Part shown: piece after piece, positions 1 to 48,459 of the stretch | Layout: every line of letters starts with the position of its first letter | Position numbering within the stretch: the first letter of the stretch is position 1 | Assembly: GCA_018333535.1 (NCBI GenBank) | Contig: JAGXTA010000174.1 | Span: 1 to 48,459 of the forward strand | Direction of reading: 5' to 3' | Length of the DNA stretch: 48,459 bases | Origin: Deltaproteobacteria bacterium | GTDB lineage: Bacteria > Desulfobacterota > BSN033 > UBA1163 | The notes under the pieces: generated by a model | Told to the model about the DNA's origin: nothing | Database searches by the model: none | What the model saw: only the letters and a program-made list of their open reading frames with translations | Translations under genes and position numbers: made by a program

Positions 1-152
1 CAGGCAATCCCTTTGTCTCGTCCATCCAGTTCATAGTGAATGTTGGAGCCCTTAAACATCGGCCTCTCTTGGTCCTCCCAGTTCCTCCGCTCTAACCTCT
101 TCTCAATTTTCCTCTTGCGCTTTGATAGTATTTTGTGGTTTAATTTCTTCAC
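1..152 (-). CDS. IS1380-family transposase, N-terminal fragment (cut by window edge)
   Basis: Reading leftwards from a GTG at 150-152, an open frame of about 50 codons runs off the left edge. It begins with a basic, lysine/arginine-rich stretch followed by MFKGSNIHYELDGR. I recognise this as the start of IS1380-type DDE transposases, whose N-termini carry a similar FxxANIHYE segment. A good Shine-Dalgarno (AAAGGAG, about 163-169) supports the GTG start. The catalytic DDE domain lies outside the window, so activity cannot be judged. The start codon and ribosome site lie in one arm of an inverted repeat (151-172 with 208-227). The neighbour is the oxidoreductase gene, whose stop codon sits at the element's outer edge. 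Confidence 0.75.
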   Translation of the reverse strand, partial: MKKLNHKILSKRKRKIEKRLERRNWEDQERPMFKGSNIHYELDGRDKGIA

Positions 153-227
153 TCGAAATGCTCCTTTCTGATTGGCTTTTGTTTTTTGATAAAACTATAA
201 TAGCCTTATCTGAAGGGCATTTCGAGT
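151..227 (-). promoter_or_regulatory. Leader hairpin covering the transposase ribosome binding site
   Basis: The arms 151-172 (ACTCGAAATGCTCCTTTCTG...) and 208-227 (reverse complement ACTCGAAATGCCCTTCAG...) pair almost completely. In the transposase mRNA the 3' arm contains the AAAGGAG ribosome site and the GTG start. Transcripts that include both arms would therefore hide the start. This matches the known strategy by which insertion sequences avoid expression from outside promoters; its action here is inferred. Confidence 0.55.
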
Positions 228-269
228 ACTTTTTCACTTTCTCCCAAAATAATTATACTTGTTTAGGGA

Positions 270-1271
270 CTAGAGATCCACCGGGGCGCCCTTCTCCCTT
301 AGCGATTGCTGAGCGGAAACGAGGATCTTCACCACTTCAAGTCCATCCCTTCCACCGGTTTTCGGCTTCTCCCTTGATTCGACGCATCGGATAAAATGTT
401 CTGCTTCGGTCCGCAGGGGTTCCGTCATCTTGATGTTCGGGATGGTAATATCCCCAAACCTCAGGCTCAAATATTCCCCGTAAGAATCATAAGAGAGACT
501 CCCAACCCCTTTATCATAAATCTTCAATTTCTCAGATGCCTCCATGTCATCGAAGACCACCATCTTTTTCGCCCCCACGATCGTGATCTTCCTCACCTTG
601 TGTGGATCAAGCCAGCTCAAGTGGATATTGGCCATCTTTCCATCGGAGAAGTGAAGGCTGAGGAAAACCACATCTTCGATATTCTTCTGGATGTAGCTTT
701 CTCCATGAGCTGAAACCACAACCGGTCTTTCATTGAGGAGCTCGAGAATAACGGAAAGATCATGAGGAGCAAACGACCAGAGGGCATTCTCGTCCTGGCG
801 GATGATGCCGAGATTGACCCGCTGAGTATAGATATAATGGATCCTTCCCAGTTCTTCGGAAGCAATCATTTCTTTCAAACGATCCACGACCGGATGGTAT
901 ATCAGGAGGTGGCCCACCATGAGAATACGCCCTTCCCCCTCCGCAAGCTTCACCATCTCTTCTGAGTCTTTCACATTTAATGCCATGGGCTTTTCGACCA
1001 GCACATCCTTGCTCGCTAATAAGGATTCTTTAGCCAAGGGGAAATGGGAGATTGCGGATGAGGCGATGACGACCCCTTTGATCTCCGGATCCTGTAAGAC
1101 TGGGCTTAAATTTTCCACCATCTTCGTATGAGGGTAGAACTTCTGGAGTTTGGTTAGTCTGGACGGGTCGGAATCACAAATATATTTCAAATGGACACCG
1201 GGGATCTCGGAAAATACCCGGATATGATTCTTTCCCCACGCCCCAGCTCCGACAACCGCAATTCCAACCAT
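270..1271 (-). CDS. Gfo/Idh/MocA family sugar oxidoreductase
   Basis: This is probably an NAD(P)-dependent dehydrogenase acting on a nucleotide sugar in surface polysaccharide synthesis. The 333-residue protein has an N-terminal Rossmann fold with GAGAWG at residues 8-13 and the family's EKP motif at about 93-95, followed by the usual C-terminal alpha/beta substrate domain; length is normal. The ATG at 1269-1271 is preferred because AAGGGGG lies just upstream; an in-frame start at 1307 has no such site. With the DegT aminotransferase at 10736-11866 it could form an oxidation/transamination pair for a 3-amino sugar, as in WlbA/WlbE-type pathways (inference). It is the last gene of the minus-strand LPS cluster. 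Confidence 0.85.
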   Translation of the reverse strand: MVGIAVVGAGAWGKNHIRVFSEIPGVHLKYICDSDPSRLTKLQKFYPHTKMVENLSPVLQDPEIKGVVIASSAISHFPLAKESLLASKDVLVEKPMALNVKDSEEMVKLAEGEGRILMVGHLLIYHPVVDRLKEMIASEELGRIHYIYTQRVNLGIIRQDENALWSFAPHDLSVILELLNERPVVVSAHGESYIQKNIEDVVFLSLHFSDGKMANIHLSWLDPHKVRKITIVGAKKMVVFDDMEASEKLKIYDKGVGSLSYDSYGEYLSLRFGDITIPNIKMTEPLRTEAEHFIRCVESREKPKTGGRDGLEVVKILVSAQQSLREKGAPVDL

Positions 1272-1290
1272 AAAACCCCCTTCCAAAAAC

Positions 1291-1383
1291 CATTGCAAAA
1301 TGAACAATTAGCAATGATCAATTAGCAGTTAATTAAAAACATTTTGCATTGTTAATTTTGCAATGACTATTTTTCAATGATTA
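1291..1383. repeat. Inverted word array (word CATTGCAAAATGAACAAT)
   Basis: The gap between the GT2 and oxidoreductase genes is filled by repeated short A/T-rich words. CATTGCAAAATGAACAAT (1291-1308) matches the reverse complement of 1348-1365 at 17 of 18 positions. Further partial copies (AGCAATGATCAATTAGC, TTTTTCAATGATTA) lie between and beyond. No gene is visible. Confidence 0.7.
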
Positions 1384-2319
1384 TTTTAAACCCATACCTT
1401 CAGGACATCCCTTGAAGTGCCACCACAACAGGTAAGCATAATTTGAAAATCTGTTTCTCCACCTTTTTACCGTAAAACCGGTCAGGATGCAAACCAGGGC
1501 CATTGATAATAATTCAATCGATAGTCTGATCAGCAGCCCTATCAGAAGAACGAACCATTGCCCTACCCCTCTATTCTTTTTAAAAAATTGATAGCGGGAG
1601 CGGTAATACTCGACCTTTGCCCTCTTCTTATCCTTCTCGGCACTCTTTCCTTGGAAGTGAATGACCTCTGCCTGGGGGATATGATAAACCTTCCATCCCG
1701 CCTTCTTCATCCGATAGCACCAATCCGTCTCTTCTAAAAAGAGAAAATACTCCTCATCTAACATCCCCACCTGCTCCATTGCCTCCCGCCTTACCATCAT
1801 ACAGGCGCCGATCACCGAATCGACTTCGATGGGTTCGGAATAGGTCCTCTCTTTCCCCGGAAACCGACCCGATAAAAGCCAACGCAGGAAACTCTTATTA
1901 AGCAGTTCTGTAGCCAGGGACAGAAAATTGGCGATGGAGTTCTGTTTCGACCCATCGGAATTCAAAAGCTGAGCTCCAACCAAACCTGCCTCCGGATGAT
2001 GATCCATAAAAGCCTTCAGGGTTTCAATGGCCCCTTCCTTTACCTGCGTATCGGGATTGAGAAGGAGGGTGTATTTCCCTTTCGACAACCCCAGTGCCTG
2101 ATTATTGGCCCTAGCAAATCCGAGATTCAATGGATTGTCGATTAGAATCACCTCAGGGAATTCCGTTTTCACCGCTTCCCCGCTTTCATCCATGGACCCG
2201 TTATCGACCACAAAGACTTCCATCTTCAATCTCTGTAAAGTCGGCCTGAGGGACTTTAAACACTGAATCAATAAATCTTTTGTATTCCAGTTCACAATGA
2301 TAATGGATAGATCGTTCAT
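1381..2319 (-). CDS. Glycosyltransferase family 2 (rhamnosyltransferase-like)
   Basis: A 312-residue GT-A fold transferase of the WcaA/rhamnosyltransferase type, expected to add a sugar to a lipid-linked oligosaccharide at the inner membrane. The start reads LSIIIVNWNT, followed by VFVVDNGSMD and the metal-binding region LLLNPDTQ; EETDWCYRM later corresponds to the catalytic-base region ED/ETDxxxR. Residues near 255-285 are hydrophobic (FVLLIGLLIRLSIELL), suggesting membrane attachment. The ATG overlaps the stop of the upstream methyltransferase gene by 4 nt (ATGA, 2316-2319), so the two are translationally coupled. Acceptor and sugar cannot be read from sequence. Confidence 0.85.
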   Translation of the reverse strand: MNDLSIIIVNWNTKDLLIQCLKSLRPTLQRLKMEVFVVDNGSMDESGEAVKTEFPEVILIDNPLNLGFARANNQALGLSKGKYTLLLNPDTQVKEGAIETLKAFMDHHPEAGLVGAQLLNSDGSKQNSIANFLSLATELLNKSFLRWLLSGRFPGKERTYSEPIEVDSVIGACMMVRREAMEQVGMLDEEYFLFLEETDWCYRMKKAGWKVYHIPQAEVIHFQGKSAEKDKKRAKVEYYRSRYQFFKKNRGVGQWFVLLIGLLIRLSIELLSMALVCILTGFTVKRWRNRFSNYAYLLWWHFKGCPEGMGLK

Positions 2320-3299
2320 GTCTTCATAATCTCAAGGTGAATCAGATCTCCTAATCGGATTCGATCCACAAACCAGCAGAAAGGCCTGAAAAGATACCTT
2401 AACAAATGGCTTCCATAAATTGACTGGTTTCCTCGAATCAAAGCCCTCCCTTCATGCCGGTCATTGACCCAATATTGAAGGCTGGCTAAAAAGGTCCTTG
2501 TTCCGGAGTCGAAACGGATGATTTGAATCTTCAGATCGAGAGATGAAAGTAATTTCCGTAATGTTTCAACTGAAAAGGAGAAGAGATGCCGGGGGATATC
2601 CAGACTGAACCACCTTTCACCGAATAGCCAGTAATGAAGACTCCCTGCATTCTGCACGGAGAGAAAAATACGCCCCCGGGGTTTGAGAATCCGTTTAATT
2701 TCGACAAGGGTTTCTCGAGGATTAGGAAGATGCTCTAATACAAAACTCATTCTCACGACATCGAAGAATTGATCGGGGAAATTTGCTTCTAAGAGGCCCC
2801 CTGTAAAAACAGAGATTCCTTTGGACCTTGCTCGTTTAGAAGCCTCTTCATCCATCTCAACACCGTATGTTTCCCAACCCATCTTTTTCAATTTATAAAG
2901 CTCTGTCCCATTGCTACATCCGATATCGAGAACATATCCATTGGGAATAAAGGGGATCGAATTTCGATATCTTACTTTTAATGGCCAAAGAACCATTTTT
3001 CTAAAAAGAGAAATTACTTTTGAGGAGTGGGGGCACTCGCCATATCCGAAATACTCTTCCAATGCTCTTTTCCTGAGCCAGGAATATTCCTGATATTGAG
3101 AAGTCCTCGGAGTATAATAGGCTTTGGGGTAATGCTTTTTCAATACCTCTTCCCCGGGTTGCGGATTGATAAAGAGGAGCCTACATTCCTCACACTGAAT
3201 GAGATTAAATTCTCCGGGAATTCCAAAAATCCGATCCCATCCTTTGAAAAGAAACTTATATTGATCCGATCCACACACTTCACAGGCAATGTTTTTCAT
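2316..3299 (-). CDS. Class I SAM methyltransferase with N-terminal zinc ribbon
   Basis: The 327-residue protein opens with two CxxC pairs (CEVCGS near residue 6 and CEEC near 36), a putative zinc ribbon of the type found in sugar C/O-methyltransferases and polysaccharide-cluster methyltransferases. The Rossmann methyltransferase domain follows, with motif I VLDIGCSNG at about 124-132, acidic VEMDEEA, and VLEHLPNP as the post-motif region. A methyl transfer to a sugar or lipid-linked glycan is inferred from the cluster. The start is set by the ribbon being complete; no strong ribosome site is seen. Its stop overlaps the following GT2 start. Confidence 0.8.
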   Translation of the reverse strand: MKNIACEVCGSDQYKFLFKGWDRIFGIPGEFNLIQCEECRLLFINPQPGEEVLKKHYPKAYYTPRTSQYQEYSWLRKRALEEYFGYGECPHSSKVISLFRKMVLWPLKVRYRNSIPFIPNGYVLDIGCSNGTELYKLKKMGWETYGVEMDEEASKRARSKGISVFTGGLLEANFPDQFFDVVRMSFVLEHLPNPRETLVEIKRILKPRGRIFLSVQNAGSLHYWLFGERWFSLDIPRHLFSFSVETLRKLLSSLDLKIQIIRFDSGTRTFLASLQYWVNDRHEGRALIRGNQSIYGSHLLRYLFRPFCWFVDRIRLGDLIHLEIMKT

Positions 3300-3349
3300 C
3301 TTTTAAAACAGTTTGTTCTCTCTGGGGCGTATGCAACCTTTAGGCATTA

Positions 3350-4927
3350 TCATTTCTCCTCAACCACACCCCGGGGTGAAACATAAACGACTCCCCTCTC
3401 CCGGCTCTTCTGGAAGAGCGAGGAGAGAAAATCGTGATCGCTTTTTACGATGGAATAAAATCGGTGATATTCCTTGTAGAATCTTAATCGATCTGTACGA
3501 GTCACGAGATTGGGTATGGAGGTGTTGAGCTGGAGCAAGTTTCTAAACAATTTCTTGTCATTCACCTTCTCGTTCAGCCGAACATCCTCCAGGTCAAGCA
3601 ATTTAAAATCCCAGACCTGCCCATTTTTCGAAACGAGAATATTGCAGGTCTTCATGTCTTGATGATAGATTCCCTTTTGATGGAGTTGAGAAAGCCACCG
3701 GGCAAAGCTTTTAATAAAAACTCTTTTCTCTTCAAAACCACTAAAACCCTTGCAGAGGTAACGATCCATCTCTTCCCCGGGTTCGGAAGCATCCATGACC
3801 AAGAAACCCTCTACGAAATTAAACCAACTTTTTCGCTCCATGAGGGCAAGAGGTTTGATGGATGAGATGCCCCGAACCCTTAAACCATTCCCCCCCAACC
3901 ACGCCTTAAGCCCTTTGGGGCGACGGAAATGCTCCCTGAAACGGTTCCACCAATGAGGATAGCAAAATTGTTTGACGCAGATTCTGTCATCCTCATCGTC
4001 GAAGATCGAAACAATGACTTCGGGACTCTGCTTCACCAACAGGGAGGGGTTCTCCTCAACCATGGCGAGGTGTCTTTCCACTACCTTTTTTAAACGATCG
4101 AATGGAAAACCCTTCCTATGGTAGAAAGTCAACCCTTTCTCTTTTTTAACCGAAAACTCGGTGCTCTCTTTCAAACAACGCTTGGTCCGGCTTTTCCACT
4201 GTCTCTTTTGAAGGCGAGCCATCCAGGAGTGGATTTTTATAAGATATGCCCCTTTCTTTTGCGATGAGATTGAGTCTCCTCCAAAATATTGGTCGAGAAA
4301 TCTCAACTGTTCATCCTCTCCCCAGACAGACCTCAGGGAGTGAAAGAGGTGGGACAGGTTCCATAATCTCTGATTCAAGGAGAGGGAACGGAGGAGCCTG
4401 GCCCGATGCAAATCAATGAGATAGAAAGATTCACCATCCCACAAGAAGTTGCCCGCATGGAGGTCCTGGTGAAGCAACCCCGAACTGTGCATCTTAATCA
4501 CCGTCTTAACCAGTTCCGTCAAAACCTTTTCATCCTTCAATATGTCGGCTACTTCTGCCAATGGGACCCCTGATTCAACAGCTTCCGACAGGTAATAGCT
4601 TTCCCTGACACAACCCCGGTGAACCCGCTCCATCCATCCCATGGGTCTTGGGATATTAAGATTTCTTTTCCCCAGTTGATAGGCAATAAACCATTCTTTC
4701 CTTCCTTTCGAGGGGAAAACCAGATATTTCAATAATTCCAACCACCCTTTTGTCCGATCCCTCTTTAAGAAGACGCCTTTCCCTCCAGGTAAAGTAAAAA
4801 GACCTGCCCACCGCCATTTTGACTCGGCGATTATTTCCCCTCCTATCCCCTTCACAGAAGGAACGGGGTCCTTGAAGAAGTTGGGAGGAAGAAGATCAAT
4901 AAATTCTTCCTTTACCCAACCCTTCAT
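3350..4927 (-). CDS. Tandem lipopolysaccharide-kinase-like (WaaP/InaA/RIO-type) protein
   Basis: Two consecutive kinase-like domains lie in one chain of about 525 residues. Domain 1 has the catalytic loop LLHQDLHAGNF (HQD about 153-155, Asn160) and metal-binding Asp172 in LIDLHRAR. Domain 2 repeats this as IYHQDMKTCNIL (HQD about 422-424, Asn429) with Asp445 in LLDLEDVR. Probable ATP-site lysines are in FLKRDR and CVKQF. WaaP-type kinases phosphorylate heptose or Kdo in the LPS inner core, and the surroundings fit that job. Most family members have one domain, so the fusion is unusual; one half could be structural, though both keep catalytic residues. ATG at 4925-4927 follows AAAGGGGGT; an ATG at 4966 lacks a ribosome site but is possible. 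Confidence 0.75.
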   Translation of the reverse strand: MKGWVKEEFIDLLPPNFFKDPVPSVKGIGGEIIAESKWRWAGLFTLPGGKGVFLKRDRTKGWLELLKYLVFPSKGRKEWFIAYQLGKRNLNIPRPMGWMERVHRGCVRESYYLSEAVESGVPLAEVADILKDEKVLTELVKTVIKMHSSGLLHQDLHAGNFLWDGESFYLIDLHRARLLRSLSLNQRLWNLSHLFHSLRSVWGEDEQLRFLDQYFGGDSISSQKKGAYLIKIHSWMARLQKRQWKSRTKRCLKESTEFSVKKEKGLTFYHRKGFPFDRLKKVVERHLAMVEENPSLLVKQSPEVIVSIFDDEDDRICVKQFCYPHWWNRFREHFRRPKGLKAWLGGNGLRVRGISSIKPLALMERKSWFNFVEGFLVMDASEPGEEMDRYLCKGFSGFEEKRVFIKSFARWLSQLHQKGIYHQDMKTCNILVSKNGQVWDFKLLDLEDVRLNEKVNDKKLFRNLLQLNTSIPNLVTRTDRLRFYKEYHRFYSIVKSDHDFLSSLFQKSRERGVVYVSPRGVVEEK

Positions 4928-5024
4928 ACCCCCTTTAGTTATTTTTTTATAAGGTGACTTACCCATCTTGATTCATGCAAAAGTCGTAGTCTCAATCTTA
5001 ATAAGGTTGCATTTAATGTCTTAA

Positions 5025-5078
5025 GGCAAGGCTAAAGCCTTACCCTACTGTTGGGAAGGAGGCGTCTGATCCTCCTTC
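5025..5078. repeat. Two short hairpins in the intergenic gap
   Basis: The gap 4928-5101 contains a REP-like hairpin around 5025-5044 (perfect core AAGGCTAAAGCCTT at 5028-5041) and a second, GAAGGAGG (5055-5062) with CCTCCTTC (5071-5078). Neither is followed by a U-tract on the transcribed strand, so terminator function is not claimed. Confidence 0.5.
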
Positions 5079-5101
5079 GCAATTTCTCAAATAATTAATC
5101 G

Positions 5102-6010
5102 TCACTCTTCGCCATCCTTAACGGTGGACGTTTTTCCAATTCCTCGGGAGAAAATGTCTTTCTGTTGATGATCTTTATAATAATTAGCCAGGACTGTGGG
5201 ACCATAAATTCCCATGTATTGCTCTGGATGGAGGAGGATATAGGATTCTAATGGTTTTGTAAATTCCATGAGAATCCGTCGATACGAATCCTCTCCCTCT
5301 TTCCAATGCCCCTCGATCGGTTCTTTAAAAATCAATTTAATCTTCCCATGCTGGTAGAGGTGAATGAAAGGAAGGATGGCTGCTTTGGCCTGGAGGGCAA
5401 GATGGATCATCCCTGTGGGGAAATCCATCTCTTTTCCCAAAAAGGGGACGGTTACCTTTGTTCGTCCTTCTCCGGCATCGGCATCATAATAAATGATCTT
5501 ACCTCCCTGGAGAGTCTCTAAGATTCTCTTTTTATAAGTTTCTGACAAAGAAGGATCATCAACAAAAATTGTATTTTCATAAGTATCATAATAGCGGATT
5601 TGCGGATGTTTGGGCGTCTTCGGCGTCACCCCGCTCAAGAGGATAAGATCATACCCCATAACCCTCAGGGTGTTGAAAGCAAGGTGAGGGATACCGATAT
5701 GGCCCGCTATCAGAAGAACCCCTCTTCTCTCTTTTAAAACCTTGTCCAGGTGGTGAAGGCCATCTACCTTCACAAAATCTTTAATAAAAGAAGTGTCCAT
5801 CATAGGTATGAGATATCGCATCACCTTTCTCACGCCCCTCAATTCAAAGACACCCCTGACAGTATGTCTCATTCTTCCAGAATCTTTCTCCGAATAAATA
5901 ATGCGGACCTTATCTTCAAATTCCTGGCGCCTTCCCCCTTTGCGATGATATGCGAAAAAAGCATAGATCCTTGGATAAAAAAAGGCCAGTTTAAAGAGAA
6001 TCCACTTCAA
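5102..6010 (-). CDS. LpxL/HtrB-like lipid A (lysophospholipid) acyltransferase
   Basis: A 302-residue membrane-associated acyltransferase, expected to transfer an acyl chain to lipid A or a related glycolipid. The family region is RRGVLLIAGHIGIPHL (residues 96-110), followed by YYDADAGEG and VPFLGKEMDFPTG, both typical of LpxL/LpxM proteins. The usual HX4(D/E) motif is altered: His104 is followed five residues later by His109 rather than an acid. The start is a TTG (6008-6010) overlapping the upstream gene's TGA (TTGA), giving tight coupling; GGCAG lies just before it. With the neighbouring kinase it suggests a lipid A/core modification sub-operon. Confidence 0.8.
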   Translation of the reverse strand: MKWILFKLAFFYPRIYAFFAYHRKGGRRQEFEDKVRIIYSEKDSGRMRHTVRGVFELRGVRKVMRYLIPMMDTSFIKDFVKVDGLHHLDKVLKERRGVLLIAGHIGIPHLAFNTLRVMGYDLILLSGVTPKTPKHPQIRYYDTYENTIFVDDPSLSETYKKRILETLQGGKIIYYDADAGEGRTKVTVPFLGKEMDFPTGMIHLALQAKAAILPFIHLYQHGKIKLIFKEPIEGHWKEGEDSYRRILMEFTKPLESYILLHPEQYMGIYGPTVLANYYKDHQQKDIFSRGIGKTSTVKDGEE

Positions 6011-7014
6011 TTCTGCCTTTCCTCCTTCTTGAGCACTTTCTTGAGGACCTCCAGAAGGCGCGGCGCATTCACCTCAAGAGAGTAAGACCTCTCCACCGTT
6101 GCCCTTCCATTTTCCCCAAAAGTTCTCCGTAATGCCTCATCCTGGATTAATTTCCCAAGGCCATATTTCCACTCATCCTTATTCTGTGCCCAGAAACCAT
6201 TCTCCCTGTCCTTTACGATATCTTTATTGACCCCCACGGGAGAACAGACCACCGGGAGGCCAACACTGTAATATTGGAGGATCTTAAGTCCGCATTTCCC
6301 CTGAGACCAGAGGTCATGGGTAAGCGGCATGACTCCGACGTCGAAACTCTTCAGGTCTTCTACCTCCTCTCCCAATGACCATTGCTTCTTGATCACCGGC
6401 ATGTTTGGAAGATCGAAGAAATCGTCACAGACAATCTTGAGCCGGGTGTTGGGGAATACCTTGAAAAGGTCTTCAAAGACAGAGTCAAGATCCTTGAGAT
6501 ACTTCAAGGTGCTGCTGCTCCCCAACCAACCGATGGTGATCGATCCATCCCGATGAAAGTCTTCCTTCAAGTTATACCGAGAAAGATCGATAGAGGTAGG
6601 AATGACCTCAACATGAGGATTGTAACGAAGAACCTCCGATTTCAGAAACTGATTCCCTGCAATGACAAAATCGGCTCGTTTAATCATATTGGCGAATCTC
6701 AACCGCCGTGAGAAGGAATAAGGGGTTCCCGAACCCGAGCTTCGGTACATCAACGCATCATCAAAATCGTAGATGATCTTATTTGCCTTTTGGCGGATAT
6801 ACCAGAACTCCAAGGGAGAGAAGAGTTTCCGGTGGATATAAAGAAGATCATAATTTCTTAGGTTATTATAAAATTTCAATTTATCAATCCACTTCCTCTG
6901 ATAGAAATGAATGGAAACCTCTCCCACCTGCTTTTTTAAATAGGGAAGGTATTGAAGCACCCGATACCGACAGCTGTTGACCTCCAAGCTATGGATCAGG
7001 AAAGCGATCTTCAT
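6007..7014 (-). CDS. Glycosyltransferase family 4-like protein
   Basis: A 335-residue GT-B glycosyltransferase. The N-terminal domain starts MKIAFLIHSL with a short, basic acceptor domain. The C-terminal nucleotide-sugar domain contains ITIGWLGSSST and, in the usual position before the last helix, GLKILQYYSVGLPVVCSPVGVN, corresponding to the family's E/KxxxxGxPVV region. The common GT4 glutamate pair is not clear, so the exact subfamily is uncertain. It lies 3 nt downstream of the methyltransferase gene and overlaps the acyltransferase gene, placing it in the same transcript. Probable role: sugar transfer to core or O-chain on the inner membrane's cytoplasmic face. Confidence 0.8.
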   Translation of the reverse strand: MKIAFLIHSLEVNSCRYRVLQYLPYLKKQVGEVSIHFYQRKWIDKLKFYNNLRNYDLLYIHRKLFSPLEFWYIRQKANKIIYDFDDALMYRSSGSGTPYSFSRRLRFANMIKRADFVIAGNQFLKSEVLRYNPHVEVIPTSIDLSRYNLKEDFHRDGSITIGWLGSSSTLKYLKDLDSVFEDLFKVFPNTRLKIVCDDFFDLPNMPVIKKQWSLGEEVEDLKSFDVGVMPLTHDLWSQGKCGLKILQYYSVGLPVVCSPVGVNKDIVKDRENGFWAQNKDEWKYGLGKLIQDEALRRTFGENGRATVERSYSLEVNAPRLLEVLKKVLKKEERQN

Positions 7015-7017
7015 TCT

Positions 7018-7635
7018 CTAACCTTTTCGGGCCACCAGGAGAATCGATTTGGTAAAATCGATTCCAAGAAAATGGAAAAGGGACGAAAACAGGCAGACCC
7101 TGAAAAAATACCTTAAAAAGGGCTCGCTGAACAATCGATACATTTCGATCGACTCGAACCCTTCGCTCAAAAACAACCCTCCAAGCTCTTCATAATGGTA
7201 GGGAGTTTCGTGAGAGACATCTTTCCAATACTGGCCCGGAGTATAAACATTCGGAGTGGTCAAGATCACTCTTCCTCCGGATGTTAAAAGTTCGCCTATC
7301 TTTCTTGCCAGCTCCCTCCCCTTTTCCCGATTCAGATGTTCAATGACCTCAAAAAGAAGGATCATATCAAAGTCCTCTTTAATCTCCTCCAGGGAGGCAT
7401 AGTCATGCGAATAGGTCGGATCAATATCCATGCTTTTGTATCGGATACGGGGATAATGTTTTTTAATTCGCTCCCCCAATTCACGATTAAAAGCTCCTAT
7501 CTCAAGAACCGCTTCACCCTCTTTGAGATATTTCAAGATAAAGGGAAGGCGTTTCCTTACGATCTTTAAACTCCAAAGGTCGGGATACTGTTGATGAACC
7601 TTCTCCCGAAATAGAAGTTGTTCACCCCATTTCAT
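7018..7635 (-). CDS. SAM-dependent methyltransferase (class I)
   Basis: A compact 205-residue methyltransferase without an N-terminal accessory domain. Motif I is AVLEIGAFNRELG near residue 40, followed by acidic MDIDPTY, FDMILLFEVIEHL (motif IV) and GGRVILTTPNVYTPG (post-motif). The ILTTPN segment resembles UbiG/Methyltransf_11-type enzymes of polysaccharide clusters. AAGGAAAGG precedes the ATG. It sits between two glycosyltransferases in the minus-strand LPS cluster, so a sugar or lipid-linked intermediate is the likely substrate; that is inference only. Confidence 0.8.
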   Translation of the reverse strand: MKWGEQLLFREKVHQQYPDLWSLKIVRKRLPFILKYLKEGEAVLEIGAFNRELGERIKKHYPRIRYKSMDIDPTYSHDYASLEEIKEDFDMILLFEVIEHLNREKGRELARKIGELLTSGGRVILTTPNVYTPGQYWKDVSHETPYHYEELGGLFLSEGFESIEMYRLFSEPFLRYFFRVCLFSSLFHFLGIDFTKSILLVARKG

Positions 7636-7678
7636 AAGGACCTTTCCTTAAAACTGAATAAAAACGAAATATTTTCCA

Positions 7679-8830
7679 TCAACATTCTGGAGCTATTTCT
7701 CTGAAGATACTCATCATCCGGTCGAAATTAATCCTGTCGGAATATTGTTCCGCTCTCTTCCCTTCTTGAAGCAAGGGAGGTCTTTTCACCCCGCTTTCAA
7801 GAAAATATCGAATTGCTTCTTTCAACTCTTTTAGGTTCGTTGGATCTCTAATCACCCTTCCCTCTTCCGAACGGATCACACCACTTGCGCCATTGGAGAA
7901 AGTGGTGATTACCGGAACTCCGCTGGCCAGGGCTTCTAACACGGTGAGCGAACAGGCATCATAAAAGGTAGGATGCACAAGGAGATCAGCGGCTCCATAA
8001 TATTTTTCCGGCTCGTCGGTTGAACCGGCAAAGATAACCTCTTTAGAGAGACCCAATGTTTTAGCTAAACGGAGATAAGGTTTCTGGCGATCCCTTCCCA
8101 AAATCAAGAGTCGAAAAGGGGGAGCCTCCTCCCCTTTCACCCTGGCCAGCGCTCTTATCAAAAAACTCAGCCCTTTCATTCGGAAATTGTTCGAGACGAA
8201 GAGGAGCATCATTTCCTCTCCGATCTCGTGCCTCTTCCTAATCTCCTGCCGATATTGACGATTCCTCGGATGAAAGCGTTCGATATCAACTCCGTTGTAA
8301 ATCACATCGATCTGATCCTGAGAGAGTCCATACCAATGAACCATATCCTGTTTCACCATATCCGAGATGGCCACGATCTTGGAAAAATTCTTTCTTTGAT
8401 AAGGCCTGCCTTCGATCCCAGCGCTTACCCATTGTTTGGGGCTTAACACTCTCCCTAATAGTTTTATTCCCCAGAGAATCGGGTTGCCATAAGCCTGAAG
8501 GCTTCTCCAGAACCATGCCCAATGGACACCGCCGTGAGGTTGGATCACATCTGCCTCCAGGGTGTTTCCAACGCCAAGCGTCACATCATAATTTCCTTTT
8601 TTTATCTCTCTTGTTGCCTTCATGGCGAAGGAGAGAAGACGAAGGCTCTTCGGAAATGGAATCGTTTTCACCCGGTGAAGGGAAATCCCGAGAACCTCTT
8701 CCTCCCAATGTTCTGCATAGACATGGACTTCGTGGCCCTTCTTAGCCATCCGGGTGCAGAGGTCAACAACATATCTTTCCGCGCCTCCCTTGCGCCTGGA
8801 GAAGTTCCTAATGGCTGTGGCGAATTTCAT
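7679..8830 (-). CDS. WaaG-like LPS core glycosyltransferase (GT4)
   Basis: A 383-residue GT-B enzyme. The start MKFATAIRNFSRRKGGAERY is characteristic of the WaaG/RfaG-like group, which adds the first hexose to heptose II of the LPS core. The C-terminal domain shows LLFVSNNFRMKGL, LILGRD and the GT4 signature segment HPTFYDACSLTVLEALASGVPVIT, where the second Glu of EX7E is present (LEALA) and the first position is replaced by the DACSL stretch. Catalysis is on the cytoplasmic side. Its first codons merge with the ATTCG word array upstream (ATTCGATAATATGAAATTCG). The heptosyltransferase genes in the same cluster support the assignment. Confidence 0.85.
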   Translation of the reverse strand: MKFATAIRNFSRRKGGAERYVVDLCTRMAKKGHEVHVYAEHWEEEVLGISLHRVKTIPFPKSLRLLSFAMKATREIKKGNYDVTLGVGNTLEADVIQPHGGVHWAWFWRSLQAYGNPILWGIKLLGRVLSPKQWVSAGIEGRPYQRKNFSKIVAISDMVKQDMVHWYGLSQDQIDVIYNGVDIERFHPRNRQYRQEIRKRHEIGEEMMLLFVSNNFRMKGLSFLIRALARVKGEEAPPFRLLILGRDRQKPYLRLAKTLGLSKEVIFAGSTDEPEKYYGAADLLVHPTFYDACSLTVLEALASGVPVITTFSNGASGVIRSEEGRVIRDPTNLKELKEAIRYFLESGVKRPPLLQEGKRAEQYSDRINFDRMMSIFREIAPEC

Positions 8831-8902
8831 ATTATCGAATTACACGAATGAGATATAATCGAATGTCACGAATGTTAACGAATTACACAAATAAAACCAA
8901 GT
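8831..8902. repeat. ACGAAT word array, arm 3' of the GxxExxY gene
   Basis: Repeated words of the form CGAATTACACGAATG, CGAATGTCACGAATG and CGAATTACACAAAT fill 8835-8890. They are in the opposite orientation to the words at 9280-9385, so the two arrays form inverted arms around the gene between them. Confidence 0.75.
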
Positions 8903-9298
8903 TTACCCCATAACAACTCGTCGATATTCGACTTTGGCTTTTGAAAAATTGACCAGGATGCCCAGTCTGTAACCACTCGCCTTGAGATATGATAACAGTT
9001 GAGCTGTGTGATGAGGTGCAAACCTTTCAACTGTTTTCAATTCCACGACTATTTTGTCCTCAATGATGAGATCAAGCCGATGATTTCCAATCTTCTTTCC
9101 CTTGTAGGTCAAGTCGAAGACCTTTTCCATGTCCACTTTGATCCCTCTGCTTGTGAGCTCCAGCAGTAGTGCCTTTTCATACACAGCCTCAAGAAACCCT
9201 GGCCCGAGTTCTTTGTGAACTTCGAATATTGCTCCCATGATTTGGTACGACAGGTCACGGTATATGATATTCGTGTGATTCGTTCCCATCAGTGTCAT
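8903..9298 (-). CDS. GxxExxY protein (predicted PD-(D/E)XK nuclease-fold)
   Basis: A 131-residue protein with the family-defining GFLEAVY (Gly34, Glu37, Tyr40) and a core compatible with a PD-(D/E)XK nuclease fold: Asp76 in HRLDLIIED and ELK with Glu86 and Lys88. The family (Pfam PDDEXK_3) is widespread but functionally uncharacterised. The gene does not belong to LPS synthesis; it is enclosed by inverted ACGAAT word arrays (8831-8890 and 9280-9385). The words run into the coding sequence, so residues GTNHTN near the N-terminus are repeat-derived. No ribosome site is obvious; a second ATG at 9287-9289 is an equally plausible start. It looks like an inserted cassette between two glycosyltransferases. 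Confidence 0.85.
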   Translation of the reverse strand: MTLMGTNHTNIIYRDLSYQIMGAIFEVHKELGPGFLEAVYEKALLLELTSRGIKVDMEKVFDLTYKGKKIGNHRLDLIIEDKIVVELKTVERFAPHHTAQLLSYLKASGYRLGILVNFSKAKVEYRRVVMG

Positions 9299-9391
9299 TC
9301 GTAATTAAAATATTCGTGTTATTCGCCATCATTCGCGCTATTCGTCATTAAAATATTCGTGCTATTCGTTGCCATTCGTGTTATTTGTTAT
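9270..9391. repeat. ATTCGTG word array, arm 5' of the GxxExxY gene
   Basis: Words such as ATTCGTGTTATTCG, ATTCGCGCTATTCG, ATTCGTGCTATTCG and ATTCGTGTTATTTG recur, separated by ATTAAAAT spacers. They are the reverse complement of the words at 8835-8890. The array overlaps the N-terminal codons of the GxxExxY gene and ends at the stop of the next GT4 gene (9392). Confidence 0.75.
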
Positions 9392-10558
9392 TTACTTCTT
9401 CCACTTCCCAAGCCTGATCATAGTCTCATAAAATTTCTCGATAGCCTCAACTTGGCGGTCCAATCGGAATTCCCGATGGGCCTTCTCATAGGCAGCCCTC
9501 CCCATGGCCGGCCTTCGTTCTGGATGACGGAGCAATTGAAGAGCTGCCTGAGCCAATTTTTCAGGAGTATCTTCCACGACCCATCCAGAGACACCATCTT
9601 CAACCAGTTCAGGCAACATCCCTCGATCGGCCACAAGGGTTGGTTTTCCCATGGCCATGGCCTCTCTCAGGGCACGGGCCGTGCCGTCGGAGCCTGGCAT
9701 TAAGAAGACAAAGATATCCATGCAAGCCAGAGTATCGAGATAATTATCTGTTTGATATCCCCCGATCACTACCCACGGCTCGATGCCAAGTCTCCTCATC
9801 GGTTTGATGACGCTCTCTTCCATCTGGCTCGAACGGCCCACCAGAAGCACTTTGATCTTTGGATATTCTTTAACAATACGTTTCACCGCATCTAAGAAGA
9901 CCTTTGTCCTCCGATACTTCTGGAACCGCGCCACCATTCCGATGACGATCTCATCCTTTCCAATCCCGAACATGGACCTCATGTCCTTGAATTCTCTCTC
10001 AGGATGGTATCGGTCCAGATCTAAGGCAGGGTTGATCTTGCAGACTCTATCATGTGGAAGTCCAAAATGTTTCGCATCCTCTCTTCTCGCCCGATCAGAG
10101 AAAGTGATCATCCCGTCGGTCAGTTTCGAGATGAGGAGACGATTTCCTGGGTGAGGGCTGATCGGATCCCGTTTATGATCGGTCCGGACAACAACGACAG
10201 AAGTATTTGACCTTCTGGCGGCAACTCCCCCCAGAATATGGTCGTGAGATTGATGGACATTCAGCACGTCCACATTTTCTGCGCGGAGGTAATCGGTAAG
10301 GTCCATAATATCAGAGAGAGTATCCTTGATCGAAGAAGGGGAATAAAATTTCAGGGGGCGGTTCAAACGAAACCGGTCAGTTGCACGAACACTTCTTTCC
10401 AGAACCCTTTTTTCTAAACTATCCTCGACAGGAAACGGAGGCTTTCGATAAGCAAGAGTAACATCATGACCTCTTCTCTCCAATTCTTTACAGAGATTCA
10501 CAATCGGTTCAGAGGGCCCTGTCCATTTCCAATCGCTGAAGAGTTGGAGGATTTTCAT
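9392..10558 (-). CDS. Glycosyltransferase family 4
   Basis: A 388-residue GT-B transferase with the complete GT4 layout. The N-terminus is MKILQLFSDWKWTGPSEPIV with the glycine/serine-rich acceptor loop. The donor domain carries VIGMVARFQKYRRTKVFLDA, KVLLVGRSSQ, then FLMPGSDGTARALREAMAMGKPTLVADRG, which holds the donor-binding glutamate region (REAMAMGKP). It is expected to add a hexose or heptose during core assembly. No clear ribosome site precedes the ATG; the frame cannot extend far upstream. The upstream gap (10559-10735) holds GC-rich hairpins. Confidence 0.85.
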   Translation of the reverse strand: MKILQLFSDWKWTGPSEPIVNLCKELERRGHDVTLAYRKPPFPVEDSLEKRVLERSVRATDRFRLNRPLKFYSPSSIKDTLSDIMDLTDYLRAENVDVLNVHQSHDHILGGVAARRSNTSVVVVRTDHKRDPISPHPGNRLLISKLTDGMITFSDRARREDAKHFGLPHDRVCKINPALDLDRYHPEREFKDMRSMFGIGKDEIVIGMVARFQKYRRTKVFLDAVKRIVKEYPKIKVLLVGRSSQMEESVIKPMRRLGIEPWVVIGGYQTDNYLDTLACMDIFVFLMPGSDGTARALREAMAMGKPTLVADRGMLPELVEDGVSGWVVEDTPEKLAQAALQLLRHPERRPAMGRAAYEKAHREFRLDRQVEAIEKFYETMIRLGKWKK

Positions 10559-10584
10559 ATGGTTCAGAGAATAACCCGGTATTC

Positions 10585-10720
10585 CCCTTCTCCCCTAGCG
10601 CCTGCTTGCCCCGCCCTCGGTCGGAACCGGGGCCGGTAGGCGGGGGAGAGGGAGGGGGTGAGGGGGAACAAATCATCTCCACCCCCACCTCAATCCTCCC
10701 CCGTCAGGAAGGGGGAGGAT
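10585..10720. repeat. GC-rich REP-like hairpin cluster
   Basis: Two inverted repeats fill the gap. A broad one has arms near 10585-10620 and 10625-10668 (CCCCGCC...GGCGGGGG). A perfect 10-bp stem is formed by ATCCTCCCCC (10693-10702) and GGGGGAGGAT (10711-10720) with an 8-nt loop. No U-tract follows on the minus strand, so it is listed as a repeat. Confidence 0.6.
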
Positions 10721-10735
10721 AATACTTGGTAGTTT

Positions 10736-11866
10736 TCATGGTTTGTAGATGACGTCACCTTCAGTAAAAGTTTTTATCTGGGTTGCTACCTCATCCATCT
10801 CTGATTCAGTAAGCTCGGGAAAGAATGGGAGAGAGAGCACCTGCTTGGAAAAACGTTCTGTTACCGGGAACTCCCCTCTTTGATATCCCAAATCTTTGTA
10901 TGCTTTCTGGAGATGGATCGGGATAGGATAGTGGATGAGGGTATCGATCCCCTTTCCTTTTAAAAAAACCTGAAGACCATTTCTTCTCTTTGATCTAATA
11001 ACGAAGAAGTGATAGACATGGTGGCTTCCTTTCTTCTCCACCGGACAAACCACCCCTGACCCTTCAAGCTTCTTCTTGTAGATGGAGGCTTTCCTCCTTC
11101 TCTGCTCATTCCATTGATCGAGATACCTCAATTTGACCCGCAGGAGTGCGGCCTGGATTTCATCCAGACGGCTGTTGCCTCCCTTAAGAATATGCTCATA
11201 CTTTTTCTTCTCTCCATAACATCGAAAAAGCCGGAGTTTTTCATAAAGTTTCTTGTCATCCGTAATCACCATGCCGCCGTCTCCGGACCCGCCCAGGTTC
11301 TTCGTTGGATAGAAGCTGAAACAGCCCATGGCTCCGAAGGAACCAACCTTCTTTCTTTTATATTCTGCGCCGTGGGCCTGACAGGCATCCTCGATGATTG
11401 TGAGATCGTAACGGTTGGCAATATCCATAATTCCATCCATGTCTGCAGGAAGGCCATAAAGGTGAACAGGAAGAATAGCTTTGATTGTCTTTCTTTTTCG
11501 TCTCTTCAAAAAGCTCTCCAACGCATTCGGATCCATGTTATAGGTCTTTGGATCGATATCCACGAAGAGAGGTTTTGCTCCTGTGAAAGAGACGGCAAGA
11601 GCGCTGGCGATGAAAGAATTGGCGACGGTGATGACCTCATCGCCTTTCCCGATCCCGGCCGCCTTTAAAGCCAGATAAAGGGCATCCGTGCCGGAGTTGA
11701 CTCCAACGCCAAACCTAACCCCGCAATAACAGGCAAACTCGTCTTCAAAAGCAGAAACCTCCTGGCCGAGAACGAACCGCCCCCTCTCAAAGACCCTTTT
11801 CGTCGCAGAGAGGATCTCGTTCTCAATCTCTTTGTACTGCCTGGTCAAATCGATGAAGGGAACCAT
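10736..11866 (-). CDS. DegT/DnrJ/EryC1/StrS-family sugar aminotransferase
   Basis: A 376-residue PLP enzyme that converts a keto nucleotide sugar to the amino sugar using glutamate as usual donor. The PLP-binding lysine is Lys189 in FSFYPTKNLGGSGDGG; the cofactor-facing aspartate is Asp160 in IIEDACQAHGAE; the phosphate-binding loop is VNSGTDAL near residue 57. Length and motif order are normal. Together with the Gfo/Idh/MocA enzyme of the same cluster it could make a 3-acetamido or 3-amino sugar of the WbpE/WlbC type; the acyltransferase that would complete such a pathway is not in the window. A word array (11875-11965) separates it from the epimerase gene. Confidence 0.9.
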   Translation of the reverse strand: MVPFIDLTRQYKEIENEILSATKRVFERGRFVLGQEVSAFEDEFACYCGVRFGVGVNSGTDALYLALKAAGIGKGDEVITVANSFIASALAVSFTGAKPLFVDIDPKTYNMDPNALESFLKRRKRKTIKAILPVHLYGLPADMDGIMDIANRYDLTIIEDACQAHGAEYKRKKVGSFGAMGCFSFYPTKNLGGSGDGGMVITDDKKLYEKLRLFRCYGEKKKYEHILKGGNSRLDEIQAALLRVKLRYLDQWNEQRRRKASIYKKKLEGSGVVCPVEKKGSHHVYHFFVIRSKRRNGLQVFLKGKGIDTLIHYPIPIHLQKAYKDLGYQRGEFPVTERFSKQVLSLPFFPELTESEMDEVATQIKTFTEGDVIYKP

Positions 11867-11874
11867 TTAAAAAT

Positions 11875-11965
11875 ACCATTGCGGAATGCGGATTGTGGAG
11901 TGCGGAATTTAAAAAACAAACACTGATGGTTTCTATTCCGCATTCCGAATTCCGAAATCCGCATT
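11875..11965. repeat. Inverted word array (word TGCGGAAT)
   Basis: The left arm reads TTGCGGAATGCGGATTG then TGGAGTGCGGAATTT. The right arm (from about 11932) reads ATTCCGCATTCCGAAT then TCCGAAATCCGCATTTT, the reverse complement of the same word with slight variation. The central spacer is about 25 nt and A/T-rich. No gene is seen. Confidence 0.7.
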
Positions 11966-12964
11966 TTATTGCCAGTATTCCTTCTTATATTTTCGGTAGA
12001 ATTCGATCGTCTTCTTAAGCCCTTCGCTCAGATCCGTCTTGGGCGTCCATCCTACGACTTTCCTGACTTTGGAAATGTCCGTATAATAATCCCCTGGCTC
12101 CACTTCCTTCCGCTCTTTTGTAAATTCGGTGAAGGCTACCTTCCCCGAGCCGGCGACCTCTACAATCTTCTTGGCCAGATCGATGAAGCTGATGGGAACG
12201 CCTGTCCCGACATTAAAGACCTCTCCAAAAGCTGTCGGACAAGCAGCCACTTGAAGAAAACAGTCAACGAGATCATCCACATAAAGAAAATCTCTTAAAA
12301 TATGACCATCACCAAAAACGGGAATCACCTCATCATCGATCGCCTTCCTGATAAACCAGTTGAACACACCATACTCATCGTGGGCCATCTGGTGCCGGGG
12401 TCCATAGGTATTGGTAATCCTGAGACAGGTCCCGGAGATATTGTGGACATCGTCGTAGACCAGGACCATCTTCTCTGCAGAGAGGTTGGTCACCGCATAG
12501 ATGCCTTTGGGATTGGTGGGGTGGTCTTCTCCGACGGGAAGTTTTACACTGGCCCCGTATTCCCCTCTTGTCCCCGAAAAGATGACCTTCACTTCCCGAT
12601 TATATTTTCGACACGATTCAAGAAGGACCAGCGTTCCCCGGCAGTTGATGTCCAGGTCCTGAATGGGGTTCCGGATGCTATCCACATGGTTAACCTGACC
12701 CGCCAGATGAAAGATGAAATCCTGATCTTTCACCAGATAGTCCATCGAATGTTCATCCCGGACATCGCTGAAATTGATCTGGATCTGGTCCAGGATCTCC
12801 TTCACATTGAAAAGGTTCCCTCCCAGGCGCGGCATCATATTATCGACGATCGTCACCCTGGCTCCCATTTCCACTAACCGGATGGAGAGATTCGATCCGA
12901 TGAAACCCAATCCCCCTGTCACCAGCGCCCTCTTTCCTTTAAAGGCTTCCTCATAAGGAGTCAT
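11966..12964 (-). CDS. NAD-dependent nucleotide-sugar epimerase/dehydratase (extended SDR)
   Basis: A 332-residue extended short-chain dehydrogenase. The cofactor motif GGLGFIG is at residues 17-23, with acidic Asp41, DVRD near 67-70 and HLAGQ near 86-90. The active-site region is odd: the motif normally read as YxxxK is YAVTN (Tyr156 present, Asn160 in place of lysine), and the preceding Ser/Thr position is SGTRGEYG. The C-terminal substrate domain (VFGDGHILRDFLYVDDLVD) is typical of UDP/GDP/CDP-sugar epimerases. It may be an epimerase with altered proton relay. AGGAGAG precedes the ATG; it overlaps the upstream GT2 gene by 14 nt. Confidence 0.85.
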   Translation of the reverse strand: MTPYEEAFKGKRALVTGGLGFIGSNLSIRLVEMGARVTIVDNMMPRLGGNLFNVKEILDQIQINFSDVRDEHSMDYLVKDQDFIFHLAGQVNHVDSIRNPIQDLDINCRGTLVLLESCRKYNREVKVIFSGTRGEYGASVKLPVGEDHPTNPKGIYAVTNLSAEKMVLVYDDVHNISGTCLRITNTYGPRHQMAHDEYGVFNWFIRKAIDDEVIPVFGDGHILRDFLYVDDLVDCFLQVAACPTAFGEVFNVGTGVPISFIDLAKKIVEVAGSGKVAFTEFTKERKEVEPGDYYTDISKVRKVVGWTPKTDLSEGLKKTIEFYRKYKKEYWQ

Positions 12965-13733
12965 CTTTTCTCTCCTTTTTCAACATACGGACCTCCCAGA
13001 GTTTGGCATATTTGATGAAGACATAGAACATCGTTGAAACGATGATGATCAATCCGGGCAGTCCATCCCGAAATCCGGATTTGAAAAGATATTCTTTGAT
13101 AAAACGGAAAGGGGGATGAAAAAGGAGTTTGAAGAAACTGAACTTCTCTCCGCTTTGGGCCATATCTTCAGCCGCAATCTTCGAGTATTTATCAATCGTC
13201 TGAATCTGATCGGAGATATCCCGATAAGTATAATGGAGATATTTGTTCTTTAAAACGGAGACCTTGCCATCCACCGTGATCTTGGCATGGAGCCCGCCTT
13301 CCCACCTTCCTTTATCCCTCCGGTGGAGCCGTATCTCTCCGTCCGGATACCATCCGCCATACCGAATCCATTTCCCAAGGTAATAGGTCTGACGATAGAC
13401 AAAGAAACCACTCACGCCCTCAGTGCTGTCCCTTAACATCCTTCCAAACTCTTCAACCAACTCCAGAGGGACCTCTTCATCGGCGTCAACGAACATGATC
13501 CATTGCCGTGTGGTCAGATCGGCCGCATACTGATACTGATCGCGATGGCCCTCGAATTCCCTCCGGTAGAGCTTATCCGTGTATCGCTGGCAGATTTCAT
13601 AAGTTCCATCCGTGCTTCCGGAATCAACAACCACCAATTCCTCCGCCCACTGAAGGCTTTTCAGGCATCGCTCAATGGTGCGATGGTTGTTAAAAGTCAG
13701 AACATAGACGGAGATGGGAAGTTTATCAGTCAT
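12951..13733 (-). CDS. KdtX/WaaE-like glycosyltransferase family 2
   Basis: A 260-residue GT2 enzyme resembling the LPS core beta-glucosyltransferases of the KdtX/WaaE group. Motifs are ISVYVLTFNNHRTIERCL, EELVVVDSGSTDGT, and the metal-binding stretch WIMFVDADEEVP; RRDKGRWEGGLHAKI matches the acceptor loop of this group, and the C-terminus has a hydrophobic segment (LPGLIIIVSTMFYVFIKYA). Expected reaction: transfer of a hexose from UDP-sugar to the inner-core heptose. AAGGATAG precedes the ATG. The 14-nt overlap with the epimerase gene places both in one transcript. Confidence 0.85.
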   Translation of the reverse strand: MTDKLPISVYVLTFNNHRTIERCLKSLQWAEELVVVDSGSTDGTYEICQRYTDKLYRREFEGHRDQYQYAADLTTRQWIMFVDADEEVPLELVEEFGRMLRDSTEGVSGFFVYRQTYYLGKWIRYGGWYPDGEIRLHRRDKGRWEGGLHAKITVDGKVSVLKNKYLHYTYRDISDQIQTIDKYSKIAAEDMAQSGEKFSFFKLLFHPPFRFIKEYLFKSGFRDGLPGLIIIVSTMFYVFIKYAKLWEVRMLKKERKDDSL

Positions 13734-13741
13734 CTTATCTA

Positions 13742-13790
13742 TCCTTCATTGTTCTTCGTTCATTGTTCATTGTTCACAATTTGAATCAAT
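13742..13790. repeat. Direct word array (word TTCATTGTTC)
   Basis: TTCATTGTTC, TTCATTGTTC and ATTGTTCACAATTTG follow each other between the GT2 start and the adjacent REP-B element. Only one orientation is clear here. Confidence 0.5.
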
Positions 13791-13797
13791 TTAGCGG

Positions 13798-13900
13798 TTT
13801 GAAATAAACTTGTTAAAATCCCTCCCCACCTCCCTTTTCCAAAGGGAGGAGAAACATTCCCCCCTTTTGATGAAGGGGGATTAGATAACTTTTTTCAAAG
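13798..13900. repeat. REP-B element with inverted outer arms
   Basis: The core comprises CCTCCCTTTTCCAAAGGGAGG and a second hairpin with CCCCCTT...AAGGGGG. Outer arms TTTGAAATAAACTTG (from 13798) and the reverse complement of TAACTTTTTTCAAAG (to 13900) pair imperfectly. The stop codon of the waaF-like gene (13895-13897) lies inside the right arm. Related cores occur at 17760-17845, 25872-26064 and 32782-32925. Confidence 0.65.
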
Positions 13901-15004
13901 AACTAAAGTGTTACTACAATCTAAGCCTCCCAATTTCTTAACAACTACCTCTTCCACCTCATCCACGGTGATCCCTTCCATGCACCGGTGGTCCGTAGGG
14001 CAGACTCTTTTAAAACAGGGACTGCATGAAACCTCCTGTTTCACAACTGTATGGCCATCTCCCCAGGGACCTGTGGCAACCGGGTCTGTCGAGCCGAAGA
14101 TGGCCACAACAGGAGTTCCTACTGCCGAAGCCACATGCATCGTTCCGGTGTCATTCGAAATCAGAAGACGGCACTGTTCCAGAAGGGCGGCTAATTGAAG
14201 GAGACGGGTCTTACCTGTGAAATCAATTCCTCCGCCTCCTAAATTTTTCAAGATTTCGTCAGCCATGTTCCGCTCTTCCGCTCTCCCAAAAATAAGCGCA
14301 GTCGCCTTCCATTTCTTGGAGAGCCTTCTTCCTAATTCAGCAAATCGATCTGGATGCCAGCATTTGGCCAACCCGTAAGCGGCTCCCGGATTGATGCCGA
14401 TCAATGGCCTTCCATCCAAAAGTCCCCGTCCTTTTAAAACCTCTTCAGCCCATTTTCTATCCTCTTCTCCGAGGTGGAGACGAGGGGAAGCAAAATCGTT
14501 CATCTTCCCAAAGGGTCCCAGCAGTTCTTGATAATAGTGAACCCGATGGATGCGAAGCATTTCTTCCCTTCGAGGAATCCCATGAGTGAGCAAGAAAGAC
14601 CTCCCTTCGTCTTTGTAACCCACCCGGATCGGGATTCCGACCAAAAACATCTGGAAAGCGGAACGAAAGGACCTCGGAAGGATAAGTCCCAGATCAAATT
14701 TCTTTTTCTTTAATGAACGGCTGACCTTGAGATCTTCAAAAATGGACCTGACGCCTTTCCTTTTCTCAAAAGGGATGATCTCATCCACAAAGGGAGAGGT
14801 CTTCCACAAATCGGCCAGATGGCTTGGGACAAGAATAGAAACCCTGGAGTTGGGAAAACGTCTCTTCAATGCTTCGAGGGTCGGATAGGTGAGAATGGTG
14901 TCCCCTACCCAGTTCACCCCTCGCACCAAGATACGATTCACATTGCTGAAATCTGATTTCAACGCTCTTTCCTTTTCCTGCTTAAAAGGGGACAGGCTTA
15001 ACAT
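13895..15004 (-). CDS. waaF: LPS heptosyltransferase II (GT9)
   Basis: A GT9 heptosyltransferase that adds the second L-glycero-D-manno-heptose to the inner core. The N-terminal signature ILVRGVNWVGDTILTYPTL is the WaaF form, and the C-terminal donor domain contains INPGAAYGLAKCW, LISNDTGTMHVASAVGTPVVAIFGSTDP and CSPCFKRVCP, all typical. Length (up to 369 residues) is slightly above normal because about 20 residues precede the conserved start. The ATG at 15002-15004 lies in the loop of a perfect 12-bp hairpin (14984-15016), so the first codons may be repeat-derived and a later start is possible. The waaC-like gene is 67 nt upstream. Confidence 0.9.
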   Translation of the reverse strand: MLSLSPFKQEKERALKSDFSNVNRILVRGVNWVGDTILTYPTLEALKRRFPNSRVSILVPSHLADLWKTSPFVDEIIPFEKRKGVRSIFEDLKVSRSLKKKKFDLGLILPRSFRSAFQMFLVGIPIRVGYKDEGRSFLLTHGIPRREEMLRIHRVHYYQELLGPFGKMNDFASPRLHLGEEDRKWAEEVLKGRGLLDGRPLIGINPGAAYGLAKCWHPDRFAELGRRLSKKWKATALIFGRAEERNMADEILKNLGGGGIDFTGKTRLLQLAALLEQCRLLISNDTGTMHVASAVGTPVVAIFGSTDPVATGPWGDGHTVVKQEVSCSPCFKRVCPTDHRCMEGITVDEVEEVVVKKLGGLDCSNTLVL

Positions 15005-15016
15005 CTGTCCCCTTTT
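14984..15016 (-). repeat. Perfect 12-bp hairpin with the waaF start codon in its loop
   Basis: AAAAGGGGACAG (14984-14995) and CTGTCCCCTTTT (15005-15016) are exactly complementary, with a 9-nt loop containing the ATG. On the minus strand the stem ends in TTTT, so it could also act as a weak terminator or attenuator between the two heptosyltransferase genes. Confidence 0.65.
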
Positions 15017-15071
15017 GATATCTCTTTTTAAATTATTCTATCCAATCTTTAAAGTCAATAACAAAATATTT

Positions 15072-16136
15072 TCAAACAGTTATAGACAATACCTCTCTTG
15101 TTGCTTTAAAAACATCGTCGACTGTGATTTCCTCCAGGCACTTGAGTCTCTTGCAGGAGCGATCCCTGCAAGGATTACATCCCACATTCTTGATGACCTT
15201 TTTATGGGGTCCAAAAGGCTCGTTCAACACCGGATCTGTCGGGCCATAAATGACCACTACGGGAATCCCCATCAAGGAGGCAATATGCATTGGACCCGTA
15301 TCTCCTCCAATATAGAGATCGCAGTGCATGTATACCTCGCCTAATTGGGTGAGGGAGATGGTATGGGGGCCGAGAATGGAAGATTCTTTCATCCTCCTCT
15401 GAATCATCTTTACCCATTCCAGTTCACCCGGACCCCATGTGAAGAGCACCGTCGCATCCATCTCCCGGACCAGTCGATCTGCCAGCCGGGCGTATTGGTC
15501 GGGTAGCCACCTTTTATATGTAGTCTTCGGGCTGGTTCCGGGATGGATCGCAATGGAAGGGCTCTTAAGCGGAGGGAAGAGTTGATTAAAAAAAGAATTC
15601 ACATATCCCCTGTCCTCAGCCGGGATAAAGAGTGGATAGTCCTCAGACTGAACCTCTAAACCCATTCCTTTCAGGAGATTAAAATTTTTTTCAAACCGAC
15701 TAATCCTTTCTTTCGGAAGATTCACTTTCCTATTCGAAAACAGGAAATTTCCTTCTTTGCTCGACCTTCGATCAAATCCGATCCGTTGAGGAGAGCCAGA
15801 GAGGAAGGAGAGGAGGCCACTCTTCAAAATGCCATGGAAATCAAGGACCAGATCAAATTTCTTCCTCCGGAGGGATTGAATAAATGTTCGAACTTCTCCG
15901 ATCGTTCTCCACCACCCTTTAGGGGACTGGATCCCCTCTGACCATCTCTGTCTTGGAAAAAGGATGACCTCATCAATTCCCGGCTGGCTCTCTACAAGGG
16001 CTTTTGAGGGCTCTTCAACAATCCAGGTGATTGAGGCAGATGGGAAGTTTTTCTTTATAGCCTTTACCGCAGGGAGTGTCCGTATTACATCCCCCACGGC
16101 GCTCAGCCTCAAAACTAAAATTTTCTTGTAATCCAT
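15072..16136 (-). CDS. waaC: LPS heptosyltransferase I-like (GT9)
   Basis: A GT9 protein of about 354 residues that would transfer the first heptose to Kdo2-lipid A. The N-terminus KKILVLRLSAVGDVIRTLPA is the WaaC-type signature (RLSAVGDV). The donor domain contains AIHPGTSPKTTYKRW, LYIGGDTGPMHIASLMGIPVVVIYGPTDP and CNPCRDRSCKRLKC. The ATG at 16134-16136 is chosen because the conserved domain begins at once; the frame stays open to a TTG at 16172. It is the first gene of the LPS cluster as read on the minus strand and lies next to the waaF-like gene. The symbol is by similarity; a WaaQ-type role is the main alternative. Confidence 0.85.
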   Translation of the reverse strand: MDYKKILVLRLSAVGDVIRTLPAVKAIKKNFPSASITWIVEEPSKALVESQPGIDEVILFPRQRWSEGIQSPKGWWRTIGEVRTFIQSLRRKKFDLVLDFHGILKSGLLSFLSGSPQRIGFDRRSSKEGNFLFSNRKVNLPKERISRFEKNFNLLKGMGLEVQSEDYPLFIPAEDRGYVNSFFNQLFPPLKSPSIAIHPGTSPKTTYKRWLPDQYARLADRLVREMDATVLFTWGPGELEWVKMIQRRMKESSILGPHTISLTQLGEVYMHCDLYIGGDTGPMHIASLMGIPVVVIYGPTDPVLNEPFGPHKKVIKNVGCNPCRDRSCKRLKCLEEITVDDVFKATREVLSITV

Positions 16137-16196
16137 CAGGGAAACATTATCCCATCCACACCAAATTTTCAAGAAAACATGAGACGGACCTGTGTT

Positions 16197-16604
16197 TTAG
16201 ATTGAACCGGCAAGGCAATTTAGATACTTCTCGGGAAGGCTTTTTGTTTTTCCGTTGGAATCGGTGCAGATATGCTGGGTCTCCCCATCGGCGATCACTT
16301 CCTCACGGTCTTCACGGAGGACCTGATAACCGAAAGTGATCATCCGTTTATTCAGGTGCTTCAGCCGGGTCCGGATGACGATGAGCTCATCATACTTCGC
16401 AGAGCTCCGATACCTGCAATGGGCATCGGAGACAACAAGCCGATAGCCGACGGCTTCGAGGTCTGCATACCGGAATCCCTTTTTCCGGCAGAACTCCGCC
16501 CTGCCGACCTCAAACCAGACCAGGTAATTGGCATAATAGGCCACCCCCATCTGGTCCGTCTCCGCATATCTCACTCGAACCTCAATATCCACGACATCTT
16601 TCAT
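16197..16604 (-). CDS. YbgC/FadM-family acyl-CoA thioesterase
   Basis: A hot-dog fold thioesterase of about 135 residues that hydrolyses acyl-CoA thioesters. The catalytic segment is RYAETDQMGVAYYANYLVWFEVGR, with the Asp of the DxxGVxYxANY motif present; the later SDAHCRYRSSAKYDE strand is typical. Length is normal. ATG at 16602-16604 is preferred, with GGAGG about 11 nt upstream; a TTG three codons earlier is too close to that site. In proteobacteria YbgC is linked to tol-pal, which is not present here; salvage of acyl-CoA is as likely. Confidence 0.85.
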   Translation of the reverse strand: MKDVVDIEVRVRYAETDQMGVAYYANYLVWFEVGRAEFCRKKGFRYADLEAVGYRLVVSDAHCRYRSSAKYDELIVIRTRLKHLNKRMITFGYQVLREDREEVIADGETQHICTDSNGKTKSLPEKYLNCLAGSI

Positions 16605-16619
16605 ACAGAACAACTCCTC

Positions 16620-16756
16620 CCTTCTTTTATCTGTATAGCTTACTGCCTTCTGTCTAATGCCTTCAACTTATTTCGTGTCCGCATCCGTTTGCCGTGACCG
16701 TTTGTTACTTCTTTTTCGTCTCCCTATCTCCCCATCCCCCCATCTCCCCATACTTC
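16620..16756. repeat. Mixed word arrays in a gene-free gap
   Basis: Several short reiterations follow each other: ACTGCCTTCTGTCTAATGCCTTC, then CGTGTCCGCATCCGTTTGCCG with GACCGTTTG, then CTCCCTATCTCCCCATCCCC with CATCTCCCCATAC. The last word recurs at 25020-25055. No gene or obvious promoter is seen. Confidence 0.45.
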
Positions 16757-17626
16757 CTATAGGGCTCTTAAATATTCCGGTCTCAATAACGCTGGATCTT
16801 TCCTCTTGAGGACTTCCCGAATTCGGCGTAAGGCTTCCTCTTTCTCTTCAGGAAGCTGGATGCGGAGCGGAAGGTAGTTGGAGGCGTGGTTGGATGCGAA
16901 AAAACAGTGGGTCATATGGCTATTCTCTATCATCGTCTCCAGTTCCTGTATCAGTCTAAAGGGCGTAGGTAGGATCAATTCCCCCGTCTCGATCTCGTGA
17001 GCAATCGGAGTCCCGGGAACAATCATTAGTGAAAGCGCTCCTACATAGTCCGGATCCATTTCCGAAAGGACCTTTCCCGTCTCCTGCGCATGGGTCTGGC
17101 TGCCCTCCACACCGCCGAGGCCTAAAATCACAGTCACGGAGAGAAGGATCCCGGACTCCTTCACTCTCCGTGTCGCATGGATCATCTGACCCACAGTGGC
17201 ATTCTTTTTAATCCGCTTCAATACTTCGGGATCTCCGGATTCCAACCCAAGATAGATGATTCCTAAACCTGATTCTTTGAGGGTTTTTAATTCCTCTACG
17301 CTCTTCCGAAGAATATCTTTTGCATTGGCGTAGATTCCTACTCTTTCAAGCCCTCTCAACACTGTTTTAAGATAGGATAGAATCCGGATGAGCTCTTTCT
17401 GAGGAAGGATCAGCGCATCTCCGTCCGCCAGGAAGACTCTTCGAATTGGATAATCGCCCGCCTCATCGATATCCTCTTTGATCTCCTCAAAACGCTTAAC
17501 CCGGAAGGTCTTTTCACGATAGGCCCCGCAGAAGGTGCACCGGTTATAAGAACAGCCCACGGTCACCTGTAGGATCAGGCTTTCCGCTTCGCTGGGTGGC
17601 CGAAAGATCATCCCTTCATATTTCAC
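16757..17626 (-). CDS. Radical SAM protein
   Basis: A 289-residue radical SAM enzyme that should bind a [4Fe-4S] cluster and S-adenosylmethionine. The cluster motif is GCSYNRCTFCGAY near residues 24-36, so spacing is CX4CX2C rather than the canonical CX3CX2C; the same spacing is, to my knowledge, usual in this subfamily beginning RPPSEA. RVFLADGDAL and LGLESGDPEVL match the SAM-binding glycine-rich and substrate strands. No additional iron-sulfur or B12 domain is seen. The GTG start (17624-17626) follows AGAGG by 8 nt. Substrate unknown; distant similarity to coproporphyrinogen-type enzymes does not define function. Confidence 0.85.
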   Translation of the reverse strand: MKYEGMIFRPPSEAESLILQVTVGCSYNRCTFCGAYREKTFRVKRFEEIKEDIDEAGDYPIRRVFLADGDALILPQKELIRILSYLKTVLRGLERVGIYANAKDILRKSVEELKTLKESGLGIIYLGLESGDPEVLKRIKKNATVGQMIHATRRVKESGILLSVTVILGLGGVEGSQTHAQETGKVLSEMDPDYVGALSLMIVPGTPIAHEIETGELILPTPFRLIQELETMIENSHMTHCFFASNHASNYLPLRIQLPEEKEEALRRIREVLKRKDPALLRPEYLRAL

Positions 17627-17634
17627 TTGGAATA

Positions 17635-17895
17635 CCTCTGGTATTCACGAATGACTCGAATGAGAGCGAATATGACGAATAGAACAGTCCTTTGTCATTG
17701 AGAAAGATAATCTTTCATGACGGAAGCATAACCTCCCGTTCAAACGGGACAGCCTCGAACAACGAAAATCCCCCTCAATCCCTTTTACAAAGGGGGATAA
17801 TTACACCTCCCTTTGGCAAAGAGAGGTTGGGAGGGATTTAAAGAAGTTATTTTCTGAGCAATATTCGGTTAATTCGTTATCATTCGTCTTATTCG
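17635..17895. repeat. Composite: ACGAAT word arms around REP-B core
   Basis: The left arm (17643-17688) reads ATTCACGAATGACTCGAATG then GAGCGAATATGACGAATAG. The right arm (17855-17898) reads AATATTCGGTTAATTCG then TATCATTCGTCTTATTCG, inverted relative to the left. Between them are the CTCCCGTTCAAACGGGA hairpin and a REP-B core (AATCCCCCTCAATCCC...GGGAGGGATTT). The right arm also supplies the stop codon and last residues of the FtsB-like gene. It resembles the arms of the GxxExxY locus but holds no gene. Confidence 0.65.
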
Positions 17896-18194
17896 TTTTT
17901 ATCCTTAGGAAGATCGAATTGATAAATGATCTCTCCCTCTTTGACCATTCCCAGCTCTTTTCGGGCAATCTCTTCAATGTAGCGTTTCTCATGTTGAAGT
18001 CGCCTCACCTCTTCCTTCAGCCTTTGGTTTTCTTCCTCCATTTTTATATTCATCTCTTTAATCCTCGCTAATTCTCTCTGCAACCGGAGGAGGTGAAGGA
18101 TTCCTTTATCTCCGAAGAAGGTAAAGAACCCGAAAATGAGGAGTAAGCAGAGGAGCAAAAGAAAGAGATGCTTCTTGCGTAGGTTGATGGCCAT
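17889..18194 (-). CDS. ftsB: Septum formation initiator (FtsB/DivIC family)
   Basis: A 101-residue bitopic membrane protein. One transmembrane helix (about residues 8-27, HLFLLLLCLLLIFGFFTFF) is followed by a coiled coil rich in Glu, Arg and Leu (LQRELARIKEMNIKMEEENQ...) and the conserved terminal segment EIARKELGMVKEGEIIYQF, typical of FtsB/DivIC. FtsB joins FtsL and FtsQ in the divisome. It starts 5 nt after the TonB-like gene stop, so the two are probably co-transcribed. The stop codon is formed by the ACGAAT word array. The symbol is by family; a DivIC role cannot be separated. Confidence 0.85.
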   Translation of the reverse strand: MAINLRKKHLFLLLLCLLLIFGFFTFFGDKGILHLLRLQRELARIKEMNIKMEEENQRLKEEVRRLQHEKRYIEEIARKELGMVKEGEIIYQFDLPKDKNE

Positions 18195-18199
18195 GGGTT

Positions 18200-19018
18200 T
18201 TATTGGAGTTTAAATTTAATGGGAATCGTCCCCCATTGTTCTGATTGGGCTTGATCTATTGGAAGAGGAGCAAATCGCCACTGCTTCAGGTAATGGCTCG
18301 CAATCCTTTCCAGTTCCGCCTCCCCTTTAAGAGCAGGGATGACCCGGTCCACCATTCCGTTCGGTAAAACCCAGATGGTCATCTCGATTTCCGCTTCCAC
18401 CTTCACTTTTACCTGGGGAGGCGGCGGCCTTTCTAAAATTTTTCGTGCCACCAGGGGTCCCTTGATCCCCAGTTGAAGGTTCTCATTCAGAACTTTCTCT
18501 GGCAAGGGCTTTTCTTTTGCAACAAGTAACCTCTCGATAATCTTCTCAGCGCCCCTGTCTTTCATTTTCTCTATTTTAGAAGCCTCTTTTATCGATGGGA
18601 CAGGAGGTTCCGGAACCAACTGGTCCTCTTTCTTTCTTAAATATTCTTTTAATTCTCTTTCCAGTTCCTTAAACTCCGGGGAACCCCTGAGAGCCTTCAT
18701 CCTCTCTTCATCTGTGGCAGCGTCTATCTTCTTCGGTCTGGGATATTCAGGGGCAAGAGACCTCCAGTCCTGTTGCGCGCTGGCTTCCTCCATCTTCTTC
18801 AAAATCACTTCCTCCCGGATTCTCTTCTCTTCCGGCGGGACTTCGTTCCTCTTTTTCAATCCCAGAATCCTTCCGGCCTCTTTGGTCAGGATTCGCCATC
18901 CCTGTTCGAAAGGCAACTGCATGGAAGGGATGAAAAGGAATGCCCATACTAAAAAACCCACTGCAATGATCAGAAGCCCAACCAGAAAGGTGAGCCGTTT
19001 TCTTTCAACCCGCTTCAT
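18200..19018 (-). CDS. TonB-family protein (N-terminal anchor, TonB C-terminal domain)
   Basis: A 272-residue protein with one N-terminal membrane helix (about residues 10-32), a long charged, proline-poor linker (residues 50-190, many Glu/Lys/Arg) and a C-terminal TonB-like fold (VEAEIEMTIWVLPNGMVDRVIPALKG...LKQWRFAPLP). The last portion WRFAPLP is the usual TonB_C hallmark. Such proteins span the periplasm, but the linker lacks the Pro-Lys repeats of classic TonB, and no ExbBD genes are nearby, so energy transduction is uncertain; a periplasmic structural role is an alternative. GGAG precedes the ATG. FtsB-like follows immediately. Confidence 0.75.
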   Translation of the reverse strand: MKRVERKRLTFLVGLLIIAVGFLVWAFLFIPSMQLPFEQGWRILTKEAGRILGLKKRNEVPPEEKRIREEVILKKMEEASAQQDWRSLAPEYPRPKKIDAATDEERMKALRGSPEFKELERELKEYLRKKEDQLVPEPPVPSIKEASKIEKMKDRGAEKIIERLLVAKEKPLPEKVLNENLQLGIKGPLVARKILERPPPPQVKVKVEAEIEMTIWVLPNGMVDRVIPALKGEAELERIASHYLKQWRFAPLPIDQAQSEQWGTIPIKFKLQ

Positions 19019-19154
19019 GTAACTCCACAGTTATAAGCGTCTCAAATTTTTGCCCAGGGGGCGGACAAGTCACCCGCAGTGTTTCAGCGGCGGAAACCTT
19101 TATTCAAGAGCTACCGATGATCCAACATCAACCAGACCAATCAAACCACTAAGC

Positions 19155-19271
19155 CTAATTTGCCGCACCTGTCAAATAACCCGCCTTCTGAAACGCGAGG
19201 AAGGAGCAGGCCGGCCCCTGGGCTATTGTAGCAACTGTAGCCATGGGGGCTCGTTTCATCTCTTTTTTCAT
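19155..19271 (-). CDS. Possible 38-residue ORF coupled to the TPR gene
   Basis: The ATG (19269-19271) overlaps the TGA of the upstream TPR gene as ATGA, the common signature of translational coupling, and AAGGAA lies about 10 nt upstream. The product begins MKKEMKRAPMATVATIA, has an alanine-rich middle with one cysteine and no membrane helix, and I do not recognise it. The frame may be chance; the overlap is the only support. Confidence 0.25.
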   Translation of the reverse strand: MKKEMKRAPMATVATIAQGPACSFLAFQKAGYLTGAAN

Positions 19272-22200
19272 TGACGGGTTGTTCCTTCGCGAATCTGATC
19301 GAGCATCCTCCTGGCCAGCCGGCGTTTCTCTTCCCGGCTCGTCATCCCAAGGAGTTTCTGATAGACCTGCCTCGCCTCCTCCCATCTTTTCTCCTCCATA
19401 TAAATCGCTCCCAATTTCAGAAGAGCTTCCTCCACCAGCTCCGGAAGATGAGGGTAGAGGTAGAGGATCTTTGAAAATTGGAGGATGGCTGCTTCCCTGT
19501 TTCCTGCCTCTGCATAAGCCTCTCCCAACTTGAACTGGGCCTGGCTGCCGATTCTTTCTTCGGGGCTTCGCAGGGCGGTCGAAAGTGAAGCAATGGCATC
19601 CGGAAATCTCTTAAGGGTGAGATGGATAAGTCCCGCTCTCAAATAGGCTTCAAACCGGGCCTCATCGTGAGGAAATTTTTCGATAAATTCCTTTAAAATC
19701 TTTTCCGCTTCGTCAACCTTTCCCAGATTCCGATAGGCCTCCTCCATCCCCATGGCGCTTCTCTTCGCTGGCGGCATTTGAGGATGGTTCTTCATCACCC
19801 ATTCAAATCGTTCCAGCGCTTTTGGGTAGGCCTTAAGAAGAAGATGGAGTTCTCCCGCTTCGAGATGGGCCTCGATGAGGAGATGGCTTTTCGGATGGTT
19901 CTTAATAAATTTCTCCATCTCGTCCGAAGCCTCCATCCATCGTCTCTCTGACTTCAACAGGAGGGCGAGGCGAAATTGCGCCTCCCCTGCCCATTCGCTC
20001 TGAGGGTAGAGGCGAACCGCTTCCTGGTAGGTTTTCAAAGCCCTCTCCGTCATCCGGGATTGCTGGTAATAGTCTCCCAATTGCATCAGCGCCTGACCTG
20101 CCAGGGGATGCTGGGGATACCGCTTCAGGAAAGCCTCCGCCCGGGCGGTGAAGGATTCATATCTTTTCTCCTGAAAAAGGGAGAGGAGGATTCCATAATC
20201 AGCCTCCGGTACCTCCTTTGATTTGCCATGCTCCCTGATCAGCTGTTGATAGGCTTGAATGGCATTCCCATACTGCCTGAGATTATAAAAACCATCGCCT
20301 ATTTTTAACAGCGATGAGATGACAAAGGGGCTTTCCGGGTATTGTCGGCTGAGCCACTGGAACTCTTCAATGGCCTTTTGGAAATCCTTTTTCCGGAAGT
20401 GGGACCAACCCGTCCAGTATTGCGCTTCGTCACGATAGGGACCCGAGGGAAAAGCTTCCTTCAACATTTGAAAATGATTCAATGCCTCATCGAACCGTTC
20501 CTCTCTGTAAGCGATCCATCCTAACAGATAATACCCCTTCTCCTTTCCCTCGTCTTCAGGCGAGTTGATCAGGCTCATCAGATGGGCTTTTGCCTGATCA
20601 TTATTGTTCTGGTTTAAGTAACACTGGCCGATCAAAAGGGCAATGGGAGGAGTGGATCGATATTGGGGGAATTCGGCCGCAATTTTGAGAAAGTAGTGAT
20701 TGGCCTCCTTCCACTCCTTTCTCTGGAAGTGGTACCACCCCAGATTGGTCAAACCACGTGGGTAAAGGACAGGATCTCCTTTGAGTTGATCCACATATCT
20801 GACGCCATGGCGGTAATCCTCCTTCAGCAGATGGCTCTCGGCCAGCCAGTACAAGACCTCGTTCTTCTCCGGGTGGTTGGGGAATTCCCTGAGAAGCCTT
20901 TCCCAGTATCCGATGGCTTCACTGTAACCCTTCAATAAGAAATGGCCATATCCCAGCCTCGAATAGACTCGTTCTTCAAAATCCGCTCTCCTCTTTGACC
21001 ACAACACCTGCCGATAGGCCCCGATGGCTCCGGCATAATCCTTCTGATTGAAAAAGGACTCCCCTAACATAAAGTAGACCCACTCCTGAAGGTCGTTCTC
21101 GGGAAATGTCCTCAGGAACTGCTGGAAGGTGGAAACCGCGTAGAGATATTCTTTCTTCTTAAAGTAATATCGCCCGATATCAAAGAGGCTTTGCTCGGTC
21201 CAGGGCGGAGGAAGAAACTGGGAGAGGAATCTCTGATAGTATTGAATCGCCTTCTCGATCTCACTATTCCCCAGGTAACTCCTCAAAATTCCCCAGAAGA
21301 TGGGATCGGATAGTTTTGTACGGGGGAAGTCCAAAAGGATCTCTTCAAATGTCTTCCTTCCGCCAGTATAATCTCCAAGAAAGACCTGGCTCCATGCCAG
21401 GGCATACCGGCCGTTCTCCTCCAACGGATGCCGGGGATAGCGCCTTAAAAAGCTCCTGAAAAGAGTAACGGCTTCTTCATACTTTCGGAGCCTGAAGGTG
21501 TTGACGCCCAGCAGATACTCCGCCTCCGGTCGCCATATCCCTTCGGGATGTTTCTGGAGATGAGTTTCTATCTCCTTGATCGACTCTGCGTATCGCCCAA
21601 GGTGATAAAGACAGTACCCCGACCAGAAGAGAGAAGACTGGGCAATGGAGAGAGCGGGATTCTTTTCGTAAGCTGAACGGAAAAATCGAGTTCCCTCCTC
21701 GTAGGCTCCTTTCATCAGTTGAATCCACCCGCAGGCATAGAGGGCATAAGGGCCGAATTCGCTGTCAGGATATTCTTCGACCACCCTCTTGAATAAGGAG
21801 AAAGCCTCTTCTATCTTCTCCTGATGAAACTTTGCCTCTCCCATCCAGTAGATCGCAGAGCCTTTTAATGAACTCTCCGGATGTTCATCAACCAACCGTC
21901 GGAAAAGTTGTATGGCCTCCTCATAATTCCCCTGGAAATAGTGATGCCTTCCCCTTTCGTAAAAGGCCATCTCTCCGGTGGTCATCCTTCTCGTGAGCCT
22001 GCTGGTGTAAGCGCACCCGGGCTGAGTGCTGGACGGGCTCATCTTTTTCATCGGTCCGATCTGGTCTTCTTTCAGATCGAACGAACCTGCGGACGGCTCC
22101 TCTTTAATTCCCTGAGCCGAAATGATGGGAAGATAAACTTCTCTCTCCTCTGTCCATTTCGTCTCCTCTTTGCCTAAGAAAATAATTTCAGGCGTTCGCC

Positions 22201-22294
22201 CCCTGCCCGGATCCTGACCTTTGAGAATAGAGAAAGAGAAGGTGATGGAGAGGAGGAGAAAGAGGCTGAGAATCTTTGCTAACTTAATGAACAT
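19268..22294 (-). CDS. Large exported TPR protein (about 24 tetratricopeptide repeats)
   Basis: A 1008-residue protein with an N-terminal signal peptide (LAKILSLFLLLSITFSFSIL, cleavage near residue 25) and a short low-complexity region, then about 24 consecutive TPR units from residue 110 to the end, each near 34-37 residues with the W/Y-G-Y-A-P spacing (for example YYEEAIQLFRRL, YEEAVTLFRSFL, WEEARQVYQKLL). The repeats most resemble YbgF/BamD-type outer-membrane TPRs. No enzymatic domain is seen. It is probably a periplasmic scaffold. It precedes the TonB-like and FtsB-like genes, suggesting envelope organisation; partners are unknown. Confidence 0.85.
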   Translation of the reverse strand: MFIKLAKILSLFLLLSITFSFSILKGQDPGRGRTPEIIFLGKEETKWTEEREVYLPIISAQGIKEEPSAGSFDLKEDQIGPMKKMSPSSTQPGCAYTSRLTRRMTTGEMAFYERGRHHYFQGNYEEAIQLFRRLVDEHPESSLKGSAIYWMGEAKFHQEKIEEAFSLFKRVVEEYPDSEFGPYALYACGWIQLMKGAYEEGTRFFRSAYEKNPALSIAQSSLFWSGYCLYHLGRYAESIKEIETHLQKHPEGIWRPEAEYLLGVNTFRLRKYEEAVTLFRSFLRRYPRHPLEENGRYALAWSQVFLGDYTGGRKTFEEILLDFPRTKLSDPIFWGILRSYLGNSEIEKAIQYYQRFLSQFLPPPWTEQSLFDIGRYYFKKKEYLYAVSTFQQFLRTFPENDLQEWVYFMLGESFFNQKDYAGAIGAYRQVLWSKRRADFEERVYSRLGYGHFLLKGYSEAIGYWERLLREFPNHPEKNEVLYWLAESHLLKEDYRHGVRYVDQLKGDPVLYPRGLTNLGWYHFQRKEWKEANHYFLKIAAEFPQYRSTPPIALLIGQCYLNQNNNDQAKAHLMSLINSPEDEGKEKGYYLLGWIAYREERFDEALNHFQMLKEAFPSGPYRDEAQYWTGWSHFRKKDFQKAIEEFQWLSRQYPESPFVISSLLKIGDGFYNLRQYGNAIQAYQQLIREHGKSKEVPEADYGILLSLFQEKRYESFTARAEAFLKRYPQHPLAGQALMQLGDYYQQSRMTERALKTYQEAVRLYPQSEWAGEAQFRLALLLKSERRWMEASDEMEKFIKNHPKSHLLIEAHLEAGELHLLLKAYPKALERFEWVMKNHPQMPPAKRSAMGMEEAYRNLGKVDEAEKILKEFIEKFPHDEARFEAYLRAGLIHLTLKRFPDAIASLSTALRSPEERIGSQAQFKLGEAYAEAGNREAAILQFSKILYLYPHLPELVEEALLKLGAIYMEEKRWEEARQVYQKLLGMTSREEKRRLARRMLDQIREGTTRQ

Positions 22295-22320
22295 GGCACC
22301 ACTCTATTTTTTAACCTATC

Positions 22321-22475
22321 AGAAAGATTGAAGGATTGTCAAGAATTGACTCTTTCTGATTACACAGATTTTCAAAAAATGATTCCACAGATTTTTCTTA
22401 TTTATCAATGCATTCTTAATCTGTGTAATCGGGTCATAATCCGTGTAATCAGAGATTTCTGTGCTTTTCCAGAAA
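22321..22475. repeat. Inverted word array (word GATTACACAGATT)
   Basis: GATTACACAGATT (22358-22370) has an exact inverted copy AATCTGTGTAATC (22418-22430), with further degenerate copies GATTCCACAGATTTTTC (22381-22397), AATCCGTGTAATC (22438-22450) and GAGATTTCTGTG (22452-22463). The gene-free stretch 22295-22610 consists of this array plus the left part of the REP-A element; no promoter was recognised with confidence. Confidence 0.75.
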
Positions 22476-22544
22476 TCTCACAAGAATTGACAACACTTTT
22501 ATAACTATGATAACCTTTTTTTGATGAGAGCAAAAGTCTATTTC

Positions 22545-22690
22545 ATATTTGATAAAATCGTAAAAAGTCGTCATTCCCGTGAAAACGGGAATCCAGAGAA
22601 TTCTAACTACATGAAAATACTGGATTCCTGCTTGCGCAGGAATGACAGAAAATTGCCTTTTCAGACTTTTTACGAGACCATCATATTTAC
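22545..22690. repeat. REP-A element with terminal inverted arms (copy 1)
   Basis: The core holds two hairpins, CATTCCCGTGAAAACGGGAATC and GGATTCCTGCTTGCGCAGGAATG, split here only for description. The outer arms TCGTAAAAAGTC (22558-22569) and GACTTTTTACGA (22664-22675) are perfect complements, and pairing continues imperfectly outward. The right part encodes the N-terminus of the Pcm-like protein. Confidence 0.75.
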
Positions 22691-23402
22691 ATTGATATTG
22701 TTTTTCGCTTTTTCTGCCGGATGTGGTGGGGACAGGAGGAGTTCGAAGCCGGACTCCGGAAGGGATTTCAAAGTCATGCGTGAAAAGATGGTCGAAACAC
22801 AGATTAAAGGTCGTGGGGTGAAGAATGAAAGGGTGCTCTCTGCGATGCTTAAGGTAGAACGCCATCGCTTCGTCCCGAAACAATATGAATCCCAAGCCTA
22901 TGCGGATCAGCCCCTGCCCATCGGAGAGGGGCAGACGATCTCCCAGCCCTACATTGTGGCCTTGATGACGGAGTTGTTGGATCTAAAGGGAGAAGAGACG
23001 GTTTTAGAGGTTGGGACAGGATCAGGCTACCAGGCCGCCATTTTAGCGGAATTGGCCAAGGAGGTTTACACGATCGAGATTGTTGAACCCCTTGCTTCCT
23101 CTTCAAAGACTCTGCTCTTCGAATTGGGATATCGGAACATTCAGGTGAAGGCAGGGGATGGCTATTTGGGGTGGCCTGACGTTGCTCCATTTGATGCGAT
23201 CATCGTCACCTGTGCGCCTGACCACATCCCCAAACCTCTTCTAGAGCAGTTGAAGGAAGGTGGACGGCTGGTCGTCCCTGTGGGAACCCACTCTCAGGAA
23301 TTAAAAAGGATTGTCAAAAGATCCGGAAAGATCGAGACAACAGATGTCATCCCCGTCATCTTCGTCCCCATGACCGGCGATGGAGTGAAGCACAAAAAAT
23401 GA
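22611..23402 (+). CDS. pcm: Protein-L-isoaspartate O-methyltransferase with export signal
   Basis: Repairs isoaspartyl residues by SAM-dependent methylation. The catalytic domain is complete: MVETQIKGRGVKNERVL, then PYIVALMTELLDL, then motif I VLEVGTGSGYQAAILAEL, then GYLGWPDVAPFDAIIVT and PVGTHSQELKRI. Unusually it is preceded by a hydrophobic segment and cysteine (IIFTLILFFAFSAGCGG), which looks like a lipoprotein or secretory signal, so the enzyme would act outside the cytoplasm. The ATG chosen (22611) lies inside a REP-A element, which encodes the first ~20 residues; the frame also extends to an ATG at 22521. The ancestral start is unclear. It converges with rarA. Confidence 0.85.
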   Translation: MKILDSCLRRNDRKLPFQTFYETIIFTLILFFAFSAGCGGDRRSSKPDSGRDFKVMREKMVETQIKGRGVKNERVLSAMLKVERHRFVPKQYESQAYADQPLPIGEGQTISQPYIVALMTELLDLKGEETVLEVGTGSGYQAAILAELAKEVYTIEIVEPLASSSKTLLFELGYRNIQVKAGDGYLGWPDVAPFDAIIVTCAPDHIPKPLLEQLKEGGRLVVPVGTHSQELKRIVKRSGKIETTDVIPVIFVPMTGDGVKHKK

Positions 23403-23461
23403 TGGGGTGATGAGGAGTATGGGGTATGGGGTGAATGAAAAAGCTAGGATGACTCCATACC
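23403..23461. repeat. Small inverted word array between convergent genes
   Basis: GGGTGATGAGGAGTATGGGG and TATGGGGTGAATG are mirrored on the right by ACTCCATACCCTAAGG. The element could serve as a bidirectional stop between pcm and rarA, but no U-tract is present. Confidence 0.45.
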
Positions 23462-24826
23462 CTAAGGTTTCGATTTATTGCTTTCGCCTTTCTTTCTTCT
23501 CCAGAATTCCAATCTCTTTTTGACCTCTTTTTCAAAGCCTTGATCGGTTGGGTGGTAATAGGTTTTCCCTTTCAGATTCTCCGGAAGGTATTCCTCTTCG
23601 ATGAAATGATCCGGGTAATCATGGGGATATTTATAATCCTTTCCATAATCCAGGTCCTTCATCAGAGAGGTGGGGGCATTTCTGATATGGAGCGGAACAG
23701 GCATGTTCTCAAGCTCCCGGACATCCTTCTGCACTCCCTGAAATGCCGCATAAAGGGAATTTGATTTAGGAGCGGTTGCCAGATAGACAGCCGCTTGGGC
23801 AAGAGCCAGATTCCCCTCGGGCTGGCCGATGAAGTGAAAGGCTTGCATCGCAGAAACCGACACCTGTAAAGCCTGGGGGTCTGCATTTCCTACATCCTCT
23901 GAAGCAAACCGGACCATCCGCCTTGCAATATAGAGGGGATCCTCTCCCGCCTCAAGCATCCTCCCAAGCCAGTAGAGGGCCGCATCCGGGTCACTCCCTC
24001 TCAGGCTCTTGTGGAATGCGGAGATCAGATTATAATGCTCCTCTCCGGACTTGTCATAAAGAAAAGTCTTTCTCTGGAGGACTTCCTCAAGATTTTTCGT
24101 GGTGATTTTACGGATTCCGCTTTGATCGGGCGGAGTGGTGAGCACAATCATCTCCACGGTGTTCAGAGCAATTCGTGCATCGCCGTTGACCACCCGTGAG
24201 ATCCTTTTAATCACCTCTTCCTCAACCTCGGTTGGGTACTGACCTAATCCCCTCTCCTGATTGCTCAAGGCCCGTTTTAAAATGACCTCGATCTCCTCTT
24301 CGTTCAAAGCGCGGAGGGTAAAGACCTTTGCCCTGGAAAGCAGCGGTGAAATCACTTCAAAGGATGGATTCTCTGTGGTCGCGCCGATGAGGATGATTGT
24401 TCCTTTCTCGACATGGGGCAGGAAAGCGTCCTGTTGGGCCTTGTTGAACCGGTGGATCTCATCGACAAAGAGGATCGTCCTTCTCTTCTGGTACTTCCAC
24501 TCCTCCCCCGCTTCGTGGACGACTTCCCTAATTTCTTTCACACCGGAGAGCACAGCGCTGAAGGCAATGAAATGACCGCTTGTGACGGAGGCGATGAGCA
24601 TGGCCAGCGTCGTCTTACCCGAACCCGGCGGACCCCAGAGGATCATGGAAGGAATATGATCCGATTCAATGGCCTGACGAAGGACTTTGCCGGGCCCCAG
24701 AAGATGATCCTGGCCCACGAACTCTTCCAGCATTTTCGGCCTCAACCGATCAGCCAGAGGAGCCTCTCTCCCCCAAAGCTCTCTTTCCTCGCGATTAAAA
24801 AGATCGGATTGTTTTTTACCCGTCAT
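23462..24826 (-). CDS. rarA: Replication-associated recombination protein A (MgsA/RarA, AAA+)
   Basis: A clamp-loader-like AAA+ ATPase that acts at stalled replication forks. All hallmarks are present: LADRLRPKMLEEFVGQDHLLG, Walker A GPPGSGKTT, Walker B ILFVDEIHRF, sensor 1 GATTENPSF, arginine finger region LSRAKVF, and the C-terminal tetramerisation domain (RMLEAGEDPLYIARRMVRFASEDVG) with the terminal KGKTYYHPTDQG. Length (about 454 residues) is normal. ATG at 24824-24826 is preferred to the TTG two codons earlier. The gene is monocistronic between Pcm and a REP-A element, as common for rarA. Confidence 0.95.
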   Translation of the reverse strand: MTGKKQSDLFNREERELWGREAPLADRLRPKMLEEFVGQDHLLGPGKVLRQAIESDHIPSMILWGPPGSGKTTLAMLIASVTSGHFIAFSAVLSGVKEIREVVHEAGEEWKYQKRRTILFVDEIHRFNKAQQDAFLPHVEKGTIILIGATTENPSFEVISPLLSRAKVFTLRALNEEEIEVILKRALSNQERGLGQYPTEVEEEVIKRISRVVNGDARIALNTVEMIVLTTPPDQSGIRKITTKNLEEVLQRKTFLYDKSGEEHYNLISAFHKSLRGSDPDAALYWLGRMLEAGEDPLYIARRMVRFASEDVGNADPQALQVSVSAMQAFHFIGQPEGNLALAQAAVYLATAPKSNSLYAAFQGVQKDVRELENMPVPLHIRNAPTSLMKDLDYGKDYKYPHDYPDHFIEEEYLPENLKGKTYYHPTDQGFEKEVKKRLEFWRRKKGESNKSKP

Positions 24827-24849
24827 CCTCAATCAAACCACCCAAAGGC

Positions 24850-24999
24850 AATATTGATGCAATTGTAAAAAGTCGTCATTCCCGTGAAAACGGGAATCCA
24901 GAGAATTCTGACTACTTGAAAATATCCCGCTAAGAGCAGGACTTGCGCAGGCATGACTGATAATGGGATTTTCAGACTTTTTACGAAACCATCAATATT
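24850..24999. repeat. REP-A element with terminal inverted arms (copy 2)
   Basis: The core carries the same CATTCCCG...CGGGAATCC hairpin as copy 1. Outer arms AATATTGATG...GTAAAAAGTC (24850-24874) and GACTTTTTAC...CATCAATATT (24975-24999) match at 20 of 25 positions as inverted repeats. The arms extend further than in copy 1, with a shared inner part. Confidence 0.75.
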
Positions 25000-25060
25000 T
25001 ATTTCCTTATTTCCTGATCTCCTGGTACCCTGATCTCCCTATCTCCCCATCTCTTCTTCA
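25000..25060. repeat. Word array (CCTGATCTCC / CTCCCTATCTCCCC)
   Basis: TTTCCTTATTTCCTGATCTCC, GGTACCCTGATCTCCC and CTATCTCCCCATCTC reiterate one pyrimidine-rich word. The last copies form the C-terminal codons of the inositol-phosphatase-like gene (stop 25039). Confidence 0.45.
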
Positions 25061-25863
25061 ATCCCCTCAATCGCTTGAAGCATCTGTTCGTGAATCAGCC
25101 CATTGGAGGCAACCAGGAGTCCCCCGCAATAGATATCGAAAGGTCCTCCTCCCGGGCCTGTCACCTTCCCCCCTGCCTCTGTGATGAGAAGCAATCCAGC
25201 GGCCATGTCCCAGGGTTTGAGACCCAGTTCCCAGAAACCATCAAACCTGCCAGCGGCCACATAACAGAGGTCGATAGCCGCAGAACCAGGTCTGCGAATG
25301 GCAAAGGTTTGCCTGATGAATTGATGAAAATAGCGGAGATAGTATTCTGGACGCTCCTGAACATCGTACGGAAAACCCGTGGCAAGAAAACTCCTCTTCA
25401 ATTGATCGGTTTGAGAGACAGAAATTCTTCTTTCGTTAAGAAACGCTCCCTCTCCTTTTTCGGCAACGAAGAGTTCATTAAGGGTCGGATGATAGACAAC
25501 GCCCAATCTCAGCTCTCCATCCAACTCCAGACCGATCGAAACGGAAAAGAAAGGAAAGCCCCTGGCATAATTTGCCGTTCCATCGATCGGATCGATGATC
25601 CATCGCCAGGGAGAGACCTTCTCCTCAAAAGGGCTCTCTTCGGTCATGATCTCATGCTCCGGAAAAGCATCAAGAATGATTCTCTGGATGGCCTCATCAC
25701 AGAACCGGTCCACTTCTGTCACCGGGTTAAACTCCCCCTTATATTCTACAGAGTGGGCCTGGCCATAATGAAGCATCTGAATCCGCCCTGCCTCCTTCGC
25801 CGCTGCGATGGCTACCTTAAGAAAACGATCGTTCTGTTTCACGTTCAAACCTTTTCGTGTCAT
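25039..25863 (-). CDS. suhB: Inositol monophosphatase family protein (SuhB-like)
   Basis: A 274-residue metal-dependent phosphatase. The three metal-binding signatures are intact: MTEESPFEE (Glu71-like), WIIDPIDGTANYARGFPFF (DPxDGT), and ELGLKPWDMAAGLLLITEAGG (WDxAAG). Substrates in bacteria include inositol-1-phosphate and other sugar phosphates; SuhB additionally acts with the NusA/NusG antitermination machinery in some species, which cannot be judged here. The start is ambiguous, with ATG at 25861-25863 used; a slightly later start would shorten a poorly conserved N-terminus. It diverges from the PaaI-type gene across a 310-nt gap dominated by a REP-B element. Confidence 0.9.
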   Translation of the reverse strand: MTRKGLNVKQNDRFLKVAIAAAKEAGRIQMLHYGQAHSVEYKGEFNPVTEVDRFCDEAIQRIILDAFPEHEIMTEESPFEEKVSPWRWIIDPIDGTANYARGFPFFSVSIGLELDGELRLGVVYHPTLNELFVAEKGEGAFLNERRISVSQTDQLKRSFLATGFPYDVQERPEYYLRYFHQFIRQTFAIRRPGSAAIDLCYVAAGRFDGFWELGLKPWDMAAGLLLITEAGGKVTGPGGGPFDIYCGGLLVASNGLIHEQMLQAIEGIEEEMGR

Positions 25864-25871
25864 TTTAGCTT

Positions 25872-26064
25872 TTTGAAAAAGGCTATCTAATCCCCCTTCA
25901 TCCTAACCCCCCCAACCCCCCCTTATTTTAAGGGGGGAGAAAGGGGGGTTACTCCTCCCTTTGGTCTCCGACCCAGAGCGGTCTCTGACCCGGAGGGCAA
26001 AGGGAGGTGGGGAGGGATTTTAAAAGGTTTATTTTAAACCGTTAAATTGATAACCTTTTTCAAA
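25872..26064. repeat. REP-B element with 16-nt terminal inverted arms
   Basis: Arms TTTGAAAAAGGCTATC (25872-25887) and GATAACCTTTTTCAAA (26049-26064) match at 15 of 16 positions. The interior is a series of GC-rich hairpins (AACCCCCCCAACCC...GGGGGGAGAAAGGGGGG; CCTCCCTTTGG...AAAGGGAGG). This element makes up most of the 25864-26172 gap between the divergent suhB-like and PaaI-like genes; any promoter must lie in the remainder. Confidence 0.7.
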
Positions 26065-26172
26065 TATTTGACAACCCTTTTGTTCAAACTATATGATACA
26101 AGAAAAATCAAGTCAACCATAGCCCCAATCCTCTCCTGCTATGAGGAGAGGGAGAACGACAAGGAGCGCCAG

Positions 26173-26592
26173 ATGAAATTCGTATCCGATGGAGGCTGTT
26201 TTGTGTGCGGCGAAAAGAATCCGCACGGATTAAAAATTAAGTTCCAGGTCGACCGGCAGAAGCAGACCATCCACACGACCTTCACGGTGGAGCCAATCTA
26301 TCAGGGCTGGGATGGAGTCGTTCACGGCGGAATCGTCTGCACCCTTCTGGATGAAGCGATGGCCAATCTGGTTTATGAATTAGGATTAAATGCAATTGCA
26401 GCATCCCTGGAGGTCAGATTCAAAAAACCGGCCCCGACCCTTCAACCCCTTCGAATCGATGGAGAAATCACAGAAGTGCATAAGAAATTGGTTAAGGCAA
26501 AGGCAAGCGTCGCAAGGGAGGATGGAGCGGTATTGGCCACAGCAACCGCCTCCTTTGTCCGGCAGGGCCTGGAAGGAACTTATTCCGATTGA
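26173..26592 (+). CDS. PaaI-type hot-dog acyl-CoA thioesterase
   Basis: A 139-residue PaaI/4HBT-family thioesterase with GGCFVCGEKNPHGLKI at its start, VEPIYQGWDGVVHGGIVCTLLDEAMANL as the catalytic helix region (the HGG and D/E of the family are present) and the usual closing strands VLATATASFVRQG. Such enzymes release CoA from stalled acyl or phenylacetyl-CoA intermediates. AAGGAGCGCCAG precedes the ATG at 26173 and decides the start. The 3' end overlaps the convergent amidohydrolase gene by 13 nt. It is one of the few plus-strand genes in the window. Confidence 0.85.
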   Translation: MKFVSDGGCFVCGEKNPHGLKIKFQVDRQKQTIHTTFTVEPIYQGWDGVVHGGIVCTLLDEAMANLVYELGLNAIAASLEVRFKKPAPTLQPLRIDGEITEVHKKLVKAKASVAREDGAVLATATASFVRQGLEGTYSD

Positions 26593-27422
26593 AGAAACCT
26601 CAAAAAGTTCAACCCCAAAATCTTCTCGCGGTCCTCGGTCGAGAGGCCTGATTCTTCCAGCTCCCGAAAATACCTTCGGGGTTGGACCAGCGGAAAGTCC
26701 GATCCGAAAATAATCTTCTCCGCGCCCACGATCTTTTTTACAACTCCATAGATCTTCTTCGAATAGAGGAAGGGAGAGGCGGCCGTATCGTAATAGACAT
26801 TCGCCATTGCTTTCGCAACCTCAGGCATCAGCTCATAGAAGGGAAGCCCCCCTCCCCAGTGGGCCAGCAGGATCTTAAGAGATGGAAAGGCGAGGGCAAA
26901 CCGGTAGAAGGCCTCCAGAGGAGTCCTTCCCTTGCCGGGATAAGGATGACCGAGATGCTCATTGGTATGGAGAAGGAGAGGAATCCTCTGCTTCTCCATC
27001 TCTTTAAAAATCGGCCTCATCGATTCAATATCCTGATCGGTCATCTCCCGATCGTAGAAAGCGATCTCCCCCACTCCCTTTGCCCCATTCTGAATTCCCC
27101 GTTTCAACTCCCTGGCTGACCACTCCGGGTCCGAAAAGAGGAGAAGAATGAAAACGATCAATCGATGGGGATAGCGCAGGGCAGAATCGATCAGGTATTG
27201 ATTATGAAGAGCGCAGAGTTCTTTTTCGTTCCAGGGAAAACCGCAGATCACCGATTGCTCGATCCCCGCCTCATCCATCGACGCAATAACCTCCTCTGCT
27301 CCGACAATCTTTGCCTTGGGATTTTTATATACGGAAGAAAATCCTTCGTCCCTTAAACAGAAGGCCTCCCTGTTCTTTTTCATCTCATCAGGAAAGATAT
27401 GGGTGTGACAGTCGATGATCAT
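26580..27422 (-). CDS. Amidohydrolase-2 family metal-dependent hydrolase
   Basis: A 280-residue TIM-barrel hydrolase. Metal ligands are visible as MIIDCHTHIFP at the N-terminus (HxH), LLLHTNEH in mid-chain, LLAHWGGG and the final GSDFPL aspartate. This matches the Amidohydro_2 group (ACMSD-like decarboxylases and lactonases), so decarboxylation or hydrolysis of an aromatic or cyclic acid is plausible; the substrate cannot be stated. The ATG overlaps the upstream flavin reductase stop (ATGA, 27419-27422), suggesting the two enzymes act together. The 3' end runs 13 nt into the convergent PaaI gene. Confidence 0.85.
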   Translation of the reverse strand: MIIDCHTHIFPDEMKKNREAFCLRDEGFSSVYKNPKAKIVGAEEVIASMDEAGIEQSVICGFPWNEKELCALHNQYLIDSALRYPHRLIVFILLLFSDPEWSARELKRGIQNGAKGVGEIAFYDREMTDQDIESMRPIFKEMEKQRIPLLLHTNEHLGHPYPGKGRTPLEAFYRFALAFPSLKILLAHWGGGLPFYELMPEVAKAMANVYYDTAASPFLYSKKIYGVVKKIVGAEKIIFGSDFPLVQPRRYFRELEESGLSTEDREKILGLNFLRFLQSE

Positions 27423-27988
27423 GGCTTCCCTTTGGTAAAACCATAATGGCCGAGGGGTTTTCCGAGGCTCCAGTACTCCTGCGCACCCGGGCAGTAAGCC
27501 AGTGGAAGGGCTTTCGGAATATCGATCCGGCCACTTTCCTTCTGCACTTCCTCCTTCACATGGAGGGCAATGATCTCGCCGAGAAAGAGATTGTGGCTTC
27601 CGAGGGAGATGATCTGTTTGACTTCACACTCCATTTGAACCGGACATTGGTCGATCAATGGCGCTCTCACCTTCTCCGCTGGAACAGCTTTCCATCCCGT
27701 CAGATCAAATTTATCCGTCACTCTTCCTGAGACCACCCCGCAGGCATCAACCCCTCTGACCATCTCCTCCAAGGGAAGGTTAACCACAAATTCTTTCGCC
27801 TCTTGGATGCACGTATTCGAATATCGTTCCGGTCGAATGGAAATGCCGATCATGGGAGGCTCGGAATTGAGCACTCCTGCCCAGGCGAGCGTGATGATAT
27901 TGGGTCTTCCCTTTCCATCCACACAGGTGACCAGGACGACCGGCGTGGGAAAGAGTAAGGTCGTAGGTGAAAGACTCTTTCGTCCCAT
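27419..27988 (-). CDS. Flavin reductase-like domain protein
   Basis: A 189-residue FMN-binding split-barrel protein of the flavin reductase-like family. Key segments are LLFPTPVVLVTCVDGKGRPNIITLAWAGVLNSEPP (FMN site) and GISIRPERYSNTCI, with the later QMECEVKQIISLGSHNLFLGEI. AGGAGGAGAAAAA precedes the ATG at 27986-27988; the frame reads on upstream into the REP-D element, encoding SLSNHER, which I exclude. Coupled to the amidohydrolase gene. These proteins may supply reduced flavin or act as flavin-dependent small-molecule reductases; substrate unknown. Confidence 0.9.
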   Translation of the reverse strand: MGRKSLSPTTLLFPTPVVLVTCVDGKGRPNIITLAWAGVLNSEPPMIGISIRPERYSNTCIQEAKEFVVNLPLEEMVRGVDACGVVSGRVTDKFDLTGWKAVPAEKVRAPLIDQCPVQMECEVKQIISLGSHNLFLGEIIALHVKEEVQKESGRIDIPKALPLAYCPGAQEYWSLGKPLGHYGFTKGKP

Positions 27989-28006
27989 TTTTTCTCCTCC
28001 TTTAGA

Positions 28007-28134
28007 GACTGTGTCGTAAGTCCGTTCATGGTTCGACAGGCTCACCACGAACGGACTATAGTGTATTAGAAATCATTCAGTTAACCGTTTGTCCTGAGCA
28101 AGTCGAAGGGCAAACGGTGAATTACGAAACAGTC
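28007..28134. repeat. REP-D element with terminal inverted arms
   Basis: Outer arms GACTGTGTCGTAA (28007-28019) and TTACGAAACAGTC (28122-28134) match at 12 of 13 positions. Two core hairpins lie inside: CCGTTCATGGTTCGAC...CACGAACGG and CCGTTTGTCC...GGGCAAACGG. A related hairpin occurs at 46874-46908. Confidence 0.75.
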
Positions 28135-28153
28135 TGTTAGGGGACCCTGCCTG

Positions 28154-28762
28154 TTACTGAAAAAGGCTCACATCCCCTTTCCCTTTTCGGATGACTTTTG
28201 GAAATTCATCGGTGAGATCAATGATGCTGGAATGCTCGGCAATGATTACTCCGCCGTCGATGACAAGGTCGAGCTTCTTGGCGAAGCGTTCTGCAATTTC
28301 GGCGGGATCGTTGTAAAGGCTTTCATCAGTTTTGTAGACGCTGGTGCTGATGATCGGGTGCCCTAATTCCCTCACAAGGCTGAGGCAGATATTATTGTCC
28401 GGGATGCGAATGCCAACGGTATTCTGTTTTGTCATGGCAATCTTGGGAACAAGTTTGGTTGCGGTTAAAACAAAGGTATAAGGACCGGGAAGCAGCCTCT
28501 TCATCATTTTATAGGCATAATTGGAGACATGGGCATAACGGCTGATGTCCTTCAGGTCGGCGCAGATGAAACTAAGCGGTTTCTTCGCCTCCATCTTCTT
28601 CAATCGATGAATCTTCCGTATCGCCTCCTGGTTGAACAGATCACAACCCACTCCATAAACCGTGTCGGTGGGATATCCGATCACACCCCCCTCTTCCAGA
28701 ACTTCAATTACCCTTCGGACCAGCCTCAACTGCGGATTTTTAGAATTGATGGCAAGGATCAT
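28154..28762 (-). CDS. Threonylcarbamoyladenylate synthase family (TsaC/YrdC/YciO)
   Basis: A 202-residue YrdC-domain protein. YrdC domains make L-threonylcarbamoyl-AMP for tRNA t6A37. Conserved strands are GGVIGYPTDTVYGVGCDLFNQEA, KKPLSFICADL and LLPGPYTFVLTATKLVP, with HPIISTSVYKTDES and KLDLVIDGGV at the C-terminus. The KxR-type pocket is incompletely visible, and the shorter YciO-like form is a real alternative, so no symbol is given. GGAGAG precedes the ATG. It follows the NlpC/P60 gene by 4 nt. Confidence 0.85.
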   Translation of the reverse strand: MILAINSKNPQLRLVRRVIEVLEEGGVIGYPTDTVYGVGCDLFNQEAIRKIHRLKKMEAKKPLSFICADLKDISRYAHVSNYAYKMMKRLLPGPYTFVLTATKLVPKIAMTKQNTVGIRIPDNNICLSLVRELGHPIISTSVYKTDESLYNDPAEIAERFAKKLDLVIDGGVIIAEHSSIIDLTDEFPKVIRKGKGDVSLFQ

Positions 28763-28766
28763 ATGC

Positions 28767-29684
28767 TTAGCTCTCCTTCTCTAATTCGATGATGCGCACC
28801 CCATTGATGAACCGCTGGTTAAAATAAGGGGTGTCCAGATTATCCACTCTCACCTCTTTGCCTCGGTAGGAGGCGTGAACGAATTGATTGTTGCCGATAT
28901 AGATTCCCACATGGGCGTTATTCGCCCAGCGCGTCTTAAAAAAGATCAGATCGCCCTCTTCCAATTCCCCTCTCCCAACTTTTTTGCCGATGCGCAACTG
29001 TTCCCGGGCGGTCCTGGGAAGCTGGACATTAAAAATCTCAAAGATCTTTTTTACAAAGGCAGAACAATCGAGCCCCTTCAGCGTGGAACCACCCAGCCGG
29101 TAAGGAACCCCTAAAAAGGTTTTAACCACCCTCACAAAGAGACTCCTCTCTTCAGGGTCTCTCCATTTTCCAAGAGGCTCAGAGTCCGTCTGATTCTCAC
29201 CCTGGGCCTGTTGACTCTCTTTGGCCCCTTCTGCATCTCCAAGCTCTTCTAATTCTTCCTCCCTGTTGATTTTCTGTTTTACCAGAATCAGTATCTGGCC
29301 GGTCTTCAAGGCGTTCGTTTGAAGCTCGTTCAACCTTTTGATCTCTTCCACTGAAAGGCCCACCCTCTTTGAAATCGTGTATAGGCTATCCCCCTGTTTT
29401 ACGATGTAGGATTCGGTCTCGGGTGAAACCCTCTGGACTGCATTTCCGGCTGGCCTCTTTTTCGGATTCGGTATGACGAGAACTTGCTTCGGTTTGAGAT
29501 AACTTCCTTCCAGACCATTGGCCTCCTTTAAAGCTTCAACGGAGATGCCATACGATTTCGCAATCGTGTAGAGAGAGTCACCGGATTTGACCGTATAGCG
29601 CTCTTCTGCCGATAGACCGTTAGGGCAGACCCATACAAACAGGACGACAAGCATCACCCCCAAAAAGCCTAACCGTCCTACCAT
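28767..29684 (-). CDS. Two-LysM NlpC/P60 murein endopeptidase
   Basis: A 305-residue exported peptidoglycan hydrolase: signal peptide (residues 1-26, MLVVLFVWVCPNGLSA), two LysM domains (about 29-73 YTVKSGDSLYTIAKSYG and 92-135 YIVKQGDSLYTISKRVG), a charged linker, and NlpC/P60 (about 184-300) with catalytic Cys207 in LDCSAF, His258 in AHVGIYIG and His270 in QFVHAS. It would cleave D-gamma-Glu-mDAP-type links. AAGGAGGGGATTT precedes the ATG. It lies downstream of the sigma/anti-sigma pair and before the TsaC-like gene. Confidence 0.95.
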   Translation of the reverse strand: MVGRLGFLGVMLVVLFVWVCPNGLSAEERYTVKSGDSLYTIAKSYGISVEALKEANGLEGSYLKPKQVLVIPNPKKRPAGNAVQRVSPETESYIVKQGDSLYTISKRVGLSVEEIKRLNELQTNALKTGQILILVKQKINREEELEELGDAEGAKESQQAQGENQTDSEPLGKWRDPEERSLFVRVVKTFLGVPYRLGGSTLKGLDCSAFVKKIFEIFNVQLPRTAREQLRIGKKVGRGELEEGDLIFFKTRWANNAHVGIYIGNNQFVHASYRGKEVRVDNLDTPYFNQRFINGVRIIELEKES

Positions 29685-29817
29685 AAATCCCCTCCTTTCC
29701 TGTTGCCGGACATCCCTTCCCTGTTAAAAATGTGGGAATTTTTTGAAAAGGATCAGATTGGATGAGTAGATACGAATAATTTATACAAGGATTGTTTCTA
29801 TAAGTCAACCGGAACGA

Positions 29818-30870
29818 TCATTCCGGGACGAGGTGAATGCGGATGGAAATTATATTTTCTCTGAGGACCACTGATCTCGAGGGTTCTTTTCCCTTCGCTT
29901 CAGGCTCCGTGCTCTTCGCTCCAGCGGCAAGATTTAAATCATCCTTCATCTCTTTTTGAACGGCAGCTTTGGGAGCCGAAGGAGGAAAACCGACCTGGGC
30001 CAACTCTTTTTCAAATTCCGTCAAGGTGGAGGCAGGCAGGGAGGCTAATAAAACATCTCCATCTTCTTTTACCACTTCTCCCCCCAATTGCTTTGCCAAC
30101 TCCTGAATTCGGGAGATGGCTCTCTCCCGGTCGCTGATTTTCAGAGTTATTTCACGGGCTGTTTTTTGGGCAAGAGACATCGTCACCCTTCCAACCCTCT
30201 CGCCCTCTCTCCTCTTCTCCTCCAGACGAGGGGCTTCTGCTTTTGCCATCTCCTTCGGACGAACAAGTTCAGTCGTTGCCATCTCTTCTTTCAGGGGAGG
30301 GGCAGGCGGTTCCTTATCCTCTTCTTTCATTTTTTGAACAACCTGACCTTTATTGCTTACCTTTTCATCCGCAACAGAGGGTTTGGCTTCTGCAAGATAA
30401 TTTTCTCGATAGAGTTCAGGGAGGGGCGTGGTCACTTTTTGCCCCTCCTCTTCTTTTAAAACAGGCTCTTTCTTTTCTCTATCCGATTGCAGAACCTCAG
30501 GCTTTTCAACAGCCCTCTTCTGAAACATATCAAAGGGGGGCATTTTGGTAAGATAAAGGGCTAAAAAAACGATCATCACCATGGCCGCGGCCTGGACAGG
30601 GATTTTCATGGAGCGGAAGAACCGATCCCCTCCACGCCTTTCTCGCCCCTTTCGTTCCTCCCGTTTCTTCTGTATCTCTGAGAGAAACCCTTCTGGCGCC
30701 TCCTCTTCTTCGACCGTGTGAAGCCAGTGGATCATCCTGTTGAACTGTTCCCACTCTTTTTGACAATCCTGGCAGGAACCAAGATGTTCTCTGATCCTCT
30801 CCTCTTCCGACGGCTTCAATTCCCCTTCAAGTAAGGAGGAGAATTGGTCACGCACCTCATTACATTTCAT
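29818..30870 (-). CDS. Anti-sigma factor with zinc-finger (zf-HC2) domain
   Basis: A 350-residue transmembrane regulator. The N-terminus has the anti-sigma zinc motif HLGSCQDC (HxxxCxxC) within MKCNEVRDQFSSLLEGEL, one transmembrane helix (about residues 90-110, VQAAAMVMIVFLALYL), a long Glu/Lys-rich periplasmic stalk and a C-terminal domain similar to DUF4349/DUF2275-type (REITLKISDRERAISRIQELAKQLGG). It would hold the adjacent ECF sigma factor at the membrane. ATG at 30868-30870 follows GGGGT; a start 6 codons earlier has no such site. It is separated from the sigma gene by a 170-nt word array. Confidence 0.85.
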   Translation of the reverse strand: MKCNEVRDQFSSLLEGELKPSEEERIREHLGSCQDCQKEWEQFNRMIHWLHTVEEEEAPEGFLSEIQKKREERKGRERRGGDRFFRSMKIPVQAAAMVMIVFLALYLTKMPPFDMFQKRAVEKPEVLQSDREKKEPVLKEEEGQKVTTPLPELYRENYLAEAKPSVADEKVSNKGQVVQKMKEEDKEPPAPPLKEEMATTELVRPKEMAKAEAPRLEEKRREGERVGRVTMSLAQKTAREITLKISDRERAISRIQELAKQLGGEVVKEDGDVLLASLPASTLTEFEKELAQVGFPPSAPKAAVQKEMKDDLNLAAGAKSTEPEAKGKEPSRSVVLRENIISIRIHLVPE

Positions 30871-30894
30871 GGATTTTACCCCAATCATGACTTA

Positions 30895-31035
30895 TAGGTC
30901 ATCAGGATATCAGGTTATCAGGAGGTGGGTATCAGAAAATCAGGAGATCAGGTTTAAAATTTTATATTTTATCCCTCTGGTTTCCTAATATCCTGGTATC
31001 CTGCTTCCTGATTTCCTGTTCACCTGATACCCCTC
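30895..31035. repeat. Inverted word array (word ATCAGGATATCAGG)
   Basis: The left arm reads ATCAGGATATCAGGTTATCAGG then TATCAGAAAATCAGG and GATCAGG. The right arm reads CCTAATATCCTGGTATCCTG then CCTGATTTCCTGTTC and CACCTGATACC. The spacer is A/T-rich. It separates the sigma and anti-sigma genes and could affect their relative expression. Confidence 0.7.
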
Positions 31036-31040
31036 AAGAA

Positions 31041-31631
31041 CTAATGAATGAACCTCTCCAGAATCCCTTTAAGATCCATTCTGGCCCTGTGAAGCCTTGA
31101 CTTGATTGTCCCTTCGGGAAGAGAAAGCAACTTCCCTATCTCTTCATAAGAGTACCCCTGGAGGTCCCTTAATACAATCATCTCTCTCTGATCCTCCTTC
31201 AATTTTAACAGCCCTTTCTGGACAAACTCCTTGATCATCTTCTTTTCGAAGAGGGTTTCCGGATTACCGGAAGGATCATAGACATGCCTTTCCATCTCTC
31301 CATCCTCTGTTTCGATGGGATCGTTCAACGAGTCGGTTTTGAAGTAGTGTCTTCGCTTCAAATATTTCCAGCGGTTTCGGCAATGGTTCAAGGTCATCTG
31401 CGTCAGCCAGGGCTCAAATTTGACCTCTTCCCTCAAACCCTTAATCGACTCCAGGACGGAGAGAAAGACCTCCTGGGACAACTCCTTCGCCTCCTCCCTG
31501 TTTCCCAACATCCGAAAGGCGATATTAAAAACCTTCTTCTCGTAAGCGAGGACGATCTCCGCAAAGGCGCTCTCGTCTCCTGCCTTACAATTCTCAATCA
31601 CCTCTTTCTGAACCTTCGGAGAACGCTCCAT
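31041..31631 (-). CDS. ECF RNA polymerase sigma factor (RpoE-like)
   Basis: A 196-residue sigma-70-type factor of the extracytoplasmic class. Region 2 spans about 20-85 (AFAEIVLAYEKKVFNIAFRM, EAKELSQEVF, EPWLTQMTLN) and region 4 about 138-186 (LKEDQREMIVLRDLQGYSYEEIGKLLSLPEGTIKSRLHRAR, helix-turn-helix). Regions 1 and 3 are absent, as usual. The gene is followed by the zinc-finger anti-sigma gene, making the normal pair, and a good sigma-E-like promoter lies just upstream, suggesting autoregulation in response to envelope stress. Confidence 0.9.
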   Translation of the reverse strand: MERSPKVQKEVIENCKAGDESAFAEIVLAYEKKVFNIAFRMLGNREEAKELSQEVFLSVLESIKGLREEVKFEPWLTQMTLNHCRNRWKYLKRRHYFKTDSLNDPIETEDGEMERHVYDPSGNPETLFEKKMIKEFVQKGLLKLKEDQREMIVLRDLQGYSYEEIGKLLSLPEGTIKSRLHRARMDLKGILERFIH

Positions 31632-31656
31632 TAAAAATCCGTATGTCCCCTCTTAT

Positions 31657-31685
31657 ATAGACAACGAAAGGATGGATAAAGTTCC
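31657..31685 (-). promoter_or_regulatory. Candidate sigma-E-type promoter of the sigma gene
   Basis: On the minus strand GGAACTT (31679-31685) is followed after 16 nt by GTCTAT (31657-31662). This is close to the ECF/RpoE consensus (GGAACTT-N15-16-GTCTAA). The predicted start gives a leader of about 20 nt to the ATG at 31629-31631. Confidence 0.6.
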
Positions 31686-31687
31686 AA

Positions 31688-31800
31688 AAAATAAAAACGA
31701 ATAACACGAATGGCAGCGAATGACACAAATAGGTTTTATTCGTGAAATTCGTTATCTTTTGGGTTCATTCGTTTCATCATTCGTGAATCTCTCCTTTTTC
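31688..31800. repeat. Inverted ACGAAT word array (gene-free copy)
   Basis: The left arm reads AAAAACGAATAACACGAATGGC then AGCGAATGACACAAATAGG. The right arm reads TTTTATTCGTGAAATTCGTTATC then TTCATTCGTTTCATCATTCGTG. Same word family as the GxxExxY locus, here without a gene. The right arm encodes the C-terminal FTNDETNEPKR of the 3-hydroxyacyl-CoA dehydrogenase. Confidence 0.75.
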
Positions 31801-32729
31801 AAGAATTTCAGTAGTTTGATCAACTTCTGGTCCCGCTCTTTCAAAACATCTGCAATATTCTTCGAGGTATAGTCATAAAACCCTCTTCCTGACTTGACTC
31901 CGAAATATCCTTTCTTCACCAACTGGCTCAGGGTTTTAGGACTTCTCTCTTTTGAGACCAGATGGATGGACGGGTTTCTCTCAAAGGTGAGGGCCAGATC
32001 CAGTCCCGTATAATCATAGCGTTGAACCACTCCAACGACAGGGATTCTGATCCCGAGACTGCTCTTCACTGCCCTGTCGATCTCCTCGGCTGTGGCATAT
32101 CCTCCATCCAGGAGGAAGAAGATCTCCCTTGCCATCGCCCTCTGAAGGCGATTGACAATATATCCAGGAATGAACTTCTTCATCACGACCGGCGTCTTCC
32201 CCAATTTCAGGAAGATTTCTTTCACTCTTTTGATTGTCACCTCGGATGTCTTAGGCCCCCTGACCAGATCGACCAGAGGGATGAGGTGGGGCGGAGCATA
32301 CCAGTGGCAGATCAACATCTTTTCGGGACGGATTTTTTTTGTCAGCCGAAAGATATTGAGATAGGAAGTATTGCTGGTGAAGATCGTCCGCTCAGGGCAG
32401 AGGCGATTCAGGGTCTGAAAAAGTTCTTTCTTCGCTTTCGGATTTTCGGATATTGCCTCAACAACCAGGTCAGCCTTCTGCGCCACATCGAGGGAAGTGG
32501 AGGGATGGATTCGACCCAAAATCTTTGGAATCGATCTCGCATCGATCATCTTCGCATCTTTCAGAGTCCGAAGATTGGCTTGAATCAGCTTGAGGCTTTT
32601 TCCGAGAATGTCGTCATTAACATCCACCAGATCGACTTCATATCCGCCCTGTGCAAAAACCAGGGCAATCGAGTGGCCCATGGTCCCCGCACCCACAACC
32701 AATATCCTTCTTATTTCATCGGTCGTCAT
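31752..32729 (-). CDS. 3-hydroxyacyl-CoA dehydrogenase-like protein
   Basis: A 325-residue two-domain NAD-dependent dehydrogenase. Rossmann motif is ILVVGAGTMGHSIALVFAQGG, followed by EAISENPKAKKELF and TSNTSYLNIFR. The catalytic histidine is in CHWYAPPHLIPLVDLV, a variant of the classical HFFNPAPVMKLVEV motif, so this is a divergent subgroup; L-gulonate- or carnitine-dehydrogenase-like activity is an alternative. GAGGGAG lies six nt before the ATG at 32727-32729, which decides the start. The last residues come from the ACGAAT array. It belongs to the CoA region with the thiolase and gamma-CA-like genes. Confidence 0.85.
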   Translation of the reverse strand: MTTDEIRRILVVGAGTMGHSIALVFAQGGYEVDLVDVNDDILGKSLKLIQANLRTLKDAKMIDARSIPKILGRIHPSTSLDVAQKADLVVEAISENPKAKKELFQTLNRLCPERTIFTSNTSYLNIFRLTKKIRPEKMLICHWYAPPHLIPLVDLVRGPKTSEVTIKRVKEIFLKLGKTPVVMKKFIPGYIVNRLQRAMAREIFFLLDGGYATAEEIDRAVKSSLGIRIPVVGVVQRYDYTGLDLALTFERNPSIHLVSKERSPKTLSQLVKKGYFGVKSGRGFYDYTSKNIADVLKERDQKLIKLLKFLKKERFTNDETNEPKR

Positions 32730-32781
32730 TAAATTCTCCCTCATGAAATATTAATACTCTACGCCTCTTCGGGGCAGGTAT

Positions 32782-32925
32782 TAACAGTCTCAGAACCGAA
32801 TTGACATAAACATTGGAAAATCTCCCCTCCCCCCTCTTTGTCAAAGAGGGGTAATCCCTCCCTTAGGAAAAGGGAGGTTAGGAGGGATTTTACAAATCGA
32901 TGTCTTGACTATTTTGAGACTGTTA
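32782..32925. repeat. REP-B element with 14-nt terminal inverted arms
   Basis: Arms TAACAGTCTCAGAA (32782-32795) and TTTTGAGACTGTTA (32912-32925) match at 13 of 14 positions. The interior carries CCCCTCTTTGTCAAAGAGGGG and a hairpin with CCTCCCTT...AAGGGAGG. It makes up the first part of the gene-free stretch 32730-33077. Confidence 0.7.
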
Positions 32926-32935
32926 TTATTTCCTG

Positions 32936-33086
32936 GTAGCCGCACCCTTCCCGCTGCGCCGGAGCCTGCCGCGACAGTGCGCGAACACGGCGGGCGCATG
33001 CGAGGCGAGTAGGTTGCGTTTCAGGGTCGGTATTACATTGGAGGCCGATACGCAGGCTCCTGCGGCAGGGCCTTCGGCTACCATTT
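32936..33086. repeat. GC-rich palindromic block
   Basis: About 150 bp, distinctly richer in G+C than its surroundings, bounded by GGTAGCCG (32936-32943) and CGGCTACC and containing GGAGCCTGCCGCG with its near-complement CAGGCTCCTGCGGCAGG. It forms the second part of the gene-free stretch and supplies the stop codon (TAG, 33078-33080) of the gamma-CA-like gene. Function unknown. Confidence 0.55.
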
Positions 33087-33629
33087 GGTTTTCCCAAAGA
33101 TCTTTAGATACTTCTTCGACTTCTCATAAGCTTCGCTCCACTGTTCCCTGGACCGCCTCATTGCTTCCTCATCCAGTTTTTTGACGACCTTGCCTGGAAT
33201 CCCGAGAACGAGTGACTCTTCAGGAACTTTCATCCCAGGAGGCACGACACTTCCGCTCCCGATGACCGAATTCTTCCCCACCTCTGCTCCATCGAGCACG
33301 ATCGCTCCGATTCCAACAACCGCCCCTTCCCTGACAATACATCCGTGGAGGATGACCCCGTGACTGATCAATACGTCCCGCTCAATGATGACTGGCCGGC
33401 CCGTCGGAGACTCGATCAAAACCTTATCGAGAATGACCGAACGCTCTCCCACGACGATTCGATCGCTATCCGCCCTCAAAAGCGCAAAGGGCCAGATGCT
33501 CACCTCTTTCTCCAGGATGACTTCTCCGATCAGCCTCGCCGAGGGATCGATGAATACGGTTTCATCAAATTGGGGAGATTTTCCTTCAAAGGGAGTGATT
33601 GGATCAAAGTTGATTAAATGGGATGACAT
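33078..33629 (-). CDS. Gamma-carbonic-anhydrase-like hexapeptide-repeat protein
   Basis: A 183-residue left-handed beta-helix protein of the gamma-CA/PaaY family: repeated hexapeptides (ARLIGEVILEKEVS, GAVVGIGAIVLDG, NSVIGSGSVVPPG) followed by a C-terminal helix. Two of the three zinc ligands are visible (His90 and His95 in ISHGVILHGC). The first ligand position, usually VIH in NIQDGxxIH, reads VLIE (Glu73), and the flanking Gln-Asp is also changed, so carbonic anhydrase activity is doubtful. PaaY-type thioesterase or structural roles are alternatives. It lies 36 nt downstream of the thiolase gene. Confidence 0.85.
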   Translation of the reverse strand: MSSHLINFDPITPFEGKSPQFDETVFIDPSARLIGEVILEKEVSIWPFALLRADSDRIVVGERSVILDKVLIESPTGRPVIIERDVLISHGVILHGCIVREGAVVGIGAIVLDGAEVGKNSVIGSGSVVPPGMKVPEESLVLGIPGKVVKKLDEEAMRRSREQWSEAYEKSKKYLKIFGKTKW

Positions 33630-33665
33630 TGGCTTGCTCCTTCGAGTGAGAAATCGTTCGCTATT

Positions 33666-34907
33666 TTATTCCTGTTCAAAGATGGCTGCAATGCCCAGCC
33701 CGCCGCCGCCGCAGATCGATTCGAGGCCGAATCGACTGCTCCGCCGCTTCATCTCATGAAGGAGGGTAACCAGCACCCTCGTTCCAGTACAGGCAATGGG
33801 ATGGCCAAGTGAGATGCCGGAGCCGTTTACATTGATCCTGAGATAGTCCCTCCCGGAAAGGTTCAACAGCTTCAGATCTGCCAGAACCTGAGCGGCAAAG
33901 GCCTCCTGAATTTCGATTAAATCCATCTGATCGATCTTCAACCCTGTCCTCTCCAGGACTTTCTTGACAGCGAGGTCCACTGCCCGATAGGTGTATCGTG
34001 GGTCCACACCCGCAACGGCAAACTCCCTGATTGAGGCCAGAGGCTTCAGGCCCAGCGCCTCGGCCTTCTCTTCAGAAGTGATGACGCAGGCTGCCGCACC
34101 ATCGTTTTCGGAAGAGGAATTCCCTGCCGTGCAGACCCCTCCTAAGACGGGTTGAAGTCTCGATAGCTGCTCAAAGGTCGTATCCTGCCTTGGCGTCTCA
34201 TCCCGGTCAAATAACATCACCCCTTTTTTCTCTTGAGGGATGGGAACAGCCACGATCTCCTCCTTAAACCTGCTTGATTCCATGGCATCGCATGCCTTCC
34301 GGTGGCTCTCTAAAGCCCAGCGGTCGCAATCCTCCCTTGAAATCCCCTCCTCCTTTGCCGCTGTTTCTGCCCAGGACATCATCGTTGGCAGGACTCCATA
34401 TCTCTCTTCAGGCTGGGACATCACCCTTGCCCGTTGAATCCGGTCATAGAGTGGAATGCCCCACCGGGAAAGGTCCCCATGACCTTTCGGCATTCCCTTT
34501 TTGCCGCCGATCCCCCATTTGATTTCACCCGGAAGGTAGAACTCCGCACTGCTCATGCTCTCCACGCCGCCTGCCACCACAATCTCCGCATGGCCCGACT
34601 GGACAGCCATGGCTGCAGAGCAGATCACATCCAGTCCGGTGCAACAGCGCCGGTCCAGTGTGATTCCGGGAATCGATTCCGGCCATCCTGCCTTGAGAAG
34701 CGACATCCGGGCAATATTCACATACTCGCCATTTTGGTAGGCCTGGCCCAGAATGACCTCGTCAACCTGACCCGGATCCAATCCGGCTCTCTTGACCGCC
34801 TCATTCAAGACCAGCGCTCCCAGATCATAAGCAGGAATGTCTTTCAACATTCCCAAGTACCTCCCGATCGGTGTCCGAACTGCGCTGACGATCACTGCTT
34901 TTTTCAA
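33666..34907 (-). CDS. Acetyl-CoA acetyltransferase (thiolase)
   Basis: A 413-residue type II thiolase that forms or cleaves beta-ketoacyl-CoA. The acylated cysteine is Cys88 in DRRCCTGLD; the second active-site motifs NVNGSGISLGHPIACTG and ICGGGGLGIAA near the C-terminus carry the catalytic His and Cys. Both halves of the thiolase fold are complete. It sits with the 3-hydroxyacyl-CoA dehydrogenase and acyl-CoA ligase genes and next to TRAP transporters, suggesting degradation of an imported acid. ATG at 34905-34907 follows AAGGAGAAT. Substrate chain length is unknown. Confidence 0.9.
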   Translation of the reverse strand: MKKAVIVSAVRTPIGRYLGMLKDIPAYDLGALVLNEAVKRAGLDPGQVDEVILGQAYQNGEYVNIARMSLLKAGWPESIPGITLDRRCCTGLDVICSAAMAVQSGHAEIVVAGGVESMSSAEFYLPGEIKWGIGGKKGMPKGHGDLSRWGIPLYDRIQRARVMSQPEERYGVLPTMMSWAETAAKEEGISREDCDRWALESHRKACDAMESSRFKEEIVAVPIPQEKKGVMLFDRDETPRQDTTFEQLSRLQPVLGGVCTAGNSSSENDGAAACVITSEEKAEALGLKPLASIREFAVAGVDPRYTYRAVDLAVKKVLERTGLKIDQMDLIEIQEAFAAQVLADLKLLNLSGRDYLRINVNGSGISLGHPIACTGTRVLVTLLHEMKRRSSRFGLESICGGGGLGIAAIFEQE

Positions 34908-34935
34908 ACGATTCTCCTTTTTTTAAAAAGTGTAT

Positions 34936-35080
34936 GTCTGTAAATATCGTCTTCCGTCATGCCGGACTAGATCCGGCATCCAGACATGGTTCTGACAATT
35001 GCTTGAAACCACCTCTAAAACTGGATTCCGGCTTTCGCCGGAATGACGACCCTGATTGAAAAGAGAAATTTATAAACAGA
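34936..35080. repeat. REP-A-like element
   Basis: Two core hairpins, GTCATGCCGGACTAGATCC with GGCATCC, and TGGATTCCGGC with GCCGGAATGACG, lie between outer arms GTCTGTAAATAT and the reverse complement of TTTATAAACAGAC. The arms differ from those of copies 1-3. Confidence 0.6.
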
Positions 35081-35109
35081 CCCTAACTGTCCATTCTCCT
35101 AAGATGAGT

Positions 35110-36978
35110 TTAAGGTTTTATTCCAGAACGATGCCAATACTTCTGCATAAGGATGACGATGACCAGTAAAACCAATCCAATCGCATCTGTATAGATACCG
35201 GGTTTGATCAGGAAAATGGCTCCGGAAACGAGCATCGCCCTCTCAAGATAGCTCGCCTCTTTTAATAACCATCCCATCAATCCGGCTGAAAGAAGGACAA
35301 CGCCGATCGATGCGGAGATGATGGTGGTAACAATGCTCGTTGAAGAGCCGATGAGCAGAAGCGAAGGACCATAGACAAACATAAAGGGCACGACGAAGCC
35401 TGTGGCTCCAATTTTCATTGCCTCGATACCTGTTTTCCATATGTTCGAACCACTGATGCCCGCAGCCGCATAGACCGCCATAGCGACTGGCGGCGTGATG
35501 GCGGAGATGATGGCAAAATAAAAAACGAAGAGATGGGCCGCAATCACCGGCACACCCAATTTGATGAGAGCGGGGATGAGCAACGCCGCTTGGACGATAT
35601 AGGCCGCTGTCGTGGGAAGTCCCATACCGAGAATAATCCCCGCAATCATCGTAAAGATGAGAGCGGGAGCAAGGGAGTCGCCAGCGATGAAAAGGATCAG
35701 ACTGGTAAACTTGAGACCCAATCCTGTTAAATTGATCACGCCCACCACTATACCTGCGCAGGCGCAGGCCGCAGCAACAGGAAGCATATTCTTCGCCCCG
35801 AGCTCAAGGGCTTCCAGAATCTTTCTCAACCCCATGCGGGTCTCCGTCCTGAGGAGAGAAACAATCAGTGTTGCAATGATGGCATAGATGCAGGCATACA
35901 TCGGCGTGTAGCCCGCCAGCATGAAGAAGATAATCACAATTAGGGGAACGAAGAGATGGCCTTTCGTCAGGATGACCCAGTTCAGGACCGGTCTCTCCGA
36001 CTTGGGGATGCCCAGCAATCCCGTCTTGCTTGCCTCAAAATGGATAGCCATAAAAAGGGCAAGATAATAAAGAAGAGCCGGGATCAAAGCATGTTTACAT
36101 ATCTGGAGGTAAGAAATTCCCGTATATTCAGCGATAACAAATGCGGCCGCACCCATGACCGGTGGCATGATCTGCCCTCCGGTAGAAGCTGTTGCTTCTA
36201 CGGCAGCGGCAAAATCATGTTTGAACCCCGTTCTTTTCATCAGGGGAATGGTCAACCAGCCATCGACCATCACATTGGCCACCGCACTCCCGGAGATCGT
36301 TCCGAAGAGACTGCTCGATACCACAGAGATCTTCCCAGGCCCTCCCTTTGCGCCGCCTACCAGAGAGGTGGCAAAGTCCATAAAAAATTTTCCTGTGCCT
36401 GACTGCTCTAAAAAAGCGCCGAAGATGACAAAAAGGATCACATAGGTGGCAGAAACTCCGAGCGGAATGCCAAAAATTCCCTCTGTAGTTAAATAGAGCT
36501 GGTCAATCAGAGTCTCAATCGTAAAACCCGTATGGCGCATCAATCCCGGCAGGTAATTTCCGAAAAGGGCGTAGAGGAGGAATACCGATGCGGTAATGGG
36601 CAGGGCCAGCCCTATCGTCCTTCTCGCCGCCTCAAGGAGGATTAAAGTCAAAATCACGCCCATGGTGAGATCCCATGTGCTGACAGGATGGACATAGGGA
36701 TAGCGTGTTACGATATATTCATAATTGAGAAAGATGTAGCCCAGAGACAAGAGGATCAAAAGAAGGAGGATGAGGTCGAAAAATATCTTTCCATTCTTCT
36801 TTTTTTCTCCGCTGGTGATGCCCGCCAGAACGATCAGAACAAGGGTGAAGAGGAGATGGATGGAACGGTGCATCATTGCCTCCGGCGCGCCGAAGGCTCC
36901 TGCATGGAGATGGTAGGCTGACATGAGAACAGCGATCACCCACATCACCTTTTTCACAATGCGAATAAAATGTTCCAT
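35110..36978 (-). CDS. TAXI-type TRAP transporter permease (4TM/12TM fusion)
   Basis: A 622-residue membrane protein that combines the small (DctQ-like) and large (DctM-like) TRAP subunits, with about 16 or more predicted helices. Signature segments are GIPLGVSATYVILFVIFGAFL, GTISGSAVANVMVDGWLTIPLMKRTG and AAVEATASTGGQIMPPVMGAAAFV, typical of the fused permease class. It pairs with the solute-binding protein encoded upstream (37068-38027). An attenuator hairpin separates the two genes. AGGTG precedes the ATG at 36976-36978. The transported solute, probably an organic acid, is unknown. Confidence 0.9.
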   Translation of the reverse strand: MEHFIRIVKKVMWVIAVLMSAYHLHAGAFGAPEAMMHRSIHLLFTLVLIVLAGITSGEKKKNGKIFFDLILLLLILLSLGYIFLNYEYIVTRYPYVHPVSTWDLTMGVILTLILLEAARRTIGLALPITASVFLLYALFGNYLPGLMRHTGFTIETLIDQLYLTTEGIFGIPLGVSATYVILFVIFGAFLEQSGTGKFFMDFATSLVGGAKGGPGKISVVSSSLFGTISGSAVANVMVDGWLTIPLMKRTGFKHDFAAAVEATASTGGQIMPPVMGAAAFVIAEYTGISYLQICKHALIPALLYYLALFMAIHFEASKTGLLGIPKSERPVLNWVILTKGHLFVPLIVIIFFMLAGYTPMYACIYAIIATLIVSLLRTETRMGLRKILEALELGAKNMLPVAAACACAGIVVGVINLTGLGLKFTSLILFIAGDSLAPALIFTMIAGIILGMGLPTTAAYIVQAALLIPALIKLGVPVIAAHLFVFYFAIISAITPPVAMAVYAAAGISGSNIWKTGIEAMKIGATGFVVPFMFVYGPSLLLIGSSTSIVTTIISASIGVVLLSAGLMGWLLKEASYLERAMLVSGAIFLIKPGIYTDAIGLVLLVIVILMQKYWHRSGIKP

Positions 36979-36996
36979 GTTTTTCACCTATAGAAA

Positions 36997-37022
36997 AGGC
37001 GGGAATGACCCCATTCCCGCCT
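36997..37022 (-). terminator. Intrinsic terminator/attenuator between TAXI subunit genes
   Basis: A perfect 11-bp stem AGGCGGGAATG / CATTCCCGCCT with a 4-nt loop is followed on the minus strand by TTTTCTAT. It lies after the solute-binding-protein gene and 19 nt before the permease ATG, so it probably lowers permease output relative to the binding protein. Confidence 0.7.
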
Positions 37023-37067
37023 CATACGTTTTTGATGCAACGCAGTGAAAAAATGACCGTAGGCCCC

Positions 37068-38027
37068 TTATTTAATGACCCCTTTTTCTTTATAATATTT
37101 TAGGGCACCGGGATGAAAAGGAACGCCAATGTCAAGGGCAAGGTCTTTGACGGTTACCCCTTTCATATCTTTGACGACATCTGCCAATCGTTCTACATTC
37201 TCAGAAAGGATCTTCGTGATATTATAAACCAGTGGCTCTGGCAATTTTGCGCTGACCACCAGGTGGGTGAAATATCCTACGGTGATCGTATCGTAATTGA
37301 CACCCGGATAAGTTCCTGAAGGGATGATCCGTTTCAGGTAACCCACATTCATCTTCTGGAGTTCCCTGATCTTATCCTCAGGAAGAGAGAGAAGCCTGAT
37401 CTTCTTGGTGGTTGCCAGGTCGAGGATGGAAGAGGCAGGAATAGTGGTTCCCAGAAGATACCCCTGCGCATGGCCATCTTTCATCAGAGAAACGGCATCC
37501 GCATAACTTACATGGTTCACCTTGCTCATATCCTTATAAGATAGACCGTGGATCTGAAAAACCTGTTGTGCCAAAAGTTCACCCGTATGACCTTTGGGTC
37601 CAGGACAGATTCCTTTTCCCTTAAGGTCTGCAGGCGATTTGATCCCCGAGTCTTCGAGGACGACCATCTGAAAGTACTGGGGGTAAAGGTTGGCTAATTG
37701 CATAACATTCTTAGTGGGTGCCTTGAAGGGTTCTCTCCCTGCAACCCCATCCACGCTGGAGGACGAATTTCCAAAACCGATATCCGCCTTACCCTCCTGA
37801 ACACCAACCACATTGGCCATACCTCCACCCGGTGAAACGGAAACCGTTGTTCCCGGAATATTCTTCTGGATCAACTCCGCAATGGCGCCACCCAGTGGAA
37901 CCCATGACCCTCCCATTGGTCCGGTCATCATCTTCAAATCGACCTTCTCCTTACCGAAAGACATAATTGGAAACATTAAAAGAACAACTAACCCTAACCC
38001 CAAGCTGATCAATTTTGTCACTTTCAT
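37068..38027 (-). CDS. TAXI family TRAP solute-binding protein
   Basis: A 319-residue periplasmic receptor with a signal peptide (residues 1-25, LISLGLGLVVLLMFPIMSFG). The mature protein shows TAXI features: MMTGPMGGSWVPLGGAIAELIQ, SPGGGMANVVGVQEGKADIGFG and the terminal GVPFHPGALKYYKEKGVIK. These receptors bind organic acids or amino acids (for example glutamate) for the fused permease. AAGGAGG precedes the ATG at 38025-38027. It is transcribed before the permease and after the zinc dehydrogenase gene, though a REP-A element lies between. Confidence 0.9.
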   Translation of the reverse strand: MKVTKLISLGLGLVVLLMFPIMSFGKEKVDLKMMTGPMGGSWVPLGGAIAELIQKNIPGTTVSVSPGGGMANVVGVQEGKADIGFGNSSSSVDGVAGREPFKAPTKNVMQLANLYPQYFQMVVLEDSGIKSPADLKGKGICPGPKGHTGELLAQQVFQIHGLSYKDMSKVNHVSYADAVSLMKDGHAQGYLLGTTIPASSILDLATTKKIRLLSLPEDKIRELQKMNVGYLKRIIPSGTYPGVNYDTITVGYFTHLVVSAKLPEPLVYNITKILSENVERLADVVKDMKGVTVKDLALDIGVPFHPGALKYYKEKGVIK

Positions 38028-38108
38028 TGTCACCCTCCTTTATTTGCTTTAATGCCTCTCATTAACCACAAATTGCCATTCATGTCAAGAAGTTTCAAAT
38101 GCCCAATG

Positions 38109-38281
38109 CTTAATACTACAGCGGCTTTTTTCGTCATTCCCGTGAAAACGGGAATCCAGGATGTATATTGGCTAATAAAACCTTCTGGATACCCGCTTTC
38201 GCGGGTATGACGGACGGGCTGAAGTGCTTTTCTTGTTTACATAGTGTCGTTATTTCATAAAAAAGTCGCTGTTGTATTAAG
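38109..38281. repeat. REP-A element with 23-nt terminal inverted arms (copy 3)
   Basis: The arms at 38109-38131 (CTTAATACTACAGCGGC...) and 38259-38281 match as inverted repeats at 21 of 23 positions. The core has CATTCCCGTGAAAACGGGAATC and a hairpin TACCCGCTTTCGCGGGTA. The right arm encodes the C-terminal LNTTATFL of the zinc dehydrogenase. Arm sequences are unrelated to those of copies 1 and 2. Confidence 0.75.
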
Positions 38282-39352
38282 AATGATAACCACCTTGATC
38301 GGGTCTTCTCCTTCGATCTCACCTCCTGCAACCCTCACCGCCTTCTCAGCCTCTTCTAACGGAAACCGGTGCGTCACCATCGTCTCCAGAGGCCACCCCC
38401 CTGATTCTGCAAGTTTGATGGCAGGAAGAACAGATCGAAAATCATGGCTGAAGGCACCCTGCACTCTCACTTCTTTGTAAACAATCTTATCGAGGACTAA
38501 AGGAATTTCTCGATCCATACCATAAAGTCCGGGGAGGATGACTGTCCCTTTCTTCTTCACCAGATCGATGGCAGTGATCGCTCCTTTCGGGCTTCCAGTC
38601 ACATCCATGACAAGGTCAGCCATCCTTCCTTCTGTGATCTCTCTCACCCTTTCGACCGGATCACCCTTCTCGATATCGATGATCTCATCCGCTCCAAAGG
38701 TCTTTGCCAGTTCGAATCGAATCCGATCCCTTGTCATTCCAGTCACGATCACCTTCTGTGCGCCCGCTTCCCTGGCTGCGATCACGCCTGCAAGTCCCTG
38801 TTGTCCCGGCCCCTCAATCACAACGATATCCCCTTTCCTAACTCCGCCGATCATCTGAACCCATCTGACTGCATTCCCCAGGACCGCACAGACCAGAACC
38901 CCGACTTCGGGCAGAAGGTCCTGTGAGACCTTGTGAACCATAGCCCTCGGAGGAAGGTAGAGATACTCGCTATAAGCACCCCAGAGGTGCGGCGGGTCTT
39001 TACAGGAGATCATCGACCCGTAGGTGAACATGGCCTCGCATTGGATATAATTCCCCTGCTGACAATAAAAGCATTCTCCGCATCCGAATGCATACTCAAC
39101 GATCGCCCGGTCCCCCTCTTTCAGGCTCCATCTTTTGGATGCTTCTCCCCCGACCTCGGCGATCGTCCCGAAGATCTCATGGCCCATGATGATGGGATAG
39201 GGTCGGGGAGCCCGTGTAGTCTTTCCCCGAAACATGCCCACATCCGAACCACAGACCCCAACCATCTCCACTTTAAGGAGTCCCTCTTCCGGTCCGATTG
39301 AAGGAATGGGAAACTCCCTCAAAACCATTCTCCCGGGTGCTTCAAGAACCAT
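38255..39352 (-). CDS. Zinc-dependent medium-chain alcohol dehydrogenase
   Basis: A 365-residue MDR enzyme with both zinc sites: catalytic Cys34 (GVCGSDVG), His58-Glu59 (GHEIFGTI), and structural Cys91, Cys94, Cys97, Cys105 (CGECFYCQQGNYIQC). The coenzyme motif is EGPGQQGLAG. It oxidises an alcohol or polyol using NAD(P); substrate unknown. ATG at 39350-39352 follows CAAGG. The frame extends upstream into an inverted-repeat element (39365-39483), and the C-terminal eight residues lie in a REP-A arm, so both termini border repeats. It follows the TRAP permease 39442-41328. Confidence 0.85.
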   Translation of the reverse strand: MVLEAPGRMVLREFPIPSIGPEEGLLKVEMVGVCGSDVGMFRGKTTRAPRPYPIIMGHEIFGTIAEVGGEASKRWSLKEGDRAIVEYAFGCGECFYCQQGNYIQCEAMFTYGSMISCKDPPHLWGAYSEYLYLPPRAMVHKVSQDLLPEVGVLVCAVLGNAVRWVQMIGGVRKGDIVVIEGPGQQGLAGVIAAREAGAQKVIVTGMTRDRIRFELAKTFGADEIIDIEKGDPVERVREITEGRMADLVMDVTGSPKGAITAIDLVKKKGTVILPGLYGMDREIPLVLDKIVYKEVRVQGAFSHDFRSVLPAIKLAESGGWPLETMVTHRFPLEEAEKAVRVAGGEIEGEDPIKVVIILNTTATFL

Positions 39353-39364
39353 CGCCCTTGACTT

Positions 39365-39483
39365 TGGGGTCAGCCCTTGACATTGGACATTTATTTTCAA
39401 GTATTCTCTTGGCATCTCTTATGAACAAGCTTCGTATAGATTTATACGCTTCCCGATTTGTCCAATGTCAAGGGCTGACCCCA
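39365..39483. mobile_element. MITE-like element with perfect 25-bp terminal inverted repeats
   Basis: The ends TGGGGTCAGCCCTTGACATT... (39365-39389) and its exact reverse complement (39459-39483) bound a 119-bp sequence without a gene. The right end supplies the C-terminal residues GQPLTLDK of the TRAP permease, whose stop is inside. A nearly identical single end lies at 48125-48148, beside the DUF4338 gene. Confidence 0.75.
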
Positions 39484-41328
39484 GTATTTCTGGTGGAGAA
39501 AGATGGCAATAAGGATGCCGCCTCCCAGAATATCCGAGACAATGCCCGGTTTGATCAGGGTGAACGCCGCAACAAAAAGGAGGAGCCTTGAGAACCAGTT
39601 CAATCTGCTGATCATATGGCCCTGGATGGCAGAGCCAAGAGCCAGACATCCGATGATGGCTGTCAGGAATGCGGAGAGAATATGAAGCAGGTCTCCTTTC
39701 CAGATGAGAACAGGATAGTAGACGAAGAGAAAGGGAATGAAATAGGCAATGGCCGCGAGCCTCATGGCTAAAAATGCGGTGGCAAAAGGTGGAGATCCAG
39801 CAATCCCTGCTCCGGCATAGGCAGTCAGGGCCTCCGGAGGCGTGATGGTCGAGATGCAAGCGTAATAAAAAACGAACATGTGAGCAGCCAGAGGATCAAC
39901 GCCCAGCTTGATCAGGACCGGTCCTCCTAAGATCACTGTGAGGATATAGGCGGCAGAAGTGGTTAAACCAAGGCCCATGATCATTGAGGTGAACATAACG
40001 GCGACCAACGCTAAGATAAGTTCTCCCTTACATGCTTCGATCACAAGAGTGGAGAACTTCAATCCAAGGCCAGTCTGCGTAACCACGCCGATGATGATTC
40101 CAGCGCAGGCGCAGGCTAAAGCCACCTCCCTCGATGTCATCGCCCCTTGTTTAAGGGCTGAAATAAACTTTTTAAAACCGATCCTTGTCTCCCTCCTGAA
40201 AAAACTCATTCCCATGACCGCCCAGATCGACCAGAAACCCGCCTTCATAGGCGAATACCCGATGACAAGAAGGTAAACGAGAAGAAAAGCAGGCAGGACG
40301 AGATGTCCCTTCTGGAAAATCACCTTTTTCAGCCTGGGCAACTGCTCCTTCGGGATTCCTTTTAGGCCCAGTTTTAATGCCTCGAGATGGACCATATAAA
40401 AGAGGGCGAAGTAGTAGAGGATTGCAGGGATCATGGCCCCAAGACAGACCCGGATATAGGGAATTCCAAGCATATCAGCCATGATAAAAGCCGCGGCTCC
40501 CATCACCGGCGGCATGAGCTGGCCTCCGGTCGATGCCACCGCCTCCACAGCCCCTGCAAACTTAGGTTCATATCCGATCTTCTTCATCAGAGGGATCGTA
40601 AAGGAGCCCGTGCTCACCACATTGGCCACCGAACTTCCTGAGATCGTCCCGAAGAAACCGCTGCTGACAATCGCCACTTTGGCAGGGCCCCCTCTCCAAT
40701 TTCCGGTGAGGGCGTTAGCAAAATCAATAAAGAACTCTCCTGTCCCTGAAGCGACGAGAAAGGCTGCAAAGAGGATAAAGATGAAGATGAAACTTGCGGA
40801 GACGCCGAGTGGAACGGTGAAGAGCCCCTCCGTGGTGACAAACTGATAGGCTATAAAACTTTCCAGATCCACGCCCTTATGCCCCCACAACCCCGGAATC
40901 CGGTCACCCAAAAGGGCATAAAGGATGCCCACAAGGGCGATGATGGGAAGCGACCACCCAAGAGACCTTCTCGTTGCCTCAAGGACGAGGAGGATGAGGA
41001 TTCCGCCCATGATCAGATCGTATGTTGTCGTGGCGCCTCCCCTCATGACGATCTCTCTGAATTGCAAAACGAGATAGACGACGGTCGCCAGACTGAGAAG
41101 GAATAGAAAAAAATCCCACAGGGTGAGGAGTTTCGACTGGGTGGCCTTCTCAGGGTCCTTTCCTCCCATTGTCGGAAAAGTCAAAAAGATGAGGAGGAGG
41201 GCAAAAAGGAGGTGGATGGAACGCTGGACAATGGCTGAGAAGAGTCCGAACTGAGCTGTATAGAGGTGGAAGATCGACATCCCGATGGCGGTTAGAGTGA
41301 TGAGGTGACTTTTTCGAATAAGTCCCAT
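39442..41328 (-). CDS. TAXI-type TRAP transporter permease (second system)
   Basis: A 628-residue fused TRAP permease, paralogous to the one at 35110-36978. Signatures are GVSASFIFIFILFAAFLVASG, GTISGSSVANVVSTGSFTIPLMKKIGYEP and AVEAVASTGGQLMPPVMGAAAFI. About 16 or more membrane helices are predicted. Its start overlaps the DUF1850 gene by 37 nt. The last codons (GQPLTLDK) are provided by an inverted-repeat element, so the C-terminus may be recent. The partner receptor is probably the one at 41999-42955. Confidence 0.9.
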   Translation of the reverse strand: MGLIRKSHLITLTAIGMSIFHLYTAQFGLFSAIVQRSIHLLFALLLIFLTFPTMGGKDPEKATQSKLLTLWDFFLFLLSLATVVYLVLQFREIVMRGGATTTYDLIMGGILILLVLEATRRSLGWSLPIIALVGILYALLGDRIPGLWGHKGVDLESFIAYQFVTTEGLFTVPLGVSASFIFIFILFAAFLVASGTGEFFIDFANALTGNWRGGPAKVAIVSSGFFGTISGSSVANVVSTGSFTIPLMKKIGYEPKFAGAVEAVASTGGQLMPPVMGAAAFIMADMLGIPYIRVCLGAMIPAILYYFALFYMVHLEALKLGLKGIPKEQLPRLKKVIFQKGHLVLPAFLLVYLLVIGYSPMKAGFWSIWAVMGMSFFRRETRIGFKKFISALKQGAMTSREVALACACAGIIIGVVTQTGLGLKFSTLVIEACKGELILALVAVMFTSMIMGLGLTTSAAYILTVILGGPVLIKLGVDPLAAHMFVFYYACISTITPPEALTAYAGAGIAGSPPFATAFLAMRLAAIAYFIPFLFVYYPVLIWKGDLLHILSAFLTAIIGCLALGSAIQGHMISRLNWFSRLLLFVAAFTLIKPGIVSDILGGGILIAIFLHQKYWGQPLTLDKSGSV

Positions 41329-41792
41329 AGAACTGTCCTCTTCTTCAGTTTGATCTCTACGATCTCGAAAGGTTCGATCCCATCCGAGAGGTGAAAGGTT
41401 TTACCTTTGAAGATGAGCTTATGATTGGCCAGATCTCTCGACCCCATCATGAACTGAATCTTCTTCCTCGCCTCATTGATATCCCTTAACTCTCCCACAC
41501 CATCCGCCCGGAGATGGAAATTGGGATAGGCAAATCCTCCGCCATTGAGATGGGATTGGAATGTCATATCCCGTAAAAGAATCTTCGAGTCGGAGCCGAT
41601 CGAATAATTCTCCTGAAAAAAGGCCCGATCATAGGAGTGTAAAAACCGGATGCTAAACCTGTCCCCTGAAGAGACGGGAAGCGAGAGAAAGGCATCAGGC
41701 CTGCCCTCGCTTGAAACCTCTAAGCGATAGACAGGCCACAACACCCCAACCAACATCGCTATGATGCCTACGCCTATAGCTATCCTCAACAA
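41292..41792 (-). CDS. DUF1850 protein of the TRAP system
   Basis: A short protein with one N-terminal helix (RIAIGVGIIAMLVGVLW) and a DUF1850 domain: LPVSSGDRFSIRFLHSYDRAFFQENYSI, then DGVGELRDI and YKGKTFHLSDGIEPFEIVEI-like strands. DUF1850 genes are regular companions of TAXI-TRAP transporters; their role is not established. It overlaps the permease start by 37 nt. The start is uncertain: the TTG at 41790-41792 follows GGGTCC, while the frame stays open to 41900 through a REP-like element, so those residues are excluded. Confidence 0.75.
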   Translation of the reverse strand: MLRIAIGVGIIAMLVGVLWPVYRLEVSSEGRPDAFLSLPVSSGDRFSIRFLHSYDRAFFQENYSIGSDSKILLRDMTFQSHLNGGGFAYPNFHLRADGVGELRDINEARKKIQFMMGSRDLANHKLIFKGKTFHLSDGIEPFEIVEIKLKKRTVLWDLFEKVTSSL

Positions 41793-41837
41793 GATGGACC
41801 CTTTTTTCGTTTTCAGGGAAGCTCTAATAATTCCATA

Positions 41838-41962
41838 TTCGTCACTCCTGCCCCGTATCGAAGTACGGGGTAAACTCCAGCGGGAGTCCAGTAATGTCAA
41901 AAGTTTCTGGATTCCGGTCGTTGCGACTCGAAACCGAGCCTTCGCCGGAATGACATTTTAGA
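41838..41962. repeat. REP-A-like element upstream of DUF1850
   Basis: Core hairpins are CCCCGTATCGAAGTACGGGG (41851-41870), ACTCCAGCGGGAGT and a large one from TGGATTCCGG to CGCCGGAATGACA. Outer pairing is weak. It occupies most of the gap between the second receptor and the DUF1850 gene. Confidence 0.55.
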
Positions 41963-41998
41963 GGTAGTCTTCATTTTTAACTGACTACTGATCACTGA

Positions 41999-42955
41999 TT
42001 ATTTCATAACTCCTCTTTCCTTGAAGAATCGAATCGCCCCCGGATGGAGGGGAACCGACATCCCTTTGGTGGCATTGGCCAGGGTGATCTCCTTGAACAT
42101 GGCATGGATGGCATCCAGCTCTCCCTTATTATCAAAAATTGCCTTCAAAATATGATAGGCGAGGTCGCCGGTGCAATCCTTGTGTACAATGAAGAAACCC
42201 ATCCAGCCCAGGGTATGATGCTCCTTTGCCATTCCCGGGTAGGTCCCTGAAGGGATCGTCCTCGGAAAATAGGCAGGAAATTTCTTATTGATCCTCTCCC
42301 CAACTTCAGGCTCAATATCAAGAAACCTGATCTTTTTATACCGGGTCAATTCGACCAGGGTGGGCGCAGGCGTCCCGAGGGTGACAATTCCCACCTCAAT
42401 ATTCCCATCCTTCATTGCAGCAGTGGCCTCCGTATGGGAGAGGAACTGTTCCTGAATATCATCATACGTGATCCCGTACTCTTTTAAGACATACCTCGCC
42501 ATCACCTCTGTCCCGCTCCCGGGTGGTCCCACTGCCACCTTGGGGTTCTTCCCTTTGATCTCGGAAATGCTCTTGATCGGAGATTTCTCCTCCACATAAA
42601 TCTGGATGTCGATGGGATAGGTTGAAAAGAGCCCCCGGATCTCTTCCACTTTTCCATCTTTGAACATCTCCTGTCCATTGAAGGCATAGAAGGCGATGTC
42701 AGGCATGGTCAGGGCGAGATCCTGTTTATTCTTCGAAATGGCCCTGATGTTTTCAATCGAGGCTCCGGAAGGAATGGCCGTAGATGTCACCCCTTTGATA
42801 TGCTTGTTGATAATGCCTGAAACTCCTCCTCCCAGAAGGTACCATGTCCCTCCGGTGCTCGCTGTCCCGATGACCAACCGCTTCTCCTGGGCCTGACCCA
42901 TGCTTACCATCACAGTCAATAAGAATACCGCTATTAAAAAGGCTGATCGTTTCAT
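41999..42955 (-). CDS. TAXI family TRAP solute-binding protein (second system)
   Basis: A 318-residue exported receptor; signal peptide at residues 1-22 (SAFLIAVFLLTVMVSMGQAQ). Typical segments are VIGTASTGGTWYLLGGGVSGIINK, SGASIENIRAISKNKQDLALTMPD and MSVPLHPGAIRFFKERGVMK. It differs clearly from the other receptor, so the two systems probably carry different solutes. The ATG overlaps the stop of the acyl-CoA ligase gene by 4 nt, directly linking uptake with CoA activation. Confidence 0.9.
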   Translation of the reverse strand: MKRSAFLIAVFLLTVMVSMGQAQEKRLVIGTASTGGTWYLLGGGVSGIINKHIKGVTSTAIPSGASIENIRAISKNKQDLALTMPDIAFYAFNGQEMFKDGKVEEIRGLFSTYPIDIQIYVEEKSPIKSISEIKGKNPKVAVGPPGSGTEVMARYVLKEYGITYDDIQEQFLSHTEATAAMKDGNIEVGIVTLGTPAPTLVELTRYKKIRFLDIEPEVGERINKKFPAYFPRTIPSGTYPGMAKEHHTLGWMGFFIVHKDCTGDLAYHILKAIFDNKGELDAIHAMFKEITLANATKGMSVPLHPGAIRFFKERGVMK

Positions 42956-44487
42956 CGTCCCGCTCCTTTCTTTAAATACCTCTCCCTCAATATGGTTTTA
43001 AGGACCTTCCCCGAAGGGTTTCTGGGAAGGCTTTCCACGAACTCCACTGACTTCGGCTTCTTGTAACTGGCAAGATGACTTTTGCAGTATTCGATCACCT
43101 CCTCTTCTGTCATCATCTCTCCCCTCTTTAAAACGATGACCGCCCTGACCGATTCCCCCCAGAGTGGATCAGGGATTCCGATGATGGCCGCATCATCAAT
43201 CCTGGGATGACTGTAAAGGATCTCTTCAACCTCACGCGGATAGATGTTCTCTCCCCCACTAACGATCATATCCTTTTTCCGGTCAACGATATAGATGAAT
43301 CCCTCCTCATCTATCCGGGCCAGATCTCCTGTGTGAAGCCATCCGCCCCGGAGAGCCTCCCGGGTAGCCTCTTCATCCTTATAATACCCCTTCATCACAT
43401 TGGGACCGCGGCAGATCACTTCCCCGACTTCTCCCATCGGGAGATCCCGATCCTGATCATCCACAATTCTCACTTCCAGGAAGGGAACAGCCGGCCCCAC
43501 ACATTCCTTTTTTTTCAGAGAGTCCTTTGCCTTTAGGATGGCAATCGAGGGCGTAGCCTCGGTGCACCCATAAACATCATAAATACCGGAGAGATTGGGA
43601 AAGAGTTTTGTCAGCCTCTCTTTTGTTTCATTCGGAAGGATGGAGGCCCCGGTGGTGCATTTGGTGATCGAATGGGTGTCATACCGTCCCTCAGGAAGCG
43701 AGAGCATCAGATGGTAGGCCGAAGGAGCGCCTGAGATGACCGTCACCCTCTCCTTTTCGATGACCTCCATCACCTTTTCCGGATCAAATTCTTTGACGAG
43801 GACGCTGGTTCCTGCCATCGCCACACGGGTGAGGAAATGGTTATTGAGAGCAGCGGTGTGATAGAGGGGGCCGATGACGAGTGACGTCTCTCCTTCCTTC
43901 TCCTCCCTTCCCAGGATGGTATTGAAAAGGTTCCAGAGGAGGTTCTCATGGGTGAGAAGCGCCCCTTTCGGCTTCCCTGTGGTCCCGGAGGTATACATCA
44001 ATTGGCATTCATCCTTCTCGGAGAGAGAAATATCCGGTTCCTGAGAAATGGGCTCTTTTAAAAAAGTTTCGTAGTTCAAAATGGAAGGAGGAGCAGACTC
44101 CCCGATGGAAAAATAGAATTCCACTTTTTTTAGCCTGGGCCGGATCTTCTCAACGAGTCCTGAAAACTCCTCTCCATAGACAAAAAAACGGGCGTCGGAA
44201 TGGTCGAGGATATAGAAAACCTCCTCTTCGATAAACCTGAAATTGATCGGCGTGAAGACGCCGCCCGTCTTTGCCGAGGCAAAGAGAATCTCAACAAGGG
44301 GAATGGAATTGAAGAGAAGGACAGCCACCTTGTCGCCCTTCTTCAATCCGAGATGGAGCAATCCATTGGCCAGTCGATTGGTGCTATCATTGAACTCCTG
44401 ATAAGTCATCCGCTCTCGTTCACAGATGAGTGCGATCCGCCGAGGGAATTTATGAGCTGTAAAAGTGAGAATTTGTCCTACATTCAT
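42952..44487 (-). CDS. AMP-forming acyl-CoA ligase
   Basis: A 511-residue adenylate-forming enzyme (ANL family) that converts a carboxylic acid, ATP and CoA to acyl-CoA. All core motifs are present: YTSGTTGKPKGALLTH (P-loop), YGCTEATP, GWLHTGDLARIDEEGFIYIVDRKKD (hinge) and the C-terminal Lys in NPSGKVLKTIL. Length fits medium- or long-chain/aromatic acid ligases; the substrate pocket cannot be read. It shares a start/stop overlap with the TRAP receptor gene and diverges from the beta-oxidation genes at 44660, suggesting uptake, activation and oxidation of one substrate. Confidence 0.92.
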   Translation of the reverse strand: MNVGQILTFTAHKFPRRIALICERERMTYQEFNDSTNRLANGLLHLGLKKGDKVAVLLFNSIPLVEILFASAKTGGVFTPINFRFIEEEVFYILDHSDARFFVYGEEFSGLVEKIRPRLKKVEFYFSIGESAPPSILNYETFLKEPISQEPDISLSEKDECQLMYTSGTTGKPKGALLTHENLLWNLFNTILGREEKEGETSLVIGPLYHTAALNNHFLTRVAMAGTSVLVKEFDPEKVMEVIEKERVTVISGAPSAYHLMLSLPEGRYDTHSITKCTTGASILPNETKERLTKLFPNLSGIYDVYGCTEATPSIAILKAKDSLKKKECVGPAVPFLEVRIVDDQDRDLPMGEVGEVICRGPNVMKGYYKDEEATREALRGGWLHTGDLARIDEEGFIYIVDRKKDMIVSGGENIYPREVEEILYSHPRIDDAAIIGIPDPLWGESVRAVIVLKRGEMMTEEEVIEYCKSHLASYKKPKSVEFVESLPRNPSGKVLKTILRERYLKKGAGR

Positions 44488-44659
44488 TGAGGCCTCCCTC
44501 TTGTCTGTGTGACTCTATACAAAATGGCTTCATTCGTCAAGCGAGAAACAACAAAAAAAATTTGACATCAAGGAGATATTATAATAACTTATGTGAAAAA
44601 AAGAACAGCAAGGGTAATTTTTATTTTTTGAATTGCACTTCATCAAGCAGGAGGAAACT

Positions 44660-45514
44660 ATGGAAATTAAGAAGATTGGCGTGTTGGGGGCTGGTTCAAT
44701 GGGGAATGGGATTGCTCAGGTAGCAGCCCAGGCTGGGTATCAGGTGATAATGAGGGACATCGAAGACCGTTTTGTTGAGAACGGCCTTAAAGCCATCGAT
44801 AAGTTTCTTGCCAAAAGCGTCGAAAAGGGAAAGATGACCGAAGAACAGAAAAAAGGGGTTCTCTCTCGAATTAAAGGGACGACCCGGGTGGAAGATTTAA
44901 AGGATGTCGATTTTGTCATCGAAGCGGTCTTTGAAGACCTCGAATTGAAGAGGGGCGTCTTTAAAGCGCTCGATGAAATAACCGGGCCGCATGTCATCCT
45001 GACGACCAACACCTCATCGATGTCTGTGACAGAGATTGCCATGGCCACGAAAAGGCCTGAAAAGGTGGCAGGGATGCATTTTTTCAATCCGGCCCCAATC
45101 ATGAAATTAGTTGAGGTGATCAGAGGATATTACACCAATGACGAGACCACCCAGGTTGTCATGGAGATGTCTAAAAAGATGGGAAAGGAGCCCGTCGAGG
45201 TTAAGAAGGATACCCCGGGATTTATTGTTAACCGACTCATGATCCCCCATTTTTTAGAGGCCATTCGCATGGCAGAGGAAGGGGTTGCCTCGATTGAGGA
45301 CATTGATAAGGCAGTCAAGCTTGGGCTCAACTATCCCATGGGGCCATTTGAATTGATGGACCTCACAGGCGCTGACATTGCCCTTCATGTAACGGAATAC
45401 CTCTACAAGGAATTGAACAAGGAGAGCAAGTGGTCCACCCCTACCCTGTTGAGGTCAATGATCCGTGCCGGAAAATTGGGAAGAAAAACAAAAGGGGGCT
45501 GGTATCAATATTAA
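44660..45514 (+). CDS. 3-hydroxybutyryl-CoA dehydrogenase
   Basis: A 284-residue NAD-dependent dehydrogenase with full canonical motifs: IGVLGAGSMGNGIAQVAAQAGYQV (Rossmann), DFVIEAVFEDLELKR, TNTSSMSVTEIA, and the catalytic His in GMHFFNPAPIMKLVEVIRG. The C-terminal domain ends in GRKTKGGWYQY, as in HBD/PaaH-type enzymes. It would oxidise L-3-hydroxyacyl-CoA. AGGAGG precedes the ATG at 44660. It is the first gene of a plus-strand pair with the thiolase at 45636 and diverges from the acyl-CoA ligase; more canonical than the dehydrogenase at 31752. Confidence 0.92.
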   Translation: MEIKKIGVLGAGSMGNGIAQVAAQAGYQVIMRDIEDRFVENGLKAIDKFLAKSVEKGKMTEEQKKGVLSRIKGTTRVEDLKDVDFVIEAVFEDLELKRGVFKALDEITGPHVILTTNTSSMSVTEIAMATKRPEKVAGMHFFNPAPIMKLVEVIRGYYTNDETTQVVMEMSKKMGKEPVEVKKDTPGFIVNRLMIPHFLEAIRMAEEGVASIEDIDKAVKLGLNYPMGPFELMDLTGADIALHVTEYLYKELNKESKWSTPTLLRSMIRAGKLGRKTKGGWYQY

Positions 45515-45630
45515 CAATACGTGCACGTGACCGTGCCTTGTGTCCGTAAAAAATAGACGAGAGTGCACTGGTCTTTTCATTATGAATGACGGACACGGAG
45601 GTCGGACACGGACACGCAATAAAGGAGGAA
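45515..45630. repeat. Inverted word array (CGTGTCCGT word)
   Basis: The left arm reads CGTGCACGTGACCGTGCC then TTGTGTCCGT. The right arm reads GACGGACACGGAGG then TCGGACACGGACACGC. The array occupies the whole gap and ends just before the ribosome site (AAAGGAGG) of the thiolase gene. Confidence 0.7.
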
Positions 45631-45635
45631 AACTC

Positions 45636-46838
45636 ATGACCAGATTAAACAAAGCCTATATTCCATTTCGGGGTTACTACTCATCCCCATTCTGCCGCTG
45701 GCAAGGAAGTTTTGCCAATGAAAATGCCATTACATTGGGAGCGGCAACCGCCAACCGGTGGTTTAAAAAGAGAAAACTGGATCCAACCATCATCGATTAT
45801 CTCTACTTCGGGACCACTATTCCTCAGCACCGCATGTTTTATAGCCATACCTGGTCGGCCGCCATGCTCGTCGAAGGCGCAAAGGATGTGCCGGCTCTCA
45901 TGATCCATCAGGCATGCACGACTTCAACAACCGCCATCTATCTTGCCGCCCAGAACATCGAACTCGGAGCCTATCAAACAGGTTATGCCCTATTGTCCGA
46001 TCGCTGTTCGAATGGTCCCCATACGGTCTGGGCGAATCCGCTCGGTCCTGGCGGAGAGGTTGAGTCGGAAAACTGGATGATGGACAATTTTAACAGAGAT
46101 CCATGGGCCGGATTTAAAATGATTCAAACCGCTGAAAATGTGGCTAAAACCATCGGGGTCACTAAAGAGGAATGTGACGCAGTCACCCTGAGGAGGTATC
46201 AGCAATATCTTGACTCCACGGCCAATGACCGGGCGTTTCAGAAGAGATATATGTTCCCCGTAGAAGTGAAGGCAGGCAAAAAAGAAGTAAAACTCATTGA
46301 GGCGGATGAGGGAATAACCCCCACCTCAGCCGAAGGCCTTGCCAAACTGACACCGGTCGAACCGGGTGGCGTTCTCACTTATGGCTCCCAGACTCATCCT
46401 GCGGATGGAAATTGCGGGTTTATTGTCACCACACGGGAAAAGGCAAAAGAGTGGAGCGAGGACAAGAAGATCGAGATTCAGATCCTTTCCTACGGTTTTG
46501 CGAGAGCAAAAAGGGGTTATATGGCAGCAGCGCCTGTCCCTGCCTCTGAGATGGCTCTCAAAGATGCCGGAATAACCGTAAAAGACCTCAAGGCCGTAAA
46601 GACGCATAGCCCCTTTGTTGTGAATGACATCTATATGGCGAAAATGATGGGAATGGATCCCTACTGGATGAACAATTATGGAAACTCTATGATCTATGGC
46701 CATCCACAGGGACCTACGGCAGGAAGACTCATCGCTGAATTGATCGAGGAGATCGTCCTGCTCGGCGGAGGCTATGGCCTGTGGGCCGGATGTGCGGCAG
46801 GGGACACGGGAGCCGCCATGGTCTTTAAGATTGGATAG
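45636..46838 (+). CDS. Thiolase-family protein (divergent)
   Basis: A 400-residue member of the thiolase superfamily that differs from the other thiolase here. The nucleophile is Cys94 in HQACTTSTTA. The second active-site motif reads NNYGNSMIYGHPQGPTAGR, with His replacing the usual GGAIALGHP spacing, and the C-terminal cysteine is in GCAAGDTGAA. It is probably a CoA-dependent acyltransferase or beta-ketothiolase for an unusual (for example cyclic or aromatic-derived) substrate, as seen in anaerobic degraders. AAAGGAGGAAAACTC precedes the ATG at 45636. It follows the HBD gene in the same direction. Confidence 0.85.
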   Translation: MTRLNKAYIPFRGYYSSPFCRWQGSFANENAITLGAATANRWFKKRKLDPTIIDYLYFGTTIPQHRMFYSHTWSAAMLVEGAKDVPALMIHQACTTSTTAIYLAAQNIELGAYQTGYALLSDRCSNGPHTVWANPLGPGGEVESENWMMDNFNRDPWAGFKMIQTAENVAKTIGVTKEECDAVTLRRYQQYLDSTANDRAFQKRYMFPVEVKAGKKEVKLIEADEGITPTSAEGLAKLTPVEPGGVLTYGSQTHPADGNCGFIVTTREKAKEWSEDKKIEIQILSYGFARAKRGYMAAAPVPASEMALKDAGITVKDLKAVKTHSPFVVNDIYMAKMMGMDPYWMNNYGNSMIYGHPQGPTAGRLIAELIEEIVLLGGGYGLWAGCAAGDTGAAMVFKIG

Positions 46839-46873
46839 AAAGATTCTTCAACAAGATCAAGACATCGGTCCTA

Positions 46874-46908
46874 ACCGTTCACCCTTAGGCTCTCGAAGGG
46901 TGAACGGT
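46874..46908. repeat. REP-D hairpin downstream of the thiolase gene
   Basis: ACCGTTCACCCTT (46874-46886) and AAGGGTGAACGGT (46896-46908) form a perfect 13-bp stem with a 9-nt loop. Similar to the cores at 28007-28134. No U-tract follows. Confidence 0.65.
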
Positions 46909-46972
46909 CGGATCTGATGGAAGCACTGAATGGGCCTTCCTCAAGTATCCTTTAAAACTGACCGGTGAGGAA

Positions 46973-48121
46973 ATGGGATCTATTTTATCAAAAATCAAAC
47001 CCCTTCTCATTTCTGTCATCCTGATCCTTCACCTTCCTCTTTCCGTTTTCGGGGCAGCCATTACCGATATCCGGTTCTGGTCTGCCCCGGATCACACCCG
47101 CGTGGTCCTGGATCTTACAGAACCGCCCCGGTATGAGAGTTCCTCCCAGGAAAACCCTCCGCTATACCAGGTTGAATTAACTGGCATCACCTCTCTGCCG
47201 AAAAAGAGAGAACTGGAAGTTAAGGATAAATACCTTCTCAAAATCAGCCTGACCGATCTTGGAAAAGGAAAGGCAAGGCTGGCACTTTATCAGAAGACTC
47301 CTCTCCAGCCGAATATCTTCGCGCTCAAGCCTGATCTTGGAAAGACCCATCGGCTCGTCATCGATCTCATCGATGTCGGACAGGAGACAAAGGATCAGGA
47401 GGAAAGGCAGAAACAGAAGGAGGTCAGATCGAAGGGCATAAAGATCGTCGTCATCGATCCCGGCCATGGCGGAGAGGACCCTGGAGCTGTGGGACCCCGC
47501 AAAACGATGGAGAAGGATATCGTGTTGAAGGTCGGGGAAAAGGCGATTCATCTCCTCAATCAACAGAAAGAGGTGAAGGCTTTCCTGACACGGAAAGGGG
47601 ATTATTTTGTTCCCCTCGAACAGAGGGTAAGAATAGCAAGGGAGTATGGCGCCGACCTCTTCATCAGCCTGCACGCCGATGGAAGCTTTAACCCTCAGGC
47701 CAGAGGCTCCTCTGTTTACTGTCTCTCCCTTTCTGGCGCCTCGGATCAAGCCGCCAAACTCCTCGCCGATAAGGAGAATATGTCCAATATCCTGGGAGGG
47801 GCTTTTCTGAGGCCTGCCTCTCTCAGCAAAGACCCAAATTTAAACCAGATTCTCCTCGACCTGATGCAGAACAATTCGATGAAGGAAAGCTTCCGGTTCG
47901 CCGAATTGACTCTTGACGAAATGAAGGAAATTCATCCTCTGAAATATCCCTCCTACCGGCAGGCCAATTTTATCGTACTAAGGGCGCCGGATATTCCTTC
48001 GGTCCTGGTTGAAGTGGCCTTCATCACCAATAAAGACGATGAACGCCTCCTCAACCAAAGTGGATTCCAGGAAAAAATAGCCAAATACCTTGTCAACGCC
48101 ATCCTCAAATATTTCAATTGA
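46973..48121 (+). CDS. amiC: N-acetylmuramoyl-L-alanine amidase (AMIN + Amidase_3)
   Basis: A 382-residue exported zinc amidase that removes stem peptides from peptidoglycan. It has a signal peptide (LLISVILILHLPLSVFG, cut near residue 27), an AMIN domain (about 30-125, ITDIRFWSAPDHTRVVLDL) that targets the septum, a charged linker and Amidase_3 (about 158-380). Catalytic/zinc residues appear in VVIDPGHGGEDPGAVG, KVGEKAI with Glu, DLFISLHADGSF and SVLVEVAFITN (Glu). No SH3/LysM domain. GAGG precedes the ATG. The symbol is by domain architecture. Confidence 0.9.
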   Translation: MGSILSKIKPLLISVILILHLPLSVFGAAITDIRFWSAPDHTRVVLDLTEPPRYESSSQENPPLYQVELTGITSLPKKRELEVKDKYLLKISLTDLGKGKARLALYQKTPLQPNIFALKPDLGKTHRLVIDLIDVGQETKDQEERQKQKEVRSKGIKIVVIDPGHGGEDPGAVGPRKTMEKDIVLKVGEKAIHLLNQQKEVKAFLTRKGDYFVPLEQRVRIAREYGADLFISLHADGSFNPQARGSSVYCLSLSGASDQAAKLLADKENMSNILGGAFLRPASLSKDPNLNQILLDLMQNNSMKESFRFAELTLDEMKEIHPLKYPSYRQANFIVLRAPDIPSVLVEVAFITNKDDERLLNQSGFQEKIAKYLVNAILKYFN

Positions 48122-48124
48122 TCC

Positions 48125-48148
48125 TGGGTCAGCCCTTGACATTGGACA
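48125..48148. repeat. Single copy of the 39365/39483 terminal inverted repeat
   Basis: TGGGTCAGCCCTTGACATTG... matches the 25-nt end of the 39365-39483 element except for one missing G. It lies 130 nt upstream of the DUF4338 gene, so it may be one end of the element carrying that gene. Confidence 0.6.
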
Positions 48149-48277
48149 ATTTTCATAATTTCTTTTTGTGTAACACTTTAGCTCTTTGAAAAAAGCTCTT
48201 TGACAACCGAATAAAGAAAAAGCTGGCGTCAGATTCAACAATGTTGTATAACGTTCTCCAGGAGCAAGGAGAGCGTT

Positions 48278-48459
48278 ATGGAGTCAGTCGTCTTCCGGTA
48301 CCGGTGCCGGGATATTGAGCCTCAAGACATTTGCTTCATCCAGAGGACGATTTCTCAATTCTACGGGAAAGGGAGGTCCCATATCTCCAGAGCTTTATGC
48401 AAAGCCTGGGGATGGATGCAACCCAATGGCAAGCTCAAGGAATACGCAGCCCGGGATCT
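48278..48459 (+). CDS. DUF4338 (DruA-like) protein, N-terminal fragment
   Basis: An open frame from the ATG at 48278 to the window end gives 60 residues: FRYRCRDIEPQDICFIQRTIS, then YGKGRSHISRALCKAWGW and MQPNGKLKEYAARD. This is the characteristic start of DUF4338, found in DruA of the Druantia system and at the N-terminus of a family of transposases. AAGGAGAG precedes the ATG. Transposase is favoured because an inverted repeat shared with a MITE-like element lies just upstream and no defence gene is visible. The catalytic part is outside the window. Confidence 0.7.
   Translation, partial: MESVVFRYRCRDIEPQDICFIQRTISQFYGKGRSHISRALCKAWGWMQPNGKLKEYAARD

Follow-up and report, generated by a model that had tools for sequence, protein, structure and literature searches.

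What is a short gene of the GxxExxY family, a large annotated family without a known role, doing between two glycosyltransferase genes and within repeats of a six-letter word? The question is raised by a 48,459-nt contig of a Deltaproteobacteria bacterium (assembly GCA_018333535.1, contig JAGXTA010000174.1; genome G000 below), analyzed here over its whole length and hereafter called the window. The gene occupies 8903..9298 on the minus strand and encodes a protein of 131 aa. Upstream of it (9260..9391, minus strand), the word ACGAAT is repeated on the gene strand with a spacing of ~9/10 nt, and downstream (8835..8898, minus strand) the gene strand carries ATTCGT. On the plus strand, this corresponds to ACGAAT copies at 8844, 8868 and 8878 and to eight exact copies of ATTCGT in 9269-9379. 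The gene does therefore lie between oppositely oriented arrays, as the original prediction from the bare sequence had it, and the words do enter the coding region: in frame, GGAACGAATCACACGAAT translates into the N-terminal residues GTNHTN. Counted over the window as a whole, ACGAAT exceeds expectation only mildly (30 copies for 22 expected). Its clustering, however, is not due to chance: 57 close pairs occur in 780 kb of the own genome, a sample partly picked around known array matches, where permuted words give 1-2, and triple arrays are found 21 times genome-wide against none for the reversed pattern.

How did this unit come to lie there? The flanking glycosyltransferase genes (7679-8830 and 9392-10558, both on the minus strand) are 0 to ~10 nt apart in five related genomes. 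In four of these (G004, G003, G009 and G005) they abut or nearly so, for example at CATTATTTCTTCC, where stop and start overlap, and in the fifth (G007) ~9 nt separate the matches to the two genes. Thus, the 561 bp of 8831-9391 (minus strand), gene and both arrays included, are a clean insertion between two genes, and the limits set by the empty sites of the relatives are those that had been predicted for the element. Clean insertion, at a place that relatives keep empty, is what MITEs and other transposable elements show; no target-site duplication is obvious at 8831/9391, the relatives being too diverged for a duplication of 2-5 bp to be read.

The history of the junction is not a simple one. 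G001 carries the element at the same site as G000, and the alignment of the two runs straight through the flanks. A copy from another genus (G016, L004) sits at another site, and there the similarity to the window spans only 8860-9344, that is, it stays within the arrays. A tree built from one of the flanking genes groups G000 with the element-less G007 (support 97/96), so that either precise loss or repeated insertion at the glycosyltransferase junction must be assumed. In two further genomes, of two genera (G002:C3, L078; G015:C117, L018), a GxxExxY element with ACGAAT words is embedded in one and the same flanking sequence, which makes a third insertion site. The own genome also holds a second GxxExxY gene (G000:C57:28179-28523, L002), accompanied by GATTAC/AGATT words and by neighbours that look like phosphate-transport genes.

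The same words recur without a gene. Both places named in the original prediction, 17635-17895 and 31688-31800, are inverted ACGAAT/ATTCGT arrays with no gene of their own. The first (17635-17895, array 17647..17896) has a loop of 182 nt that holds an unrelated dispersed repeat; the second (31688-31800, hairpin 31697..31784) is closed, with a 7-nt loop between the word clusters. The repeat nested in the first loop (~17750-17862, ~100 bp, AATCCCCCTCAATCCC...GGGAGGGATTT) is present in dozens of copies in G000, G002, G003, G004 and G006. Among relatives, the 17635 site carries an empty hairpin in G004 and a decayed one in G005, and the hairpin is absent from G007, G001, G009, G010, G011 and G012. 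Gene-less hairpins are thus scattered in intergenic DNA and are gained and lost between relatives. Nearly all are intergenic, often no more than 40 nt from a gene end, and most have loops of ~8 nt, the canonical form being four words per arm, spaced 9/10/9. In the own-genome sample, adjacent opposite clusters always read ACGAAT then ATTCGT (19/19; the reverse never), and exact words follow one another at 9 nt 31 times and at 10 nt 22 times. Across the arms of six canonical copies, the words pair at 133/144 positions and the spacers at 25/60, against 29 for permuted arms. Since the spacers are unpaired, the conserved unit is the words, rather than the pairing of a stem. As had been proposed, the copies with and without the gene are members of a single element family. 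Other short word arrays also lie between genes of the window (1299-1387, 11878-11965, 13741-13776, 16719-16751 and 30901-31026), with the words AATGAAC, ATTCCGA, TTCATTG, TCTCCCCA and ATCAGGAT/TTCCTGG.

What kind of protein is enclosed by the arrays? It matches TIGR04256 (E 1.9e-43, 147.5 bits for a cut-off of 35) and PF13366 (E 9e-42, 142.6 bits for a cut-off of 22) over its full length, which places it in the GxxExxY family. It retains E37, D76, E86xK88 and Q100xxxY104; in 30 diverse members of the family, E37 (the glutamate of GxxE), D76, E86 and K88 are invariant, and Q100 and Y104 are found in at least 90%. To judge from these residues, the E-D-ExK-QxxxY site of a putative nuclease is intact. 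The AF2 model (pLDDT 86.9) has a restriction-endonuclease-like fold, and its best structural match is the Cas4 protein SSO0001 (Foldseek E 3.6e-4; Z 9.1), followed with middling scores by LHK-Exo, lambda exonuclease, AddAB and Holliday-junction resolvases. Fold, active-site residues and QxxxY motif are those of RecB/Cas4-like PD-(D/E)XK enzymes, and we predict that the protein is a minimal nuclease of this group. It is much smaller (~130 aa) than the Cas4, RecB and lambda-exonuclease proteins whose fold and residues it shares and, unlike theirs, its gene stands alone in word arrays, with no cas1/cas2 or helicase partner at the locus.

Comparison with the same-site copy shows that the protein is under purifying selection, because the G000 and G001 proteins are 89% identical while their fourfold sites agree at only 50%. 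For the neighbour genes of the same two genomes the figures are 71-73% and 39-44%. Broken copies, with stops or as fragments, occur in seven genomes (G002, G009, G013, G014, G018, G030 and G054), which speaks for a turnover of GxxExxY genes. Elsewhere, two or three GxxExxY genes stand in a row (G092:C32, G170:C3, G402:C4, G340:C1), as if elements had inserted beside or into one another, and the domain is also seen inside long open frames (G336, G364, G348 with 883 aa, G150 with 1560 aa), which are possibly fusions. We rejected a phage origin, as IMG/VR gave no relatives for two queries and phage records gave only one distant halovirus homologue (two records). On plasmids, there are eight distant matches.

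Is the association of gene and arrays general? We scored the inverted similarity between the 250-nt flanks of each gene and called a score of at least 15 strong. Strong inverted-repeat flanks enclose 53 of 70 GxxExxY genes, compared with 7 of 287 control genes and none of 70 shuffles; when the controls are genes with intergenic DNA on both sides, the comparison is 22/39 against 5/313. In a Bacteroidota set, in which three loci come from two other phyla or their genomes, strong flanks are found at 20/34 GxxExxY genes, 0/34 shuffles and 1/20 controls. An absence of flank enrichment, which would have spoken against the original prediction, is thus not what is seen: the same architecture, built from other words, surrounds most GxxExxY genes in the two phyla sampled.

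ACGAAT itself is not fixed, so that the predicted word family stands as an architecture of inverted arrays, with a word that differs between protein subclades. Words found at GxxExxY genes include ACGAAT, CGCAGAG, CACGGA, CACGAA, CACAGA, GCCAAG, AGGAA and AACAAC, among others; many fit RCRRA, with one polarity on the gene strand upstream in 52 genes against 9. The similarity of words follows that of proteins (~0.05 below 45% protein identity, 0.35 at 70-80%, 0.74 above 80%; Mantel p<=0.001), the agreement being clear above ~60% identity and weak below. Physical linkage alone could produce such agreement.

Array number also follows the gene. At least 10 CGCAGAG arrays are present in 25 of 111 genomes with PF13366 and in 1 of 187 without, and permutation within families keeps the signal in a weaker form (p about 0.006-0.04). 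CGCAGAG arrays are therefore far commoner in genomes with the gene, where equal frequencies would have counted against the original prediction, but arrays do persist in genomes where no GxxExxY gene was detected (G004 and G006 for ACGAAT, G040 for CGCAGAG), the assemblies being incomplete. One protein subclade showed no association with genome-wide CGCAGAG counts (p 0.54), so that fine word specificity is not supported by that sample; grouping genomes by the word at their own GxxExxY gene gave p 0.025, with six genomes only.

The arrays are, however, not specific to the nuclease. S23/IVP genes, found by HMM (PF05635), have inverted word-array flanks of the same kind, with other words, in 20 of the 26 scored. 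The S23/IVP proteins are not known to be nucleases. Their genes are abundant (10 in G000, 17 in G002), and those fetched (L132-L161) lie mostly inside inverted word arrays. The nuclease is thus not needed for arrays to exist or to spread, and the predicted tie between arrays and nuclease gene holds as flank enrichment at GxxExxY genes, without being exclusive. In Coxiella burnetii, the intervening sequence (IVS) of the 23S rRNA is excised by RNase III; its inverted repeats form a stem whose loop contains an S23p ORF, and heptamers are repeated in tandem upstream of that ORF (PMC4990558). Together with the S23/IVP flanks, this shows that the architecture is wider than GxxExxY.

The window element has several relatives by layout, none of which it fully matches. 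Like the 23S rRNA IVS, it measures ~0.4-0.6 kb, has terminal inverted repeats that form a stem round one short ORF, and bears short tandem words beside that ORF. Unlike the IVS, it is intergenic, between glycosyltransferase genes and outside any 23S rRNA gene, and its protein is a PD-(D/E)XK nuclease homologue rather than the four-helix bundle of S23p. With REPIN/RAYT (TnpA-REP; PMC3116915, PMC8266576) it shares a gene between inverted repeats and gene-less intergenic inverted pairs. We nevertheless rejected membership in that system, since PDDEXK_3 is the only Pfam family in the gene and there is no GTAG (or CGTC) tag; the element lacks an HUH/Y1 transposase and a GTAG-tagged palindrome, and what is repeated is a 6-nt word, in arrays whose spacers do not pair. 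MITEs resemble it in that a longer copy with a gene has short, non-coding relatives, inserted elsewhere and bearing inverted repeats, but here there is no known transposase parent, and word arrays take the place of a single conserved inverted repeat at the ends. The literature we searched, from which subscription journals were mostly absent, gave no match to the array sequences and no description of GxxExxY genes in word arrays; the family is named there, in one case without a function.

The results support an element of word arrays that is mobile and occurs both with and without the gene. To explain them, we propose that 8831-9391 is a small mobile element, selfish or semi-domesticated, whose nuclease probably recognizes and moves its word arrays, a reading to which we give a probability of about one half. 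GxxExxY would bind its own word array, which would probably be present as a duplex or as an extruded DNA hairpin, and would contact several sites ~9.5 bp apart. It would then nick or trim the array, which, with or without the gene, would be copied or inserted at gene junctions. The gene-less hairpins would be derivatives that, like MITEs or REPINs, are non-autonomous. If the specificity of the protein shifted, the word would change with it, leaving different words in different subclades. Binding, cleavage and transposition are all inferred here. What makes us prefer this action of the nuclease on the arrays is the conserved active site, together with a fixed word order, spacers that do not pair and a number of arrays that follows the gene.

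The same layout could also work at the level of RNA. Once transcribed, the inverted arrays would pair to form a stem round the ORF, and an enzyme such as RNase III would excise or process this structure, as in the IVS of Coxiella (PMC4990558), which would make the element harmless inside operons; GxxExxY and S23p would be passengers or RNA binders, and the element would perhaps spread by reverse transcription. Compared with shuffled sequences, the RNA of the element folds much better (z -5.1), and its structure encloses the ORF. The insertion lies at the stop/start junction of an apparent operon, and word arrays also surround S23/IVP genes that are not in rRNA. Yet spacers that pair across the arms no more than permuted ones would be odd if pairing were selected, the protein resembles DNA exonucleases in fold and active site, and Rfam has no match in the window. 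We regard an RNA-level element as doubtful. Unlikely, in our view, is that the arrays spread by means of their own (replication slippage, hairpin repair, gene conversion or an S23-linked process) with GxxExxY, like S23, as captured cargo. Two unrelated protein families in one architecture, the persistence of arrays without the gene and the frequency of broken GxxExxY copies would all fit such capture, and linkage alone would yield the agreement of words and clades. Random cargo, on the other hand, would hardly be expected to show strong purifying selection and an intact active site, nor does capture sit well with a fixed word order or with array numbers that rise with the gene, also within families. 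What leaves RNA processing and cargo capture some probability is chiefly that S23 genes share the architecture.

Finally, the hairpins could serve the host as transcription terminators or as mRNA-stabilizing structures, the link to the gene being secondary. Their intergenic position, often close to gene ends, is what one would expect of such hairpins, but a host function accords poorly with presence and absence that differ between close relatives, with unpaired spacers and with one gene family associated across phyla, and we consider it highly improbable. Beyond the proposed mobile element at 8831-9391, one may envision a new class of mobile elements that crosses phyla, in which a stand-alone Cas4/RecB-like GxxExxY protein would read 6-nt words about one helical turn apart, copy or insert the array and make gene-less hairpins. 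Shifts in specificity would create many word dialects, and S23/IVP would be a second lineage with the same architecture. We put this wider proposal forward tentatively, as a possibility short of an even chance.

What would this mean for the family? GxxExxY would gain a definite partner in the DNA, marked by a word that can be read, and its function becomes directly testable because every gene brings its presumed binding site along. Such elements would account for a type of short word repeat that is common in metagenome-derived genomes, and they would place the S23/IVP proteins, long unexplained, and the 23S rRNA intervening sequences that belong to them within a single architecture.
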